NCBI RefSeq assembly: GCF_000284335.1
Contig: NC_017096.1
Location: forward strand, 1,488,001 to 1,552,000
From: Caldisericum exile AZM16c01
GTDB taxonomy: Bacteria; Caldisericota; Caldisericia; Caldisericales; Caldisericaceae
Direction of reading: 5' to 3'
DNA: 64,000 bases
The position numbers and the translations under genes are program-made. How positions within the stretch are numbered: the stretch's first letter is position 1; every line of letters begins with the position of its first letter. The notes beneath the pieces were generated by a model. The model worked only from the letters and a program-made list of their open reading frames with translations, was not told where the DNA came from and ran no database searches. This document shows positions 1 to 64,000 of this stretch, piece by piece.

Positions 1-1152
1 TTCATTTTCAAAATTTTGCCCTTGGGTTTCAAGAATTTCTTTATAAATATATTTCATTTGCGCTAAAATTATATTTAGGCTAAATTCTCTTTCAATTTTC
101 TCTCTTCCTCTTTTGCCCATTTCTTTTGCAACTTCAGGATTTTCCATAAGGTAAATAATTTTATCTGCAAGACCTTCTATATCACCAAATGGCACCAAAA
201 ATCCGTTCACGCCATCTTCGATTAAATCTCTCACACCTCTTATATTATATGAAACGACAGGTTTTTCCATTGCCATCGCTTCCATAACAGAAACAGGCAA
301 ACCCTCACGGGACGATGTAAAAACGAACGCAAGAGAACTCCCTAAATATGGTTTAATGTCTTCTAAATACCCTACAAATCTAATGTAATCTTCCAAAGAC
401 AACCCATACGAAAGATTTCTTAAGGAATCATAACACTTTCCGTCACCTATTAAAACTAACTCAAAATTTTTATTCTTTTGGCTTACCACATAAAAGGCTT
501 TTAATAAATGGTCGAAATGTTTCTCTTTCTCCATTCTTCCCACAGAAGTAAATACAAAACTTTTACCCACATTGAAATTTTTATCTAAATTTTCGGATTC
601 TGCCTTAAACTTCTCAGTATCAACTCCAACTCCTTTTAAATATATTATCTTTCCGTTTGGCACAATTTTCTTTTCTTTTGCAATTTTATAATCATCTGTG
701 TTTATTGTTATCAAAACATCAGTAAACCTACCTGCAAATTTTTCAAGATGGAAATATATCAAATTCATTAAAGGATTGCCATATTCATGAAAGTGAAAAC
801 CATGCGCTGTATAAACAATGTGAGGAATTCCTGCTATCCTCCCCACAATTCGCCCTATAAAACTTGCAACAGGTGTGTGAGTGTGAAGCATTATATAGTT
901 TTCCTTTTTTACGAGTTTATACAATTCAATTGCAGATCTTATATTACTTATACTTAAAGGATTCCTGCTAAAGGGAATATTATGGACTCTAAAACCTTCA
1001 ACCTCTATCTTATCTGTAAAGCCGACATTTGAACACGCAACTTCGACCTCATATCCCATATCTCTCAACAATTTCATAAAAGGAATATGAAAATAATAAA
1101 TGTGCGAATCAACAGTTGCGAGAAATAAGATTTTCTTAATTGTTTTCTTCAT
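1..1152 (-). CDS. GT4 glycosyltransferase, 3' end at window edge
   Basis: The frame is open from an ATG at 1152 to the window edge (384 codons, no stop reached), so the C-terminus is almost complete for this family. It has the GT-B fold pattern of glycosyltransferase family 4 (group 1). The N-terminal half carries an ILFLATVDSHIY start and a HTHTPVASFIGR acceptor-side motif. The C-terminal half has a GxGVDTEKF segment, an FTSVGRMEKEKH segment and the donor-binding SREGLPVSVMEAMAM motif. Its start overlaps the preceding gene by 17 bp, indicating translational coupling in the glycan cluster. It probably adds a sugar to a lipid-linked cell-surface glycan; donor and acceptor are not deducible. 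Confidence 0.85.
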   Translation of the reverse strand, partial: MKKTIKKILFLATVDSHIYYFHIPFMKLLRDMGYEVEVACSNVGFTDKIEVEGFRVHNIPFSRNPLSISNIRSAIELYKLVKKENYIMLHTHTPVASFIGRIVGRIAGIPHIVYTAHGFHFHEYGNPLMNLIYFHLEKFAGRFTDVLITINTDDYKIAKEKKIVPNGKIIYLKGVGVDTEKFKAESENLDKNFNVGKSFVFTSVGRMEKEKHFDHLLKAFYVVSQKNKNFELVLIGDGKCYDSLRNLSYGLSLEDYIRFVGYLEDIKPYLGSSLAFVFTSSREGLPVSVMEAMAMEKPVVSYNIRGVRDLIEDGVNGFLVPFGDIEGLADKIIYLMENPEVAKEMGKRGREKIEREFSLNIILAQMKYIYKEILETQGQNFENE

Positions 1153-2230
1153 TTAGAATTTCCCTGTATAAGCGCAACATTTCTTTTGTGTAAGCCTCAA
1201 TCGAATATTCTCTTTTAACCTTTCCAAAGGCATTTTTTGATAGTTGTTCTCCATAAGCCGAGCTATTAAGAAGATAGACAATTTTTTCTCCAAGTTCGGT
1301 GGACGACTCTTGGTCAACGAGTAAGCCATTAACACCATCCTCAATCACCTCAGGAATTCCACCAACTTTGGTTGCAATTATAGGAATCCCATTTGCCATC
1401 GCCTCAAGTAGCACCATTGGCAGTCCTTCCCAGAGTGAAGGAAGGACAAAAATTTTGCTCATTCTCATTAGCGCTTCAACATCTCTTCTTATACCAAGAA
1501 ATTTTATACTACTTTCAAGATTAAGTTCTTTAACAAGTTTTTCATAATCGCTTTTCAAAGATCCATCGCCAATTAACGCAACAGCAAGGTTCAAGGAGTA
1601 TTTTGATTTTATTTCATAAATTGCTTTTATAAGAACATCAACTCCTTTTGCCTTTTCAAGCCTACCAACGAATAAAACATCGTATATTTTATGCTTCTGT
1701 TCCCCAATTTCATCTTTTACAGGAATTGCATTTTTAATCACGGTAGTCTTGTCTGCAAGTTCAGGAATGTAATCAATCAGTTTCTTTTTAACTAAATCAC
1801 TTACACAGATAATCTTTTTATATCGTGAGTAAACAAACATATCAATTGGCTTATATAATTTTATATCTCTTCTTCTATTGTAAATGCTATGCTCGGAAAA
1901 GATAAATTTAGCCTTTTTACTAACAAACAATGACGCCAAAGCCCCAAACAAATCCGCCGGAAACAAGTGCACATGAACAATATCATAATTATTCTCTCCT
2001 ATTAATTTTACAAGTTTCAAGACACCTCTAAAGTCATATTTAAAAGGTAGTGCAAGGTCGAATACATTAACACCGTTCTTAACAAGATCATCTTTAAATA
2101 CGTTCCTTGAATACAAAGTGCACACATCAATTTGTATATCGGGATGTTTTTTTACTTCAATCAAAAAGTTTTTAAGAAGAGATTCTGCACCACCTGCGTA
2201 TAGTGAGTCAATGAGATTAAGTACCTTCAT
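1136..2230 (-). CDS. GT4 family glycosyltransferase
   Basis: A 364-aa GT-B enzyme of the group 1 family. It begins MKVLNLIDSLYAGGAES, whose glycine-rich GGAE is the usual N-terminal acceptor loop. It continues with HVHLFPADLFG, a VGRLEKAKGVDVLI donor-domain start and the EGLPMVLLEAMANG nucleotide-sugar motif with its Ex7E pair. An in-frame ATG lies six codons upstream, but the ATG at 2230 has GGAG five bases before it and is preferred. The start overlaps the upstream membrane protein gene by 14 bp. Likely function is sugar transfer during exopolysaccharide or O-glycan assembly on the cytoplasmic face of the membrane; specificity is unknown. Confidence 0.87.
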   Translation of the reverse strand: MKVLNLIDSLYAGGAESLLKNFLIEVKKHPDIQIDVCTLYSRNVFKDDLVKNGVNVFDLALPFKYDFRGVLKLVKLIGENNYDIVHVHLFPADLFGALASLFVSKKAKFIFSEHSIYNRRRDIKLYKPIDMFVYSRYKKIICVSDLVKKKLIDYIPELADKTTVIKNAIPVKDEIGEQKHKIYDVLFVGRLEKAKGVDVLIKAIYEIKSKYSLNLAVALIGDGSLKSDYEKLVKELNLESSIKFLGIRRDVEALMRMSKIFVLPSLWEGLPMVLLEAMANGIPIIATKVGGIPEVIEDGVNGLLVDQESSTELGEKIVYLLNSSAYGEQLSKNAFGKVKREYSIEAYTKEMLRLYREILNEENN

Positions 2231-3590
2231 TTCTTCTCCATAAAACATTTGTATTAAATCGTTCTAAAAAATTTTTAACAGTTGGCGAAGCAAGTATAAT
2301 TAGTAGTCCAACAAACTTCGCCCTGTGTCTCAAAGCGCTTCCATAGTTGGAAGTAATAAGACCAAAAACTGTAAACTCTGCAAAGAGCAAAATAAGAATA
2401 AACAAAGTTTCTTTTTTTCTAACTAATTTCTTAATGTTTAGCAAAATAAGAACTACAATAATAATATAAAAAATAGCATCAAAAAAACCAAGCAAGTCAA
2501 TAGGTTCTTTTATCATCCACAGAAAAAGGGAAAAAAGAAAATAAAACAATCTGACAGGTATTTGCAATACTAAATCAGGGAAACTTTTCACAACAAAATT
2601 TGGTAAGTAAACTGCACGCCCATAAGAATATCCAATCTGCATTTTGTTAATATAATTTATCAAACTTTGTAGAAAAGATTTTATTAATATTATAAGTTTA
2701 CCCAGAAAATTAGAAATAGTAGTAGGAGGAGTAGGAAACTGAAGAGGCGATAATTTTTCAAAACCAAATCTGGTCTCAAATTCAAACCATATGAAAAATA
2801 AAGACACAAATATTCCCGCAGATTTTTGGAAGATATATGTTTTTTTCTTCCGAATAAGCCATTCCAATAGAAGAAAGAGATTAATTAGAAAAACGACAAA
2901 AAGAGAAACTAATGCCCCGGTATGGAATCCTACTGACAAGACAAACATGCCCTCAGATACGACCAAACTAATTAAACTTCCATTTTTAAGCCATTTTATA
3001 AAATAATGAACACCACCTGTAAAGAAAAAAACAATCGGGGCTTCTCTTAGAATAGCCAGGGAGAAATAAACAAAAGAAGGAAATATTGAGGAAATATAAG
3101 AGGTAATTAACGCTTCTTCTTCACTAAAGATGTCTTCAGTAATAAGATAAACATAAAAAATCGTAAAAGTTCCAAACATTACATTTATAAATTGCACAAT
3201 AAAAGGATTATACCCAAAAGTGTAATAAACAATTGCAATGAACCAACTATACATGAACGCTCCGGATGTAAAATGTGCAAGCACCCATTCTACTCCATTT
3301 TGAGACCACTGAAGTCCAATAGAATCATACATTGTGGCATCACCCGTATTTAGTAAAGGTAGATGAAAAGCATATGTGTTAAATAAAAGAAATAAAATTC
3401 TTATAACGTAAGCAAGAAATAAAGCATTTTTCATTTCCATCGGTACAAGCCATTGAATCATCAAGAAACCAGCAAAAGTTAATAGAATATTTTGCACTAC
3501 AGGAATTCTTATAGCAAGTACAAAAATAAAGACAAAAAACAAAATTAAAACTCGGTAAACTCGTTTAATTAAGAGGCTATTTTCTTTCAT
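2217..3590 (-). CDS. polytopic glycan-biosynthesis membrane protein (GT39/EpsG-like)
   Basis: A 457-aa integral membrane protein with roughly 10-12 hydrophobic segments along its length. After the third segment it carries an acidic loop (LLNTGDATMYDSIG) resembling the catalytic outer loop of GT-C enzymes that use polyprenyl-phosphate sugars, followed by VFGNPFIVQFINV-type helices. The family is not certain: a GT39-like transferase or a polysaccharide polymerase (EpsG/Wzy-like) are both plausible. Its ATG overlaps the stop of the upstream GT4 gene (ATGA at 3587-3590) and it lies between GT4 genes, which supports a role in making or polymerising a surface polysaccharide. Confidence 0.65.
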   Translation of the reverse strand: MKENSLLIKRVYRVLILFFVFIFVLAIRIPVVQNILLTFAGFLMIQWLVPMEMKNALFLAYVIRILFLLFNTYAFHLPLLNTGDATMYDSIGLQWSQNGVEWVLAHFTSGAFMYSWFIAIVYYTFGYNPFIVQFINVMFGTFTIFYVYLITEDIFSEEEALITSYISSIFPSFVYFSLAILREAPIVFFFTGGVHYFIKWLKNGSLISLVVSEGMFVLSVGFHTGALVSLFVVFLINLFLLLEWLIRKKKTYIFQKSAGIFVSLFFIWFEFETRFGFEKLSPLQFPTPPTTISNFLGKLIILIKSFLQSLINYINKMQIGYSYGRAVYLPNFVVKSFPDLVLQIPVRLFYFLFSLFLWMIKEPIDLLGFFDAIFYIIIVVLILLNIKKLVRKKETLFILILLFAEFTVFGLITSNYGSALRHRAKFVGLLIILASPTVKNFLERFNTNVLWRRNEGT

Positions 3591-4690
3591 ATTAATTTCA
3601 AATACTCCTCAAATATTTTTTCTGATTTATATTTCTCTAATACGTCTTTATCAATTTCAAAACTTTTCGGATTAGTCAAAACTTCCATAATTGCAGTACT
3701 TAGAGCATTTACATCGTGAACTGGCACTAACTTCCCATATTTTCCATTCTCAAGAACTTCTCTTGGCCCACTTTTGCAGTCAGTTGAGATAACAGGGACA
3801 CCAAGCGCAAGCGCTTCTATTAGAACCATAGAGAGCCCTTCGTACAAAGACGAAAGAACAAAAACATCTGCTCTGCTCATATATTTATACGGATTGTCAA
3901 CAAAACCTGGCATCCAGACATAATCTGAAACACCAAGTTCTTTTGTAAGAGTCTCCAGATTCTTTCTTTCTTCTCCTTCACCTAAGATGACAAGTCTTGC
4001 ATCAATTTGTTTTCGAACGAGTGCAAACGCCTTCAGCAATGTGCCAAAGTCTTTCGGCTCAGTTAACCTACCAACAGAGATTATAATAGGTAAATAATTA
4101 TTATCATTAAACCACTTATAATCAACATTTTCTTTTGCCCTGTCAAAAATTTCTAAATCTAATACGGGATTAAATATCACCTTTATCCTGCCAGGTTTTA
4201 GTCTAACATAACTAACTAAATCTTCTTTTACACCTTTCGATACTGCAATTACAAAATCTGCATATGGATAAAATACATGCATTAGCAGAGGCAAAACTTT
4301 GCTTTTTATCGATTTTGAATTCCTTCTTTCTTGAGAAGGGATACTATCTTCCCTAACAATTATTTTCGTTTTACTATTCAAAATCAATTTTGCCATTATT
4401 GCAACAACATTTGCATGATTTAAAGAAGAAATTAAAGCATCGGGCTTATTACTAGCAAGATACTTCACCAATTTAGGTAAAGCCAAAATAACATGCGAAG
4501 TGTTTAAATCAATTATTCTTACATTATTAGGAATTTGTGAAATATATGGTCCTTGTGCACTAACTAATACTAAGTCGATATAAAAATTGCGTTTTGAAAA
4601 TTCCTTGACTAAGTTTACTATTGATTTTTCTGCACCACCACCGTTAAGGTTCGGCAAAAAAAATGCAATTCTTTTTTCAATATTACTCAC
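3587..4690 (-). CDS. GT4 family glycosyltransferase
   Basis: A 367-aa group 1 glycosyltransferase. It has the N-terminal FFLPNLNGGGAEKS loop, a central VIFNPVLDLEIFDRA linker, the donor-side VGRLTEPKDFGTLLKAF motif and SSLYEGLSMVLIEALALG with the conserved glutamates. The start is GTG at 4690, with AGGAGG nine bases upstream. It overlaps the next gene by four bases (ATGA). The closest functional type is an N-acetylgalactosamine/hexose transferase of the WecG/PglA-like group 1 set, but the sugar cannot be read from sequence. It follows the broken GT2 gene in the same transcription unit. Confidence 0.87.
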   Translation of the reverse strand: MSNIEKRIAFFLPNLNGGGAEKSIVNLVKEFSKRNFYIDLVLVSAQGPYISQIPNNVRIIDLNTSHVILALPKLVKYLASNKPDALISSLNHANVVAIMAKLILNSKTKIIVREDSIPSQERRNSKSIKSKVLPLLMHVFYPYADFVIAVSKGVKEDLVSYVRLKPGRIKVIFNPVLDLEIFDRAKENVDYKWFNDNNYLPIIISVGRLTEPKDFGTLLKAFALVRKQIDARLVILGEGEERKNLETLTKELGVSDYVWMPGFVDNPYKYMSRADVFVLSSLYEGLSMVLIEALALGVPVISTDCKSGPREVLENGKYGKLVPVHDVNALSTAIMEVLTNPKSFEIDKDVLEKYKSEKIFEEYLKLI

Positions 4691-4730
4691 CTAATTATTC
4701 CTCCTAATAATTTTGCTTTAATACGATATC

Positions 4731-5644
4731 TCAAGGAGTATCTAAGTCTAAAAAGAAATTCAAAAATACAAACGGATGTTTAAATCCGAACAATAATGCA
4801 TTTTTAAAATCCTTTTTCTTTAGGTAATATGTAAACATATTATAAATATAGTTTCTATTAGATTTTCTAATAAGTCTGTTAAAAGCATTTTTTTCTTCTT
4901 TTGTTAACGGATATTTTTGAGAAAGATAATCAACAATTAAAGGCATATTGTCAATTGGTTTTTTCGAAGTCAATGAACCAGGAGTAATTCTATACAGGTA
5001 GTAAGATTCTTTTGTCACTTTCAATTTTAGCCCAGACAAAAAAAGTTCGAAGTAAAAGCACAGATCTTCAACAGGAACAAATTGTTGTTGTTGAAATATT
5101 TCTCTCTCTTTTACTATTGATAGAGGAAAAATTGGATGCATCATCATGCTCCCAGCATCAATATAATCAAATATATCAAATTCTATTATTTCTGAATTAA
5201 AAAAATTTTATTGTGAAATAAACGTAATTGACTCTCCCACCTTTTTAAGCCCATCGGAGAATCAAAGCAAATTATGTGATCATCTCCAACAAAAAAATTC
5301 TCATTTTTTGCTATTATTGGAATTAATTTTTCCAATCTTTCCTTTAGCCACACATCGTCTGCATCAATAACCGCTCCCCACTTTCCTTTTGCAATCCTAA
5401 GGGCGGTATTTCGTGCTTCTGCAACTCCAAGATTTTTCTCGTGCTTAATATATACAATCCTCTTATCCTTAAAGGACCTAATTACTTCATCACTCCTATC
5501 AGTTGAGCCATCATTAACAACTATAAGTTCAAAGTATGGATATGTTTGAGCTAATACAGACTCAATCGCATCTTTCACATACTTTTCTGCATTGTAAACC
5601 GGCATTATTATTGAAACAAGCCCTAAGTTTTCCATTATTTTCAT
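4731..5644 (-). pseudogene. GT2 glycosyltransferase broken by a frameshift in a T7 tract
   Basis: Two ORFs form one family 2 glycosyltransferase of about 300 aa. The first (5644-5186) has the GT-A start VSIIMPVYNAEKYV, the VVNDGSTDRS loop and the metal-binding DADDVW motif. It then runs into a stop just after a run of seven T on the coding strand (A7 at 5199-5205). Adding one T restores a frame that runs through NSEIIEFDIF and DAGSMMMHP into the second ORF (5147-4731), which carries VPVEDLCFYFELFLSG, the usual ED acceptor/catalytic-base region, and a C-terminal tail. It could be a true inactivating deletion, a phase-variable homopolymer or a sequencing error. It is the first gene of the glycan cluster. 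Confidence 0.8.
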
Positions 5645-5672
5645 CCGTTAATACAAAATAACTTACAAGAAA

Positions 5673-5678
5673 ATTATA
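5673..5678 (-). promoter_or_regulatory. -10 box for the glycan cluster
   Basis: TATAAT on the minus strand, 28 bases before the ATG of the broken GT2 gene. No strong -35 is seen. It is the only clear promoter signal upstream of the run of minus-strand glycosyltransferase genes, which are otherwise overlapping or closely spaced. Confidence 0.5.
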
Positions 5679-5796
5679 CCCAAAAATTCTAATAATAGAG
5701 AATCTTCGAATTGCCTAATCAAAAACCCTCACAAAATTAAGTCATTTCCTAATATAGAAAATCCTTATAGAAATTTAAAAAATAAAACGAGGATAT

Positions 5797-6282
5797 TCAT
5801 TGTATTAAAGAAGACTCGGAAGAGTTTCTCTTCGTGAATAAAAAGGTATTGAGAGATAATGGAAGTGAATTCATCAATGCACATCTATTGAATTATTGTG
5901 AAAAAGAGCATATCACAATTACAAGGGCAAGACTTTATAGAAAGAATGACAATTGCTTTGTTGAAAGATAAACTATTCTGTGGTAAGAAGGGCTGTAGGA
6001 TACATAAGGTATGATACGGATGAGGAACTGAAGATAATGAATGAACTCTACAATACATTGAGGCTCTATACGAACTTTTTCTTACCTTCAATGAAACTAA
6101 AAGAGAAAACAAGAATTGGAAGTAAGGTATCAAAGAAATACGACAAACCCAAGACACCCTATCAAAGGATTCTTGAATGTGAGTTAGTATCTGAAGAAAT
6201 AAAGAAGAATCTCAGGAGAATGTATGAAACACTAAATCCTCTTTTACTTAAAAGAGACTTAGATATACTGATTTTCCTTTGA
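5797..6282 (+). pseudogene. remnant of DDE integrase-type transposase
   Basis: The 3' half of an rve-fold transposase. The first part reads VLRDNGSEFINAHLLNYC (second catalytic Asp, in the DNGSEF motif), then RARLYRKNDNCFVE, where intact relatives have a catalytic Glu followed by QKN. A stop follows at about 5970. A one-base shift restores RRAVGYIRYDTDEELKI through to LRRMYETLNPLLLK and a stop at 6280-6282. The N-terminal DNA-binding domain and first catalytic Asp are missing and no terminal repeats are visible, so the element is dead. It sits between the glycan cluster and the duplicated secreted-protein genes, marking a likely old recombination or insertion point. Confidence 0.75.
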
Positions 6283-6360
6283 CTCAGAATAATTTCAAGT
6301 AGAATTGCTTGAAAAAGTTAGCAATTAAAAACGTGCTAAAAAAATTAGGTAAGGGATCAT

Positions 6361-7430
6361 ATATCTCAAACATAAATTTTCAAACTTTTTGGGAAACTTG
6401 CAGAAATCCTAAATAAAAAGGCAGGCATTGAAGCCTGCCTTGATAGGTAGTTATTACAAGTTAGGTTGGATTATGGTATGTAGTAGATTGTTATGGTCTT
6501 TGATTGAGAGTCGTAGTCTACAACCATGCCAAGGGATTCAGAGACAAATCTCAAGGGGATGTAGGTTCTACCGTTTATGATTTGAGGAGCAACATCAAGG
6601 GTTCTCTTGTTTCCATCAACATAGGCATAGGTTTTGCCAATATAGAGGATTACTGAGTGGCCGTTTAGTTCTATGGTTACTTTCTGTTCTTTTGCATCCC
6701 ACAGGACTTTGCCACCAAGAGATTCAATGAGAGTTCTTATGGGGATAAGGGTTCTACCGTTTTGGATGATGGGTTTACTTCCTTGGGTATCGATGTTTTT
6801 GGTGATGGTGTAGTCAATGGTAATGGTTGGGGAGTTTATGGTAAGGGTTACGATATGGGATCTCTTTGTTTGTTGAGGTTGAGTATAGGTTATTGTAAGG
6901 GTTTTGGTAACCTTGTTGCCCATATTATCTTCTGCGGTTAATGTTATGGTGTTTGTGCCTTGAGAAAGTGTAAGAGTTGTTTCAAAGTTTCCTTCAAGGG
7001 TTACAGGAACAGGAATATCATTTATGATAAGGGACCTTACACCTGAAACAGTATCTATCAATGTGCCTTTAAGAGTTAGAGAATTGGTTGATGTTGTTTG
7101 TGGAATATCTGGAAGGATAACTGTTGGTGGTTTTGTATCAACGAGCACTTTGAAGGATTTGGAGGTATAGTTTCCTACTGTATCATAGACTATTACTTCA
7201 ACAGTATTTAGTCCATCAGGAAGGGCTATTGTTGGATCAAGGTTGTTTTTATCAATTACTACAATGCCATTTACTTTTACAACCATTCGTGCTATACCTG
7301 ATTCATCAGTTGCAGAGACTGTGAATGTTAGTGAATTATCTTTGAGTTTAAGTGTTGTATTAGGTGAATCAAGGTTAATACCATTTATGGTTGGAAGAGT
7401 TACTGTAGGTGGAGTGGTGTCAGGGAGCTT
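6361..7430. repeat. 1,070-bp direct repeat, copy A
   Basis: This stretch matches 10933-12002 at a constant offset of 4,572 bp; I saw no mismatch in the parts compared by eye or in the encoded proteins. It covers the last 319 codons of the subtilase gene, its stop, its 3' untranslated region and terminator. Both boundaries are sharp: at 6360/10932 and at 7431/12003 the flanks become unrelated. Sequence identity in both coding and non-coding parts implies recent duplication or gene conversion. Confidence 0.93.
6411..6440 (-). terminator. rho-independent terminator of the subtilase gene
   Basis: An 8-bp GC-rich stem (AGGCAGGC/GCCTGCCT, 6419-6426 and 6433-6440) with a 6-nt loop. On the minus strand it is followed by TTTTTATTT, about 30 bp past the stop codon. 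It lies inside the duplicated cassette. Confidence 0.85.
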
Positions 7431-10400
7431 AAGAACATTAACTTTAAATTGTTTTGAATCTTCCCTTCCAAATGAATCTGCAACCTTTATTGTAAAGATA
7501 AATACTTTATCTTGATCATCAATGGATGGTGTGAAATTAAATGTATTTCCTGAAATTCCATACTTGCCGTTTGGTTTTGGCGATACAGTCGGAACAGAAT
7601 AGCTGTAAGGCGCAACTCCTCCCGATACACTAAGCGTTGCGGAAACAGTTTGACCTACACTTATAGTTGCTTCAGTTGGATTTATTGTAAGAACAGGGTT
7701 ACTTCCAAAGCCCATATTCCAAGCATTGTCAATTGCGATAACATAAATTTCACTTGTATTTTCACCTGCAGGAATAGTAAAGGAGTTCTGTGTAGGTGAG
7801 ACAATAGCAAAACCACTTGTCCACTCAATATCAAATCCCCAAATGCCTGAAGAAGGCTCTGAGTCTAATGCACTCCATGTAACAGTAACAGATCCATCTG
7901 GATTTGTTGTTGTAGTCCAACTTGTTGATGGTGCAACTCTATCAAGTGAAACGGGGAAGTCAACTATATGTGGTGCATCATAATTTGCCTTATTAAACAT
8001 CTTTTGTGGTGTAGCTTTTATTACAAGGTGGTATTTTCCGTCAGGCACAGAATTTCCATTTGCATCTGTTCCATCCCACCAGAAAGGTTGCCCAGTCCAT
8101 GGATTGGCAAAGTACCATAACCACCCATCAAGCGCATAATAAGGGTCTTTATACATCCAATCAACAGAATCAATTGTCTTTACAAGATTGTTAGAATTAT
8201 CTCTTATCTCAATTGTCACATTTTGAGCATTTCTAAGCAAACCAAAGTTTGCTTCAAGATAATAAGAATTAGTATTAACTGCTATTGCATTTCTGTCAGG
8301 ATTTCCATAAAAATCAATACCTGTAAAATACCAATGGCTACCATCTGTAAATTCAGGCCATGTATCAAAATAACTCTCGCCATACCACCACCAAATAAGG
8401 TTATATGGATCATCTGCGGGTGGGTCAATTATTGGATTAAAGTCCCAAGCGTTTTCATCTGTAAACTGATTCCACTTACCAAGCACACCCATATAAGGCA
8501 TATGGAGCTCAGGAAGAGTTGGATCTGTTGGCACAAATTTTATGAATCCCTCAACATAATTCACATAGTAGTCAAGTATATAACCGTAAAAGTAAAGGGT
8601 TTGCTGCGTGCAATTTGTTGCATCAATTGTTATCGTAACAAATGCAACACCATTTGCAGGAACCGTAACTGTTGAAGGACTTGCGGAAATTGTTGCACCA
8701 GGTAATACTCTTGCTCTCATTACATAATCAACTGTCTGGACATAACCTGGATTAACTGTATATGTAGCAGGTGTAGATGTTGTATTTCTCAATCTTAAGG
8801 TAAAGGAAATTGGTTGATTTTTGTAATTTGTTTGTTCTCCTAATGCAACATAGGGAAGTTCCGTTGGCATTGGTATTTCACCTTTAGGGCTAAAATGCGT
8901 TACAAGAACCGGAGTTTTCACAGCAGACTTTACATCTACCCTTCCTGCGCCAACAAGGTGAGGTGAATAGTAAACGCCCGTTGAAGGATCTGTTATCAAT
9001 TTTGCTGTGTTCATTAAAGCAGTTTTAATATCTGAAACTTGCCAATTAGGATGAACCTGCTTTACAAGTGCTGCTGCAGAAGCAACATGAGGTGCAGCCA
9101 TTGATGTGCCTGAATAATTTGCATAACTCCCCTGAGCAACAGGAACTGTTGACCAAATGCCACCACCAGGTGCAGTTATTTCAGGCTTGAAAGACAAATC
9201 AGGAGCAGGTCCCCATGAGGAGAAACTAACCATAGTATCTACAAGTTGTGGAACATCTGCATAGGTATTTGACCTAAATCCTACCCTACCGCCACCCGTC
9301 TCACCGTTTACTGCGTAAGGAAGTAAAGCTTCACCATCAGCCTTACTAATGAATACTGCAGGAATTGATGGTTGACCATCTGTTGCCATTGTAAGATAAC
9401 CAGTTGTATTATTGAAAATAATTACTCCAATTGCACCGGCATTATAAGCATTTTGAATTTTAGTTAAGAAGGTATAATTTCCCCTCCTAATTAATGCGAT
9501 TTTTCCAGAAACTTCTGGTGGAAACTCAGAGGAACCACCATATCCACAGTAAACATACTCGTATCCCTGTCCATTATTATCCCCAAGTGTTGTAATTGGA
9601 TCGGGTGAACCAGATCCTACGGTATATGCATAGTTTACTTCAGGAGTAGGAGCAATTCTTGTGAGTGCAGGATATCTTGAATAACTATTATAACTTGCTG
9701 CAACTGACATTGCAGATGGAGTAATAGAAGGAGAACCAACCGAAGCCCAATCAGGAATATATTGATACCTATATGATGTACCAAACGTATTTGCATAAGC
9801 CCAATATGAGTTTCCCGCAGAAAGGGATACAAACACACCAGTTCCTATACAACGTTCTATTGCCATATGTTCAATATCAAAAGGATCTACAAATCCGTAA
9901 GGGCTCCCGAACGACATGTTAACTGCTGTAACCTTTGGATGTTTTCCTTCAGGGCCGTTATCAAGGTTATCTGGATCTCCCATATAATCAAAGGCTCTTG
10001 CTATATCAATACCAGTAGCATAACCTTCACCACCTTTAACAATCTTTGCAACCACAAGTTTTGCCTTAGGTGCAACACCTTTTACAACACCATCTGCTGC
10101 CATAATACCTGCAACATGTGTGCCATGGCCCTGCAAATCCATTGGATCAGAATCATTGTCACCGAAATCGTATCCTGCAACTACTTTTGAGGTTGGAAAA
10201 CCATGGTTTGTACCATCGCCGCCAAAATCTGGATGAGTATAATCAATTCCCGTATCAACAACTCCTAAATATAAGCCACTTCCATCAGCACCATAATTAG
10301 ACCACACATCAGTTGCCCCAATTAATGGAACACTATAATTTAGTTCAACTTTATAAACATTGGAGAAGTGAACTCTGTCTTTCCCAAGCGCTTTGTAGAG

Positions 10401-10844
10401 TTTTAGAAGGTCTTTTACTTTGACATCAAACCCAATAGCGTTTGCAACCACATAAAGTTCTCTTTTATTTGATACATTGGCACCAGATTGCGAAATTGCC
10501 GATTCAATTGAAGCATGTTCTGATTTTAAATCAGATAGTGATGCCTTTCCTGTAATTAAAGGATCTTTGCTACCGGGGACATAGACTGTTACTTTATCGT
10601 CTCCGCTCTTTACATTGTAAGCCTTTATAACATCCTTTGGAAGTTCAACACCATCAATAACATCGAAATTTGCCTCAACTTTTGGATGCTGTTTTGCTTG
10701 TAGTTTTTTATCAAGGTACTCAATTACATGAGACTTGGCAACAGAAATTATACTGCTTCCATCATTTGCTTTTGTAAATGAATAGCCAGGCAAAAGTGCA
10801 AGCACAAACACTAAAACAAGCAACAACGAAACTAATTTTTTCAT
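6471..10844 (-). CDS. secreted subtilisin-like protease with C-terminal stalk domain
   Basis: A 1,457-aa exported S8 peptidase. The start at 10844 has a perfect AAAGGAGGTG; an upstream in-frame ATG does not. Residues 1-26 are a signal peptide (MKKLVSLLLVLVFVLALLPG). An I9-like propeptide region precedes the catalytic domain, with Asp197 (VVDTGIDYTHP), His240 (GHGTHVAG) and Ser581 (SGTSMAAPHV). A PA domain is inserted before the Ser. Downstream are fibronectin-like modules, a FlgD-like Ig domain (PFWWDGTDANGNSV), an SbsA/cadherin-like Ig module and two more Ig modules (VTLPTINGINL, VILPDIPQTT). It ends in a copper-amine-oxidase-N-type stalk domain (NGRTLIPIRTLIESLGG, NGRTYIPLRFVSESLG). It probably degrades extracellular protein while tethered at the surface. 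The last 319 codons match the neighbouring gene. Confidence 0.93.
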   Translation of the reverse strand: MKKLVSLLLVLVFVLALLPGYSFTKANDGSSIISVAKSHVIEYLDKKLQAKQHPKVEANFDVIDGVELPKDVIKAYNVKSGDDKVTVYVPGSKDPLITGKASLSDLKSEHASIESAISQSGANVSNKRELYVVANAIGFDVKVKDLLKLYKALGKDRVHFSNVYKVELNYSVPLIGATDVWSNYGADGSGLYLGVVDTGIDYTHPDFGGDGTNHGFPTSKVVAGYDFGDNDSDPMDLQGHGTHVAGIMAADGVVKGVAPKAKLVVAKIVKGGEGYATGIDIARAFDYMGDPDNLDNGPEGKHPKVTAVNMSFGSPYGFVDPFDIEHMAIERCIGTGVFVSLSAGNSYWAYANTFGTSYRYQYIPDWASVGSPSITPSAMSVAASYNSYSRYPALTRIAPTPEVNYAYTVGSGSPDPITTLGDNNGQGYEYVYCGYGGSSEFPPEVSGKIALIRRGNYTFLTKIQNAYNAGAIGVIIFNNTTGYLTMATDGQPSIPAVFISKADGEALLPYAVNGETGGGRVGFRSNTYADVPQLVDTMVSFSSWGPAPDLSFKPEITAPGGGIWSTVPVAQGSYANYSGTSMAAPHVASAAALVKQVHPNWQVSDIKTALMNTAKLITDPSTGVYYSPHLVGAGRVDVKSAVKTPVLVTHFSPKGEIPMPTELPYVALGEQTNYKNQPISFTLRLRNTTSTPATYTVNPGYVQTVDYVMRARVLPGATISASPSTVTVPANGVAFVTITIDATNCTQQTLYFYGYILDYYVNYVEGFIKFVPTDPTLPELHMPYMGVLGKWNQFTDENAWDFNPIIDPPADDPYNLIWWWYGESYFDTWPEFTDGSHWYFTGIDFYGNPDRNAIAVNTNSYYLEANFGLLRNAQNVTIEIRDNSNNLVKTIDSVDWMYKDPYYALDGWLWYFANPWTGQPFWWDGTDANGNSVPDGKYHLVIKATPQKMFNKANYDAPHIVDFPVSLDRVAPSTSWTTTTNPDGSVTVTWSALDSEPSSGIWGFDIEWTSGFAIVSPTQNSFTIPAGENTSEIYVIAIDNAWNMGFGSNPVLTINPTEATISVGQTVSATLSVSGGVAPYSYSVPTVSPKPNGKYGISGNTFNFTPSIDDQDKVFIFTIKVADSFGREDSKQFKVNVLKLPDTTPPTVTLPTINGINLDSPNTTLKLKDNSLTFTVSATDESGIARMVVKVNGIVVIDKNNLDPTIALPDGLNTVEVIVYDTVGNYTSKSFKVLVDTKPPTVILPDIPQTTSTNSLTLKGTLIDTVSGVRSLIINDIPVPVTLEGNFETTLTLSQGTNTITLTAEDNMGNKVTKTLTITYTQPQQTKRSHIVTLTINSPTITIDYTITKNIDTQGSKPIIQNGRTLIPIRTLIESLGGKVLWDAKEQKVTIELNGHSVILYIGKTYAYVDGNKRTLDVAPQIINGRTYIPLRFVSESLGMVVDYDSQSKTITIYYIP

Positions 10845-10886
10845 AGCACCTCCTTTAATAATTGTTCTTTTTTTACTACTATAAAT

Positions 10887-10892
10887 ATTATA
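10887..10892 (-). promoter_or_regulatory. -10 box of the subtilase gene
   Basis: TATAAT on the minus strand 42 bases upstream of the ATG at 10844, within an AT-rich leader that ends in AAAGGAGGTG. No good -35 was found. The promoter lies directly beside the copy B repeat boundary at 10933. Confidence 0.45.
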
Positions 10893-10932
10893 CTCCATTG
10901 AAAAAATTATAACTGTAAAAAAATCAAAGTCA

Positions 10933-12002
10933 ATATCTCAAACATAAATTTTCAAACTTTTTGGGAAACTTGCAGAAATCCTAAATAAAAAGGCAGGCAT
11001 TGAAGCCTGCCTTGATAGGTAGTTATTACAAGTTAGGTTGGATTATGGTATGTAGTAGATTGTTATGGTCTTTGATTGAGAGTCGTAGTCTACAACCATG
11101 CCAAGGGATTCAGAGACAAATCTCAAGGGGATGTAGGTTCTACCGTTTATGATTTGAGGAGCAACATCAAGGGTTCTCTTGTTTCCATCAACATAGGCAT
11201 AGGTTTTGCCAATATAGAGGATTACTGAGTGGCCGTTTAGTTCTATGGTTACTTTCTGTTCTTTTGCATCCCACAGGACTTTGCCACCAAGAGATTCAAT
11301 GAGAGTTCTTATGGGGATAAGGGTTCTACCGTTTTGGATGATGGGTTTACTTCCTTGGGTATCGATGTTTTTGGTGATGGTGTAGTCAATGGTAATGGTT
11401 GGGGAGTTTATGGTAAGGGTTACGATATGGGATCTCTTTGTTTGTTGAGGTTGAGTATAGGTTATTGTAAGGGTTTTGGTAACCTTGTTGCCCATATTAT
11501 CTTCTGCGGTTAATGTTATGGTGTTTGTGCCTTGAGAAAGTGTAAGAGTTGTTTCAAAGTTTCCTTCAAGGGTTACAGGAACAGGAATATCATTTATGAT
11601 AAGGGACCTTACACCTGAAACAGTATCTATCAATGTGCCTTTAAGAGTTAGAGAATTGGTTGATGTTGTTTGTGGAATATCTGGAAGGATAACTGTTGGT
11701 GGTTTTGTATCAACGAGCACTTTGAAGGATTTGGAGGTATAGTTTCCTACTGTATCATAGACTATTACTTCAACAGTATTTAGTCCATCAGGAAGGGCTA
11801 TTGTTGGATCAAGGTTGTTTTTATCAATTACTACAATGCCATTTACTTTTACAACCATTCGTGCTATACCTGATTCATCAGTTGCAGAGACTGTGAATGT
11901 TAGTGAATTATCTTTGAGTTTAAGTGTTGTATTAGGTGAATCAAGGTTAATACCATTTATGGTTGGAAGAGTTACTGTAGGTGGAGTGGTGTCAGGGAGC
12001 TT
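10933..12002. repeat. 1,070-bp direct repeat, copy B
   Basis: Second copy of the cassette at 6361-7430. It encodes the last 319 codons of the phospholipase-D-like protein, the stop and the terminator. The junction in both proteins falls at the residues KLPD, before which the proteins are unrelated. Confidence 0.93.
10983..11012 (-). terminator. rho-independent terminator of the PLD-like gene
   Basis: Same hairpin as at 6411-6440 (GGCAGGC stem, 6-nt loop, then TTTTTATTT on the minus strand), 30 bp beyond the stop at 11043. It separates two large genes read in the same direction. Confidence 0.85.
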
Positions 12003-15000
12003 CATAAACTCAACAGAAATCGTATGGTTAGAGGTAATATTAGTAAATGTATATGTCATCTTAAAAGAATTTGTTATGTTAATTGGAGATCCATCGACTA
12101 AAACTTTGTAGATAAAGTATCCAGGATTTGCTTTAATGGTGAAAGATTGACTGCCACCGTAAGGAATGGAAATAGATCCCAAAGGAGTTATGGAGCCGAA
12201 GGAAGAGTTGTTAACAGAAGAAACCACAAAATACAAAGTTCCTGGATTGCTACTAAGTGGAGTTCCGCCGGAGACTGCCCAGTCGTAGGCAAATGCTTTG
12301 TAGAAGTATTCAAAACCTGCATTTGATTGGATGATGATACCAAGTTCACGGTTTGCACGAGAAGAGTTTTCTGAGCCGTTAATTGAGGAAATATTTACAT
12401 AACCTTTACCACCGATACGAGCAAGGAACATCTTGTTATGTATTGGATAAGAGCCATTACCAGAGGTTGGATTTCCGAGAAGCACATGTATGTTAGGATT
12501 ATTAAGACTATCCAAGTAATTCTTGGTTGGTGTATTTGTTGAAGCACTATTTACGCTATCAAGCAGGATATATACCTGCGCACCACGGTTTGCAGCATTA
12601 ATGAGTGCTTGAAGTCTTGGGTTGATGTAACTACTGGATGGCCCCCAGTATAAATATTCATATTGATTTTCATCAATAACAATATCTCCTGCTCCTGCCC
12701 TATTAATCAAACCTATAATTCCTTCTGTTGCTTTAATTGAGGTATCAGGCGATTGAATAAGTTCAAGTTCCTCATACTCCGTTACGGTAAGAGGTTGCGG
12801 TTGCACAGGATAGTAACCAGATGGATTATCCATTGCAGGCGGAGTGTATCCAGAAGGAGGCGCATCTGTTAGAGGATTATATGGTGATACATCATAATAG
12901 CCAATATTAAAATCATGATTAAAGATTTTCAAAACTCCCTGAACAATGACTGGATCATTTGTAAGTATTGTTGCACCTCTATTTCCTGCTGTGCCATCAG
13001 AAAGGTCATCACAAGGCATTGAACTTCTTGTGAGGTTATCTGCAGAGATAAATACTTTGCTATCATCAATAATTATTGTCTTAATATGGACGTTATTGTA
13101 TCTATCGTGTGGATATGGTGAGTTGGATGGGTTTCTCAGGAAGTATGCAGTTCCGCCTTTATTTACGACTTGTGTTACAAACCATCTTACTTGATCGTAT
13201 GTCCCACCAGTTGCACCGTATACTTGACCGTCCATAAGCACCTTAACCTGCACTCCTGCATCCATTCTGTTAAGAATTTCCTGCATAAGTTCAAGACTTG
13301 TTATAGTATAAAGTTCAATCTTAATAGATGATTGAGCAGACCTTATAGCATCTCTTAAAGCATAGAAAGCATTGTCTGGAGAAAGGGCAAATGTTGTTGT
13401 TACAACGCCTGAATGTTTCACAGTTGTAGGGAAAAGATCCCATGTATCCCAGCCTGGGTACATTATCTTGCAACCACCGATTGGCTCGTTTGGATCCCAA
13501 GACCAGTCTGATGCGGTATTTGTATCAGGAATTGGCTTTCCTGTTGTCTCATCGAGTTTTCTATAGGCAATATCGCCTTCAGGTGAGATGTATGAAGCAA
13601 AGATATAAGGAGTAATCTTTGATCCAATCCAGCCAGTGTTAGCATAGTCAGAATTTCCCCATACTACTATGTCCACAATACTGTTTGAACTATCAAACAT
13701 TGCACACTCATCACCGTTGTTATCGAAAATAGGGAACGTGCCATTAACATCGGTTAGATTTGGAACCGTAGAGTCTGTATCTTTGCCGTATTCAAAATTC
13801 GGCTTAAATCCAAATTCATTGTAAAATTCAGTTGCTTCTCTTGCAACCCAAATTCTTGTATCCGGTGCGATATAAGTGTCCTGTGGGAATTGTATTGTGC
13901 CTTCGAAATCTGTAATCGTATAGTTAGAAATATCCACAGTTGCAGAACCTGTATTCATAAGGCAAACTGCTTCACCTTTCTCATTTATGCCTTGTTCAAG
14001 CGAATTATACATAACTGCAAAAATCTTTAATGAAGTATCTTGTGATGTTGTAAACGGTGTTGTAGGAGACGGAGATTGGAACGTTACTGTTGCAAACTGG
14101 AATGTATAATCAGTGCCCATTGTATAACCATTGGTATCTTTAATGTTTTTAGAAACGGTTACTGTAATTCCAATATCATATGGAAGACTCCCACTTGGAG
14201 TAAAAGTGATCGTGAAAGTATTATTATCATATGAAACACTACCGCCAATTTGATTTCCGGAAGAATCTTTCACGATGATGCTTGAGTTATCAATGCTTGT
14301 AGGATCAAGTGCTCTATCAAATGTTACACTAATCGTAGAATTCATTGAAACTCCAGTTGCGTTATTTACAGGGTTTGTTGAGACAATTTGAGGCTTGTTA
14401 AGCAGGATATCGCTTTGATATCTTGGTTGAATCTGGTAATTAGAACTATACTGCCCAAGGAAACCTGTAACGGTTATACTATCTCCAACAAGTATATTTG
14501 AGGTATTAATACCGGTTGAAGAATATACGTAAACTTGCCTGTCGTTTGTTCCATCAGTTAAAACAATAGTTATATTTGTTGTGCCGCTCTTTGACTTTAC
14601 CGTGCCAGTTACCTTAACAAGGAACCCTTCGTATGATTCACCAACTTGATCAAGTGCAAGAGTAATTGGATCAGGGCAAGTGCCTGGACCAATTCGGTTA
14701 ATATAGCTTACAGGAGAAAGTTCAAGCAGGTTATTGTAATTGTAAAGTGTTCCTTTTACTTCAACTACATCGCCAAGAGATATACCTGTTGGCTGAGTTG
14801 AAGGATAAATATATATACCACCAGTTGAATCTTGGATTGCAAAACCTCTGTTAAATGTTCCTGGAACAACAGTTACATTACCTCTTATGTATACGGTTGT
14901 ACCTAAGGGCTTTGCTCTTGCTTCAGCAATCGTTATTGGAAGTTCAACAGTTGTAAATGACCATGAGTAATCAGCACCCATAAGATTGCCGCTTGTATCC

Positions 15001-16427
15001 TTTATAGAGCCTGAAAGTGTTGCAGTATATGTTGTGTTTGAAGAAAGATTAGACGAAGGTGTAAATGTTGCAGTTTTGGAAGAAGAATCATAAGAAACTG
15101 TCCCAGAAACAGAATTGTTTGAAGAGTCTTTTAATGTAAATGATGAGGTTGTAAGTGTTGAGGTATCAATGTCTTTATCAAAAGTTGCAGAAATAGTTGT
15201 ATCAACTGCTACACCTGTTGCACCGTCAACAGGGTTAGTTGAGAGAACCTTAGGGCCTGCACTTTGGGTAGTAAATGAGATGGAGTAATCCGAAGGCATT
15301 GGATTTCCTAAGGAATCCTTCACACCATTACTTCCACCTAAAATTGTAAATGTATAAGTTGTTGTTATATTTAGATAAGAAGAAGGAGAAAATGTAACTG
15401 TATTAGTAGATGATTCAAAACTTACACTTCCAGAAACTGGATTACCTGAGGAGTCTTTAAGAATAATCGTATTTACATTTATGGTAGAAGAATCCATTGC
15501 TTTCGTAAAGACTGCTTTCACGGTGGTATTTAATGGAACATTTGTTGCTCCATCTGAAGGTGTCGTAGAAAATACAGATGGAGGATAACTTGTTTGAGTT
15601 CCATTTATAGTGACATTCGAGGTGGTTTGTCCTGCTTTTACAAAGACATCTGTTGTTGCGTTTCCAATTTTAGTATTTGTTGAAGGATCCCACACCTCAA
15701 CAGTGTATCCTGTACCAACAGGTGCTGCAACTTTGAAATAGCCAGGAGTTGAAGAATAGCCTTCATTAACACCATTATCCTCAGTCATATAAATGCCAAT
15801 GATAGTGCCGGAAGAGTTCTTCACTACCACTGGGCAGTTTGAGGCAGGTGTAGTTCCGTCAATTTGGTAAGCAATTCCTTCAATCCAACCGCCATCTGTA
15901 TCTACCCAGGATGGAGGAGTAAACCCTGAAATACGCATATTCATCATATGAACAGAATTGTAAGTTCCCGTTATCTGAGTAGTTGTATTACTTGTAAGAT
16001 AGGCTCTAAATCTTATGTTAGGTAAAGTGCCGTAATCCTTATCAATCCTTGATTTTACAAATACCCAGCCAGACCAATTGCCAGAACTATCTGTTGTTAT
16101 AACAGGATGTCCTGATGTTGAACTTGGAGAACTTGAAGTTGTCGGAACCCACTGAGATGTTGAAGCATTCCAAATGTAGCTACCAGAAGGATTAGTGCCA
16201 TAGTAATAGTAGGCATTTAAATAGTAGTTTGCATTAGGGTTTGCTCCGGTAATCGTTAAGTAATAAGCAACAGGTGTTCCAGAATTCTGCGTCCCATCGT
16301 AAGGTGCATAATAAAATGGAAAAGAACAAGATAAGGACGCAGCTCCCTTTACTACATTTCCAAGCGGTGCAATGAGAGAGACAACCATTGCAATCGCAAC
16401 CATTACAGCAAAGGCTTTATTTCTCAT
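11043..16427 (-). CDS. giant secreted phospholipase-D-like multidomain protein
   Basis: A 1,794-aa exported protein. The start at 16427 has GAAGGAGGTAAT and is followed by a signal peptide (MRNKAFAVMVAIAMVVSLIAP). Order of modules: a tyrosine-rich N-terminal domain; an Ig-like spacer; SbsA/Big_5-type Ig repeats (VFSTTPSDGATNVPLNTTV and a second similar unit); an OB-fold nucleic-acid-binding-like module (IAEARAKPLGTTVYIRGNV); a third Big_5 repeat; a lamin-tail-like domain; and two phospholipase D half-domains. The first HKD motif is intact (HIKTIIIDD). The second reads HNKMFLAR, with Arg in place of Asp. An InlB-like repeat, two Ig modules and a stalk domain follow. OB fold plus lamin tail plus PLD suggests a surface nuclease rather than a lipase. 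No neighbouring nuclease partner is seen. Confidence 0.88.
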   Translation of the reverse strand: MRNKAFAVMVAIAMVVSLIAPLGNVVKGAASLSCSFPFYYAPYDGTQNSGTPVAYYLTITGANPNANYYLNAYYYYGTNPSGSYIWNASTSQWVPTTSSSPSSTSGHPVITTDSSGNWSGWVFVKSRIDKDYGTLPNIRFRAYLTSNTTTQITGTYNSVHMMNMRISGFTPPSWVDTDGGWIEGIAYQIDGTTPASNCPVVVKNSSGTIIGIYMTEDNGVNEGYSSTPGYFKVAAPVGTGYTVEVWDPSTNTKIGNATTDVFVKAGQTTSNVTINGTQTSYPPSVFSTTPSDGATNVPLNTTVKAVFTKAMDSSTINVNTIILKDSSGNPVSGSVSFESSTNTVTFSPSSYLNITTTYTFTILGGSNGVKDSLGNPMPSDYSISFTTQSAGPKVLSTNPVDGATGVAVDTTISATFDKDIDTSTLTTSSFTLKDSSNNSVSGTVSYDSSSKTATFTPSSNLSSNTTYTATLSGSIKDTSGNLMGADYSWSFTTVELPITIAEARAKPLGTTVYIRGNVTVVPGTFNRGFAIQDSTGGIYIYPSTQPTGISLGDVVEVKGTLYNYNNLLELSPVSYINRIGPGTCPDPITLALDQVGESYEGFLVKVTGTVKSKSGTTNITIVLTDGTNDRQVYVYSSTGINTSNILVGDSITVTGFLGQYSSNYQIQPRYQSDILLNKPQIVSTNPVNNATGVSMNSTISVTFDRALDPTSIDNSSIIVKDSSGNQIGGSVSYDNNTFTITFTPSGSLPYDIGITVTVSKNIKDTNGYTMGTDYTFQFATVTFQSPSPTTPFTTSQDTSLKIFAVMYNSLEQGINEKGEAVCLMNTGSATVDISNYTITDFEGTIQFPQDTYIAPDTRIWVAREATEFYNEFGFKPNFEYGKDTDSTVPNLTDVNGTFPIFDNNGDECAMFDSSNSIVDIVVWGNSDYANTGWIGSKITPYIFASYISPEGDIAYRKLDETTGKPIPDTNTASDWSWDPNEPIGGCKIMYPGWDTWDLFPTTVKHSGVVTTTFALSPDNAFYALRDAIRSAQSSIKIELYTITSLELMQEILNRMDAGVQVKVLMDGQVYGATGGTYDQVRWFVTQVVNKGGTAYFLRNPSNSPYPHDRYNNVHIKTIIIDDSKVFISADNLTRSSMPCDDLSDGTAGNRGATILTNDPVIVQGVLKIFNHDFNIGYYDVSPYNPLTDAPPSGYTPPAMDNPSGYYPVQPQPLTVTEYEELELIQSPDTSIKATEGIIGLINRAGAGDIVIDENQYEYLYWGPSSSYINPRLQALINAANRGAQVYILLDSVNSASTNTPTKNYLDSLNNPNIHVLLGNPTSGNGSYPIHNKMFLARIGGKGYVNISSINGSENSSRANRELGIIIQSNAGFEYFYKAFAYDWAVSGGTPLSSNPGTLYFVVSSVNNSSFGSITPLGSISIPYGGSQSFTIKANPGYFIYKVLVDGSPINITNSFKMTYTFTNITSNHTISVEFMKLPDTTPPTVTLPTINGINLDSPNTTLKLKDNSLTFTVSATDESGIARMVVKVNGIVVIDKNNLDPTIALPDGLNTVEVIVYDTVGNYTSKSFKVLVDTKPPTVILPDIPQTTSTNSLTLKGTLIDTVSGVRSLIINDIPVPVTLEGNFETTLTLSQGTNTITLTAEDNMGNKVTKTLTITYTQPQQTKRSHIVTLTINSPTITIDYTITKNIDTQGSKPIIQNGRTLIPIRTLIESLGGKVLWDAKEQKVTIELNGHSVILYIGKTYAYVDGNKRTLDVAPQIINGRTYIPLRFVSESLGMVVDYDSQSKTITIYYIP

Positions 16428-16556
16428 ATTACCTCCTTCTTTTATTTGTGGCATATATTTTACCACAGGAAAATTGTAAAACGAAGTGCGAAAAAAGAAA
16501 ATACATAAAAAATTATATTTTAGTCGTCTCAGAGAAGTATTGCGGTAAGACAATTA

Positions 16557-16740
16557 TTAGAAAGGGCACATGCCCTTTCTAACTTACCCCTAAGGATAAA
16601 AAGATTTTTAATGTTTATGGGGGAGCACTGAGGGGGGTATTTTGCCCCCTCAGATTGAACTGAGGAGACCCCTCAGAAAGGCTTCTCGGGGTGACAATTA
16701 AAATCATTTCGGCATGACTATAAATGACGATTAATATTAG
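16557..16740. repeat. intergenic mosaic repeat, unit R1
   Basis: Begins with a 26-nt palindrome (TTAGAAAGGGCA, 2-nt centre, TGCCCTTTCTAA; 16557-16582), then an ATCCTTAGG-type segment in reverse, then a hairpin CTGAGGGGG/CCCCCTCAG (16628-16636 and 16645-16653). It ends with a TTTCGGCATGACTA segment. The palindrome and ATCCTTAGG segment recur inverted at about 29290-29339, and the hairpin with its following bases recurs at about 54723-54785. No coding potential. Confidence 0.75.
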
Positions 16741-16795
16741 ACACCCTGTTATCGACACTTTTAAAAACAACTATTGCACAGTCGAGTTGAATGTC

Positions 16796-16820
16796 GAGGA
16801 GGGAAACTTTCTCCCTCCTC
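16796..16820. repeat. hairpin downstream of the metallopeptidase gene
   Basis: Inverted repeat GAGGAGGGA/TCCCTCCTC (16796-16804 and 16812-16820, 7-nt loop), 23 bp past the stop of the metallopeptidase. It could stop or stabilise the minus-strand transcript, but there is no T-run after it. It resembles the hairpins of the mosaic intergenic repeats. Confidence 0.5.
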
Positions 16821-16842
16821 CGATTAAAATGATAAGGTAATA

Positions 16843-18426
16843 TTACTTTCCTTTTATAAATTCAACAAGGTAAGTAGAAGTTAAGGGTTCGCTGGTTGCA
16901 AATTCAACAAGGTCGTCCCAGCGAAGAGATGCACCTTTCCTAAAAACTTTCTCCACAAAAAATTCGCCAACCTGTGGCTCAATAAACCCATTGGAAATAT
17001 TTTTATTAATATAGGCGCTAAATTGGGATGCAAGGATTTCACCCAAAAGGTAGTTGTGATAATACACAGGCGAAGAACCAAAATGAATTTTTGAAGCCCA
17101 ATCGGGATACATGCGCCTCTCGGGAAGATCGATGTATTGTAATTCATGCACAATATCGTACCAGAGGTTGTTGAGGTCGCCTTCGGGATTTCTGTATAGT
17201 TCTTTCTCAAAGAACACAAATGTGATAACCCAGCGAGTTGTAATTGCAAGTTGGTATCGGAGAAGTTTCATAAGGCGTGGTGAAATTTCTGAAAGGTTTA
17301 GAGAAGCAAGGTTTAGGATCTTTTCGTAAAATTCAGGATGACGAGCAAGCCGTCCAAAGAACATTGCAACTGCTTCAGTTGTAAAGATGTGAGCAGGATC
17401 CCTTAAAATAAAGGGAAGAGTTTTATCGATATACTTTTCATAAACTGCATGCCCATACTCGTGAAGAGTTGTCTCAAGCCATTTTATATCGTTTCGAATA
17501 TTCTCAAGCACCCTCACATCGTCCATCTTATCAATGGAAATGGTGAATGCGTGAGGGTTTTTGCCTTTTCTTTCGTAGAGGTCTGACCTTTCAACAATAT
17601 CCCTTATATCGAGACCAATCCGTGAATAAACATCCTCGACAAGTTTAACAACATCCTTATCTTTCACAAACTTGTCATAATCATAATCGTCAATTGAGGG
17701 CACTTCCTGGAAGAAGAGGTCTTCGTATAGCCAAGGCTTTACTTCACTTTTGGGCACACCAAATTTCTTTGAGATGACTGTGTCAATATCGTCTTTTATC
17801 TCTGTGAATATCTCATCTGTGTCATTTTTAATTTTTGCAAAAAGTGTGTGGATCTCGTCAGTTGAAAGTTCTTGAAGTTCCATCATCATATCATAGTAAT
17901 TCGTAAAGCCAAGGGATTTTGCATTTTCGTTTCGAATTTTTATAAGGTCGATGAGTTTTGGTGCAATTACTTCACCAATTGATTTTGAGGCAAGGTAAGC
18001 CTTTTTTCTCTCTTCAATATCGGTGCTTGTTTTTAAAATCTCCACAATATCGTTTGTGGAAACTTCTTTGCCATCAATTTGCGGTCTATAATTTGTGTAA
18101 ATACTTTCAATTTCAACTTCCCTTTTTACAACCTCTTCAATTGCTTCCTTTGGAAGTTGATTTGGAAACATCTCGTGAAAGAGAATCGTAAGTTGTCTTT
18201 TGTCAAGTGGATCGAGGTTTTCACCGAATTGCTCTAAGGATTCTTTTATCATTTCAAAGAGGTCTCTATTTGATAGGTATAATTTCAATTCAACTTCTGT
18301 TCGCTCAAGTTCACGGGCGTATTCTTCTTTTCCTGTGGTTGCAAGATTCCAATAGGCAAGGGCATATGCCTTATAAAGGCGCTCAAGGTCACTATTTACC
18401 TTACTTAAAAGTTCTTTTATTTCCAT
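16843..18426 (-). CDS. M3/M2-like zinc metallopeptidase
   Basis: A 527-aa cytoplasmic-looking peptidase of the MA clan. The zinc site is His322-Glu323-x-x-His326 (LETTLHEYGHAVY) with the third ligand Glu351 in TTEAVAMFFG, 25 residues later as expected for M3-type enzymes. The N-terminal half is helical with the ENAKSLGFTNYYDMM segment typical of M2/M3 oligopeptidases and carboxypeptidases. No signal peptide. ATG at 18426 is chosen because AAAGGTGG lies eight bases upstream; a GTG start four codons earlier overlaps that site. Likely role is oligopeptide degradation, which would complement the secreted proteases nearby. Whether it is an endo- or carboxypeptidase cannot be told. Confidence 0.8.
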   Translation of the reverse strand: MEIKELLSKVNSDLERLYKAYALAYWNLATTGKEEYARELERTEVELKLYLSNRDLFEMIKESLEQFGENLDPLDKRQLTILFHEMFPNQLPKEAIEEVVKREVEIESIYTNYRPQIDGKEVSTNDIVEILKTSTDIEERKKAYLASKSIGEVIAPKLIDLIKIRNENAKSLGFTNYYDMMMELQELSTDEIHTLFAKIKNDTDEIFTEIKDDIDTVISKKFGVPKSEVKPWLYEDLFFQEVPSIDDYDYDKFVKDKDVVKLVEDVYSRIGLDIRDIVERSDLYERKGKNPHAFTISIDKMDDVRVLENIRNDIKWLETTLHEYGHAVYEKYIDKTLPFILRDPAHIFTTEAVAMFFGRLARHPEFYEKILNLASLNLSEISPRLMKLLRYQLAITTRWVITFVFFEKELYRNPEGDLNNLWYDIVHELQYIDLPERRMYPDWASKIHFGSSPVYYHNYLLGEILASQFSAYINKNISNGFIEPQVGEFFVEKVFRKGASLRWDDLVEFATSEPLTSTYLVEFIKGK

Positions 18427-18499
18427 GTATTTCACCACCTTTCTTATGGATTCCTAATTTAGTGTAGCATAAAAGTCGTGTAAAAAGAAAAATTTTCAT

Positions 18500-18505
18500 T
18501 ATAAT
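18500..18505 (+). promoter_or_regulatory. -10 box giving a leaderless transcript
   Basis: TATAAT seven bases before the ATG at 18513, with no Shine-Dalgarno sequence between them. Transcription would start at or next to the A of the ATG. No strong -35 is visible. Confidence 0.6.
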
Positions 18506-18512
18506 TTATTCT

Positions 18513-19376
18513 ATGGAAGGCGAAAACAAAGTAAAGTTAATATTGATACTTGTTATTGGCGTCATAAGTGTTGGAGTTTCATCAATTCTTATAAGGCTAA
18601 CGGATGCAGAGCCTATTGTTATTGCAACTTACAGGCTTACGCTTAGTGCCCTTTTGGTTGCACCACTTTATATTTTTTATCAAAAAAAGATTCCTTTTAA
18701 GGAATCCATTGCATTTGTGCCACTTGCAGTGTTTCTATCAACACACTTTATCCTTTGGATATACTCCCTTAAATTCACAACGGTTGCAAGTTCAACTGTT
18801 CTTGTAACAACAAATCCCATTTTTGTGCCGATTTTTGGTTATCTTTTCTACAAAAAGGTTGTTAAAAAAGAACTCCTTTTGGGTATTGCAATTGCAATAT
18901 CAGGAAGTATTCTCATTGGACTTTCATCAAAGGGAAGCATGGCAAAAGCACCACTTTTAGGAGACATACTTGCACTACTTGGAGCAATTGCCGTATCGCT
19001 TTATCTCACATTTACAAACAGAATAAGACAAAAATTTGAATTAATTCCTTTTATATTTTTTACATATTCTTACACTGCAATTATCCTTATTATCGTTTCA
19101 GTTATAACAAGACAAAACAATTTCCACTACCCAATGCACACATTTTTCATGTTTTTCCTTGTTGCGTTTATCCCGCAGATTTTGGGACACACGGCATATA
19201 ACTATTCTCTTAAATATTTAGACCCATCGTTTATTGCTGTCACAATCCTTGGCGAACCAGTTATTGCAACAATAGGTGCATACTTTATTCTTAACGAAAT
19301 ACCGTCGCTTTTGGAGATTATTGGAGCAGTGCTCATATTAACTGGTATTTACATTTCTGCTCGTGTTGAGGTATAA
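18513..19376 (+). CDS. DMT-family permease (EamA)
   Basis: A 287-aa inner-membrane protein with ten hydrophobic helices arranged as two EamA repeats (about residues 8-140 and 150-285). The ends of the two halves show the usual pattern (AVFLSTHFILWIYSLKFTT with TNPIFVPIFGYLFYKK, then YNYSLKYLDPSFIAVTILGEPV with GAVLILTGIYISAR). Such proteins export or import metabolites or amino acids; substrate is not predictable. The ATG has no ribosome-binding site but a TATAAT seven bases upstream. The divergent neighbour is the metallopeptidase, and the stop overlaps the promoter of the sulfur-carrier gene. Confidence 0.87.
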   Translation: MEGENKVKLILILVIGVISVGVSSILIRLTDAEPIVIATYRLTLSALLVAPLYIFYQKKIPFKESIAFVPLAVFLSTHFILWIYSLKFTTVASSTVLVTTNPIFVPIFGYLFYKKVVKKELLLGIAIAISGSILIGLSSKGSMAKAPLLGDILALLGAIAVSLYLTFTNRIRQKFELIPFIFFTYSYTAIILIIVSVITRQNNFHYPMHTFFMFFLVAFIPQILGHTAYNYSLKYLDPSFIAVTILGEPVIATIGAYFILNEIPSLLEIIGAVLILTGIYISARVEV

Positions 19377-19377
19377 T
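19348..19377 (+). promoter_or_regulatory. promoter of the MoaD-like gene
   Basis: TTTACA (19348-19353), 18-bp spacer and TATAAT (19372-19377), ending eight bases before the ATG at 19386. The -10 box contains the stop codon of the DMT permease (TAA at 19374-19376). No Shine-Dalgarno sequence is present, so the transcript is probably leaderless. Confidence 0.65.
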
Positions 19378-19385
19378 AATTTACC

Positions 19386-19661
19386 ATGGCACACGTAAAG
19401 ATTAAGATGTATGCAACAATTAGAGAAAAGTTTAAAGAGGGCGAAGTTGAAATAGATGCAGAAACCGTAATTGATGCAATAAAAAAGATGGTTGAAAAGT
19501 ATCCCATTTTAAGAGATGAAGTGCTTAATGAAAATGGTTCCCTTAAAAACGACTATATATATTTACTTAACGGAAGAAATGTTGAATTCCTTGAAAAGGG
19601 CAACACCCCTCTAAAAGACGGCGATAAGATTTCAATTTTCCCCCCTGTTGCAGGTGGATAG
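19386..19661 (+). CDS. MoaD/ThiS-family sulfur carrier protein
   Basis: A 91-aa beta-grasp protein ending in Gly-Gly (ISIFPPVAGG), the tail that is adenylated and thiocarboxylated by an E1-like enzyme. Start KIKMYATIREKFKEGEVEID and the length fit MoaD, the small subunit of molybdopterin synthase, or a ThiS-like carrier. No MoaE, MoeB or thiF partner is in the window. A molybdopterin-binding oxidoreductase is encoded at 53771-54340, which makes the MoaD role reasonable. The gene follows the DMT permease but has its own promoter. Confidence 0.8.
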   Translation: MAHVKIKMYATIREKFKEGEVEIDAETVIDAIKKMVEKYPILRDEVLNENGSLKNDYIYLLNGRNVEFLEKGNTPLKDGDKISIFPPVAGG

Positions 19662-19704
19662 AAACATTTTTGGAAAGATTCCCCGAAAAGGTATCCTAAA
19701 AAAT

Positions 19705-20232
19705 TTATCCGTTATTTTCTAAATCTTCACCCTCCGCAAGGGCAGTCCACTTTTTTGCAAGTTCATCCCTACGTGGTTTGTAAACTACCTCATAAAAATA
19801 TCTTTGGGAAAGAAGAACGCCTTTATCATAACTTGAAACAATCATTAATGCCTCTTCCCATGCCTTGTCAAATTTTCCATTGAAGCGTCTTTCAATTTCT
19901 TTTGCAAAGTCTTCCTCTGTTTGAATTTCGTTTCCAATGATATAATAAGTTTTGCCATCCAATGTAACTGCGTAGGCAATTTCATCGCCGATGTTTTCCA
20001 CCTTGAAACTCTCTTGAATCTTTTTGATTTTATCTTCTGGAAGTTCGGTTTTTCCTATGACAACTTTTTCTGGAGGCTTTGCACCTTTCATCGCCTTGAA
20101 CCCTTTTTTGGCTGCAGCATAAAATATCGCACGATTCAACCCAAAACTCTTTGCTTCATGTATCGGCTTTCCTAGAACGTATGCTCTTGCCGCTTGAAGT
20201 GTTGCCATTACTTGAAACCTTCCAACTGCCAT
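19705..20232 (-). CDS. conserved-looking unknown protein, 175 aa
   Basis: Not recognised. It starts MAVGRFQVMATLQAARAYVLG after a good TAGGAGGTGAAG site, with no signal peptide or membrane segment. The N-terminal 60 residues are basic and helical (FYAAAKKGFKAMKGAK). The middle has a small beta-rich unit (EIAYAVTLDGKTYYIIGNE) and the C-terminus is charged (YKPRRDELAKKW). It is 30 bp downstream of the primase/ligase fusion and in the same direction, so probably co-transcribed. A DNA-binding or repair accessory role is a guess from context only. Confidence 0.6.
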   Translation of the reverse strand: MAVGRFQVMATLQAARAYVLGKPIHEAKSFGLNRAIFYAAAKKGFKAMKGAKPPEKVVIGKTELPEDKIKKIQESFKVENIGDEIAYAVTLDGKTYYIIGNEIQTEEDFAKEIERRFNGKFDKAWEEALMIVSSYDKGVLLSQRYFYEVVYKPRRDELAKKWTALAEGEDLENNG

Positions 20233-20262
20233 TCTTCACCTCCTAAATATTACATCTCTAAC

Positions 20263-21678
20263 TTATTTTGGCTTTATTTTTCGCCACCACTGCGTTGCAA
20301 TTGGTGCATCAAAGCCAACCTCGTATTTTGAATTAAGTTCCTTTATGACAATTCCCTCAAAGCCTTTTGATATTGCTTCTTTCAAGTGATTTTCAAGGTT
20401 TTCAACTTTAAAATACGGCAAAACAAAAATTGGAGGCAAAAATTCGATTGAGTTAAGCATTTCTTTGCGCTTTGATAAAGGAAGATTCCCTACAAACGTT
20501 CCTGCGTAAAAGATTACATCAAAGACATAAATAATTGGTGCAGCCTTGCCATTATTTGCAAACACTGATGGGACACCTCTTCTCCCAATAGTTGAATATA
20601 GTTCTGCATCAAGCATCGATTTATCAGGAAGATTCCTAAAAGATTCAAAGGGGATTACCTTGTTTAGTTTCTCTGTCCAATCGGGGTTTTTCTCAAGCCT
20701 GCGGCCAAAATAGTAAATTTTCCCATCGTTTTTAATAATTTGCAAGCGAAAGCCATCAACCTTGTATTCCCAAATCCAATTTCCAACAAGCACCTCTCCA
20801 AAGTATGGAATTGGTTGCATTGGGTAAACTGGACTACCTTCAAAGATAAGAGTTTGTTCGGTCGTAGATGCCATTTTTTGCTCTGAGTGTAATGATTGTT
20901 GGGAAGAGGGTGGTTTCTTGCTCAACTTTAAGGGTTCGTAAGATACCATTTCTTCTAAAATAACATAAGGTTTCTTTGAAAGGCTTTTTATAAAATCAAA
21001 GAGATTTTTATCGTTTCTTAAAGGAGTATTTACATAGAGAAATCTCGACACCCTGTGCGGGCGGTCTTTTGTTTCTGTCCCTTTTATGTTTTTGGTCCCT
21101 ATAACACGCCCAATACGTGGAAGATCATACATATTGTCAAGACGAACTTCATTTTTATGTAAAAGCGCTTTATACTCTGATCGCACATATTCTTCAAACC
21201 TTTGAAGTAGTTCAGTTATATATGTGCGGCTATCACTTGTTATAGGTATTGCCTCAATTTTAAAATAGAGCGCTGCGCCATTTCCTGTTGCTGCAATATG
21301 TGGCATTAAAAATCCCTTCTTTTCAAAATCCTCTGCAATCTTTGTTGCAACATCAACTGCTCTTTTTAGTTCATCATCATTTGAAGGATACTCCTTTTCC
21401 CTTATTGGGTCAAAATCAAGAGCAATGATTTGCACTTTTATGATATCTTCAGCCCTTGCAGATCCTTTAAAATTTGGCCTTCTTTCACGCAGGACTGTGT
21501 AAACATTGCTTTTGTCATTGTATTCCCTTGCAACGCTAACAAATTTTTCAACACCTTTTACGATTTTTACAATAGGATATACACCAACGTTTATAAGACG
21601 AATTTCGCTTTCATTTTCGTGAGAAAGTATTTCGTAAAAAAGCCTTACATCGCTTTCAATAAAATCAGTGTCTTCCAT
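20263..21678 (-). CDS. primase-polymerase / ATP-dependent DNA ligase fusion
   Basis: A 471-aa two-domain protein. Residues about 20-230 resemble an archaeo-eukaryotic-type primase: a metal-binding pair Asp88/Asp90 (IIALDFDP), ATGNGAALYF at 130-139 and RIGRVIGTKN at 188-197. A Ser/Gln-rich linker (256-275) leads to a ligase adenylation domain. This has motif I at Lys306 (EYKVDGFR), motif III Glu359 (LDAEL), IIIa (YVFDVIFY), IV (EGIVIK, 441-446) and V (WWRKIKPK, the very C-terminus). There is no OB-fold after motif V, unlike LigD or replicative ligases. ATG at 21678 is preferred over an upstream in-frame ATG whose codons contain promoter-like sequence. A repair or end-joining enzyme is likely; no Ku gene is present here. 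Confidence 0.82.
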   Translation of the reverse strand: MEDTDFIESDVRLFYEILSHENESEIRLINVGVYPIVKIVKGVEKFVSVAREYNDKSNVYTVLRERRPNFKGSARAEDIIKVQIIALDFDPIREKEYPSNDDELKRAVDVATKIAEDFEKKGFLMPHIAATGNGAALYFKIEAIPITSDSRTYITELLQRFEEYVRSEYKALLHKNEVRLDNMYDLPRIGRVIGTKNIKGTETKDRPHRVSRFLYVNTPLRNDKNLFDFIKSLSKKPYVILEEMVSYEPLKLSKKPPSSQQSLHSEQKMASTTEQTLIFEGSPVYPMQPIPYFGEVLVGNWIWEYKVDGFRLQIIKNDGKIYYFGRRLEKNPDWTEKLNKVIPFESFRNLPDKSMLDAELYSTIGRRGVPSVFANNGKAAPIIYVFDVIFYAGTFVGNLPLSKRKEMLNSIEFLPPIFVLPYFKVENLENHLKEAISKGFEGIVIKELNSKYEVGFDAPIATQWWRKIKPK

Positions 21679-21767
21679 AATTTCACTCTCTAAAAATATT
21701 ATCGCACAGGATTTAGAAATAAGAAAATTCAAACAGAGGAAGAAGCATTGTAAATTTTGTCTCCTCC

Positions 21768-22015
21768 CGTAAACTGAGCAATTCTTCGCTTACACTTCGG
21801 TGCGACAAAAAACCGTCACTTAGACAAATGTTGCGAGGAGAAATCTCCAAAACTTGAGGGAGAAACAAACTTCCTCAGCACTCCCCATATAACATGGTCA
21901 TCCCGAACGAATGTGAGGGACCCCCGCCTTTTCAGGGGGAGTTAGAGGGGGAGTCTTGTTAATCCCCCTCTAAATTAAGTATTCCTCGCCTTCGGCTTTG
22001 GAACGACTTTTAATT
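21768..22015. repeat. intergenic mosaic repeat, unit R2
   Basis: Contains CATCCCGAACGAATGTGAGG and CCTTTTCAGGGGGAG segments and the hairpin TTAGAGGGGG-N12-CCCCCTCTAA (21942-21951 and 21964-21973), then a CTCGCCTTCGGCTTTGGAA segment. The same modules occur at 29205-29421, 54535-55075 and 61672-61785. The rest of the 21679-22190 gap holds the 99-bp repeat and a terminator; no gene. Confidence 0.75.
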
Positions 22016-22035
22016 GTAGCGCCGAAATTACTTTG

Positions 22036-22134
22036 TTATAAGTCTTTTAGGTTTAGAAAAAAGTTAGAAGCAAGTTAGTCAAGGTCTCAACTATAAATTT
22101 GAAAAAACTCCCTTTTTGTAAATTTTGAGAATTT
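22036..22134. repeat. 99-bp direct repeat, copy 1
   Basis: Matches 28801-28900 with a single A inserted in the second copy. It starts TTATAAGTCTTTTAGG and ends TTTTGAGAATTT. The upstream flanks of both copies also share degenerate CTTACACTTC and GCGAC segments. Each copy lies just downstream of a minus-strand gene (22191-25418 and 28899-29105). Confidence 0.85.
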
Positions 22135-22144
22135 GGTAATTAAA

Positions 22145-22173
22145 ATCTGGCAGGAGAGAGCCTCCTGCCAGAT
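22145..22173 (-). terminator. terminator of the NHL/cohesin gene
   Basis: Perfect 11-bp inverted repeat (ATCTGGCAGGA/TCCTGCCAGAT) with a 7-nt loop, followed on the minus strand by TTTTAATT, 17 bp after the stop at 22191. Confidence 0.8.
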
Positions 22174-22190
22174 ACTTATTGAGTAAGTCC

Positions 22191-25100
22191 TTACGGCGCT
22201 GGATAAGTAATCGTTATCGTCTTGGTTGCCCCATCCCAATCAACCTTTGCACCAAGATTCTCGGTAACAAACCTTAGCGGAAGCATAGTTCTTCCATTAA
22301 TTATCTCTGGCATTACTTTATGGTTTGTATCATCAATCCACTTAGTAACACCGTTTACTTTCGCCTGAGGTTTACCAATCCACAGTTCTATGGTTTTATC
22401 GCCCAAAACAATAGTCACTTTTTTCGTAGTTCCATCCCAGGATATTGATCCGCCTATTGCCTCGATGATTGCCCTAATTGGGACAAGCGTACGTGAGTTC
22501 TTAATAACTGGAGGGGAATCAAGTGCTCCTGGTGTGTCGTTAACCGTAAATGTGGTTGACCCAATTTGTAGGACAATGACTGTTGATGTCTTTAGGTAAA
22601 CAGTTCTTGTTATTTTGTTTGAAATGCCGTACTTATTAGTAGAAACAATCGTAATTGTATTTGCACCTTCCCTTAAAATTATGCTATAGGCAAATCTGCC
22701 ATCGCTTCCAACGGTTATCTTTGAATTATTAATCGTAACTGCACAGCCTGGATCTGTCTTTCCTGTAATGTAAAAACTTGAATCCTTAACTGTAATTCCA
22801 TCTGCAAAATCAACAGTAAGAGTTGGTGGCACAGGGTTATAAACAGTTATCGTAGAAGGATTTGCTTCAGTTTTTATAACGCCTAGTTTACTGTTATAGA
22901 AGGTAACATCGGTTGGCACAATGTTTGAATCACCTTCTGAAACTCCTGTGAATGTAATTCTTATTAGGCTTCCTGTGGCAGTAACGCCACTAACTTTACC
23001 TTCAAGAGAATAGCCAACAATAATTGTCCCTGCCTTGTCATGATTTTCAAGGAATACTGCATTGCTCCCGAGATTAAAGACAGGTTCAACTTTCGAGACT
23101 TTCAGTTTTGCACTATCATATGAAATTGTAATAGCTAATCCATAAAGGTCATCTGCCTTTTCAACCGATAGATCGATAGTCCCTGTACTGCCAAGCGGAA
23201 CTTTATCTCCTACGAAACTAACCTTAACAGGCGGAACTTCGGGAGTGAAGATTGAAATCGTAACAGATTTTGACAGATTTGGTAAACCTGTAGAAGTAAA
23301 TGTCAAGGTAACTGTGCCACCTTCCTCTGAGCCTGCAGTCATAGGAACACCTACTGAAATAGGTATTAAAATCATATCATTAGATTTTACTGAAACAGTA
23401 TTTGTGTTAACTGTGAAAGTCCAAGTTGATGGAAGATTGTTTTCAACTTTTACTGAGTAAGAATCATCTGTTTTGCCTATGTTTTCTATCGCTACATTAA
23501 AGTTTAAAGTATCTCCCGCCTTGACTTTTACATCGGAAACAGAACTTCTAACAGCAAAATCGAATTGAGATACCTGAGGTGCAGTTTCTGAAAGAATTCT
23601 TACCACATTGTGGAAACAATCTGCAACAAGAATCTTACCATCTTTAGTTAAACTAAGCATTGCCGGTTCATAAAATTCCCTTTCGGTAGACCACAAAAGA
23701 TCAAAAGTATCTCCTTTAAAAGCTTGAAGCCTACCGTTCTCAGTATCTGCTACGATAATATTCCCAGAATTATCAACCACAACTCCATAAGGAACCCAGA
23801 ATTTACCAGTTGATCTTCCACCACCACCAAAAGAGCCCTTAAGTTTTTGAGAGGAATCATAAACATATACTTTGTTATCATCAGTTGTAGTAATGTAGAA
23901 GTTTCCGTTTTTATCAACATAAAGTCCAACAGGTGCGTGTGCAGGTGAAAATTGACTTAACAAAGTACCATCTGACTTAAAACCGACAACTGTCTGTGTT
24001 CCATTACTTGCAACCCATATGTTTTGAGATGAGTCCACTGCAACACCAAAAACGTTGGAAACCTTGCCTACCCCAATTTTTGTTACGAAATTGAAGTTTT
24101 CATCAAATTTAGCAACATAGTCACCAAGACCCACGTAAATGCTACCGTTGTGATCAGATGCAATACCACCAATTGCTTTGAATGGTTCCTTGTCGCTTAT
24201 TCCTTTTATTGCCTTAATAAATTTTCCATCAGGAGTAAAAATGTCAACTTCGCCCACATCATTAAAATTAGTCCAACTTGTAACCCAAATGTTACCCTTT
24301 GAATCTTCACAGGCAGCCCAAGGGTTAATAAGTCGTCCTTTGGTTGATTCATTAAAGTCAACTTTCCTTACAAAATTACCCTTAGAATCGAATTGAGTAA
24401 GTCTTATTCCAACAGGATATCCAAAAGGATTTCCGGGATTATAGAAATAGCCGGAGTCAATTACAAAAACATTGCCGTTATCGTCAACAGCAAAACCACC
24501 TGGAGTAAGAAAGGTTCCATTAGGTTGAGGAATCTTTGTTGCATTGTCTCCAAATTTCATAAGGAACTTACCTGTTGAGTCAAATTTCTGAACACAGGCA
24601 TGTTTCTTAGAGCCGAGTCCCCTATCAAGGACATAAATATTGCCTTGCTTGTCAACAGAGATGTCAAACGGATATACAAATTGTTCATCGTTTGTGCCAG
24701 CACTTCCAAATTTGAGTAAGGTTTTACCAGTACTATCAAGCTTATAGACAACAGATGAACGCATGTCAACCACATAAAGATTGTTTAAAGAATCAACACA
24801 CATACCGCCAGGTGCAACAACATCGGTTTGAAGAACTGCTTTGAAATTCCCATTAGTGTCAAATACTTGAATTCTTCCATTCAATTGATCCGATACATAA
24901 ACATTTCCAGAAGAATCCACCGCAATACCAGAAGGGCCATTAAATTGTCCGTTTCCGGACCCTTCAGTTCCTACATTAAAGATCCACTTTCCGTTTTTAT
25001 CAAATTTTGCAAAGTAATTATTGAAGAAATCTGCGATATAGAAATTTCCGTCTTTATCCACAGCAACATCTACAGGATATTGGAGTTTTCCTTCACCATA

Positions 25101-25418
25101 TCCCAGTTTTCCAAATGTCAAAATGTTATAAAGATTTTTATCAAGAACATGAACTCTTCCGTAGCTTGTATCAAGTACAACAAGATTCCCATCTGGAGTA
25201 GAAGTCATTCCTTGCATCGGGAAAGAAAGATCGCTTTTATAATCGCTTTCATAAGTATTTGCCGTATGTAAAGCAAATGCACCAATGTAATCGTCGGGAA
25301 GTATCCCAATAACTCCAACTTGATACAGAGGTTTCGTATCAGCCCTTACAGGAACTACAGACGATACGCTTGCAAGCATTAATGCAATGCAAATTAAAAG
25401 TGAGATTATCCTCTTCAT
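22191..25418 (-). CDS. secreted NHL-repeat protein with cohesin and stalk domains
   Basis: A 1,075-aa exported protein with a signal peptide (MKRIISLLICIALMLASVSS). Residues about 30-640 are a run of NHL beta-propeller repeats (recurring VDxxGNxYVxD, for example VAVDKDGNFYIADFFNN). A CARDB/NEW3-like domain follows (VKVKAGDTLNFNVAIENIG), then a cohesin domain (about residues 755-885; LYGLAITISYDSAKLKVSKV and TGSLIRITFTGV), a small Ig domain and a copper-amine-oxidase-N-type stalk (NSRTLVPIRAIIEAIGG, NGRTMLPLRFVTENLG). Start has GGAAGGGGTGAG. It is 16 bp downstream of a subtilase with a dockerin, so the pair may bind each other at the cell surface. Confidence 0.85.
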   Translation of the reverse strand: MKRIISLLICIALMLASVSSVVPVRADTKPLYQVGVIGILPDDYIGAFALHTANTYESDYKSDLSFPMQGMTSTPDGNLVVLDTSYGRVHVLDKNLYNILTFGKLGYGEGKLQYPVDVAVDKDGNFYIADFFNNYFAKFDKNGKWIFNVGTEGSGNGQFNGPSGIAVDSSGNVYVSDQLNGRIQVFDTNGNFKAVLQTDVVAPGGMCVDSLNNLYVVDMRSSVVYKLDSTGKTLLKFGSAGTNDEQFVYPFDISVDKQGNIYVLDRGLGSKKHACVQKFDSTGKFLMKFGDNATKIPQPNGTFLTPGGFAVDDNGNVFVIDSGYFYNPGNPFGYPVGIRLTQFDSKGNFVRKVDFNESTKGRLINPWAACEDSKGNIWVTSWTNFNDVGEVDIFTPDGKFIKAIKGISDKEPFKAIGGIASDHNGSIYVGLGDYVAKFDENFNFVTKIGVGKVSNVFGVAVDSSQNIWVASNGTQTVVGFKSDGTLLSQFSPAHAPVGLYVDKNGNFYITTTDDNKVYVYDSSQKLKGSFGGGGRSTGKFWVPYGVVVDNSGNIIVADTENGRLQAFKGDTFDLLWSTEREFYEPAMLSLTKDGKILVADCFHNVVRILSETAPQVSQFDFAVRSSVSDVKVKAGDTLNFNVAIENIGKTDDSYSVKVENNLPSTWTFTVNTNTVSVKSNDMILIPISVGVPMTAGSEEGGTVTLTFTSTGLPNLSKSVTISIFTPEVPPVKVSFVGDKVPLGSTGTIDLSVEKADDLYGLAITISYDSAKLKVSKVEPVFNLGSNAVFLENHDKAGTIIVGYSLEGKVSGVTATGSLIRITFTGVSEGDSNIVPTDVTFYNSKLGVIKTEANPSTITVYNPVPPTLTVDFADGITVKDSSFYITGKTDPGCAVTINNSKITVGSDGRFAYSIILREGANTITIVSTNKYGISNKITRTVYLKTSTVIVLQIGSTTFTVNDTPGALDSPPVIKNSRTLVPIRAIIEAIGGSISWDGTTKKVTIVLGDKTIELWIGKPQAKVNGVTKWIDDTNHKVMPEIINGRTMLPLRFVTENLGAKVDWDGATKTITITYPAP

Positions 25419-25434
25419 TGTTTCTCACCCCTTC

Positions 25435-28400
25435 CTATGGGTATGTCTCCCCAAAGTGGGAGAGCAATATAACTAAATCTTTTCCATCAATTATGCCATC
25501 CATATTGAAATCGGCAAGTGGCAAATAATTCAAGTCTTTTGGCTCTGTCCCAAATGCTTGCTTAAAGAGCGCAAGATCAGAATCGTTAACCTTCTTATCC
25601 CTATTAAGGTCCCATGGTTTTTCGGCCTTATTAATTTTAATTTGTGTTGGCAAGAATACAGAGAAGATGCTATTTCCGTTTGCATTAGTTATATTAGATT
25701 CCTTAAAACCTACCTGCGTTGTACCTGGAATTTTTCCTCTAAGCGCAAATGAGACCAAACTGACATTTCCTTTAAGTTCGTGACCCTGTTTGAACTTGAT
25801 ATTAACAAAAATTTCACCTGTAAGGTTGTCAACTTTGAGCGAATAAGAATCAATATCATCAGTCTTCAAAGAACTTCCAAGTGCAACATTTTCTGCCTTT
25901 GTAATGTTGGCATTAAAAGATATTACAGTGCTGAGTGAAGATACAGCATCCCTTAGAGAAGCATTCAAAATAGCGTTGGATGTTTCTTCCTGGGCAATAG
26001 TTTGTTTATCAAGCAAAATCAAACAGGAGTTTTGGGGTGAATTTTGAACTTCGAAATCTCCTTCGACAGTTGCGGTGTCTTCAATGATAGGATTCTGCTG
26101 GTCATTATTGGATTCTACAACTGCAATCTGCCACTTGTATTTTCCATCCTTTAGGAAGTAATTACCGTATATGTCTCTTCCATCCCATGAAAAACTATAG
26201 TGGCCAAGGAAAAGCAAGGACCTATCGTATATTACTCCGAGCGTATTTCCATTAAGATCTTTTACCCTTATCTCAACTTGATCTATGATGTTTGAACTTT
26301 CCGGTCTTTCGTTAGGTTCCGCTGGAGGAATTATAGAGCCAGAGCCAAACGCAAAGGTAAAGTCAATTTTATTACTTCCAACCTTAAGAACATTTGAGGA
26401 CGTGTTAACATCATAGAGTTTTTCAGGTATCTCAACATCTCCATTCCAGATTATAAACGGAACATGTAGTTTTGTTTGTCCGTTATCAAACCAAACAAGT
26501 CCTTCGTGAGGTCCTTTTGAAAGTTTTGAATTATCAACCGAAAAAGTGAGCGTTACTGTAGAAGATTGACCTTGTGCAATTGTAACCTTTGATGGATTTA
26601 TGTTTACCGTTAAACCCGAACTATTTCCAAGAGTAAATTCTGAAGAAACCGAGAACGTTTGATTAGTACCACTTACATTTTTGATTGTTAAAGTAACTGG
26701 TGTTAGCTTATCTGTTTTCACTAAAATATCATACGGCTTAATAGTTGCAGGAGTACTTATTGCACTTGCAATATTCAATCGTCCTGAACCTTGCAAAAGC
26801 CATGTTATAGTTTCGTTATTTTGATAGTTTTTGAGTACAACTGCCGTATTCATTAATGCAGCCTTTATATCTTCAGAGGTAAAATCAGGATGTACTTGTT
26901 TAAAGAGGGCAATCGCACCTGCAACATGTGGTGCCGCCATTGAAGTGCCATTCCAACTTGCATATGCACCGCCAGGAATCGTGGAATATATTGCAACACC
27001 AGGTGCTGCAATCTCTGGCTTGAAGTAGAAGTCAGATGAAGGTCCCATCGAACTAAACGAGGCGATTGTACCAAGATTAGAAACATCATTAAACTTTATT
27101 TTCAATCCTTTGTTAATTAGGTCCTTAATAAAAAGACCATCACTTTGAGTAACGAATATCGCAGGAATATACTCTTTCTTTTCATCTCCTGCTTGCACAT
27201 TAAAAGTAGGGGACACAATTCCAGGCATGTTATTATAAATAATGATGCCCACTGCCCCTGCTGCCTTCGCATTTAAATCTTTATCTCTAAAATATATTGC
27301 ATTTGGGCCTAAAGGACCACGAGAAACAAGAGCAATCTTACCTTTAACATCTACACCTTCAAAGTCAGATGGCCTTCCATAGCCACATACAACAACTTCA
27401 AACTGCTGGTCTTTTGGAAATGCTGGTGAAAGGTCTGCATAATTCCCAAGAATAATACTCTGCCCCTCGGGAACGGTTGGAGAAACTATATTTATTGCAG
27501 GATGAATGCCATCATCAGATGCAGCAACAGAGAGTACCTTTCTTGCTCCTGATGGTGAACCTAATGGATACGGCTTTGTTTGGCATCTTGCGCCTTGGTT
27601 TCCAGCTGAAATTGAAGAAAGAACTCCAGCATCAGCCGCTGTGTCAAAGGCTTTGTTTTCGGGGTCTTCAGGATCGGAAGTTCCAAGGCTAGCTGAGCCA
27701 AAAGAAAGGTTTGCAACGTTTGCCCCATCCTTTACTGCCCTTTCGATACCTGCAATGATATTTTCCGTTGAAGCGTTTCTGCTCCCACCTGCAACTATCT
27801 TGTATGCAAGGATTTTTGCCTTTGGAGCAACACCTTTTATCTTTCCATCTGCTGCTGCAATGCCCGCAACATGAGTGCCATGACCATTCGAATCCATTGG
27901 ATCTGGGTCTTTATCCCCAAAATCGTAACCACCAATGACCTTGTAATTTGGTCCAAAACCACCTCCTAAATCAGGGTGGGTATAGTCAACACCTGTATCA
28001 ATTATTGCAATAACTATCCCGGTCCCGTCAACAGGATTTCCCTTCGCATCTTTTATTTGCTGCCAAACATTAGTTGCGCCAATTACAGAATTGCTTACAT
28101 CATCAGAAACTGTGTAAGTTTTGCTTGGATAAATTTTCCTTACAAGGTCAAGTTTTGAAATTCTCTCAAGGTCGGCTCCTCTTATAGAAAGCGCAAAACC
28201 ATTGTAGGTATACTGATATCTATACCCAAGTTTAGCATCCGGAGAGACGTTCTTGATTTGTCTAAAAAGTTCAATCTGCTTCTCCGTGAGCATTTTTTCA
28301 TAGTCGCTAGTTGACAAACCTCTTCCAAGAGAAAGAAGTGTTGGTTCGTTCTTTTTTCTTAACGAGTAAGTGATTACAGGATCGTCTTTCAACTCTACAA

Positions 28401-28560
28401 TAACATTTACATAATCATTTGTTGTAAGTTGTTCGGCAGTAAACTTGTTCGACAGTTTCGGTGCTTCTGTAGCAAATGTACGAGAAGGAGAAATTTTAAG
28501 AATAGATCCTACAAAAAGCACCACAAGTAAACATGCTAACAGTTTTTTACTTACTTTCAT
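25435..28560 (-). CDS. secreted subtilase with cohesin-like and dockerin modules
   Basis: A 1,041-aa exported S8 peptidase. Signal peptide (MKVSKKLLACLLVVLFVGSI), I9-type propeptide (VNVIVELKDDPV, to about residue 150), then catalytic Asp188 (AIIDTGVDYTHP), His227 (GHGTHVAG) and Ser540 (NGTSMAAPHV), with a PA insert (KAAGAVGIIIYNN). Beyond it are a fibronectin-like domain and a FlgD-like Ig unit (FSWDGRDIYGNYF). A cohesin-like domain follows (LSTVISFNANITKAENVAL), and the last 65 residues form a dockerin with two EF-hand-like calcium loops (DLNRDKKVNDSDL and DFNMDGIIDGKDL). Start has AAAGGAGG. It is the first gene of the operon with the cohesin-bearing NHL protein. Confidence 0.88.
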   Translation of the reverse strand: MKVSKKLLACLLVVLFVGSILKISPSRTFATEAPKLSNKFTAEQLTTNDYVNVIVELKDDPVITYSLRKKNEPTLLSLGRGLSTSDYEKMLTEKQIELFRQIKNVSPDAKLGYRYQYTYNGFALSIRGADLERISKLDLVRKIYPSKTYTVSDDVSNSVIGATNVWQQIKDAKGNPVDGTGIVIAIIDTGVDYTHPDLGGGFGPNYKVIGGYDFGDKDPDPMDSNGHGTHVAGIAAADGKIKGVAPKAKILAYKIVAGGSRNASTENIIAGIERAVKDGANVANLSFGSASLGTSDPEDPENKAFDTAADAGVLSSISAGNQGARCQTKPYPLGSPSGARKVLSVAASDDGIHPAINIVSPTVPEGQSIILGNYADLSPAFPKDQQFEVVVCGYGRPSDFEGVDVKGKIALVSRGPLGPNAIYFRDKDLNAKAAGAVGIIIYNNMPGIVSPTFNVQAGDEKKEYIPAIFVTQSDGLFIKDLINKGLKIKFNDVSNLGTIASFSSMGPSSDFYFKPEIAAPGVAIYSTIPGGAYASWNGTSMAAPHVAGAIALFKQVHPDFTSEDIKAALMNTAVVLKNYQNNETITWLLQGSGRLNIASAISTPATIKPYDILVKTDKLTPVTLTIKNVSGTNQTFSVSSEFTLGNSSGLTVNINPSKVTIAQGQSSTVTLTFSVDNSKLSKGPHEGLVWFDNGQTKLHVPFIIWNGDVEIPEKLYDVNTSSNVLKVGSNKIDFTFAFGSGSIIPPAEPNERPESSNIIDQVEIRVKDLNGNTLGVIYDRSLLFLGHYSFSWDGRDIYGNYFLKDGKYKWQIAVVESNNDQQNPIIEDTATVEGDFEVQNSPQNSCLILLDKQTIAQEETSNAILNASLRDAVSSLSTVISFNANITKAENVALGSSLKTDDIDSYSLKVDNLTGEIFVNIKFKQGHELKGNVSLVSFALRGKIPGTTQVGFKESNITNANGNSIFSVFLPTQIKINKAEKPWDLNRDKKVNDSDLALFKQAFGTEPKDLNYLPLADFNMDGIIDGKDLVILLSHFGETYP

Positions 28561-28584
28561 GTTTCCTCCTTTCCTTTTTCAAAA

Positions 28585-28612
28585 ATTATACGAAAAACAC
28601 AAAAAATACCAA
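28585..28612 (-). promoter_or_regulatory. promoter of the subtilase/NHL operon
   Basis: On the minus strand TTGGTA (28607-28612), a 16-bp spacer and TATAAT (28585-28590), 24 bases before the start at 28560. The remainder of 28613-28798 shows no gene. Confidence 0.65.
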
Positions 28613-28800
28613 GAGATTTCAGAAATAACAATTTCAAAATTTCTTTCTCAATTGATTATCATTTCGCACCATTATAAGAAATTTACTCATTAAGTAGAGA
28701 ATGTGGTCGAACCTTCATAAGTAACAAAAAACTAAACGAATGATATACCTCACTTACACTTCTGCGCGACCAAAGAACTGTCTTTCTCCAAATGACTTTA

Positions 28801-28900
28801 TTATAAGTCTTTTAGGTTTAGAAAAAAGTTAGAAGCAAGTTAGTCAAGGTCTCAACTATAAATTTGAAAAAAACTCCCTTTTTGTAAATTTTGAGAATTT
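28801..28900. repeat. 99-bp direct repeat, copy 2
   Basis: Second copy of 22036-22134 with one additional A in an A-run. Its end runs two bases into the stop codon of the DUF2905 gene. Confidence 0.85.
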
Positions 28901-29105
28901 ATTTTCTGAAAATTAAGTTTAAAATAAGCGTTAGAATAAGGCTTATGACAATTGAGGTTGTGATCGGGAAATAAAATTCAAAATTGTCACGCTTAATGTA
29001 GATATCTCCTGGAAGTCGAAACTTCCAGTTTTCAAAAAGCATCACAATAAAACCAAACACGATAAGTAAGGCACCTAACAATACAAGCACTTTCCACATC
29101 TTCAT
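28899..29105 (-). CDS. small DUF2905-family membrane protein
   Basis: A 68-aa protein with two transmembrane helices (residues 6-24 and 46-66) joined by the diagnostic loop FRLPGDIYIKRDNFEFYFP of the DUF2905 family, which has no known function. The ATG at 29105 has no ribosome-binding site but a TATAAT ends five bases upstream, so the transcript is probably leaderless. It stands alone between two repeat-filled gaps. Confidence 0.87.
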   Translation of the reverse strand: MKMWKVLVLLGALLIVFGFIVMLFENWKFRLPGDIYIKRDNFEFYFPITTSIVISLILTLILNLIFRK

Positions 29106-29110
29106 ACTAT

Positions 29111-29116
29111 ATTATA
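29111..29116 (-). promoter_or_regulatory. -10 box giving a leaderless transcript
   Basis: TATAAT on the minus strand with five bases between it and the ATG at 29105; no Shine-Dalgarno sequence is possible in that space. Confidence 0.6.
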
Positions 29117-29204
29117 GCAGAGAAAAAATAGGTTAATTATACAACCAAAAAATCCTTTTTGTAGTTTTTTGAAGTTAGAAAGATATATTTCTATATATTC
29201 ACCT

Positions 29205-29421
29205 TAAAGGAGGAGATGTCTCGCTACGCTCGACATGACTTATAATGGAGGAGGGACACCCTCCTCCAACTCCACCCTAAAAATAAAAAATCTTTTTATC
29301 CTTAGGAGTAAGTTAGAAAAGGGATGTGCCCCTTTCTAATTGAAGTCACCCCGAGAAGTCTTTCCGAGGGGTCTCCGACGTTCAGGGGGAGTTAGAGGGG
29401 AGACGTATAATCCCCTCTAAA
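29205..29421. repeat. intergenic mosaic repeat, unit R3
   Basis: Carries CTCGCTACGCTCGACATGAC, an ATCCTTAGGAGTAAG segment, an imperfect copy of the R1 palindrome (29313-29339), a CCCCGAGAAG segment and the hairpin TTAGAGGGG-N11-CCCCTCTAA (29392-29400 and 29412-29420). The hairpin abuts the stop codon of the phosphate butyryltransferase gene (29422), so it may act as its 3' end. No gene in 29106-29421. Confidence 0.75.
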
Positions 29422-30318
29422 TTATCGCGATATTAACATTGTCAAGGCAATTGAGCGCAGTTTAGACTCAGCTCGGTCTGCACGAGAGGGGATCATTATC
29501 GGTTTTGCTGCACCAACTACCGTTACTGCAAGAGGTTTACCACCAATATACTCAACAGACTTTCCAAGGATATTCCCTGAAACAATATCTGGAGTAATGA
29601 GAATATCTGCATCGCCTGCGACATCTGAAACAATGCCTTTCTTTTCTTTTGCATACATAGAGAGTGCATTGTCAAGTGCAAGAGGTCCGTCAACAATGCA
29701 ACCTTTTATTTGCCCTCTTTCCCACATCTTTCGAAGCATTGCGGCATTCACCGTTTCAGGCATATCAGGATTTACAACCTCAACTGCACAGAGGAGCGCA
29801 ACCTTTGGCATAGGGTTCCCAAGTTTATTTGCAACAAATACGGCATTATCAATCTCTTTAACAATAGTATCAATATCGGGACGAATTAAAACGCCCCCAT
29901 CAGAGATGAGGACTATTTTTTCTCTCCCCTCATAATTCGACTCAAATGCAGCAACGCTCGTTATGATTCTCTCAGTTCTAAGCCCCCACTCTTTATTGAG
30001 GACTGCTTTTAAAAGAGTAGCTGTTTTTACAGAGCCTTTTAGGAGTATACCCTCATTCTTCACGGTTTCAACTGCAAGTTTGCACTTCTCCTCATCATCT
30101 TTTGAATCAATTACATCCTTTATAAACCCTTTATCTTCATACTCCTTAAAAATTTTCTCAAACTTTTCTTTACTCCCTACAAATACACCAACACCTATTC
30201 CAATCTTATGGGCATCATAAACTGCCTCAACTGCATCCTTATCCTCGCCTACAACAACGATTGGCGTTTTTCCAAAACCCTTAAGGTGATCAATAATCTC
30301 CTGAAAATTCTTAAACAT
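29422..30318 (-). CDS. ptb: phosphate butyryltransferase (PTA/PTB family)
   Basis: A 298-aa phosphate acyltransferase that exchanges the CoA of an acyl-CoA for phosphate. It has the family's N-terminal PIVVVGEDKDAVEAVYDA, the central VALISDGGVLIRPDID-like strand (VLISDGGVLIRPDI), AALCAVEVVNPDMPET and the C-terminal DILITPDIVSGNILGK with a final IMIPSRADRAESKLRSIAL. Length and motifs match Ptb better than the longer Pta, but acyl specificity is inferred. No butyrate kinase is present in the window. Start has AAAGGAGGCG. It is 15 bp downstream of the MFS permease in the same operon. Confidence 0.85.
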   Translation of the reverse strand: MFKNFQEIIDHLKGFGKTPIVVVGEDKDAVEAVYDAHKIGIGVGVFVGSKEKFEKIFKEYEDKGFIKDVIDSKDDEEKCKLAVETVKNEGILLKGSVKTATLLKAVLNKEWGLRTERIITSVAAFESNYEGREKIVLISDGGVLIRPDIDTIVKEIDNAVFVANKLGNPMPKVALLCAVEVVNPDMPETVNAAMLRKMWERGQIKGCIVDGPLALDNALSMYAKEKKGIVSDVAGDADILITPDIVSGNILGKSVEYIGGKPLAVTVVGAAKPIMIPSRADRAESKLRSIALTMLISR

Positions 30319-30333
30319 AGCGCCTCCTTTAAC

Positions 30334-31593
30334 TTAATCTTTAATAGGCACTCTTCTCATAAATATAAGAGAAGTAAAAGATATAATAAATGCAAAAACC
30401 GAAACAGGGAAAATTACAAATTTCGTTTTGAATACATCTGCTAAACTACCTGCAAGAACCGGCGCAATGATATTTGCAGTTTGAGAAAATAAATAGTAAA
30501 AGCCAGTATATGTGCCTTGTGTTTCTGACGTTCCAAAATCAATAACTGTAGGGATTGCATTAACAATGAAAAGATCCCACAATATTCCGCCAAGCGCAAA
30601 AAGATACTTATGAATAGAGTAGTTCTTCACAAAAACCACAATACCGAACACAAAAACAAGCCCTAAAAGGCCAACAAGCATGGGAAGTTTTCTTCGATAT
30701 TTTTTCCCAAGGAAGCCTGCAGGAACAGAAAATGCAATGAAAGCAATAAAGAAAATTGAAAGATTGAGTTTTGCCATCTGCTCGCCAATTGTTGCTTGCA
30801 AGCCAGACTCCATACTCATATACGCTGTGTAGAATGTTTCAACTGTATTAACTCCAATCCAACCAAATGCAACTGCAAAAAGCAAAAATAGAAGAGATGT
30901 ATTTTCTTTTTTAAATAAAAAGCCAAATGATTTAAGAACACTAAAAGGCTCTTCGCTATCAGTCTCACTTCTATATTTTGCATCGCGCTTTTCATTTATC
31001 GAAAAGAATACGGCAAAGGCACCAATCACTATAAAGATACTTGCAACAAAAAATCCTAAAAGCCTGTTAATCGATGAAATCATTCCCACAACAAGAATTC
31101 CAAAAATACCACCAATACCTGTCATAAGATTCATTATTGAGTTTGCAGGGGCTCGATCTTCTTTCGGTGTTATGTCGGCCATAAGCGCAATTGTTGGGGA
31201 CCTTTGCACCGACATAGCCGACACTGCGAAGAATATCGCAAGAAACACATATATAAATGGCAATTCAAAATGGGCAAAAAGTGAAATGAGGAAAAAGAAG
31301 AATGCTCCACCTAAGAGGCCGCCAAGGATGTATGGCATTCTCTTTCCAATTTTGGTGTTTGTCCTATCAGATAGCATTCCAACAAGTGGAAGCAAAAACA
31401 AGCCAAGGATGTTATCAATGTTCATAACCCAACCTGTCAGGGTGTTAGATAAGTGATAAACGGTTTGCACAATTATGGGGATATCAGTATTATAAATTCC
31501 CCAGAAAAGTTGATCTGAAAACGAACTCATTCCCAAGAGGAATACTTTCTTGTAGTTTGCTTTAGGCTTTACTGCGTTAGATCTATCCTCCAT
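30334..31593 (-). CDS. MFS / GPH-type transporter
   Basis: A 419-aa inner-membrane permease with twelve predicted helices. The loop after helix 2 reads GMLSDRTNTKIGKRMPYIL, the signature of glycoside-pentoside-hexuronide and SLC45-like carriers. Substrate is unknown; a sugar or a small organic acid is likely. The ATG at 31593 has AAAGGAGG and overlaps the end of the esterase gene by 25 bp. It precedes the phosphate butyryltransferase gene, but a shared pathway is not evident. Confidence 0.82.
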   Translation of the reverse strand: MEDRSNAVKPKANYKKVFLLGMSSFSDQLFWGIYNTDIPIIVQTVYHLSNTLTGWVMNIDNILGLFLLPLVGMLSDRTNTKIGKRMPYILGGLLGGAFFFFLISLFAHFELPFIYVFLAIFFAVSAMSVQRSPTIALMADITPKEDRAPANSIMNLMTGIGGIFGILVVGMISSINRLLGFFVASIFIVIGAFAVFFSINEKRDAKYRSETDSEEPFSVLKSFGFLFKKENTSLLFLLFAVAFGWIGVNTVETFYTAYMSMESGLQATIGEQMAKLNLSIFFIAFIAFSVPAGFLGKKYRRKLPMLVGLLGLVFVFGIVVFVKNYSIHKYLFALGGILWDLFIVNAIPTVIDFGTSETQGTYTGFYYLFSQTANIIAPVLAGSLADVFKTKFVIFPVSVFAFIISFTSLIFMRRVPIKD

Positions 31594-32315
31594 CTTTCCT
31601 CCTTTAAAAGCGTTTTTATGAATTCTATACTTCTATTAAAAATAACTTCTTTATCGAAGTCTTCAGTTGCAACATGATACGAATTTTTAAGATGAATAAG
31701 AATAATTTCATCTGAATTTACACCCTTAAGAGTTATTATAACGCTTTCGTATGGAATAACATGGTCTTCAAGTGATTTGAAGATAAGAAGAGGCGATGTA
31801 ACGTTTGCAAGTTCGCTTCTTATAACCTTCATGAGTTTCATAAATTCGTAGAGTGCATTCAAAGAAATATAATCATAAGCAAGACCTGTTTTTGATTTGT
31901 CCTTTATATCAGAGCCGGGATCGTAAATAAATTTAACAAAGTGCCTCAAGATCGGGACAAAAAACAGTTTCAAACTCTTTTTTAAAGTTAGTGCATGATT
32001 TACAAGGATGACTCCTTTTATATCCTTAAAATTTGCTTGCAGGTGAAGAGCAAGTGCTCCTCCCATCGAAAGCCCAAGAACAAAAATTGTTCCCGTTTTT
32101 TCTTTTAGTCTCTTAAAGGCCGTTTCAACATCATCAAGCCAATCTTCAAACTTCACCTTATCAAGATCTCGATAATCGGTGTTGTGACCAGACAATGATG
32201 GCATCTCAATGATGAACCCTGAGTTTTCAAATTGAGTTTTAAGATAAGAGAGGGTCTTCAAATTTCCAGTAAAGCCGTGAATAAGCAAAATCCCAACTTT
32301 TTCTTTATCGCCCAT
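31569..32315 (-). CDS. alpha/beta hydrolase, carboxylesterase-like
   Basis: A 248-aa cytoplasmic serine hydrolase. The oxyanion strand GILLIHGFTGN and the nucleophile elbow GLSMGG (Ser in FVLGLSMGGALAL) are clear. A late Asp (FKSLEDHVIPYES) and His (KNSYHVATEDFD) complete the triad. The pattern resembles Est30-type carboxylesterases and monoacylglycerol lipases. The gene has a -10 box 20 bases upstream and a weak AAGGACGACG site. It is translationally linked to the MFS permease. Confidence 0.83.
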   Translation of the reverse strand: MGDKEKVGILLIHGFTGNLKTLSYLKTQFENSGFIIEMPSLSGHNTDYRDLDKVKFEDWLDDVETAFKRLKEKTGTIFVLGLSMGGALALHLQANFKDIKGVILVNHALTLKKSLKLFFVPILRHFVKFIYDPGSDIKDKSKTGLAYDYISLNALYEFMKLMKVIRSELANVTSPLLIFKSLEDHVIPYESVIITLKGVNSDEIILIHLKNSYHVATEDFDKEVIFNRSIEFIKTLLKEERWRIDLTQ

Positions 32316-32334
32316 TTTTCGTCGTCCTTAAAGG

Positions 32335-32340
32335 ATTATA
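32335..32340 (-). promoter_or_regulatory. -10 box of the esterase-MFS-ptb operon
   Basis: TATAAT on the minus strand 19 bases upstream of the ATG at 32315; the -35 is weak. It separates this operon from the two-component genes. Confidence 0.5.
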
Positions 32341-32387
32341 AAGAAAAAGGAACAAAAAAACAAAAACTTTAAAAATTAAAATAAAAA

Positions 32388-33425
32388 CTATTTCCTATAA
32401 AACGATTTTATAAATTCCCAATTCGAAAGCACAATATCTACAAGGTCGGGATCGAATTGGGTACTTTTATTTCTTAAGAGTTCTTCCTTTACGAAACTTT
32501 CTTCCTTTGCCTCCTTGTAAGGCCGTTTGCTAAACATCGCATCAATTGAATCTGCAAGGCAAACAATTCGTGCCTCAATTGGAATTTCTGTCCCTTTTAA
32601 CCGCTCTGGATAACCAGTTCCGTCCCATCTTTCATGATGGTAGTAAGCAACAACTTCTGCCGTTTTAAGAACTTTCGTATTTGAACCTGAAAGGATGTTT
32701 TTGCCTATTTCAACATGCTTTTTCATTTCGTTGTATTCTTCTTCTGTTAATTTCCCAGGTTTAAGAAGAATTGAGTCTCTAATACCAATTTTACCAATAT
32801 CGTGAAGGGGAGCAGATCTCTTAACAAGAAAAACAAACTCCATATCTTTACCGTATTCTTTAGCAATGAATCCAGAAATTTCACTTACCCTTTGAGTGTG
32901 CTCATAAGTTTCCTGATCACGGAATTCTGAGACTATTGCAAGTTTTTGAAGAAGTTCAAATGTCAAATTGAAGTTTTCTTCGGTTAATTCCTCAATCTTC
33001 TTTTCGTTAAGTTCTTTTAGTTCTTCAAAATTTTTAAGCATCGACTTTTTCTGTTCGAAAAATTTTTCTGCAATTATTGCGGTCTCTATTCGGGATTTCA
33101 TGATATTAAAATCTACGGGTTTAAGTATAAAATCATCTGCACCAGCATTTGCAGCCTCACTCATTGCCTTTTCATCTCCAAATGCAGTAAGCATTATAAT
33201 TATCGAGCCCCTGCCCATTGCTTTGATTTCTCTTGTTGCTTCAATTCCATTCATTACAGGCATTGAAATATCCATAAGGATTAGAACTGGCTCTTCCTTT
33301 TTTACAAATTCAACTGCCTCTTTTCCATTGGGAACGGATGCATAGTTAAAGCCCATAAGTTTGAGCATATCTTCCATCATTTTTCTTGTAAAAGGATCGT
33401 CTTCTACAAGTAAGATGTCTATCAT
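32388..33425 (-). CDS. response regulator with HD-GYP phosphodiesterase domain
   Basis: A 345-aa two-domain protein. The receiver domain (about 1-120) has the acidic pocket LLVEDD, the phospho-acceptor Asp in LILMDISMP and Lys in FILKPVD. A coiled coil (about 120-160) leads to an HD-GYP domain with HDIGKIGIRDSILLKPGKL and HHERWDGTGYPERL, the metal site of cyclic-di-GMP phosphodiesterases. It likely lowers c-di-GMP on phosphorylation by the hybrid kinase encoded three bases upstream. Start has AGGAGG. Confidence 0.92.
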   Translation of the reverse strand: MIDILLVEDDPFTRKMMEDMLKLMGFNYASVPNGKEAVEFVKKEEPVLILMDISMPVMNGIEATREIKAMGRGSIIIMLTAFGDEKAMSEAANAGADDFILKPVDFNIMKSRIETAIIAEKFFEQKKSMLKNFEELKELNEKKIEELTEENFNLTFELLQKLAIVSEFRDQETYEHTQRVSEISGFIAKEYGKDMEFVFLVKRSAPLHDIGKIGIRDSILLKPGKLTEEEYNEMKKHVEIGKNILSGSNTKVLKTAEVVAYYHHERWDGTGYPERLKGTEIPIEARIVCLADSIDAMFSKRPYKEAKEESFVKEELLRNKSTQFDPDLVDIVLSNWEFIKSFYRK

Positions 33426-33428
33426 AAA

Positions 33429-35900
33429 TTAACCTCCTAATATTTTAAATTCTTTGTCGAATTGACTTCTTATTTTTAAAATTTCGTCAATAAGGTTACT
33501 TTCTTTTACATCGGTTGATTTTGTAAGATACACAAGGTCAAAAAGTATCGAAAGATTCACGAACTGAAATTCTTTTATATTTCTTGCAAAAACTCCCTTT
33601 GAAGGATGCTCATTCTTTATCGCTTTGATAAGTTTTTCTTTTGTAGCCTCAAATTCGCCTCCATAAAGGAAAAGGATATCTGAATCCTTCAGTGCATTAA
33701 GAACTTCTTTAAATTCTTCGACATTTATACCAATCTTCTCAACCACAGGTATGTCGCTCAAAAAAATTCTATTTAATGTCTTTCCTGTGTATAGTAAAAA
33801 CTTCGTATTCGTGAGTTCCGGGAATTCCCTTAGTTTTTCTATATAAAGATCACCAGTGATTGTTGAGAGCCCATAGTCAACAGTTACCACTTTAGGAACC
33901 ATTTCGAGTGCCTTGATAATTCCTTCTCTTGCATTTGACGCAACTTCAACTTTGTAATCTCTTAAAAGATGCTTTAAAAAATTTCTATTACCTTCGTCTG
34001 GTTCTATCACAAGAAAATCTATTTGATTTCTCTTCTTTATATTTGTAGTATCAATATGGGGAAAAATAGGAATAGTTACTTCAAACACAGTCCCCTTTCC
34101 AACTTCACTTTTAACACTAATTGTCCCATCAAGTGCCTTTACATACTTTTCAACAAGACTAAGTCCAAGACCATGTCCTTCTTGTGATTCTCCTTTTACA
34201 AAGGGTTTAAAGATTTCGGTAATTTTTTCCTCAGGAATCCCTATGCCTGAATCAGAAACGATCAACTTAAGAAAGTCCAAATCATTAACTTTTAAACTTA
34301 CTTTAACGAAACCTTTTTCAGTATTTTTTACTGCATTACTTGCAAGATTGGTCACAATCATTTTCAAAAATTTAGGATCTGAAGGTATGATAAGGTCAGT
34401 ATCAACTTCAATTATAAATTCAAGGCCTTTCTGCTTTGATAATTCTTCAACTGATGCAAGCGTTTCGTTTAAAAATTGTAATGCATTCAATTTCTCTGCT
34501 TTCGGTAAAACATTGTGAGACTCTAATCTCGAAAGATCAAGTAAGTTATTTACAGTTTCAACTGCACGGAGATTTGCTTTATAAATCTCTTTAATAATTT
34601 CTTCAACCTGCGTAGACAATTTTCCGTATGCGCCTCGCATTAGAATTTGTAAGTAGCCGCTCATTACATTGAGGGGCGTTTTCAATTCGTGAGAGAAACC
34701 CCTAATAAATTCGATACGATATTGGTCAGCCTCTTCAAGTTTTGCATTCAACTCTGTGAGTTTCTTCTTTTCAGAGATATTTTCAAGAACAAGCGAAATA
34801 AATAGAGAAAGCTGCTTATATATATTTAAATAAGGCGAAGATTTGTCAAAGAAAAACGTCGTGTTGTTATTAACTATTACACTGTCAAATTTGTCCGTGT
34901 CATACTTTTCTAATGAATCTGGATATTTTGGATCATTTTTATAGCAAAGATTCCCTGACCTAAATATTGCAATTCCTATTGTATCATCTTTTTTTCTATA
35001 AAATTCCTTAATCTTTTCGTAAATATTCTCTTCATCTTCAAGAGCAATAATAGCATTTCTTAACTCTGCCACCTTATCCCACCTATGCATTACCTCATTA
35101 AATAAGTTTTTGATACTTCTACTTTCCGATTTATATTTGGTTTCGAGTTCTATTACTTCTTTTAAAGGTAACACTATGTAATATTTAGATGCAAAGAAAA
35201 GCATAGAAATTGCCCCTGTAATTTTAAATATATGACCGGTTAAAACTAACTTACTTAAGATGGATTTATAATAAACAAAATTTGCTTCCGAAAGAGCCAT
35301 AAAAATACCCGCAAAGAATAATTCAGGCACTTTTCTCTCCTTTAATGCAAAGATTAAGAAAAACACTGCAAAAAGCACTTCCAACAAATATTTTAAAAAA
35401 GTTGTTCCAGATCCTTCCACATAGAAAACCCCTTGCGGAATGAATCTTCCTGCAAAAATCAAAACCGGGATTGCAATCAAAAATATTATAATCGTATTTA
35501 AATACATCTTTTTATTAACCTGCACTTCTTTTTGCATCGTTGCAATAAGGTATCCAAAAGATTGCACTGCCCGGGCGAGCATCCAGTAATTTAGTGAAAG
35601 TATTATATCGTTTCGTATTCCTCCACCGGGAAAATACACCGCATGGAAAAAATCAAGCACTGCAACTACAAGCGATGAAACACCAATAATAAGCAAAAAT
35701 AAGGTTTTCTTGAATGTTGGTGTTAAAACGAAAATTAAAAAAATTGAGGCATTGATAAAAATGCTCAACAGCTCAATTAGAAAGTGTGTTTCAGTAATCG
35801 GATAAAATGCAAATAGCACGAATGCTATGATTGAAAAAGATATAAAAATAGTTGCCTGTTTTAAATACTCATACTCCCAAAATTTTTTTATAATATTCAT
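33429..35900 (-). CDS. membrane hybrid sensor histidine kinase
   Basis: An 823-aa sensor kinase. The N-terminal 245 residues hold about seven transmembrane helices resembling a MASE-type sensor domain. A coiled coil and a short GAF-like stretch follow. The HisKA box is FIRGFSHELKTPLNVMSGYL (His phosphorylation site). The ATPase boxes are NLASNAVKNTEKG, DSGIGIPEEK and GHGLGLSLVEKYV. The C-terminus carries a receiver-like domain (DFLVIEPDEGNRNFL with Asp in VVTVDYGLS) that lacks a clear acidic pair in the usual position, so its phosphorylation is uncertain. The next gene is the HD-GYP response regulator. Start has AGGAGGGAG. Confidence 0.88.
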   Translation of the reverse strand: MNIIKKFWEYEYLKQATIFISFSIIAFVLFAFYPITETHFLIELLSIFINASIFLIFVLTPTFKKTLFLLIIGVSSLVVAVLDFFHAVYFPGGGIRNDIILSLNYWMLARAVQSFGYLIATMQKEVQVNKKMYLNTIIIFLIAIPVLIFAGRFIPQGVFYVEGSGTTFLKYLLEVLFAVFFLIFALKERKVPELFFAGIFMALSEANFVYYKSILSKLVLTGHIFKITGAISMLFFASKYYIVLPLKEVIELETKYKSESRSIKNLFNEVMHRWDKVAELRNAIIALEDEENIYEKIKEFYRKKDDTIGIAIFRSGNLCYKNDPKYPDSLEKYDTDKFDSVIVNNNTTFFFDKSSPYLNIYKQLSLFISLVLENISEKKKLTELNAKLEEADQYRIEFIRGFSHELKTPLNVMSGYLQILMRGAYGKLSTQVEEIIKEIYKANLRAVETVNNLLDLSRLESHNVLPKAEKLNALQFLNETLASVEELSKQKGLEFIIEVDTDLIIPSDPKFLKMIVTNLASNAVKNTEKGFVKVSLKVNDLDFLKLIVSDSGIGIPEEKITEIFKPFVKGESQEGHGLGLSLVEKYVKALDGTISVKSEVGKGTVFEVTIPIFPHIDTTNIKKRNQIDFLVIEPDEGNRNFLKHLLRDYKVEVASNAREGIIKALEMVPKVVTVDYGLSTITGDLYIEKLREFPELTNTKFLLYTGKTLNRIFLSDIPVVEKIGINVEEFKEVLNALKDSDILFLYGGEFEATKEKLIKAIKNEHPSKGVFARNIKEFQFVNLSILFDLVYLTKSTDVKESNLIDEILKIRSQFDKEFKILGG

Positions 35901-36003
35901 CTCTCCCTCCTATTAATTATAAGACGATTCATTTTCTATATGAAATTAGATACGCATATACTTCAAACAGAACATATAAGTCAAAAATTACCTATACACC
36001 CTC

Positions 36004-36031
36004 TTGACAAAAATTTTTAATTGTATATAAT
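36004..36031 (+). promoter_or_regulatory. strong sigma-70-type promoter of the peroxiredoxin gene
   Basis: TTGACA (36004-36009), 16-bp spacer and TATAAT (36026-36031): consensus at every position. The start codon is 37 bases further on, preceded by TAGGAGGTG. This is the best promoter in the window. Confidence 0.9.
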
Positions 36032-36068
36032 ACAAATTAGAAAAATTTTAAATTAGGAGGTGGGTAAG

Positions 36069-36719
36069 ATGGAAGAAGTTAAAAGATTACCTTTACTGGG
36101 AGAAAAATTACCAGAATTTACTGTGAAAACGACACACGGTGTAAAGAAATTACCTGATGATTACAAAGGAAAGTGGTTTATTCTTTTTAGCCATCCGGCA
36201 GATTTTACTCCTGTTTGCACAACCGAATTTGTAGCATTTGCAAAGAGGTATGAACAATTTAAGAAACTTAACACAGAACTTATTGGTCTTTCAATTGACC
36301 AGGTATTCTCTCACATTAAGTGGGTTGAGTGGATTGAAAACACATTAAAGGTGCAAATTCCATTCCCAATCATTGCAGACGACAGAGGAACTGTTGCAGA
36401 AGCACTTGGAATGCTTCATCCTAACAAAGGTACAAACACCGTTAGAGCAGTTTTTGTAGTAGATGACAAGGGCATATTAAGGACAATGCTCTACTATCCA
36501 CAGGAACTTGGAAGAAACATGGACGAAATTCTAAGAATCGTTGAGGCTCTCCAGGTTGTAGACAAAGAAGGCGTAGCAATACCTGCTAACTGGCCAAACA
36601 ATGAACTTATTAAAGACGAAGTAATTATTCCACCTGCATCTGATGTAGAAACTGCCTCAAAGAGAATGAAGGAATACACTTGTTACGATTGGTGGTTCTG
36701 CCATAAGAAAATTAAATAG
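36069..36719 (+). CDS. archaeal-type peroxiredoxin (thioredoxin peroxidase)
   Basis: A 216-aa Prx6-type peroxidase that reduces hydroperoxides. The peroxidatic Cys50 lies in [10 protein letters not shown]. Two C-terminal cysteines (Cys205 and Cys211 in [10 protein letters not shown]) match the archaeal enzymes such as the Aeropyrum homologue, in which such residues act as resolving cysteines. ATG at 36069 is preferred to a GTG three codons upstream because the GTG is inside the TAGGAGGTG ribosome-binding site. A consensus promoter suggests high expression, sensible for an anaerobe exposed to oxygen. A stem-loop lies past the stop. Confidence 0.94.
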
Positions 36720-36743
36720 AAGGTTCTGAACACCCAAATACAC

Positions 36744-36772
36744 ATAGGCGGGGCAATTACAACCCCGCCTAT
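36744..36772. terminator. bidirectional stem-loop between prx and iorB
   Basis: Perfect 10-bp inverted repeat (ATAGGCGGGG/CCCCGCCTAT) with a 9-nt loop between convergent genes. A T-rich stretch follows in the plus direction a few bases later (CCTCCTTTTTC), so it probably terminates the peroxiredoxin transcript. Confidence 0.75.
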
Positions 36773-36793
36773 ATTAATCTCCTCCTTTTTCTT

Positions 36794-37390
36794 TTATTTA
36801 AAATATTCTTTTCCTAATTCGTATCCTCTTTCAAATGCCTTTATATTGAGGTTCACATACTGAGGTTTAAAACTCTCTTTTATAGCATCTATAACGTATT
36901 CCTTTTCGATGGGAAAATTTGGAACAGATGCGCCAACCCCCAAGATAACCATATTTGAAACAATACTATCGTGAATCTCTTTTGCAATAGCCTCTGCGTT
37001 TACAGGGATAACTACCTTAAGGTATTTTTTTAATTCGTCTATATACTCTTTGCTTGAAAGGTATTTTGAAATGCCGAGTGATGCTGTAAATGGCACAATT
37101 TCTTCGGTATTAACAACTGCAACTGTGTTTTCATTTAACTTTGGAAGGGCTCTAACGGCTTCCAATGGTTCAAAAGATAACAACAAATCCACACTTCCGT
37201 TTTTTATAATTGGGCCATTCACATCGCCAATGCGCACCTCAACAGGCACAACTCCACCTCTTTGAGACATCCCATGAATTTCGGAAGTTACAACATTTAA
37301 GCCCTGCTTTATGCATGCCTGACCTATTACAATGGATGTTTTTACAACTCCTTGACCGCCAACGCCTGTAATGTAAATATTATATTGCAT
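36794..37390 (-). CDS. iorB: indolepyruvate:ferredoxin oxidoreductase beta subunit
   Basis: A 198-aa gamma-domain protein of the 2-oxoacid:ferredoxin oxidoreductase superfamily. The N-terminal YITGVGGQGVVKTS glycine loop and SEIHGMSQRGGVVPVEVRIG are the characteristic IorB segments. IorB pairs with the TPP-binding IorA to oxidise aryl pyruvates from aromatic amino acids, passing electrons to ferredoxin. No iorA lies next to it, so the alpha subunit must be elsewhere. The start has GAGGTGAG. The gap upstream contains a 15-bp inverted repeat. Confidence 0.9.
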   Translation of the reverse strand: MQYNIYITGVGGQGVVKTSIVIGQACIKQGLNVVTSEIHGMSQRGGVVPVEVRIGDVNGPIIKNGSVDLLLSFEPLEAVRALPKLNENTVAVVNTEEIVPFTASLGISKYLSSKEYIDELKKYLKVVIPVNAEAIAKEIHDSIVSNMVILGVGASVPNFPIEKEYVIDAIKESFKPQYVNLNIKAFERGYELGKEYFK

Positions 37391-37416
37391 ATCTCACCTC
37401 GAGAATATGATAATAA

Positions 37417-37468
37417 CATTTAGAAAATTTTCAAAAAATTTTAATACCTTATAAAAATTTTCTAAATG
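37417..37468. repeat. 15-bp perfect inverted repeat upstream of iorB
   Basis: CATTTAGAAAATTTT (37417-37431) and AAAATTTTCTAAATG (37454-37468) with a 22-nt spacer. One arm overlaps the probable -35 region of iorB (TTGAAA on the minus strand); the other ends seven bases before the stop of the 57-aa gene. It may be an operator pair or a weak hairpin 3' end. Confidence 0.8.
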
Positions 37469-37475
37469 TGAAAAA

Positions 37476-37649
37476 CTATTTGTTTTTTAATTCTTTCAGT
37501 ATCTCTTTTATTTCTTTTAGCTCCTGATAACTTCTAAAGGCATTAAGACTAATGTTATGAAGCCACACAAATGGCAATACGGCAAGGGCGACTACAAGAA
37601 TTACATAAACAATCACTAAACCACCTGCAAAAACTCCAAATCCCTCCAT
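37476..37649 (-). CDS. 57-aa membrane protein
   Basis: A short ORF (MEGFGVFAGGLVIV... to ELKNK) with an AAAGGAGA site seven bases before the ATG. Residues 8-30 form one transmembrane helix. Residues 35-57 are an amphipathic charged helix (YQELKEIKEILKELKNK) that could make a coiled coil. No family is recognised. It is divergent from reverse gyrase and shares a short intergenic region with it. Coding is supported by the ribosome site, helix pattern and stop placement, not by homology. Confidence 0.6.
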   Translation of the reverse strand: MEGFGVFAGGLVIVYVILVVALAVLPFVWLHNISLNAFRSYQELKEIKEILKELKNK

Positions 37650-37672
37650 ACAAATCTCCTTTTAAAATATTT

Positions 37673-37698
37673 ACATTAACATACATTAACATTATAAT
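37673..37698 (+). promoter_or_regulatory. tandem decamer and -10 box before reverse gyrase
   Basis: ACATTAACAT occurs twice end to end (37673-37682 and 37683-37692) and is followed immediately by TATAAT (37693-37698). The start codon is 15 bases after the -10 box, with GGAGG in between, so the leader is very short. The repeats lie where a regulator would block or contact the polymerase. Confidence 0.65.
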
Positions 37699-37713
37699 GA
37701 GTTGGAGGAAAAT

Positions 37714-40700
37714 ATGGAAACAATTTCAACAATTTACAAAAATCTTTGTCCAAACTGCGGAAATGACATTACAGACGATAGATTAAAATTAGGGCTTACA
37801 TGTGAGGCATGCTTGGATAGGATTGTCCCAAAAGAACAAATCTGTAACTATCTTAAAATAGAGCAGTTTAAATCCTTTTGCAACCTGAGAGAGCATCTAT
37901 CTAAATTCAAAAATACATTTAAAAACACAACCGGCTTTAACTTATCTTCCCTTCAAGAAATGTGGGCAATAAGATTTTTTCTCGACAACTCCTTTGCTCT
38001 TATTGCGGAAACTGGTATTGGAAAAACTACATTCGGGCTTACACTTTCAAAGTACATCTCGGAAAACAACATCGGCTTTGTGTATCTTATCTTCCCAACA
38101 AACATTCTTGTAAAACAAGCAAAAGAAAAATTGTTAAAATTTGGGATTGCCGAAAATGAGATTATCGCATATGATTCAAATCTTCCAAAAAATACGCTTG
38201 AACTTCTAAAATATCGGATTCAAGAAGGCGATTTCAAGATACTTATAACAACTACAAATTTCCTTTACAAAAACTTTGATATGGTGCCAAAGGGTCTTTA
38301 CTCGCTTGTATTTATTGACGATGTTGATTCAATTTTAAAAAATTCAAAAAATATAGATAAGGTGCTTAAACTTCTGAACTTTAACGATGAAGACATTGAG
38401 AAGGCGCTTAAACTTATTGACCTAAAAAGGCTCTCTCTTAAAAATAAGGTTGACCAGGAGACACTTCAAAGTGTCATTGAAGATGTTAATAAAATTAAAG
38501 CAAAGCGAAAAGGTGTCTTGATTGTTTCATCTGCGACAACAAACCCAAAGTCAAAAAAGGTACTCCTTTTTAGGGAACTTCTCAACTTCGAAGTAGGACG
38601 GGTTGTCTCAACGTTGCGAAAAGTTGTTGATACTTATAAAATTGTTGAAGGCGACCTTTTTTCCGAGGCGCTTTCAGAAATTAAAAAACTTGGCAAAGGT
38701 GGACTTATATTCCTTAATACAGATTACACAAAGGAAGACCTTGAAAATTTCGTGCACTTCCTCAATAAAAACGGCGTAAAGGCTCTCTCATATGAACATC
38801 TCACAAAGGTTTTAGAAGATTTTAAGCAGGGTAGTCTTGATGTACTTGTTGGATTTTCTACATACAGAAATCCACTTGCAAGAGGGATTGACCTTCCTTC
38901 CGTTATAAGGTATGCACTCTTTGTGGGTGTGCCTAAGATAAAATTTTCGCTTAGTGCAACCGAAGGGAATAGAGGATTATACTATGCAATTTTGATGCTT
39001 GCACCACATATTACAAGGAAGAAAATACTTAAAGACTCAGAAGTTGCAAAAATCTATAGATACTTAAATATCCTCAAAAGATACTCAAATGTTATTGAAG
39101 AAAGTGGTGATAATCCATATCAAAAAGCATATGCTGAAGCAGTAAATTATTTTAAGGAACTTTTTAAAAGAGAGGATATTGTAAAAATCATCGAAGAGAC
39201 ACCTGATATTGCACTGCAAAGAAAGGGAAATGAACTTTCATTTGTGGTTGTAGATACCACAGGCTACATTCAGGCATCTGGTCGAACTTCCCGCCTCATT
39301 GCAACGGGTCTTACAAAAGGACTTTCTCTTATTTTAACTAATGATCTAAAGGCACTATTGGTTTTAGGGAAAAAACTCAAGTGGTTCATTGAAGACGCTC
39401 TCTTGTTACCATATGAAACAGTTAACATTGAAAGTATCCTCAAAGAAATTGACGATGACCGAGCACTTGTACGTAAAATTGAAAGTGGATTTCTTACTGA
39501 TGTAGAACCAAAATTTGACACAAAACTTGTGATTGTTGAATCCCCAAATAAGGCACGAACAATTGCATCCTTCTATGGTAAACCCATAAGAAGACGTATT
39601 GGAAATCTTGACGCATTTGAGATCATCATGAAAGATACAATCCTCACAATTGCTGCATCAAAGGGACATATTTTAGATCTAAACAAAACGGAGGGGTATT
39701 TTGGCGTTTTGAAGAGAGATGGAATATTTATTCCGCTTTTTGAGCCAATTGACGAAGACAAAGAAAATATTCTTAAATCCTTAAGAAGATTATCTTTAGA
39801 AGTTAATGAGGTTTTACTTGCTTCCGATCCAGACACAGAAGGAGAAAAGATAAGTTATGATTTATGGCTTAACCTTTCTCCTTATGCAAACCACATAAAG
39901 CGCATTGAGTTTCACGAGGTTACAAAGCATGCTTTTGAAGATGCGATAAAGAATCCGAGAAACTTAAATATTAACCTTGTTAAGGCACAGTTTTTAAGAA
40001 GAATTGCAGACAGATTTGTAGGCTTTACAGTTTCGCAATACATCCAAAAGGAAAAGGGACTTAAAACTCTTTCAGCAGGAAGAGTGCAAACACCTGTTCT
40101 TGAGTGGATTGTAAATCGTGGCATTGAGGCATCAAAAAAGAACCCATATTTAAGAGTATTTTTTAGTTCAAAAACGGTTGAGTTTAAACTCGAAAGCACT
40201 CTAAACAAAGAAGAAATCGATAAAGTTAAGACAATCTATGTGAAAATCCTCGATCGACACAAAGAAAATTTATTTGTTAAGCCGTTTGAAACATACACAC
40301 TTTTAAAGGAGGCATCAAACAAATTAAAACTCCCATCCTTTACAATAATGCAACTTGCACAAGACCTCTTTGAGATGGGATTAATCACCTATCACAGGAC
40401 TGATAGTATTAAGGTGAGTGAGACAGGTGTGCGTATTGCAAAAGAGTATATCGAAGAAAATTTCGGGAGTGAATTTGTAAAAATCAGAATGCATTCACAA
40501 ACCCAAGGCGCACATGAGTGCATTCGACCAACAAAAGCAATGGATGTTGAAGAATTAAAATCATATCTTACAATAAACCCAATTTTAGGTATTACGCCAA
40601 TGCATCTTAAACTCTATGACCTTATATTTAGGCAATTTATTGCATCTCAAATGAAGGACACTGTTGTTGAAGGCGGTAAAGTTTTGTACTCTTTAAATAT

Positions 40701-41193
40701 AGGAAGTCTCACCCTTCAAAAAGAGGAAGAGGTAAATATTGGAATTGTAGAAGAGGGTTTCAATAAAATTCACCCTGTTGAAATTTATCCAGTCTCAGAA
40801 GGGATTATTCCAATTGAAAACAAACTTCTTATAAGAAAAAGTGATGTGCCTTTTTATACGCATGCAACAATAATTGAAGAAATGGAGAAGAAAGGCATCG
40901 GAAGGCCATCAACTTATGCAATCACAATTGAAAAACTCATTGCAAGAAAATATGTTATTGATAAAAAGGGTTTTTTAATCCCTACAAAACTTGGTGCTGA
41001 GATTGTAAATCTCATAAAGAAAAATATGAAAATTTCACCATTTGTAAGTGAAGGATACACAAAAGAACTTGAACAAAAGATGGATAAAATAGAACAAGGT
41101 AGCGGGGATTACAACAAAGAGATAGAAAAGATTTTCAACGATCTTCAACTTGAAAAATTGAAAGAATTTTTGAGTCTATCGATTGAAGATTAA
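37714..41193 (+). CDS. rgy: reverse gyrase
   Basis: A 1,159-aa fusion of an SF2 helicase-like domain and a type IA topoisomerase that introduces positive supercoils, a hallmark of thermophiles. It has an N-terminal zinc finger (Cys12, Cys15, Cys30, Cys33), Walker A GIGKT (101-105), a DDVD box (202-205) and helicase motif VI-like QASGRTSRL. The topoisomerase half has TOPRIM Glu609 (VIVESPNKA), DPDTEGE near 705-711 and catalytic Tyr893 (LITYHRTDS). The second zinc finger expected between TOPRIM motifs is absent: no cysteine occurs there. ATG at 37714 is preferred to TTG at 37702 because GGAGG is correctly placed. Confidence 0.97.
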   Translation: METISTIYKNLCPNCGNDITDDRLKLGLTCEACLDRIVPKEQICNYLKIEQFKSFCNLREHLSKFKNTFKNTTGFNLSSLQEMWAIRFFLDNSFALIAETGIGKTTFGLTLSKYISENNIGFVYLIFPTNILVKQAKEKLLKFGIAENEIIAYDSNLPKNTLELLKYRIQEGDFKILITTTNFLYKNFDMVPKGLYSLVFIDDVDSILKNSKNIDKVLKLLNFNDEDIEKALKLIDLKRLSLKNKVDQETLQSVIEDVNKIKAKRKGVLIVSSATTNPKSKKVLLFRELLNFEVGRVVSTLRKVVDTYKIVEGDLFSEALSEIKKLGKGGLIFLNTDYTKEDLENFVHFLNKNGVKALSYEHLTKVLEDFKQGSLDVLVGFSTYRNPLARGIDLPSVIRYALFVGVPKIKFSLSATEGNRGLYYAILMLAPHITRKKILKDSEVAKIYRYLNILKRYSNVIEESGDNPYQKAYAEAVNYFKELFKREDIVKIIEETPDIALQRKGNELSFVVVDTTGYIQASGRTSRLIATGLTKGLSLILTNDLKALLVLGKKLKWFIEDALLLPYETVNIESILKEIDDDRALVRKIESGFLTDVEPKFDTKLVIVESPNKARTIASFYGKPIRRRIGNLDAFEIIMKDTILTIAASKGHILDLNKTEGYFGVLKRDGIFIPLFEPIDEDKENILKSLRRLSLEVNEVLLASDPDTEGEKISYDLWLNLSPYANHIKRIEFHEVTKHAFEDAIKNPRNLNINLVKAQFLRRIADRFVGFTVSQYIQKEKGLKTLSAGRVQTPVLEWIVNRGIEASKKNPYLRVFFSSKTVEFKLESTLNKEEIDKVKTIYVKILDRHKENLFVKPFETYTLLKEASNKLKLPSFTIMQLAQDLFEMGLITYHRTDSIKVSETGVRIAKEYIEENFGSEFVKIRMHSQTQGAHECIRPTKAMDVEELKSYLTINPILGITPMHLKLYDLIFRQFIASQMKDTVVEGGKVLYSLNIGSLTLQKEEEVNIGIVEEGFNKIHPVEIYPVSEGIIPIENKLLIRKSDVPFYTHATIIEEMEKKGIGRPSTYAITIEKLIARKYVIDKKGFLIPTKLGAEIVNLIKKNMKISPFVSEGYTKELEQKMDKIEQGSGDYNKEIEKIFNDLQLEKLKEFLSLSIED

Positions 41194-41196
41194 AAA

Positions 41197-41225
41197 TTAC
41201 CTTTTAAGGCTCCTTGTGATATAAT
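41197..41225 (+). promoter_or_regulatory. promoter of the methyltransferase-radical SAM operon
   Basis: TTACCT (41197-41202), a 17-bp spacer and TATAAT (41220-41225). The ATG at 41232 starts six bases after the -10 box and there is no Shine-Dalgarno sequence, so the operon's first gene is probably leaderless. Confidence 0.65.
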
Positions 41226-41231
41226 TAAGTG

Positions 41232-41915
41232 ATGGAAGAGAAATTTGATAAAATTGCAAACGAGTATGACCTTTGGTTTGAAACCCCCGTTGGGCGTGTA
41301 GTAAAAGAATTAGAAATTGATGCCTTAATAAGTGCACTTCCCGATTTAAACGGGAAGAAAATGCTTGAAGTAGGTATTGGCACGGGCCTTTTTGCAATGG
41401 AATTTAGAAAACGCGGCGCAGAAGTCTACGGAATTGACCCTGCAAGTAATATGCTTAAAATTGCGCAATTGAGAGGTTTTGAAGTAAAGTTTGGATATGG
41501 GGAAGCAATTCCATTTGAAGATAACTTGTTTGATATCGTTTTATCAATGACTTCAATGGAAAATTCAAAGGACCCTGAAAAATTTGTAAGCGAAATGGTG
41601 CGCGTTGCAAAACCTTCCGGTCGAATTGTTGTTGCGGTGTTGAATGCAATTTCTTTTTATGGCATCTCAAGAAGAATAAGAGGACTGTTTGACCCAAACG
41701 ACTTATTTAGAGGAATGCATTTTTACAATTACTGGGAATTAAGGAACCTCCTTAGAAGACATATTTGTAATGTTGAAGTTAACTCTTCTGTTTTCTTTAA
41801 CCCAACACCTCCAAAGTTTATTTTAGATAGGGCCTATGCCCTTGAGAAATTTGGAAGAAAGTATTTAAAACCATTCGGGGCTCTACTTATAGGAGGAGGA
41901 ACAAAATGCTTATAA
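41232..41915 (+). CDS. SAM-dependent methyltransferase, class I
   Basis: A 227-aa Methyltransf_11-type enzyme. SAM binding is shown by MLEVGIGTGLFAMEF (motif I), YGIDPASNMLKIA and the motif after FDIVLSMTSMENSKDPEKF. It resembles small methyltransferases of the UbiE/MenG group, but the substrate is unknown. It opens a five-gene operon with overlapping ends that also encodes a thiamine-binding-like protein, two radical-SAM enzymes and a Cas10-like HD protein. Confidence 0.85.
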   Translation: MEEKFDKIANEYDLWFETPVGRVVKELEIDALISALPDLNGKKMLEVGIGTGLFAMEFRKRGAEVYGIDPASNMLKIAQLRGFEVKFGYGEAIPFEDNLFDIVLSMTSMENSKDPEKFVSEMVRVAKPSGRIVVAVLNAISFYGISRRIRGLFDPNDLFRGMHFYNYWELRNLLRRHICNVEVNSSVFFNPTPPKFILDRAYALEKFGRKYLKPFGALLIGGGTKCL

Positions 41916-42151
41916 CAGCACAATTTTCAATATACCCATTAAAGGTTGAAAATTACGGAGACTATGTTTATGATACAGTGCGTATTGTGAAAAGTTTTGG
42001 GCTTGATGTAACAGTTGGGCCTACAAGTTCGGTTACATATGGAGATTCGGAATTAATTTTTAAAGCATTTAACGAAGTGATGAGGCAGTTTGAAGGAAAA
42101 GTTCATTTTGTTTTTGTTATTACGCTATCGAATGCGTGCCCCAAACCATAG
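41906..42151 (+). CDS. MTH1187/YkoF-type thiamine-binding protein
   Basis: An 81-aa ferredoxin-like protein of the MTH1187 (Thiamine_BP, PF01910) family, recognised by AQFSIYPLKVENYGDYV and VTVGPTSSVTYGD and by its length. Family members form tetramers and some bind thiamine-like ligands; the cellular role is unknown. It overlaps the methyltransferase by ten bases and has AGGAGGAGG before the ATG. Confidence 0.75.
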   Translation: MLITAQFSIYPLKVENYGDYVYDTVRIVKSFGLDVTVGPTSSVTYGDSELIFKAFNEVMRQFEGKVHFVFVITLSNACPKP

Positions 42152-42166
42152 AAAGGGATTATAAAT

Positions 42167-43033
42167 ATGCTATATTTCTTTTATCCATCAAGAGAAACTC
42201 TTGAAGTAAGTTTAACAGGAACCTCGTGCGCCCTTAACTGTAATCACTGTAATGCTCAATATCTTTCAAGAATGAAAACAAAAGAAGAGATCCTTCAAAT
42301 CCTTGAAAAAAATCCCGGAAGATTTAAAAGTATCCTTATTTCAGGTGGCTCAACGCCTGAAGGCAAAGTGCCCATTCTTCAACACATGGACTTCATTCAA
42401 AAGGTTTATTCAATGGGAATTAAACTAAACTTTCACACAGGACTTTTAACCGAAGAAGAGATACGAGCAATAAAACCATATGTAGAAAGAATTTCTTTTG
42501 ATTTTGTTTATGATGATAGGGTGATTCAAGATGTGTATCACTTAAAAGACAAGACCAAAGAAGACTTTGAAAAAACTTATCTTCTTATGAGAAGAATTAT
42601 TGGAGGACGTATTGAAAATGAGGAAGGTCTACCCCAATCCCGTGTTGTCCCACATATAACATTGGGGCTTAAATGCGGTGAAGTTGATCAAGGCGAAGAG
42701 GACACAATTGATGAACTTGCATTTATAAAACCAACACTTATTGTAATTGATGTCTTTATCCCAACAAAGGGCACACCTTACGAAAATTGCCCACTTCCTA
42801 ATTTAGATAAAGTATTAAAGATGATTGACAAGGCATACAGAAGAACATCTCGCACAACAACCCTCTTTTTGGGATGTATGAGGCCGTTTGGTGAGTATAG
42901 AGAGCGCCTTGATGTTGAAGCATACAAATTGGGCGTTAAAGGATTTGTGCTTCCATCAAAAGCTCTTCGCGATCTTGTAAAAGAAAAAGGTGAGGAAGTG
43001 AGGATATTCAATGAGTGTTGTGCCCTTATATAA
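42167..43033 (+). CDS. radical-SAM protein, COG1856-like (possible LipS subunit)
   Basis: A 288-aa radical-SAM enzyme. The 4Fe-4S motif CALNCNHC follows the strand VSLTGTS, and SILISGGSTPEGK and ISFDFVYDD are the usual barrel segments. The pattern matches the uncharacterised biotin-synthase homologues (COG1856). In archaea and some bacteria a pair of adjacent biotin-synthase-like radical-SAM proteins forms a two-subunit lipoyl synthase (LipS1/LipS2). This gene and the next overlap by 23 bp and fit that arrangement, but the assignment is inference. Confidence 0.75.
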   Translation: MLYFFYPSRETLEVSLTGTSCALNCNHCNAQYLSRMKTKEEILQILEKNPGRFKSILISGGSTPEGKVPILQHMDFIQKVYSMGIKLNFHTGLLTEEEIRAIKPYVERISFDFVYDDRVIQDVYHLKDKTKEDFEKTYLLMRRIIGGRIENEEGLPQSRVVPHITLGLKCGEVDQGEEDTIDELAFIKPTLIVIDVFIPTKGTPYENCPLPNLDKVLKMIDKAYRRTSRTTTLFLGCMRPFGEYRERLDVEAYKLGVKGFVLPSKALRDLVKEKGEEVRIFNECCALI

Positions 43034-44021
43034 AGAGGATATTCTTCAAAAGGATATTAGAGTTTCCATTGGAAGCCTTGCACTCCTTGGGTTAAAAGAT
43101 GTAAAAGTTTTTGCAAAGCCAACAACAATTTACCTTATGGTTGAAGAGCGTTGCATGTTTAATTGCCTTTACTGTGCGCAGGCAAGGGAATCAAATGCAA
43201 ATCTCGAAAACCTATCAAGGGTAACTTGGCCAAAAGAAACATTTAAAAATGTGCTTGATGCATTAATAAAACACAAAGATGATTACAGGCGTATTTGCTT
43301 TCAAGTTGTAAATGGAAGAAACTATTACGAAGACCTTGTTCAATTTTTAAAAGTTCTCAAAGTTTCGCAAATAAATGTGCCAATATCAATTTCGATAAGA
43401 GAAACAAACATAAACCGCATAAGAGAAATGTTTTCCCTTGGGGTTGAGCGTATTGGTCTTCCTATTGATGTTGTATCAAAGGAACACTTCTCAAAAATTC
43501 GTGGAGGAAATTTTGAAAGCACATTCTCTTTTATTATAGATACGGCAAGGGAATTCAAAGGGAAAATTACAACACACATCATCGTCGGACTTAACGAGAC
43601 CGATTTTGAATTGTATGATGCGATGGAAAAGTTTTTTCACAATAATGTGCTTGTGTCATTATTTGCTTTCACGCCAATTAAAGGGACACCTTTCGAAAGT
43701 CATCCGAAAGTCCCAATAGGGCGATATCGGAAATTTCAATTCGTAAGAGCACTATTCTTTAAACACATTCCCTTCGAGCCAATTTTTGAAAGTGGCGAAC
43801 TTTCAGGAGTTAAAATCGATGCACCAAAAGAGAAAATTCTTGAACTTATAAGCGATCCTTCAAACTATATTACTCAGGGATGTCCAAACTGTAATAGACC
43901 TTTTTACAATGAAACTCCAGCGGGGCCATTATATAATTTCCCCACAAAACCCAGCGATACAAGTTTTGTTTTTAAGGACTTTGTAAAAGTTGTTTTTGAT
44001 GGAAAAGTCGAATTCAACTGA
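43011..44021 (+). CDS. radical-SAM protein, biotin-synthase-like (possible LipS subunit)
   Basis: A 336-aa radical-SAM enzyme with the cluster motif CMFNCLYC (in EERCMFNCLYCAQARES) and a C-terminal CPNC pair followed by NRPFYNETPAG, which could bind a second iron-sulfur cluster. A sacrificial auxiliary cluster is needed for sulfur insertion, so this is consistent with a lipoyl synthase-type reaction. Start has GAGG and overlaps the upstream radical-SAM gene. The 3' end overlaps the HD protein. Neither a lipoate acceptor nor a ligase is in the window. Confidence 0.75.
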   Translation: MSVVPLYKEDILQKDIRVSIGSLALLGLKDVKVFAKPTTIYLMVEERCMFNCLYCAQARESNANLENLSRVTWPKETFKNVLDALIKHKDDYRRICFQVVNGRNYYEDLVQFLKVLKVSQINVPISISIRETNINRIREMFSLGVERIGLPIDVVSKEHFSKIRGGNFESTFSFIIDTAREFKGKITTHIIVGLNETDFELYDAMEKFFHNNVLVSLFAFTPIKGTPFESHPKVPIGRYRKFQFVRALFFKHIPFEPIFESGELSGVKIDAPKEKILELISDPSNYITQGCPNCNRPFYNETPAGPLYNFPTKPSDTSFVFKDFVKVVFDGKVEFN

Positions 44022-45501
44022 TAGTAATCCCTTTAGGGATTTAATACTTCTTCTTGAAGTTTCCGTCTACCTTCATGACATTGGAAAACTTTCAAGATAC
44101 TTTATCTCATCTAAGGCAAAAGGCATAAAAGGGCTTGATTATCACGGACAAATTCTCTATATCGATTTTGCACTCAATAGGGTGCCCGATAACCTTTTAC
44201 GGTTTTTAAATAGCGAAGTGTATAAAATTCTTCAAATTGATCCACAAAGTGCGCCATTTGAAATAGATTTTTCTTTAATTCATATGATCTGTGCCCATCA
44301 TGGGTGTAATAGATGTTTAAGGAACCCTCCGTGCAAGCTCAAAGATAAAATTGAAGACTACAAAATTATGGAACTTCTTAAAACCCTTGACCATATGGAT
44401 GCTTCAAACCCACTTGATTCAGGAAAACAGGGTTATAAAGAGGTATTCATTGATAGATTTTTTGAAAATCCAAAGAAGGTTGAAATCGAAAAACTCGATT
44501 CATTAAGGATTGAGTTTTATGAGAAACTTGACTCTGCACTTTTAGAAGAAGGATTTGGAAGTAAGAATTTCAATATTAAAAATTTCCGAAGAAAAGTTTT
44601 AGAGTATTCCAAAGAGCCATTTTTAAAAGCACTTTCTGAAACAAGGCTTTTTGCAAATGACATAACGCTATTTGATCATTCACTTGCAACTGCAACCCTT
44701 TTTAAGATGTACCTCAGCGCATACTTTAATTTTCATATATCTCTTCCAAAGACTTTTTCGGAAGTAAATTATGTATTTATCAAATCTTATTCGGCCAACC
44801 CATCCTTAATTGAAGAGGATCTCGCATTTTCAAACGTGATTATTAAAAATAGCAATTACATCATATTTCCATTTCCAAATCTTTTAAGCAAAAAAATTAA
44901 GAATATCCTTAAAGAACTCATCGGAGATTTTGATGTGATAAAAGACCCATACGACCTTTTTCCACAATACAAAGAGTATCTGTTGTCCTTGAAGGTAAAA
45001 AATATTGAAGAAATAAAAGAAGGCTACACCTACAAAAAGGCAATTGAGGATGTTAAAAGGGTAATTTACTTTGCACTTCTAAAAGAAAAAGAGAATCTTG
45101 CTCAGAAACACAAGAGTTTTACAAGGCATATAAGAAATGTATCAAATGGTATAACAAAAGACAGGATAAACTTTGTAAAATTCCTAAAAAAACTTGTAGA
45201 ATTAAAACGCCTTAAAAAACACCTTGATGCAGAGCCTTCAATTGAAAATATACGAAGTTTTCTTAAAGTATGCTCCTCAAATGAAATAGAGCCTCAAATT
45301 GAAGAATACTTCGACCTCATAACTTCCCCTATTCGTCCACCATCACCAATAGAGATGTCAAAGATGTTTTTGAAATACTATAGAAAAACACACTCATACA
45401 AAAAGGTGCTTAATCGCTTTGTTATCATAAGACCATTGACCCTTGGAAGATTAATCGCATTTAACCGCCTTATCCAGGACAAGCAAACAGCAACACATTA
45501 A
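43999..45501 (+). CDS. orphan Cas10-like HD-domain protein
   Basis: A 500-aa protein whose first 140 residues form an HD phosphohydrolase unit: His26-Asp27 (LHDIGK), His49 (YHG), His95, His100-His101 (CAHHG) and Asp131 (TLDHMDAS). A small cysteine group (Cys98, 103, 106 and 112) lies inside it. NDITLFDHSLATATLFK (220-236) is the segment that follows the HD domain in Cas10 (Csm1/Cmr2) proteins, and NYIIFPFPNLLSKKIKN looks like the first palm domain. The palm's GGDD is missing and no other cas gene or array is present. It overlaps the radical-SAM gene by 23 bp. ATG at 43999 is preferred to TTG at 43990. Confidence 0.7.
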   Translation: MEKSNSTDSNPFRDLILLLEVSVYLHDIGKLSRYFISSKAKGIKGLDYHGQILYIDFALNRVPDNLLRFLNSEVYKILQIDPQSAPFEIDFSLIHMICAHHGCNRCLRNPPCKLKDKIEDYKIMELLKTLDHMDASNPLDSGKQGYKEVFIDRFFENPKKVEIEKLDSLRIEFYEKLDSALLEEGFGSKNFNIKNFRRKVLEYSKEPFLKALSETRLFANDITLFDHSLATATLFKMYLSAYFNFHISLPKTFSEVNYVFIKSYSANPSLIEEDLAFSNVIIKNSNYIIFPFPNLLSKKIKNILKELIGDFDVIKDPYDLFPQYKEYLLSLKVKNIEEIKEGYTYKKAIEDVKRVIYFALLKEKENLAQKHKSFTRHIRNVSNGITKDRINFVKFLKKLVELKRLKKHLDAEPSIENIRSFLKVCSSNEIEPQIEEYFDLITSPIRPPSPIEMSKMFLKYYRKTHSYKKVLNRFVIIRPLTLGRLIAFNRLIQDKQTATH

Positions 45502-45520
45502 AAATGATCACCTTAAAATT

Positions 45521-45603
45521 GTCCTTCCAAGAAGGATAAAAATAGTCATATTTGTCCTTTTAAAAAGGATAAATCTGTGATAAAATATCCTTGTAGGAGG
45601 GAT
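45521..45603 (+). promoter_or_regulatory. three 17-bp palindromes spaced exactly 33 bp
   Basis: Sites at 45521-45537, 45554-45570 and 45587-45603 fit RTCCTT-N5-ARGGAT with a 33-bp period, about three helical turns. The third contains the AGGAGG ribosome site and ends three bases before the ATG of the ATPase gene. A possible -10 (TAAAAT, 45581-45586) lies between sites 2 and 3. A repressor binding cooperatively is the simplest reading; the same arms could also form short RNA hairpins. Confidence 0.85.
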
Positions 45604-45605
45604 AA

Positions 45606-46883
45606 ATGAATACAGAAACCCTAAAAGAAGTGATTTATACAAACGAGCAATACATAAAAAAGTGGAAAGGAAAAATTATTGAAAGAGAAAATATCGTATT
45701 CCCAAAATCCATTGAAAAGGCAATAATTTTGTATGGCGTAAGAAGAAGCGGAAAGACTTTTATTCTTTTCAACCAATTCTTGAAACATGTTGATAAAGCA
45801 ATCTATATAGATTTTGAAGACGATAGGCTCAATAACTTTAGAATGGAGGATTTCGAAAAGTTAAAGAGTGCAGCAATCGAATTAAAACCACACTTAGGAA
45901 GTGAAAAAATCCACTATTATCTTGATGAAATTCAAAATGTTAAGGGTTTTGAAAAATTTGTAAGAAGAGTTGTAGAAAGAGAAAATGCATCGGTAATTGT
46001 AAGCGGGTCATTGTCAAAGATAAGACCTGAACAGATATCTACAACTCTTAGAGGTAGATCTTGGAGTATTGAAATATTACCGTTTTCTTTTAGAGAGTAT
46101 TTAAAAACACAATCCATCGATTTCGAAAATATTATCCTTATACCGGAGCAAAGAGCGATTCTAAAAAGAAGTTTTCGTGAATTCATTGCATGGGGAGGAT
46201 TTCCAGAGGTTATACTTGCAAAAAACGAGTTTGAAAAGAAAAAAATCCTAAAAGAGTATTTTAATGCAATGTTCTTTAAAGACCTTGTTGAAAAATATGA
46301 AATGACAAACATAACACTTTTGGAATTACTTCTTGATAAATTGTTTTCCTCATATTCAACAAGGCTATCTTTAACTTCTATATACAAGCAATACAAAGAT
46401 AAGATGCCTTTGTCGAAAGATTCTTTATATGACTATTATAAGAAGATCCTCGAAAGCATGCTAATTTTCGAGGTAAGAAAATTTTCTGAATCATCGTATA
46501 AGCGGGCAAGAAACCCTGCAAAAATATACCTTGTTGATGTTGGACTTGCAAAGGATACTACTTCGCAAAATATTGGAAAAAGAATGGAAAATGTTGTATT
46601 TATTGAATTAAAAAGAAGGGGATATGACCTTTATTACTTTGATGAAAAAAGGGAATGCGACTTTATAGCTGTAAAAGATAAAGAATTAACACCAATTCAG
46701 GTGACATATGAAATAAACGATACAAATAGGGAAAGAGAAATCGAGGGGATAGTTGAAGCATGCAAATTTTTAGGAGTTAAAAAGGGTTTAATCATAACCT
46801 ACGATGAGGAAGAAACATTTGAGATTCATGACATTGAAGTAGAAATTATTCCAATTTATAAGTGGTTAATTAGCCTGCGATAA
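45606..46883 (+). CDS. AAA_14 / DUF4143 ATPase
   Basis: A 425-aa P-loop ATPase. Walker A is GVRRSGKT, Walker B-like HYYLDEIQN and a sensor-like SGSLSKI follow, then the DUF4143 C-terminal domain ([12 protein letters not shown] and [10 protein letters not shown], a PD-(D/E)XK-like core). The family is widespread and often duplicated in thermophiles; its biological role is unsettled, with defence or chromosome functions proposed. It has three palindromes directly upstream and ends 18 bp inside the convergent uvrA gene. Confidence 0.87.
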
Positions 46884-49697
46884 AACCTTTTTGAGGTATT
46901 GCCCTGTGTAGGATCTGGGGTTATTTGCAATTTCTTCAGGAGTGCCAGTTGCAACAACATATCCTCCACGCTCGCCACCCTCAGGACCAAGGTCGATAAT
47001 ATAATCTGCAGATTTTATAACATCAAGATTGTGCTCAATTATAATAACCGTATTCCCTTGATTAACAAGCCTTTGAAGGACATCAATGAGTTTATGAACA
47101 TCTGCAAAATGCAAGCCAGTTGTAGGTTCATCAAGAAAGTAAACGGTTCTTCCGGTGCCTCTTTTTTGAAGTTCTGCTGCAAGTTTTACACGTTGCGCTT
47201 CACCCCCTGATAGTGTTGTTGCTGACTGTCCTAATTTTATATACCCTAACCCTACATCGTCAAGGAACTGTAATTTTCGTTTTATTTCAGGGATATTTTC
47301 AAAGAAGGATAGTGCTTCTTTTACGCTCATTTCAAGCACATCTGCTATACTTTTCCCCTTGTATTTTATTTCAAGGGTTTCTCTGTTATATCGCTTTCCG
47401 TGACACACTTCGCATGGCACATATACATCAGGTAAGAATTGCATTTCAACTTTTATGTAGCCGTTCCCTTCACATGCTTCACATCTTCCACCTGGCACGT
47501 TAAAACTAAACCTCCCAGCCTTATAACCCCTTGCCTTTGACTCAGGCAAACTTGCAAAAAGTTCTCTTATTGGAGTAAATACACCTGTGTAAGTTGCAGG
47601 ATTCGAGCGAGGCGTTCTTCCAATAGGAGATTGATCAACCATTACAACTTTATCGATATATTCAATACCTTCAATTTTATCGTATTTTCCCGGCTCTTCC
47701 TTTGACTTGTAGAGTTTTTTCATAAGAGCCTTGTAAAGGATATCGTAAATGAGTGTTGATTTTCCAGAGCCAGATACACCTGTAACGCAAATAAATGTAT
47801 GAAGTGGAAATTGGACATCGATATTTTTGAGGTTATGTTCCCGTGCACCTTTTACAACAAGAAATTCACCGTTTCCTTTTCTTCGCTCACTTGGGACAGG
47901 AATCTTTAATTCACCTTTAAGGTACTGCCCCGTTAGGGAGCGCTTTTCATTTATTATATCTTGAAGAGAACCTGTTTTTACAACATAGCCACCCTCTTCA
48001 CCTGCGTAAGGGCCAATATCAATAATATAATCTGCCTCCCTTATCGTCTCTTCGTCGTGTTCAACGACAATCACTGTATTGCCAAGATCCCTTAATTCTT
48101 TTAAGGTATTGAGGAGTTTATCAGTATCCCTTGGGTGAAGCCCAATCGATGGCTCATCAAGGACATATAATACGCCAACAAGTTTTGAACCAACCTGTGT
48201 TGCAAGGCGAATCCTTTGTGCCTCACCTCCTGCAAGTGTTTCAGATGGTCTATCCAACGTTAAATACGAAAGCCCCACATCAAGTAAAAATTTGAGTCTG
48301 TTCTTAATTTCCTTTATAATTTGGTGTGATATCATCCGCTCTTTTTCGGTTAGTTTCTTCTCTAAATTTATAAAAAACCTATACGCGTGCCCAACGGACA
48401 TACTCGTTAAATCGGCAATATTTATTCCATCTACCGTAATTGCAAGGGCTTCACTCCTAAGCCTTTTTCCATGGCAAACAGGACACTCAACTCGCCTCAT
48501 AAACTTTTCGTACTCCTCTTTCATATTTTCAGATTCGGTCTCGTTATAGCGCCTCTTAAGAAGATTTACTATCCCTTCAAAATATGTTGAGAAACTGTAA
48601 ACTTCACCATTTTTAGATGTGACCTTTACGGGAGTTTTACCTTCAGTTCCATAGAAAATGATGTCAAGTTCTTCTTTTGAAAGTTCTTTTAAGGGTTTGT
48701 AGGTATCAATTCCGTATCTTCTTGCAACTTGCAAAAGGATCTGAAAGGTGTATGTATCAAAACCCCTAAAACCTGGAATTTGAATTGCGCCTTCTTCAAG
48801 ACTTAAATTCCAATCACGCACAATGAGGTCTGGATCTGGTTCAATTTTAAAGCCGAGCCCAGAGCATTCAGGACATGCTCCATATGGTGAATTAAACGAA
48901 AATAAACGTGGTTCAATTTCCTCGATTGAAAACCCGCACACAGGACATGCAAATTTCGAAGAGTAGATATACTCCATTCCATCTTCGTCCCTAACCTTTA
49001 CAACGTATACGCCTTCTTCAAGTGCAAGTTCAATTGAATCTTCTATGCGACTCTTCTCGTCAGTAACCACAACAACCCTATCCACAACAAGGTCAATATC
49101 GTGTTTTTTATTCTTATCAAGGGGGATTTCTTCTTGAAGGGAATACATATTCCCGTCGACACGCACCCTCACATATCCCTTTTTGAGGTATTTTTCAAAG
49201 AGAGCCTTGTATTCGCCTTTCCTTCCCCTTACAAGAGGTGCAAGGATTTCGATTTTTTTGTGCGCAAGGTTTTTAAATATCTGTTCAACAATTTCATCAG
49301 GTGTTTGTTTTTTTATCTCTGTGCCGTCATTTGGACAATGAGGAACACCAATGCGCGCATAGAGAAGCCTTAAATAATCGTAAATTTCAGTCATTGTGCC
49401 AACAGTTGATCGGGGATTTTTGCTTGCACTCTTTTGATCAATTGCAATCGCAGGAGAAAGCCCATCAATCACATCAACATCGGGTTTTTCCATAAGGCCT
49501 ATAAATTGCCTTGCGTATGCAGAAAGCGACTCAACATAGCGCCTCTGTCCTTCTGCATAGATTGTGTCAAAAGCAAGAGATGATTTACCTGAGCCTGAAA
49601 CACCTGTTATTACAACAAGTTTATTTCGGGGGATTGTGAGGGTGATATTTTTAAGATTATGGACCCTTGCCCCTTTTATAAAGATATCATCTCTCAT
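46866..49697 (-). CDS. uvrA: excinuclease ABC subunit A
   Basis: A 943-aa UvrA, the damage-recognition ATPase of nucleotide excision repair. Two ABC ATPase modules are present with Walker A motifs [10 protein letters not shown] and [10 protein letters not shown]. The signatures are [13 protein letters not shown] and [13 protein letters not shown], and the Walker B motifs are [11 protein letters not shown] and [11 protein letters not shown]. Zinc fingers appear as CPVCG/CPECSG and [17 protein letters not shown]. The start at 49697 ([17 protein letters not shown]) matches other UvrA proteins; an upstream in-frame ATG would add ten unrelated residues. It overlaps the upstream membrane protein gene by 11 bp. 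Confidence 0.97.
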
Positions 49698-50466
49698 ATT
49701 CTGAAATCCACACAAAGAAATACACAAAAATTATTACGGATATGTAATTCAAAATTATAGGTACGAGAACCTCAGAGGAGGCAATTGCCCCAAAAACAGA
49801 GACAACTGCAACAATAATTGAGTAAATACTCCCAATTGTAAGAGAGGCTCTAAAATATTTTTTGAAGTCCAAAAGGCTTCTTTTTACGGCTTCTAAAAAC
49901 GGATATTCAGTCAGCTCAAATGGTAGCCTTGCAAAAAGCACCATAGGGATTACTTGGCTTATGAAGATTAAAACAATTACCATATGAATGTCCTGAAGAA
50001 TATTCAGCACAGGAATCATAACGAAATAGTTTATAATAAACTTCAAAATAACAATTGAAAGAATGCCGTAAAATGGGTTTATGGTAGAAAAGTTTTGCAT
50101 AAACGGAATGCTTGCAAGGAATACTGTTTCAACGCCAATATATGTAACTGGGAGGAATATATTAAAAACCTGTGAAAGAAAACTGGGCATAGTGGACGCA
50201 AAAAGTCTTAGGATAAAAACAACTGAATTTAATAGCAGCGAAACAAGGAATAGTTCTTTTACTTTATCTTTTTCAATAAGAGTAATTAAAAGAAGGATTA
50301 ACGAACTCAATATGTACTGGCCCAAAATTGTAAGCGTTGAACCTACATACCACACTTCGGTTCTAAAACTCAAATATCGGTTAAGAATTACAGTAAGTGT
50401 AGGAATAATCGCTATAAGCAGTGCCTCAAAAAAAATTCTTTTGGATACCTTAATAATTTTGTCCAT
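49687..50466 (-). CDS. unknown membrane protein, 259 aa
   Basis: Not recognised. Six hydrophobic segments spread over 259 residues, few charged residues, and no signal peptide other than the first helix ([18 protein letters not shown]). A GGGAG-type site and TATAAT (50489-50494) lie before the start. Its last codons overlap the start of uvrA, so it may be co-transcribed with it, but no repair function can be deduced. A DUF-type integral membrane protein is the only honest call. Confidence 0.6.
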
Positions 50467-50677
50467 TTTTTAACTCCCGCAAATAATAATTATAAGGTAA
50501 ATTATAGTTTTTACAAGTACTTTTTAAAAATTTTCGACACCTTTTACATATTATTAGGCGAGGAAAGATTTTAAGCGCTAAAAATTTTCCTAAGAAAATT
50601 AATGTGGATAAAAATTTTAATTTTAAAATTTTGTGTATTTGTATATAATTATAAAAATTTATAGGTTGGGGTGAAAA
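50467..50677. promoter_or_regulatory. divergent promoter region before padR
   Basis: A very AT-rich 211-bp gap. It contains TATAAT on the plus strand (50644-50649) 28 bases before the PadR start, and TATAAT on the minus strand (50489-50494) before the membrane protein gene. Several AAAATTTT runs occur and could bind a regulator. No other gene is seen. Confidence 0.5.
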
Positions 50678-51064
50678 ATGTTAGAAAACATTTTTAGAAA
50701 AAAGGGAAAGAATTTATTTATTACGAGTTTTTTTGGCTCTAAGGAGTTTTTGTATTTTTATATTCTTCACCTTCTAAGTGAAAGAGATATGTATGGTGAG
50801 GAAATTTCCAAAGCAATACTCATTGTCTCACGGGGCACTTGGTATCCAAATCCTGGATTCATATACCCCGTGCTTAAGAAGTTAAGTGTAAGCGGCTATA
50901 TAAAGGGTGATTGGGTTATAGGAGAATCAAAACACCCACGCCTTGTTTATAAGATTACTGAAAAAGGTAAAACTTACTACAGAACTTTAAGAAAGGATTG
51001 GAAAGAAGGTATCAAAGAGTTTATTGAAATTTTGAGGTTAATTGATGAGGAGGGTTTATTATGA
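50678..51064 (+). CDS. PadR-family transcriptional regulator
   Basis: A 128-aa winged-helix protein. LYFYILHLLSERDMYGEEI and PGFIYPVLKKLSVSGYIKGDW are the PadR recognition segment, and LVYKITEKGKTYYRTLRKDW forms the wing and dimerisation helix. PadR proteins are often repressors that respond to small molecules. It overlaps the next gene by four bases (ATGA) and leads the phosphoesterase-parA-parB operon, which suggests control of that operon or a structural role. Confidence 0.88.
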   Translation: MLENIFRKKGKNLFITSFFGSKEFLYFYILHLLSERDMYGEEISKAILIVSRGTWYPNPGFIYPVLKKLSVSGYIKGDWVIGESKHPRLVYKITEKGKTYYRTLRKDWKEGIKEFIEILRLIDEEGLL

Positions 51065-51594
51065 AAATTGGCGTTATTTCGGACATTCACGGTGATTTTT
51101 TATCGCTTAGGACGGTTTTTACGGAATTGGAAAAATTAGATATTAGCCTTGTGCTTGTTTTAGGCGACGTGCTCTATCATGGACCGAGAAACCCAATACC
51201 AGAGGGGTATAACCCAATGGGAGTTGCAGAACTTATAAATAACGCTCCCTTCAACTTCATCTTTGTGAAAGGCAATTGCGATGCAGATGTAGATCAACTT
51301 ATGATAAAATACCCAATGCTTCAAGAATTTGCACTTGTGCACATTGAAGAAGCTACACTCCTTTTAACACACGGAGATAGGATTGAAGACTTTGAAAATT
51401 TTATGGAAAAATATAAAGGCGTAAAGGCACTTTTAACAGGACACACCCATATACCTGTTGTCGAAGAAAATAAATTCGGACTTCATATTAATCCAGGTTC
51501 AATAAGTTTACCAAAGGGCTCATCAAAGAAATCATTCGCAATTCTTGATATTGAAAAAGATAAATTTCTTGTAGAATTTAAGGAGATAGTATGA
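51061..51594 (+). CDS. YfcE/MJ0936-type metallophosphoesterase
   Basis: A 177-aa calcineurin-like phosphodiesterase. The metal motifs are SDIHGD, LGDVLYHGP, KGNCDAD, LTHGDR and TGHTHIP in the order expected for the YfcE family. The last part (INPGSISLPKG) matches the C-terminal strand. It probably cleaves phosphodiester bonds in small molecules or nucleotides. It overlaps padR and parA by four bases each. Confidence 0.9.
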   Translation: MKIGVISDIHGDFLSLRTVFTELEKLDISLVLVLGDVLYHGPRNPIPEGYNPMGVAELINNAPFNFIFVKGNCDADVDQLMIKYPMLQEFALVHIEEATLLLTHGDRIEDFENFMEKYKGVKALLTGHTHIPVVEENKFGLHINPGSISLPKGSSKKSFAILDIEKDKFLVEFKEIV

Positions 51595-52352
51595 TAACAA
51601 TAACGATTGCAAATCAGAAAGGCGGTGTTGGTAAGACAACAACTGCGGTAAATCTTGCTTCCTTCATCGCAAGGAAGAATTTTAAAACCCTTCTTGTTGA
51701 TCTTGACCCTCAGGCAAACTCGACTTTTGTTTTTCTTGACAATCCTGCAAAATTAAGCACCTATTCAATTTTTGTAGAGGAGGAGGTTGATCCAACGGGC
51801 ATTATCCATGAAACCGCAGTCCCAAATCTATTTTTGATGCCTTCGTCAATTCACCTTGCAAAAGTTGAAAGGGCCCTTGCAGGAGTTTTCGATGCACCTC
51901 TTAAATTAAGAAGGATTATGGGAAAAATTGCAAACATGTTCAGTTTTGTAATCATTGATACACCCCCATCCTTAGGTCTTCTTACAGTAAATGCGCTTAC
52001 CACATCTGATTTCGTAGTAATACCTATTACACCATCACCTTGGGCACTTGAAGGCGTGCAAGACTTTTTGGACACTTTCGAAGGTGTAAAAGAAACATTT
52101 AATGAGAGACTAAAAATTTTAGGTGTTCTTATAACAATGTTTGACACAAGGACTACACTTTCCAAAGATGCCTCATTAAAAATAAAGGAACTCTTTGGAG
52201 ACCTTGTTTTTGAAGAGCCAATTGCAAGAAGCGTACGCCTTGAGGAAAGTCCTGCATTTAGAGAGGACATCTTTACTTTTGCACCAGATTCAAAAGGAGC
52301 GCATGCTTATGCCATCTTCGGCGAAAGTGTTTTAAAAAGATTAGGAAAGTAG
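51591..52352 (+). CDS. parA: chromosome partitioning ATPase ParA
   Basis: A 253-aa ParA/Soj ATPase with the deviant Walker A KGGVGKTTT, Walker B-like FVIIDTPPSLGL and LLVDLDPQANST. It binds DNA as an ATP dimer and moves ParB complexes during chromosome segregation. It is seven bases upstream of parB and overlaps the phosphoesterase gene. Confidence 0.94.
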   Translation: MITITIANQKGGVGKTTTAVNLASFIARKNFKTLLVDLDPQANSTFVFLDNPAKLSTYSIFVEEEVDPTGIIHETAVPNLFLMPSSIHLAKVERALAGVFDAPLKLRRIMGKIANMFSFVIIDTPPSLGLLTVNALTTSDFVVIPITPSPWALEGVQDFLDTFEGVKETFNERLKILGVLITMFDTRTTLSKDASLKIKELFGDLVFEEPIARSVRLEESPAFREDIFTFAPDSKGAHAYAIFGESVLKRLGK

Positions 52353-52359
52353 GTGAAAA

Positions 52360-53271
52360 ATGGAATCAAAAAAAGGCTTACCAAAAGATTTTAACCTCCG
52401 ATTTGATAAGGGCTATGTTGAAGAACTTGCAAATGAAAAAATCAAGGCAAAAGTGATTGAACTAAACGTAGAAGATATAATTACAGATCCAAACCAGCCG
52501 AGAAAAACTTTTAATGAGGAGAGTTTAAAAGAACTTGCAGAAAGCATTGAAAAGCATGGTGTTTTAGAACCAATTCTTGTGCGTAAGGTTGGCACAAAAT
52601 ATATGATTGTTGCAGGTGAAAGAAGATTCAGGGCAACTCTTCTACTCAAAAAAGATACAATTCCTGCAATTGTGATAGATCCAAAAAGTGAAAGCATTGT
52701 AAGGGAAATCCAGATCGTCGAAAATTTGCAAAGAGAGGACATTTCGCCAATTGAACGCGCAAAGGCAATTTATGAATACCTGAAGCCCTACGCAAAGGAT
52801 AAAAATGTTAAAACACTTCTTATAAATTACAGAATGGGAAGGAGTGTCCCCGAAGATTTTGCGCTCACCGTGAGCGCACTGTGTAAAGCAATAGGAAAAA
52901 CACCAATTACGCTTATTCGTTGGATTAGTCTTCTTGATTTGCCCGAGGAGATACAGAAGAAAATTGACGATCCGAATTCACCTTTGACATCAAAACATGT
53001 TGAAAGCTTACTTAAGGTAAAGGACCTCGATGTGATTAAAAAGGTCGTAAGAGTAATTGAGGAAAATGAACTTTCCTCTGATGATGTTGCAAATGTTGTA
53101 AGCACATTAAAACACTTTAAACCTGCAAGCCTCAAAGGTGCAATAAAGAGTATAGAAAATGCAATTAATTTAATCGATTTTGTAGATGATAAAAACAGGG
53201 AAACGTTAAAAGAAGAACTTAAAATCCTAAAAGACCTTGTAATGGAATTGGAAGAGAAGTTAAGGGACTGA
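52360..53271 (+). CDS. parB: chromosome partitioning protein ParB
   Basis: A 303-aa ParB/Spo0J protein. N-terminal CTP-binding domain with DPNQPRKTF, GVLEPILVR and VAGERRFRA, then the NLQREDISPIERAKA helix and a helix-turn-helix (ITLIRWISLLDLPEEIQ) that would bind parS. The ParB between these has an insertion relative to short homologues (TVSALCKAIGKT region). A 19-bp palindrome lies within the gene. The 3' end overlaps the convergent pilin gene by 12 bp. Confidence 0.93.
   Translation: MESKKGLPKDFNLRFDKGYVEELANEKIKAKVIELNVEDIITDPNQPRKTFNEESLKELAESIEKHGVLEPILVRKVGTKYMIVAGERRFRATLLLKKDTIPAIVIDPKSESIVREIQIVENLQREDISPIERAKAIYEYLKPYAKDKNVKTLLINYRMGRSVPEDFALTVSALCKAIGKTPITLIRWISLLDLPEEIQKKIDDPNSPLTSKHVESLLKVKDLDVIKKVVRVIEENELSSDDVANVVSTLKHFKPASLKGAIKSIENAINLIDFVDDKNRETLKEELKILKDLVMELEEKLRD
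52860..52878. promoter_or_regulatory. 19-bp perfect palindrome inside parB
   Basis: TGCGCTCAC-C-GTGAGCGCA: nine-base arms around one central C, markedly GC-rich compared with the surrounding gene. It contains TCAC and GTGA, the inner bases of the parS consensus, but separated by one base. No consensus parS was seen elsewhere in the window. Confidence 0.5.
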
Positions 53272-53799
53272 AGGCAGGTTTGTAGTTATTTCAGACGAGG
53301 TATTTGGATATCGCACAATGTATTTTCCGTTGGGTAGTTCCGCATAAAGAACATAACTTCCGCCATCTTTTGAACCATAATATAATTTGTAATCTTTACC
53401 AAATGGATTTTGCATATTTTGGAGTATCTGTGGGCGAAGAATATACTCTATACCACCATCTTCGCCCAAAAACGTCTTATTGCCATGCTTGTTTTTAATA
53501 GAGTTAATTCCCAAAAGTTCCCGTGATAGAAGTGATGTTGGAGTTTCTCTATCGACTGAATACCCAAATTCTTCTGCTGGATTTACAGGATTTGGGTATA
53601 CTCCCCAATCTTGTTTGTAATGTTCAAGGTCTCTTGCAAGAGAATCAAAATTACTGAGAAGTTGTGCTGCACGTCCTCTGTTAATAACCTCGCCAAACAC
53701 TGGGATAGCAATACCAACAAGAATTATTATAATTGCAACAACAATCATTAATTCAACAAGTGTAAAACCTCTATTTTTTCTCAAATCGGTCGTTTTCAT
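53260..53799 (-). CDS. type IV pilin / pseudopilin-like protein
   Basis: A 179-aa prepilin. A short basic leader ends in Gly-Phe (RKNRGFTLVELMIVVAI), with Glu at position +5 and a 20-residue hydrophobic helix, the substrate signature of prepilin peptidase. The globular part (LLGINSIKNKHGNKT to YPNTSSEITT) resembles type II secretion GspG-like pseudopilins in size. ATG at 53799 is chosen over an upstream extension because AAAGG is nine bases before it. Its start overlaps the molybdopterin oxidoreductase gene by 29 bp; other pilus genes are not in the window. Confidence 0.85.
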   Translation of the reverse strand: MKTTDLRKNRGFTLVELMIVVAIIIILVGIAIPVFGEVINRGRAAQLLSNFDSLARDLEHYKQDWGVYPNPVNPAEEFGYSVDRETPTSLLSRELLGINSIKNKHGNKTFLGEDGGIEYILRPQILQNMQNPFGKDYKLYYGSKDGGSYVLYAELPNGKYIVRYPNTSSEITTNLPSVP

Positions 53800-54340
53800 A
53801 GACATCTGCCTTTCTTGAATATCCCTTTTTCTCCCAATAGCCTGGGATATCTTCATCGATTACTTCAAACTCAACGACCCATTTTGCATCTTTGTAGGCA
53901 TATTTTCCGTTTACAACAAGCCTTAAAGGATATCCGTTTGCGATATCAAGAGGTTTCCCATCAATCTCGTATGCAAGAAATGAATTGTCGCTTAAAAGAA
54001 AATCAAGCGGTAAATCCGTTGAATAGCCATCAAGATTTTTTACCATAACGAATTTTCCTTCTGGTAAAACTGAAACTTCTTCAAACAGAGTTCTTGGATA
54101 TATGCCCGAGAAAACAGCCCCAAGATAACTCCACCCATCAACACAGTGAATATCAAATTGGACACTTTCCTTTAACAACTTGAGGATTTCCTTTAAGGGA
54201 ATTATCTTTTCTTCTTTTACAAGGCCTGTAATTTTTACAGAATACTTATCGATATCAATTTCTTTTGGCTTTCCAAAAACAGAAATTGGGTAAAGCCTTG
54301 CGGACGGTTTTTGTCCTGGTGGCATTTTGAATTCTCCCAT
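53771..54340 (-). CDS. molybdopterin-binding oxidoreductase (sulfite oxidase-like)
   Basis: A 189-aa protein with the oxidoreductase molybdopterin-binding fold (sulfite oxidase/YedY). The cofactor-ligating Cys lies in DIHCVDGWSY, followed by LEEVSVLPEGKF and NGYPLRLVVNGKYAYKDAKWV. The domain is complete but there is no twin-arginine signal and no dimerisation domain, so it is a minimal cytoplasmic member. Substrate is unknown. It has GAGGTGATGAA before the ATG and precedes the pilin gene. Confidence 0.85.
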   Translation of the reverse strand: MGEFKMPPGQKPSARLYPISVFGKPKEIDIDKYSVKITGLVKEEKIIPLKEILKLLKESVQFDIHCVDGWSYLGAVFSGIYPRTLFEEVSVLPEGKFVMVKNLDGYSTDLPLDFLLSDNSFLAYEIDGKPLDIANGYPLRLVVNGKYAYKDAKWVVEFEVIDEDIPGYWEKKGYSRKADVYENDRFEKK

Positions 54341-54534
54341 TTCATCACCTCATTTTATTATAATGATTTTACAAAGTTTTAAAAGGATATCTCTTACAAA
54401 TGGTATGTTATAAAACTTCAACTACTCACAGAAAAAATTATCCAATTGTGATTGAAAAGCAAAATAGATATCACTAACCGACTTTTCCCTCAAAAATATA
54501 AAAAATTCACTTGTTTTTTGTAAGAGGAATTCAA
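54341..54534. other. non-coding gap with promoter
   Basis: Contains TATAAT on the minus strand about 20 bases before the oxidoreductase start; the rest is AT-rich and carries no recognisable gene. It merges into the repeat array beginning at about 54535. Confidence 0.5.
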
Positions 54535-55075
54535 AGGCAGAGATTTCTCACTGCGTTCGTTGAAATGACCTTGTTTCGTCATTCCGAAGCCAAAGGCGAG
54601 GAATCTCCTCTTTTAAATCGAAAGAGTTCAAATATCCCCCTTTAAACAATTTAGAGGGGGACTTGCGATTCTCCCCCTCTAACTCCCCCTGAAAGGACAA
54701 AAAGATTTTTTTGGGGGGGAGTACTGAGGGGGGTATTTTGCCCCCTCAGATTGAACTGAGGGGATGCCTCAGAAAGTCATTTCGGCATGACTACATAAAA
54801 TAATTGAGTTATTTGGGGAGTGCTGAGAGAGGATTTCGCCCCCTCAAAGTTAACTGAGGAGATTTCTCACTTCGTTCGAAATGACCGTCGTTTGTCATTC
54901 CGAAGGCTTTAGCCTGAGGAATCTCCTTCTTTAATAGAGGGGATTAAAAAGGCTCCCCCTCTAACTCCCCCTTAAAGGCGGAAATCCCTTACATTCGTTC
55001 GGGATGACTTTTTTTTGGGGGATACTGAAGAGGGGTTATTTCTCCATCAACTTTTGGTGGTTATCGAGGGAAAGA
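54535..55075. repeat. intergenic mosaic repeat array, unit R4
   Basis: The longest repeat block. It holds the hairpin TTAGAGGGGG-N12-CCCCCTCTAA (54651-54660 and 54673-54682), a second near copy (54935-54963), the hairpin CTGAGGGGG/CCCCCTCAG at about 54724-54749, and several CATTCCGAA, GAGGAATCTCC, TTTCGGCATGAC and CATTCGTTCGGGATGAC segments in both orientations. It separates two minus-strand genes, and no reading frame is credible. Confidence 0.8.
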
Positions 55076-55081
55076 GTCAAC

Positions 55082-55795
55082 TTAAATATTTCTTACTTCT
55101 ACTTTTTCTGCGAAGTTTTGCATTAATTTTTTTATTTCGTTAAGTTCTGCATTGGTGAATGTCTCAAATGGATAAGTTGGGTCAAGCACCTTGTCAAAAT
55201 GCGGTTGTTGGATATAATATGCCTTTGCCCTATTTATAATTTCGCCTATCTTCACAAAATCGTCTAAGGTTTTGAAATAATTTTTAAAAACTGTTGTCCT
55301 AAATTCATAGTCTTTACCTGAGTTTTTTATAATTTGAACACTTTCTCTTATGATATTACCGAGAACATTTACGCCAATTGCTTCGCTATACCTTTCAAGC
55401 GGTGCCTTTATATCCATCGCAATATAATCAACAAAGGGCAAAATTTCTTTGAGCCTATCAGGAAAAGATCCGTTTGTGTCTAACTTTACCAAAAAACCCA
55501 TATCCTTAATTCTTTTTACAATCTTAACTAAATCTTTATAAATTAAAGGCTCTCCACCTGTAAATTCGACTGCATCAAGAAGCCCAACTCTACTTTTAAG
55601 AAAGTCTTCAATACTCTCAAAAAGTATTTCCTCAGGAAAAAGAGTTGGCAAAACAAGTTCTCTATTGTGGCAAAAGGGACAGCGGAAATTACATCCAAGT
55701 GTAAAAATAATAGCACAAGTTTTATTAGGATAATCTACAAGAGAAAACTTCTGAAATGCTCCAATTCTTATATCCACACTTCTTGATTCACTCAT
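55082..55795 (-). CDS. anaerobic RNR-activase-like radical-SAM protein
   Basis: A 237-aa radical-SAM enzyme of the NrdG/PflA activating group. The cluster motif is GCNFRCPFCHN, followed by FTGGEPLIYKDLVK and LDTNGSFPDRL. It would make a glycyl radical on anaerobic ribonucleotide reductase or another glycyl-radical enzyme; neither partner is in the window. The ATG at 55795 lies six bases after TATAAT with no ribosome-binding site, so the transcript is probably leaderless; a TTG five codons upstream overlaps that promoter. Confidence 0.87.
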   Translation of the reverse strand: MSESRSVDIRIGAFQKFSLVDYPNKTCAIIFTLGCNFRCPFCHNRELVLPTLFPEEILFESIEDFLKSRVGLLDAVEFTGGEPLIYKDLVKIVKRIKDMGFLVKLDTNGSFPDRLKEILPFVDYIAMDIKAPLERYSEAIGVNVLGNIIRESVQIIKNSGKDYEFRTTVFKNYFKTLDDFVKIGEIINRAKAYYIQQPHFDKVLDPTYPFETFTNAELNEIKKLMQNFAEKVEVRNI

Positions 55796-55801
55796 CAAAG
55801 T

Positions 55802-55807
55802 ATTATA
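55802..55807 (-). promoter_or_regulatory. -10 box giving a leaderless transcript
   Basis: TATAAT on the minus strand with six bases before the ATG at 55795. It lies between the stop of the HD-GYP gene and the activase gene, so the activase has its own promoter. Confidence 0.6.
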
Positions 55808-55816
55808 CAACTTTTA

Positions 55817-58473
55817 TTAGATTCTTAGTATTGCTGTTAGTATTTTTTCAATTGAAAAGTCCAAGGCATCCATTATTTTATCTTTCAGTTCAATAAACTT
55901 CTTTGCAAGTTGTGGATCAAATTGCAAACCTGCATTCCTTTCAATTTCATTCATTGCTTCCTCAATTGATTTCGCCTTCCTGTAAGGTCTATCTGTAGTC
56001 ATCGCATCAAATGAATCAACGATTGTAAGAATTCTTGATAAATATGGGATTTGTTCTTCCTTAAGTCCATCTGGATAACCAATGCCGTCCCACCGTTCAT
56101 GGTGATGGCGCAAAACTCTTGCAACTTCTTTTAAACCTTCAATAGCAGAAACAATTTCAAAGCCTTTTTCAGGATGTATTTTCACTTCAGAAAATTCTTC
56201 CTGAGTTAAATTTCCATTTTTAAGAAGGATTATGTCACTTACTCCAATTTTTCCAACATCGTGTAATACCGCAGCAAATACAAGCGTTTTAAGGGCTTTG
56301 TTGTCAAGTCCAAGGTGTATTCCAAAAAAGTATGCATATTTTGTTACATTTTCAGAGTGTAATCTTGTATAAGGATCTTTTGAATCAATAGCACGAGCAA
56401 ACGCAATCATAATGTCCGCAAAAAGTTTAGACCTATCTTTATAGATGAAGAAACTTTTTATTGAAGGAAGTATTGCCAATTCCAGTTGATTTAATGTATC
56501 TACATCAGTTTCGCTACCTTTGGATACTCCGATTTCAATAAAATCTTTCTCTATTTCATAGTTTATCTTTTCGAGTGTTTCAAAATTCTTCTCTTCGTCA
56601 AATATAAATTCGCTTGTATCATTTCTAATTAATCTTACATTGTCATCAAATAAAAGTGCGTGAATATATCGTTCCTCAATTCTCACACTCAGTTTTAAAT
56701 ACTCAATGTAATCAAAAACAACCTTTATTAATCTGAATGCTTCCTTCATATAGTTGGATGATTCATTCTCAAAATCAAGATGCTCTGAAATTCCCCTTAT
56801 AATCCTGTCTATCTTTAACTCATTTTCAAGTCCCTCAAATAGTTTCTTCGTTCTCAAAAAAAGTGACCCCAAGTTTGACACTGCCTTCATAACTTCAATG
56901 CTATCAGAGGTAAACGGATTTTCCTCCTTTGTGGAATCTATGAATACCCCGCCGTAATATTCCTCATCTACAAAAAACGATGCTGTGATTGTAAATCGCA
57001 CTTTATCAATGCCAATCTTAAGTGCAAGGTCTTTCTCGCTTTCCTCCAAACCAACAATTCCAATCGATTTAATAATTTTAGCTTTACCTTTTTCTACAAG
57101 TTGTTGTTCTCTTTCAAGATCAATCCTTAGTTTATTTAAAAGTGTAATATCATATCCAGAGGATGCAACATACTTAAGTTTGTTTCCAAATCTTAGAAGA
57201 ACTGAACCCATTTCGCCCTCTTCTATAAGCGATAGCGTAAGATCGAGCAACTTTGAGAAAAATTCTTCGTTTGTTTCTTTAAAAGATGCTTTTGAGATGA
57301 AGTCAATAATGGTTTCAAGTTTTGATGCAAGCAAGGCGTTTAAATCGACTTCTCTTTTTAGGGCATTAAGTGCACCTTGAATTGAAAGATAGAAAGATAT
57401 AATTTTGCTAACAGTATTTGCAAGATCTATATCCTCTTTTCCGAAGTGGACATCATCTTTGAAAATATCCAACGATAAGTGGCCTGCGTATTCATCTGAA
57501 ACAATAATGGGTATTATAAGCGTTTCTTTTATTTCTTCAAGACCAAGTTGTCTTGCATAGTTTCTAAAATTTTCTGGAAATCCAGAGATACCAATTTTCT
57601 CGATAATTATTGGCTTAGTCCATAGTTTGCTTTCATAAGTCTTATCAAGGATGAGATTTTTTAAAATCTCCTTGTCATAGCCAATGGATGCAACAGGCAT
57701 AATTGAATTGCCAATTGCAAGCCACAAAACACCCTTTTCTATCTTTGGTATAAGAGTAAATATCGTTTCAAGGAATTTTTGCACAACTTCTTCAGCTTGC
57801 ATTGTTATAGAGGTATTGTAAATAAAATTATTCAATATATTTAGTTTCTCTTGCGTTTCCTTATATACCTTTAAGGCTTCCACTTCTTTTTTAAGCGCTA
57901 TCTCAAGTTCGGTTGTTGTTTCTTTTTCGGTTTCAAAAAGCCCAAAAAGAAGTATGCCGCAAAAAATAAGGAATAATATTAAAAATAACCCATAAGTTAA
58001 AACAGTGTTTCTAAAAGCATTGTTTATGCTATCGGCAACATCGCTTAAACTACCAAAGGTATGAATAACAAAGTGGTGTGAATGATATGTAAAGGGGTAA
58101 GTTCTTGAAATAGTATTATCTGAGGTCATGTGCTTTACAATGTCATCTATATTGCTTAGAAATAGGCTATCTGAAATATTTGTTGCAAAGATAATATTAT
58201 CTTCAGATACGATGAATTTTAATGGAGAAATAGCGTTTGTCAGGGTATGTGAAAGCATATTGAGGTCAATAAGTCCTGCAATTGTGCCATAAAATTCGTT
58301 TTCTTTGAAAATTGGAATATGAAGTGCTATTGCATTAAAACCCTGCACTGCTTTGAATGGCATCGAAAGAGTCACTTTTTTTGTCTCAAGCGCCTCTTTT
58401 ACGTGTGGTTGATTTGCTATGTTTATCCCAATTGAATATGTATAAGGGTAAGTATAGACGATTACACCTTTAT
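55817..58473 (-). pseudogene. C-terminal part of IS-split HD-GYP receptor
   Basis: Continues the sensor gene begun at 61499. It encodes the end of the extracellular cache domain (FYGTIAGLIDLNML), a transmembrane helix (FLILFLIFCGILLF), two GAF domains, a coiled coil and an HD-GYP phosphodiesterase (LHDVGKIGVSDIILLKNG and HHHERWDGIGYPDGL). The open frame continues through the 104-bp repeat, but the original start is on the other side of the IS. A GTG at 58375 could start a fragment, though it would lack the first membrane domain. Joining both parts through one copy of the repeat gives an uninterrupted protein of about 1,212 aa. Confidence 0.88.
58370..58473. repeat. direct repeat flanking IS, left copy
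   Basis: About 104 bp that match 60414-60517. It encodes the same piece of the receptor (VYTYPYTYSIGINIANQPHV) and is therefore target DNA duplicated by the insertion. One extra matching base on the outer side makes the exact boundary uncertain by one. Confidence 0.92.
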
Positions 58474-60413
58474 CCCGACTTTATCAGTTGACCTTGAACC
58501 AACCCGCATAAATCCTAAGAATTAATTTTTAAAAACCTTCATTTTGCTACTACAAACTTCTGTTTGATCTTTTTGTTCTGATTAGATTCTTAACTCTTCA
58601 AAGGGAGTAATGTTTTTTGGAGGTTTAATATGAAGTATTTTAAGAATCTTGTTACCAAGCTCATCCCACTTTGTTTTAAGATAGAATGAATGTCCTTCTG
58701 CACTAAATTCTGTAAGATTCATTAAGTTGAGTGCTTCTTTGATTCTTTCAGGTGATGCTTTGATATTATTCTCTTTAAGTGTTAGTTCAAGCGTTCTTTC
58801 AAGAAGGAAAGAGAGGAAACAAACAACAAAGTGGCCTTTGATTCTTTTTTCGGTCCAGTGGAAGATTGGCCTAACCTCCAACGTACTCTTCATTATCCTG
58901 AATGATTCTTCTATCTTCCATAGAGCATGGTGTGCATCAAGAATGTCATTTACATTCATATCAGTCTTGCTTACCTCTATTGCATAGTATCCATCAAACA
59001 TCTCATCCCTTGACATTGCATTTTTATCCAATTCCCAGTTCAGCTTGTTTGTCTCCTTGAGGTATTTTCTTCCTCCACGCTTCAAGCTTCCACTGATAGC
59101 AGAAGGGTTATCAAGAAATTTTACTCCTTTATCAATCAACCTCTGCCTATCCTCTCTATCCTTTTGAGCTCTCAAGGGAGAATAAGTTACAAGGAGCTTC
59201 TCTTTGAGGTCATACAGTTTGTTATCTGTATCTCTTACAGTATTTACATAATCAAGCAGCTTGTATCTGAAGGTTTCTTCATCTTGGCTTGAATCGGCTG
59301 AATTGAGGTTAAGGGTATCTTTCCCTTTTATTGTGACGTACCCCTCTTCATTCAGGATACTTTCCTGCACATCCTTCTTCATGCTCTTTATGCGTGATGA
59401 AACAATGTAATCATACCCTTTATCTTTGATTTTCTTTAAGTTGAGCTTTGAATTTAGCCCTCTGTCTGCAACGATGATTACCCTGCGTATGCCAAACCTT
59501 CCACTGAGTTTATCAAGGGACGACTCAAGTGTCTTACCTTCAAAGGTATTGCCAGGAAAGAGTTCATATCCTATTGGCCGACCAACCATATCAATGAGCA
59601 GTCCTAAGACAACCTGCACTTCATTAACCCTATTTTCTTTGCTGAATCCAAAGTCTCTTAATGTATCCTTCTTTACGCTTTCAAACCTGAATGTTGTTGC
59701 ATCATAGAAGACAACATCAACATTCATATTGAATAGGCTCTTCTGTTTGTTAAAAAGGTAATCTTCAATTGTTTCTTTATGCTCTGATAGTATGTCAAGG
59801 GAACGATAGAGGTGGTTTAATCCTACAGAAGGAAGATTAGCATAGTGCAGTTGATTGTTGTATGTTCCAAGCTTACTCTTTGGATTCATAAGGTGTTCTG
59901 CTGCCATTAAGAAGATAGAAGTGTTTAAGTCAAACTGGATATTTGTTTTCTCTCTCATATCATTAAGCAGTTTATTTAATCCATAGTTATCCCAGAGTTT
60001 CTTGTAGACAGCATAGCCAGTATTAACGACATTTCCACCTTTTACCGTATTCAGGTCAATCATATCCTTAAACTTTGATAGTTCTGCAAGGCGAAGGCCT
60101 AATCTTCCAAACATTGGGTTGTTCTCAATCATATCTAATCTACCAAGGTTAAGGATCACCTTGTGCTTTATGATACTTTTTTCTTTGTCTCTGTATGCCG
60201 AGACTATGGAGACATACTTATGCTTTCCAGACTTAGTAACTTTTACAAACATATCCTATTGTATCATAAATATTAAAAAATGCAAGCAAAAACAAGAAAT
60301 AAATGATAAAATATTGCTACTACAATTTTAAAAAACAAAAAATTACAGCTACATAAATACTACATTCTTTAGATAAAAATACTCAAAAATGAAGAGTAAG
60401 TGATAAAGTCAGG
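58474..60413 (-). mobile_element. IS1634-family insertion sequence
   Basis: A 1,940-bp element with terminal inverted repeats (CCCGACTTTATCAG left, CCTGACTTTATCAC read inward from the right; about 14 of 16 bases match). One transposase gene fills it. It inserted into an HD-GYP receptor gene and is bounded by 104-bp direct repeats. Elements of this family are known to create long and variable target duplications, unlike most IS. Confidence 0.9.
58582..60252 (-). CDS. IS1634-family DDE transposase
   Basis: A 556-aa IS4-superfamily transposase. The catalytic acids appear as Asp in VVFYDATTFRFES, Asp in RVIIVADRGLNSK and Glu in IEESFRIMKSTLEVRPIFHW, whose spacing and Y/R-like context are typical of IS1634. 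The frame is intact, so the copy may be active. It lies inside terminal inverted repeats and reads in the same direction as the interrupted gene. Start at the ATG at 60252 follows a weak AGGA. Confidence 0.92.
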   Translation of the reverse strand: MFVKVTKSGKHKYVSIVSAYRDKEKSIIKHKVILNLGRLDMIENNPMFGRLGLRLAELSKFKDMIDLNTVKGGNVVNTGYAVYKKLWDNYGLNKLLNDMREKTNIQFDLNTSIFLMAAEHLMNPKSKLGTYNNQLHYANLPSVGLNHLYRSLDILSEHKETIEDYLFNKQKSLFNMNVDVVFYDATTFRFESVKKDTLRDFGFSKENRVNEVQVVLGLLIDMVGRPIGYELFPGNTFEGKTLESSLDKLSGRFGIRRVIIVADRGLNSKLNLKKIKDKGYDYIVSSRIKSMKKDVQESILNEEGYVTIKGKDTLNLNSADSSQDEETFRYKLLDYVNTVRDTDNKLYDLKEKLLVTYSPLRAQKDREDRQRLIDKGVKFLDNPSAISGSLKRGGRKYLKETNKLNWELDKNAMSRDEMFDGYYAIEVSKTDMNVNDILDAHHALWKIEESFRIMKSTLEVRPIFHWTEKRIKGHFVVCFLSFLLERTLELTLKENNIKASPERIKEALNLMNLTEFSAEGHSFYLKTKWDELGNKILKILHIKPPKNITPFEELRI

Positions 60414-61499
60414 AGTCACTTTTTTTGTCTCAAGCGCCTCTTTTACGTGTGGTTGATTTGCTATGTTTATCCCAATTGAATATGTATAAGGGTAAGTATA
60501 GACGATTACACCTTTATTATTCATAAGAGTAACCGAAGCAAACGTATCTTTGTGGGTTTCGTAGAAGGTTTTTATCTGTGATTTTGCCTTTGAAATATTG
60601 TCTACTTCAAGTGTTTGAGCAAGATATGTAAGGTAATTTTCAAAAGAGTCAACCAAATAAATATTTAGTTTGTCTGTAATTGTAAATGCGGCGTTCTGAA
60701 TCTTATCTTGAAGATTACTTATTATATTATCCTTTTGGGTCTTGTATGAGTTATATCCAAAAACCGTAGAAATTGACATAATCAGTGTTGCAATGAGAGA
60801 AACCACAATGAGTCTTCTAAAAATTGAAACCTTTTCATTAAAAACTTGTTTTTCGAGAGGACGGCTTGGCATTTTTGCTCCAATATCTCTCATTACAAAC
60901 GTTGCATGCAAGAATGAAAGGAACATTAGGGTAAGAGAAATATAAATTGCAGGCTTAAGAGAAATAAGGGAAAGATAGAAAAGAAGTTTCAAAAGAATTG
61001 AAATAGAAGAAAAGATTACTACAAAAACATAGATCCTCTTTTCACGCTTTGAGCCGTATGTTGAATATGCAAAACCCCTTGCAAGATGAATTACCGCAAT
61101 CCCTATTAAACCCCACGAAACATAATCAAATATACGTATTTTATTCTGTATGAAAAATGACGAAATAATAAGAAAACCTATACCAATAATTTCAATTTTA
61201 TTCGGTATCGCAACATATTTTCCTGTTGTAAGAAAAATTACTATATAGACACTTAAAACAATACCCAATGCAAATATAAAATTAACTGGTAAAAACGCAG
61301 GCTCCTTCGGCCCCAATTCTAAAATGTAAAAAACTTTAATAAGAGACAAAACTGATGTAACAGGAAGCAAAAATGAAACAATAAAAAGGACTCTTTCATA
61401 AGTTCGCTTTTGCACAAACCACCTAAATGATAACCAGAATCCGATACCAATAGGGACCGTAAAAACAGAGTACTCAAGAACAATTAATAGCCAGTCCAT
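60369..61499 (-). pseudogene. N-terminal part of IS-split HD-GYP receptor
   Basis: Encodes seven to eight transmembrane helices, then a short linker, another helix (IVVSLIATLIMSISTVFG) and the beginning of an extracellular cache/sensor domain up to KKVT, after which the frame enters the IS and stops at 60369. ATG at 61499 is preferred to GTG at 61511; TATAAT (61519-61524) lies about 20 bases before it. With the C-terminal part it would form a membrane c-di-GMP phosphodiesterase. The 61512-61671 stretch contains no gene. Confidence 0.87.
60414..60517. repeat. direct repeat flanking IS, right copy
   Basis: Second copy of 58370-58473, inside the 5' part of the same receptor gene. Confidence 0.92.
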
Positions 61500-61671
61500 T
61501 TTTACACCCACTAGTTACATTATAGAACTTTTCACGAAATATTCAAATTTATTTAAAACATTTTAGCAAATTTTTTTACCGAGTGCTATTTTTTGCTAAC
61601 ACATCATCGATTATTTTTGAAAATTTTCACCCTGAAATGCCTTTTTGAAGCAAATACTTCAAATCTGAGGG

Positions 61672-61785
61672 GGCAACAAACCCCCTCAGTATTCCCCCAA
61701 AAAAGTCATCCCGAGCGAATGTGAGGGATCTCCGCCTTTCAGGGGGAGTTAGAGGGGGAGAATTGTTAATCCCCCTCTAATGTGT
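61672..61785. repeat. intergenic mosaic repeat, unit R5
   Basis: Carries the hairpin CTGAGGGGG-N7-CCCCCTCAG, a CATCCCGAGCGAATGTGAGG segment, CCTTTCAGGGGGAG and the hairpin TTAGAGGGGG-N12-CCCCCTCTAA (61749-61758 and 61771-61780). The last hairpin ends five bases from the stop of the ABC permease gene, so it may form the 3' end of its mRNA. Confidence 0.78.
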
Positions 61786-62984
61786 TATTCGTATCTCAGT
61801 GCCTCAACAGGGTTAAGTTTGGATGCCTTAACCGCAGGATAAACTCCAAAAAACACACCAACTGCAACGGAAACCGAAAAGCCAACAATTATCGAAGTTG
61901 GAGTTATTGCCGTTCTCGATAAACTATTTAAAAGTCGTGCCCCAAGCACACCTAAAATTATTCCAATTGTCCCACCAACAACGGTTATAACAATCGATTC
62001 AAACAGAAACTGCAATAAAATATCTCGTGAATTTGCACCAACTGCCTTTCTTATCCCAATTTCACGGGTTCGCTCAGCAACTGTTGCAAGCATGATATTC
62101 ATAATGCCAATGCCACCAACAATGAGGGCAATAAGCCCAATAAGTGTTAAGGCTGTTGTCAAAATTGAAGTTGCAGTGTTTGCAAGATTTGCAAATTGCG
62201 CCATATCTGAAATCGTAAAATTTTCAACGCCATGCCGATTTGTAAGAAGTGTTTTTACCAAAGCAATAAGCACATCCTTTGACATCCCCTGAGGTGGCTT
62301 CATATAAATTGCACCCAAAGAATTTGTATTAGTTATCGAAAAAAGTTTAGTAATTGGAATATAGATGTTCCTATCGACACTTCCAAACATTGTACTTCCT
62401 TGGGGGACTAAGACACCAATGATATAGAATTTTGTATTGAGAAGATTTATACTTTTTCCGACAGGTGATTCTGTTCCAAATAGATCAGTTGCAATTTTTG
62501 ACCCAAGGATTGCATAGTTCATAAAACTATTTATATCAGTAGAAGTAAATCCTCTACCTGATGCAAGGTCATATCCAAGTGCAGAAAGAAAATCCTCATT
62601 AACTCCGCTTACTGTAACTGAAATTTCATTTGTGCCAACCTTAACAGTTGCCCTTGCTGTTGTAAGCGAGGGTGTTGCAATAACTCCTTGAATCTGGCTT
62701 TTAAGAAATTGTAGATCGTCATAGGTTATAGGTTTTGTTACTGCGCTTCCAATAGAGGAAAATGCTCTCCTTACATCGTTTACCTTGCCAGGAGTAATAA
62801 TTATTGCATCAGAGCCAATTTTGTTTATGCTTGAAAGAATCTCCTGTTGTGCACCATAACCAAACGAAGTTATAAGAATAAGAGATGCAACACCAACAAC
62901 AATGCCAAGTGTCGAAAGAATCGATCTTAATCTATTTAGCCTTAGCGAATCAAATGCCATTCTCACAATCCTTAAGATCTTCAT
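61785..62984 (-). CDS. MacB-type ABC transporter permease
   Basis: A 399-aa permease with the MacB/LolE layout: an N-terminal helix (SILSTLGIVVGVASLILITSFG), a large MacB_PCD extracellular domain, then three C-terminal helices with FtsX-type GIMNIMLATVAERTREIGIRKAVGA. It forms a mechanotransmission exporter with the ATPase encoded next to it and a MacA-like adaptor. The ATG overlaps the ATPase stop by four bases. Substrate could be a lipid, peptide or drug. Confidence 0.9.
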   Translation of the reverse strand: MKILRIVRMAFDSLRLNRLRSILSTLGIVVGVASLILITSFGYGAQQEILSSINKIGSDAIIITPGKVNDVRRAFSSIGSAVTKPITYDDLQFLKSQIQGVIATPSLTTARATVKVGTNEISVTVSGVNEDFLSALGYDLASGRGFTSTDINSFMNYAILGSKIATDLFGTESPVGKSINLLNTKFYIIGVLVPQGSTMFGSVDRNIYIPITKLFSITNTNSLGAIYMKPPQGMSKDVLIALVKTLLTNRHGVENFTISDMAQFANLANTATSILTTALTLIGLIALIVGGIGIMNIMLATVAERTREIGIRKAVGANSRDILLQFLFESIVITVVGGTIGIILGVLGARLLNSLSRTAITPTSIIVGFSVSVAVGVFFGVYPAVKASKLNPVEALRYE

Positions 62985-63700
62985 ATTCCTTCCTCCTCAA
63001 CTTCGTAAACAACTCTATTAACTTCCTCGCCCTCGATAAGTCCATCCTTTATTTTTATAATCCTCTCTGTGAACCTTGTGATATTAAGGTCATGGGTAAC
63101 TATTACCTCCGTCATGCCTTCCTTGTGAAGTTCTTTTAGTATCTTCAAAATTTCAAGGCCAGTTTTTGAATCAAGGTTTCCTGTTGGTTCATCTGCAAAA
63201 AGAATTTTAGGATTGTTTATTAATGCCCTTGCAATTGCAACCCTTTGCATCTCTCCACCAGAAAGTTGAGTGGGCCTATTCCTAACTCTATTTTTTAATC
63301 CGAATTTTTCAAGAAGTTCATATGCCCTTTTTGTTGCACTTTTAATATCTCCATTGGGGTTGTATTGCACTGGCAAAAGGACATTCTCAAGCACTGTAAG
63401 ATGCGAAAGAAGGTTAAATGTTTGAAACACAAACCCTATTTTTTCGTTCCTAACACGAGATAACTCATAGTCGCTGAGTTTGGATACATTAACTCCTTCA
63501 AGAAGATACTCACCACTCGTTGGTGTATCAAGACAACCTAAAATATGCATCAATGTTGATTTTCCAGAGCCAGATGGCCCAATTACTGAGATAAGTTCTC
63601 CCTCTTGAACGTTTAAACTAACACCTCTTAGTGCTTCAATTTCAACTTCTCCCAATTTGTAAACCTTTACAAGGTTTCTTGCTTCAATTAAATATTGCAT
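62981..63700 (-). CDS. MacB/LolD-type ABC ATPase
   Basis: A 239-aa ABC ATPase with Walker A GPSGSGKST, Q-loop VFQTFNLLSHLTVLENV, signature LSGGEMQRVAIARAL, Walker B ILFADEPTGNLDS and H-loop VTHD. The sequence matches LolD/MacB partners. It lies two bases after the adaptor gene and overlaps the permease, forming a three-gene export operon. Confidence 0.95.
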   Translation of the reverse strand: MQYLIEARNLVKVYKLGEVEIEALRGVSLNVQEGELISVIGPSGSGKSTLMHILGCLDTPTSGEYLLEGVNVSKLSDYELSRVRNEKIGFVFQTFNLLSHLTVLENVLLPVQYNPNGDIKSATKRAYELLEKFGLKNRVRNRPTQLSGGEMQRVAIARALINNPKILFADEPTGNLDSKTGLEILKILKELHKEGMTEVIVTHDLNITRFTERIIKIKDGLIEGEEVNRVVYEVEEEGI

Positions 63701-63702
63701 TT

Positions 63703-64000
63703 TTATCCTCCAAAAGGAGAATTCGAAGTCGTGCTACCTGTATTAGGAATAAGAAGAACTGTGTCTCCAGCACTTAATCCACTTACAATTTCAACATATG
63801 CATTTGAAGAAATTCCCGTTTTAACTTCAATTCTTTGAACCTTACCATTTATAACCTTGTCCACAAAGGCGCGCCCATCTGCAAGAGTTACAATCGAAGA
63901 AACTGGTACTGCAAGAACATGCTTTTTTGAACTTGTAACAATAAGGGCATTTGCTGACATTCCAGATTTTACAGTTGGATTTGATTCGTCCACTTGAATC
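63703..64000 (-). CDS. RND-type periplasmic adaptor (MacA/HlyD-like), 3' part
   Basis: The frame is open to the window edge, and only the last 99 codons are present. NPTVKSGMSANALIVTSSKK and VLAVPVSSIVTLADGRAFVDK are the beta-barrel and membrane-proximal segments of MacA/HlyD adaptors; SNAYVEIVSGLSAGDTVLL is the C-terminal signature. It would connect the MacB complex across the envelope. The N-terminus and promoter lie outside the window. Confidence 0.87.
   Translation of the reverse strand, partial: IQVDESNPTVKSGMSANALIVTSSKKHVLAVPVSSIVTLADGRAFVDKVINGKVQRIEVKTGISSNAYVEIVSGLSAGDTVLLIPNTGSTTSNSPFGG

Follow-up and report, generated by a model that had tools for sequence, protein, structure and literature searches.

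The 64-kb window, that is, the whole stretch of DNA analysed, belongs to a host genome assembled as a single contig of 1,558,103 bases. It contains a run of five genes on the + strand, which begins with a class I SAM methyltransferase (41229..41915; Pfam Methyltransf_11, 1.8e-21) and an 81-amino-acid YkoF/thiamine-binding-like protein (41906..42151; Pfam Ykof, 8.9e-10, above cut-off). These are followed by lipS1 (42167..43033; NCBIfam LipS1, 3.4e-81) and lipS2 (43011..44021; NCBIfam LipS2, 1e-96), described in the first-pass annotation as two radical-SAM enzymes; both are present and, with matches above the curated cut-offs, are more exactly LipS1 and LipS2. The last gene (43999..45501) encodes a solo HD protein of 500 amino acids, which is derived from Csx11, the Cas10 of type III-C CRISPR systems. 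The close linkage of the HD gene to the other four, also noticed at first, is borne out by overlaps of 10–23 bases (methyltransferase/YkoF, LipS1/LipS2 and LipS2/HD) and by a gap of 15 bp between the YkoF-like gene and lipS1. The ATG of the HD gene sits 23 bases within lipS2, and an in-frame TTG at 43990 is an alternative start.

Promoter-like and terminator-like sites are no more frequent here than expected by chance. Directly upstream of the operon (37702-41193 of the window) lies a gene for a probable reverse gyrase of 1163 residues, comprising helicase and topoisomerase parts, named from sequence only and suited to a thermophile. Downstream of the HD gene (45606-46883) there is an AAA_14/DUF4143 ATPase, which matches the PADLOC candidate defence model PDC-S01 (3.6e-93); the ATPase occurs in G011 as well and is absent in the other relatives.

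The N-terminal part of the solo protein is a circularly permuted HD domain (residues 13–245; 44035..44733, + strand) with the residues H26, D27, H49, H100, H101, D131 and H227, all of which are invariant in the 22 near-complete members of the family. His26-Asp27, His100-His101 and Asp131, originally proposed as a Cas10-type set, are found at these positions, and the post-HD segment DHSLATATLFK is D226-H227-SLATATLFK. It is followed by a truncated palm-1 remnant (approximately residues 250–300; 44746..44898, + strand). This is the stretch first described as palm-like, and it aligns with the palm-1 hairpin of Csx11 (8.5e-6 for the hairpin alone). The absence of GGDD, pointed out for this protein, extends to the whole family, no member of which has a GGDD-like motif. 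The C-terminal half (residues 330–497; 44986..45489, + strand) contains a SPIRPPSP motif, is family-specific and takes the place of the zinc-finger/palm-2 region of Csx11.

Assignment to type III-C Cas10

The best-matching models for the solo protein are those of type III-C Cas10, namely PADLOC Cas10c (E=9.9e-19, residues 13–244) and NCBIfam Csx11 (TIGR02682; 3.5e-14, residues 13–247). Against the full-length Csx11 model it scores 52 bits, below the curated cut-off of 248.95, which is reached by no solo member. Among 20 family members scanned, the Csx11 model was matched by 19 (best 3.5e-26), the Csm1 model by two (best 3.7e-6) and the HDIG model by eight, with a best E of 0.05. An identity as a dGTPase or HDIG protein was rejected, since the best profiles are Cas10c and Csx11, and what follows the HD domain derives from a palm. 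The earlier proposal of a Cas10-lineage HD protein outside a CRISPR locus is thus upheld and can be narrowed to type III-C Cas10.

The Pfam HD profile PF01966 matches 14 places in the host genome, none of them at the HD gene, which fits the permuted order of its motifs. This order is HD (26–27), HH (100–101), D131 and then H227, with no conserved His before HD, and H227 is read here as the probable equivalent of the histidine that precedes HD in ordinary HD proteins. Circular permutation of the HD domain is typical of Cas10, of which Csx11 has been named an inactivated subfamily (PMC3150331). Cas3-HD (Cas3'') is likewise an HD nuclease of CRISPR systems, but its HD domain is not permuted, and the Cas3-HD models give weaker matches to the solo protein, covering residues 10–136 and ending before H227.

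AlphaFold2 models of the full-length protein and of residues 1–295 both had a pLDDT of 35. Searches of PDB sequences with the HD protein returned no match; a true Csx11 (L052) likewise returned none, which makes this result uninformative.

Distribution of the solo family

In a protein search, relatives were found in 25 of 54 Caldisericota genomes. With G043, which carries a true Csx11, set aside, the solo family is present in 24: 14 genomes of family f1 (Caldisericaceae), five of f2, one of f4 and four of f7, a distribution that follows host taxonomy. In G007 and G019 only a fragment is present, at a contig end; the other 22 members are near-complete. A contig scan with the single protein yielded just one close relative, 79% identical, from a metagenome-assembled genome that bears the name Caldisericum exile.

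A search with a profile built from 20 members covered 386 genomes, of which 332 belong to other phyla. Full-length matches were confined to Caldisericota, and outside the phylum the N-terminal part alone is matched. The four strong outside matches that were read (G098, G272, G223 and G380) are Csx11 genes inside RAMP-type operons; G380, considered as a possible solo member, was rejected as a split Csx11, and in G079 the outside match runs into a contig end. Among the strong hits read, no convincing stand-alone member was found in the 332 genomes, where the weaker hits have a best E of 7e-7, and no solo relative was found in the viral contigs, phages and plasmids searched.

The G043 locus (G043:C90 L052:6611-11019) is a genuine III-C operon, in which a single open frame downstream of an AbiEi gene encodes AbiEii (1–257) running straight into Cas10c (259–1210). 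A toxin-antitoxin pair is here fused into a CRISPR operon, and the Csx11 part of the frame, of about 960 residues, lies among RAMP genes. G051 has, as a second copy, a fragment of the solo C-terminal half that lacks the HD domain (G051:C96 L089:5199-6718); it is in a frame different from that of an upstream ORF and is possibly a broken paralogue.

Comparison with genuine Csx11

The solo protein shares with type III-C Cas10 the permuted HD domain, the SETRxxANDxTLxDHS segment and the palm-1 hairpin, and in f7, and weakly in f2, also the C-terminus. In contrast to Csx11, it is approximately half as long, lacks the zinc-finger/palm-2 region, has a new C-terminal half and is found without a RAMP operon or an array. 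When family profiles were compared with genuine Csx11 by hhalign, f1 aligned over positions 18–352, from the HD domain through the palm-1 remnant (E=4.3e-25), f7 over positions 1–668 (E=2.9e-37) and f2 over positions 3–265 (E=1.6e-18), while controls with reversed sequences were negative (0.12–0.55). The palm-1 hairpin alone gave values of 5e-6 to 9e-6 against Csx11.

The C-terminus of f7 matches that of Csx11 (1.6e-10), f2 possesses a weaker version of it (1.4e-5 for f2 vs f7), and the f1 and f4 proteins stop before this region. Region 330–497 is common to the solo members (f1–f2, 7e-15; f1–f7, 7e-10). In f1 it has no counterpart in Csx11; in its f7 equivalent, a short piece at the end matches Csx11 (2e-4). 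The proteins of the f7 branch have about 680 residues with the Csx11 C-terminus, those of Caldisericum 500 residues without it, and stages of about 680, 560, 500 and 470 residues are present in living genomes. As read from these alignments, the history of the family would be the reduction of a full Csx11 combined with one shared novelty, region 330–497.

In trees of the HD part, f1, f2 and f7 each form one clade, and the solo members make up one side of a branch with support of 94/94, or 85/79 when more Csx11 sequences are included; the branches are long and the deeper order is uncertain. The opposite polarity, with the solo form being ancestral and Csx11 derived from it by domain gain, has a precedent in mCpol, the minimal CRISPR polymerase of Panoptes, a palm-only module that was argued to precede type III effectors (PMC8730458). 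For the HD family this polarity is highly improbable. The truncated, dead palm-1 and the Csx11 C-terminus in f7 are relics that presuppose a full Csx11, and solo members are restricted to one phylum among the 386 genomes, whereas several families beyond that phylum have Csx11.

Among seven Csx11 proteins used for comparison, three (L069, L067 and L068) lack several HD residues, and a fourth, L092, has a T at one aligned position. Measured against two relatives, the HD gene has dN/dS values of 0.10 and 0.08, similar to those of its neighbours (0.02–0.10); they are rough because synonymous sites are near saturation. The HD gene is thereby shown to be under purifying selection. The protein is shorter than Csx11 and its palm motif is gone, as might be expected of a decaying, functionless pseudogene, but such a reading is barely credible and was rejected, being contradicted by the low dN/dS, by frames that are intact in four families and by the invariance of the HD residues in 22 members.

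Proposed independence from CRISPR systems

The gene had been described as having no cas genes or array nearby. In agreement with this, no CRISPR array was found in the window, and in the host genome as a whole there was no match to type III RAMP proteins and no other match to Csx11. The host does possess a type I-B locus, with two cas6 genes, cas8b, cas7, cas5, cas3, cas1, probable cas4 and cas2 and an array of about 22 repeats, placed roughly 290 kb from the HD gene if the replicon is circular. The two cas6 genes are adjacent and different, and lie ahead of the rest of this locus (G000:C1 L070:2334-4118).

In principle the solo protein could still work for a CRISPR system in trans, supplying the large subunit or the HD nuclease for a type III or type I complex whose genes lie at another locus. 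RAMP proteins in nine of the 24 solo genomes and the type I-B system of the host would be in line with such a role, which we nevertheless regard as very unlikely. The remaining 15 genomes have no RAMP match, and G013, G018, G001 and G042, all at least 92% complete, have neither RAMP proteins nor Cas1; absence from draft genomes is not proof, as cas genes can be missed, yet the pattern recurs in three families. Moreover, the type I-B locus of the host encodes a Cas8b and an HD-containing Cas3 of its own, and the regions of Csx11 that follow palm-1 have been replaced or lost in the solo proteins.

The lipoyl-synthase neighbourhood

LipS1 and LipS2 form a two-part lipoyl synthase (PMC9585515, PMC10332631). 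A possible target, GcvH, is encoded by the host. Within f1, six genera have lipS2 in front of the HD gene; the two overlap in g1, g2, g5 and g8, and gaps of about 130–450 bp separate them in g7 and g9. All five genes stand in the same order in g1 and g5. In G018 an IS200-like transposase is situated between lipS1 and lipS2 (L038:4387-5256).

Outside f1 the HD gene has unrelated neighbours or no lipS2, so that the lipoyl operon is a family-level arrangement. In f2 the HD gene is accompanied by genes for a metalloenzyme, an integrase and an ABC permease, in f4 by a CAAX protease and in f7 by DUF58 and DUF4129 proteins. LipS2 and the HD gene are on different contigs in f2 and in G042 of f4; in f3 and in most of f4 lipS2 is present but no solo HD gene is, and in f7 the solo HD gene occurs with no LipS2-level match. 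Conservation of the five-gene neighbourhood therefore holds in full for two genera and as the LipS2-HD pair for six genera of one family, and fails in three other families. The HD gene of f7 comes last in a run with DUF58 and DUF4129 genes (L048:7917-12890, L050:3075-8182), a setting that could hint at a non-lipoyl function.

The functional pairing of the HD enzyme with radical-SAM chemistry, suggested at the outset, is unsupported as a general property, the link being confined to Caldisericaceae; a general role as a radical-SAM partner was rejected in view of the unrelated HD neighbours in f2, f4 and f7. A narrower version would give the HD protein a dedicated role in lipoyl assembly by LipS1/LipS2 in Caldisericaceae, such as the hydrolysis of a phosphorylated or adenylated intermediate. 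This is unlikely, although the adjacency in six genera, often with overlap, and the presence of GcvH speak for it. Both the HD gene and lipS2 are absent in four f1 genomes, a co-loss that would also fit a real functional link there but can be explained by the deletion of one operon. One of the two genes occurs without the other in f3, most of f4 and f7, and they are on separate contigs in f2 and G042; LipS1 and LipS2 are reported to form the lipoyl cofactor together in vitro (PMC9585515). The placement beside lipS is read instead as a lineage-specific expression context and not as a shared pathway.

Proposed origin and role

It is likely that the solo protein is an exapted, CRISPR-independent, stand-alone descendant of Csx11, predicted to be a metal-dependent HD phosphodiesterase or ssDNase. 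From its type III-C Cas10 ancestor it has kept the permuted HD catalytic site and a GGDD-less palm-1 stub; the zinc-finger/palm-2/C-terminal architecture has been lost and the family-specific C-terminal half gained. The gene follows host taxonomy through four Caldisericota families and persists in genomes in which no type III system, and sometimes no Cas1, is found. In Caldisericaceae it has come to lie behind lipS2, where it is probably co-expressed with the lipoyl-synthase operon.

By analogy with Cas10, the activity of the metal-dependent HD site would most likely be the ancestral cleavage of ssDNA. As HD domains also hydrolyse nucleotides, an ssDNase is the default reading and not a finding. 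Control may be exerted by the new C-terminal half or by a partner, replacing crRNA and target RNA, and the protein may serve a chromosomal, CRISPR-independent role in nucleic-acid maintenance or innate defence. The HD domain of Cas10 cleaves ssDNA, about half of III-C Cas10 proteins keep a recognizable HD domain, and III-C loci are described as lacking the cyclase site (PMC11229360), which makes Csx11 a natural donor of an HD-only effector.

The closest parallels outside typical type III systems are mCpol and the type IV-C Csf1. Like the solo protein, mCpol is a stand-alone fragment of Cas10 outside CRISPR, but it represents the palm half, has a GGDD-type site and produces 2'3'-c-di-AMP (PMC12657230), whereas the solo protein represents the HD half without GGDD. 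Type IV-C Csf1, which likewise goes back to type III by reduction and has an HD domain related to that of Cas10 (PMC8730458), carries this domain at its C-terminus and belongs to a CRISPR-Cas type, in contrast to the N-terminal HD domain and the lack of cas neighbours of the solo protein. With a probability a little short of even, the solo proteins constitute a phylum-wide, CRISPR-free, HD-only Cas10 family that mirrors mCpol, in which the ssDNA-cutting half has become a stand-alone effector that is governed by a new control domain and may act as a nuclease in innate defence.

Parts of CRISPR systems have been exapted repeatedly. In the searchable literature, exaptation of Cas10 concerns palm-only (mCpol) or whole-complex cases, and no description of an HD-only descendant was found in the literature searched, which includes few subscription papers. 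For annotation, the solo members, which score under the Csx11 cut-off, might be taken for type III loci that have become orphaned. An HD-only descendant that is fixed and vertically inherited shows a route from a guided nuclease to an unguided cellular enzyme, and it makes testable the question of what the HD site of Cas10 does once it is free of crRNA control.

Follow-up and report, generated by a model that had tools for sequence, protein, structure and literature searches.

Immediately before a gene for an ATPase with AAA_14 and DUF4143 domains, the window (the whole 64,000-nucleotide stretch of Caldisericum exile DNA analysed here) contains three evenly spaced palindromes. Which protein would read these sites, and what it would do to the gene that follows them, is the question raised by this locus, and we addressed it through the array itself, the encoded protein and the upstream DNA of related genes in bacteria and archaea.

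The array and the ATPase gene of C. exile

The sites and a promoter-like match near them are as follows.

45521–45537, forward strand: predicted operator copy 1, GTCCTTCCAAGAAGGAT (sequence reading and shuffle test)
45554–45570, forward strand: predicted operator copy 2, GTCCTTTTAAAAAGGAT (sequence reading and shuffle test)
45587–45603, forward strand: predicted operator copy 3, ATCCTTGTAGGAGGGAT, with the ribosome site AGGAGG (sequence reading and shuffle test)
45559–45586, forward strand: TTTAAA-16-TAAAAT, lying between copies 2 and 3 and weakly promoter-like (9/12)

The palindromes at 45521, 45554 and 45587 match RTCCTT-N5-ARGGAT exactly and follow one another in steps of 33 and 33 bp, with dyad centres at 45529, 45562 and 45595; extended outward, the palindrome is about TTTRTCCTT-N5-AAGGATAAA. 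The window contained three exact matches, compared with a mean of 0.02 and a maximum of 1 in 100 dinucleotide shuffles. The 33-bp spacing claimed in a preliminary description of this DNA was confirmed. The array sits in a 104-bp gap between the stop codon of the upstream gene (45499–45501) and the ATG of the ATPase gene at 45606, with 2 nt between the end of copy 3 and this ATG, and the overlap of the last site with the ribosome site, also claimed previously, was borne out by the AGGAGG within copy 3. The siting of the operators along a single face of the DNA, ahead of a gene for a DUF4143 ATPase, was likewise supported, by the 33-bp steps and by the Pfam assignments given below. The promoter-like match in the window was at chance level, being equalled by 94/200 shuffles, and an Rfam search of positions 45300–47000 gave no match.

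The whole genome of 1,558,103 bases contained four exact forward matches, the window triple and one other (at 297108), so that the search for the same 17-mer proposed in the preliminary description led only to one further exact match, within a coding frame. When up to one mismatch was allowed, 31+37 matches were found, compared with 25+19 for a reversed control pattern; single degenerate sites elsewhere in the genome are at about chance level, and only the window triple exceeds it. A genome-wide regulon for these sites was therefore rejected, as the matches elsewhere with at most one mismatch were about as many as those of the control. A further pair at 350947 and 351046, 99 bp apart, also lies within coding frames, and the frames holding this pair and the match at 297108 resemble, by eye, an ABC transporter and a sugar isomerase.

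Two other genes of the window were noted. The upstream gene (43990–45501, forward strand) had no Pfam match and is HD-domain-like, with below-cut-off matches to CRISPR-associated Csx11 (3.6e-14) and the Cas3 HD domain, and a 1163-aa frame at 37702–41193 (forward strand) resembles reverse gyrase (helicase plus topoisomerase) by eye.

The ATPase gene and the domains of its product were assigned as follows.

45606–46883, forward strand: AAA_14/DUF4143 ATPase gene, 425 aa, PADLOC PDC-S01 (Pfam and PADLOC models)
45717–46103, forward strand: AAA_14 ATPase domain, residues 38–166, Walker A GVRRSGKT (Pfam and structure model)
46287–46505, forward strand: winged helix-turn-helix (wHTH), residues 228–300, predicted operator reader (structure model and structural matches)
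46416–46454, forward strand: third helix of the wHTH, residues 271–283, predicted recognition helix (structure model)
46494–46871, forward strand: C-terminal nuclease-like domain, PD-(D/E)XK-type after excerpts of PMC12988326, residues 297–422 (alignment and model)

The protein, which we take to belong to COG1373, matched AAA_14 (2e-30, 105.9 bits against a cut-off of 27) and DUF4143 (8.7e-14, 52 bits against a cut-off of 28.1) in Pfam, its C-terminus belonging to DUF4143; an NCBIfam search gave no match. It also matched seven models of PDC-S01, a candidate single-gene defence ATPase of PADLOC, the best of which (PDLC04787, 3.6e-93) covered residues 23–422, nearly the whole protein. In the structure model (pLDDT 90.3, pTM 0.90, 19 sequences), a winged helix lies between the ATPase and nuclease-like domains, with helices at residues 236–248, 256–263 and 271–283 and a strand at 287–292. 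Folded alone, the wHTH reached a pLDDT of 81 and most resembled winged-helix regulators, Fur and PerR among them, at Z about 7; Foldseek with the wHTH alone returned E-values >0.5, so that taken singly this resemblance is weak. The Foldseek matches of the whole model were AAA proteins with low TM-scores and were set aside as having background value only, and a sequence-based search for a solved DUF4143 structure found none.

The catalytic motif of PD-(D/E)XK nucleases consists of D and (E/Q)xK. E328, D352 and Q365 of the nuclease-like domain were invariant in all 19 aligned rows (the window protein and 18 relatives), so that the D and Q of this motif are present in the window protein and the lysine is not. 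Because the ExK lysine is missing in 19/19 rows of the window subclade, where T, C and other residues replace it, the nuclease-like domain of this subclade may not cut DNA. Bacteroidota relatives retain EVK in this domain.

Spacing across the family and the placement of promoters

To place the array in its family, we retained 113 AAA_14/DUF4143 genes of bacteria and archaea from 144 frames, after dropping three duplicate window loci, frames with no Walker motif near the start or with fewer than 150 bases upstream, and repeated proteins; the loci (L numbers below; genomes have G numbers) were the best-scoring matches of each search and not a random sample. In the DNA upstream of each gene, we sought the highest-scoring pair of palindromes with similar sequences, allowing any spacing between 18 and 60 bp. 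The best pair was spaced by 33 bp in 24 genes, 32 bp in 13, 34 bp in 4, 22 bp in 9 and 23 bp in 5, and shuffled sequences gave a flat distribution. Spacings of 32–34 bp were thus found upstream of 41/113 genes, compared with 486/6780 shuffles (7.2%; p 7e-19), 12/113 inside genes, 12/109 downstream and 10/127 before neighbour genes; of the five neighbour genes with high scores, four were themselves close to a family gene. When a single gene was kept for every cluster at 40% identity, 18/49 genes retained this spacing (p 3e-9). The peak at 21–23 bp was weak in this first set (15/113, p 0.03; neighbour genes 14/127). Additionally, a direct-repeat scan that made no demand for palindromes returned 33 bp 24 times, 32 bp 18 times and 22 bp 10 times among the 113 genes, with about 2.5 expected for each.

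We then added genes from two phyla, those of G056 (L041, titled Actinomycetota bacterium) and G057 (L042, titled Thermoplasmatales archaeon), keeping 54 new genes of 62; the loci of G056 and G057 themselves were already in the first set. Of these 54, 13 were spaced by 21–23 bp and 16 by 32–34 bp, or 29/54 compared with about 8 expected (p 3e-11). The phylum of G056 favoured 21–23 bp (11/27), with 32–34 bp in only 3/27, which was not significant, and the phylum of G057 favoured 32–34 bp (13/27). Among the strongest arrays (score at least 35; 44 of the 167 pooled genes), 41 were at 22–23 or 32–34 bp, and these spacings are two and three turns of DNA. The arrays, read in part in 59 loci kept of 61, had two to four operator copies (four in L158 and L179, three in L040), and in 40 loci the median distance from the end of the last copy to the nearest start was 9 nt. 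By strict criteria an array was present in 42 to 45 of the 113 genes; the remaining genes may carry diverged, single or other signals.

Several observations were made at the margins of this set. A second ATPase gene of the C. exile genome (L008, G000:C1:29914-31149) carries a GACCA/GTCCA repeat with copies about 41 bp apart, as do L020 and L041; this repeat is unrelated to the window operator and possibly represents a four-turn class, the 41-bp spacing being apparent by eye in L008 and L020 and, in L020, also in the direct-repeat scan. One archaeal contig (L039, 1–7221) has five AAA_14/DUF4143 genes in a row, the C-terminal ends of which are nearly alike and look as if they had been exchanged among them, and G959, a genome of 1.5 Mb from the same phylum as G057, has 32 DUF4143 matches. 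Ten plasmid genes were examined singly and a clear array was found in one (L216). TT_RS11170 on pTT27, presumably the same gene as TT_P0211, was rejected as a supporting case, as it had two differing palindromes by eye and no like pair. According to excerpts of a study in Thermus thermophilus, RNA of TT_P0211 (AAA_14, DUF4143) was up 6.6-fold when a plasmid and Argonaute were both present (PMC4406477).

Conservation upstream of orthologues was a point on which the preliminary description had staked its reading, and the nearest relatives of the window ATPase (60–68% identical) bore it out: the window operator sequence was present twice, 33 bp apart, before L010, L011 and L029 (the last an N-terminal fragment), as well as before L013, while L012 begins at a contig end and so lacks upstream DNA. 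In L010 and L011, TTGACA lies within the first operator copy and TATAAT abuts the second, with a 17-bp gap, forming a perfect sigma-70 promoter that was equalled in 0/200 shuffles; in the window, the equivalent of the copy bearing the -35 element is copy 2 and that of the copy abutting the -10 element is copy 3. L029 has TTGACG and TATAAT at the equivalent places, and a predicted promoter overlapped the operators in 8 of the 12 bacterial loci with a good array that made up the promoter test set.

Two loci of the same genus, each in a genome of its own, are broken. In L013 (G011:C77), the 5' half of the gene is missing and two operators persist; in L032 (G009:C44), six stops interrupt the matched frame and the operators, by eye, have decayed. 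From these broken copies, gene and operators seem to be kept and lost jointly, to live and die together. A toxic or conditional function, which the preliminary description had suggested for the ATPase, would fit both these broken copies and the listing of the family as a defence candidate.

These results bear on two other explanations of the arrays. They might act as RNA, with leader hairpins hiding the ribosome site or binding a protein: the 116-nt leader of the window folds at -35.7 kcal/mol (z -6.5 compared with shuffles), and copy 3 contains the ribosome site. However, good folding is expected of any tandem palindromes, a spacing of two or three helical turns has no rationale in RNA, the arrays of L179 and L170 resemble direct repeats of the same spacing without strong palindromes, and the promoter within the array of L010, L011 and L029 means that the first copy would be untranscribed. 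We regard this explanation as very unlikely for the arrays in general, although for the window leader on its own, given its strong folding, hairpins of the kind that the preliminary description named as a refutation may play a part.

Arrays of two to four repeats at 22 or 33 bp also resemble plasmid iterons, and the ATPase could serve a mobile element in initiation or in partition, with the iteron- or centromere-like array as its origin or anchoring site and autoregulation as a secondary effect. This would agree with structural matches that include archaeal Orc/Cdc6 proteins (1w5t, Z 11.8; 2qby, Z 10.6) and with the plasmid location of some copies (237 plasmid records had a match), but it is hard to reconcile with arrays tight at the start codon, with the promoters inside them in close orthologues and with the frames around the window ATPase gene, among which no replication gene was seen. 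An origin or anchoring role is hardly probable in our view.

Covariation of operators with the winged helix

Each ATPase clade had an operator sequence of its own. In the archaeal genome G055, five paralogues carried five different operators (L040, ATCCATAG...; L054, ATTACTAT...; L060, TCGATTATAATCGA; L065, TTATATCAC...; L069, ATCATTC...), and a sixth, L074, had no clear array. Therefore, no single host repressor can account for G055.

We compared operator similarity with the identity of each protein domain, the other two domains being partialled out, in 26 of 30 Bacteroidota and 25 of 29 Halobacteriota loci (repeat score at least 15, one extra frame excluded), with operator units sought only at each clade's own spacing. 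The partial correlation with the wHTH was 0.428 in Bacteroidota (reached in 0/500 permutations) and 0.286 in Halobacteriota (2/500). The corresponding values were 0.037 (157/500) and 0.128 (70/500) for the ATPase domain, and 0.059 (98/500) and 0.044 (173/500) for the nuclease-like domain. A 30-residue sliding window peaked in Bacteroidota at the recognition helix and wing (0.526) and rose a second time, to no more than 0.37, in the nuclease-like domain. The Halobacteriota profile was diffuse: its maximum of 0.327 took in the beginning of the wHTH and the residues preceding it, away from the recognition helix, and in this clade the recognition segment by itself gave no significant correlation (0.124, 77/500). 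Among 37 far-diverged loci no domain stood out (0.235 for the wHTH and 0.260 for the ATPase domain); the wHTH was the least alike of the three domains in these loci (0.23 vs 0.29 and 0.27).

Furthermore, one subfamily spans three phyla (L097, L099 and L100; L239 and L242; L276) and carries the operator TTACTCA-N6-TGAGTAA, or a close form of it, at 22-bp spacing before the start. Its members share 66–88% identity in the wHTH, 45–67% in the ATPase domain and 39–59% in the nuclease-like domain, with the wHTH highest in 15/15 pairs, and it appears to be the clearest natural experiment on operator reading in these data. Whereas the preliminary description had called for an unknown repressor, the covariation and this subfamily point to the ATPase's own wHTH as the reader of the operator.

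A separate host repressor that binds the operators and controls the ATPase would agree with the bare sequence, which is silent on the binder, and such regulators might be encoded elsewhere. It would not explain why the clade-private operators covary with the wHTH of the ATPase itself, it would require five host repressors for the five G055 paralogues, and in the C. exile genome (G000) there is no further exact site outside coding sequence; we consider a host repressor quite unlikely.

Predicted self-repression and related switches

We propose, with a probability of roughly 0.8, that the window palindromes are operators controlling the ATPase gene downstream, bound by its own product for negative autoregulation. 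The best reading of these sequences is that a single polypeptide would serve as its own repressor, the putative repressor being the ATPase itself. Protein dimers would bind each palindrome, and as the copies are two or three turns apart on one DNA face, adjacent dimers could touch and bind together. Because the ribosome site and, judging from close orthologues, probably the promoter lie within the array, the bound protein would be expected to block RNA polymerase. Negative autoregulation of this kind would hold down the level of a defence-like ATPase, one that moves horizontally and may be harmful, until the promoter was freed, perhaps by a change in nucleotide state, by titration by incoming DNA or by entry into a fresh genome that lacks the protein. 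The steps computed here were the array, the spacing rule, the position, the clade-private sequence, the covariation with the protein's own wHTH and the promoter within the array of close orthologues. Sequence alone cannot tell repression from activation, and cooperative self-repression is the most economical mechanism.

Negative autoregulation through palindromes that overlap a promoter is familiar from toxin-antitoxin systems and from the control of restriction-modification systems, where a dedicated antitoxin or control protein binds. Here, in contrast, one polypeptide has ATPase, DNA-binding and nuclease-like domains. A search of titles and abstracts in open PMC, outside which lie preprints and most subscription journals, returned no literature on operators before DUF4143/AAA_14 genes.

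The closest solved structures are the archaeal AAA+ ATPases PABY2304 (2qen; Z 16.2, rmsd 4.4 over 274 residues) and SSO1545 (2fna; Z 15.9, rmsd 4.2 over 277 residues; sequence-profile match 1.1e-5), which are 14–15% identical to the window protein and match it only to near residue 320, leaving the nuclease-like domain uncovered. The STAND/NLR switches RPP1 and CED-4 align with the ATPase and winged-helix core at Z about 13–15, and the alignment with 2qen, RPP1 and CED-4 over residues about 15–320 comprises an AAA/NACHT-like core followed by a winged helix, the arrangement of STAND NTPases. The nSTAND Pfam models matched L060 below their cut-offs only. Among STAND-like regulators, we compared IniR and MalT; IniR is described as binding DNA through a distinct domain at its C-terminus, whereas here the wHTH of the core itself appears to read DNA, and the target would be the protein's own gene.

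In NLRs, CED-4 and Orc/Cdc6, the wHTH moves with the nucleotide state. As a tentative extension of self-repression, to which we give clearly less than even odds, the ATPase might be a minimal NLR-like switch whose winged helix doubles as a repressor with sequence specificity. At rest, in the ADP state, the wHTH would hold the operators and the gene would be silent; a nucleotide-driven swing of the wHTH, of the kind that activates STAND proteins, would also free the promoter, making activation and a burst of synthesis a single event.

PDC-S01 is, in excerpts of a 2026 study, the fourth most common defence across prokaryotes and consists of ATPase domains fused to PD-(D/E)-X-K members; it is a candidate defence there, validation being pending for most PDCs (PMC12988326). 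The same excerpts leave operators and regulation unmentioned in their account of PDC-S01, whereas the window gene and its family show predicted operator arrays. PDC-S01 is among the most frequent putative defence genes, yet without a mechanism. Were every member to repress its own gene, each genome would provide a ready assay: the operator array would name the DNA ligand and the promoter would report the state of the protein, and any factor that releases the promoter would indicate the signal perceived by the ATPase. Being phased and clade-private, the arrays offer many natural protein-DNA pairs for decoding wHTH specificity, as well as a means of finding and grouping such genes from the DNA upstream of them. 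Self-repression would also unite an NLR-like ATPase core with transcriptional self-control within one polypeptide. The NLR-like switch, if true, would apply to a candidate defence gene that ranks among the most widespread in bacteria and archaea.
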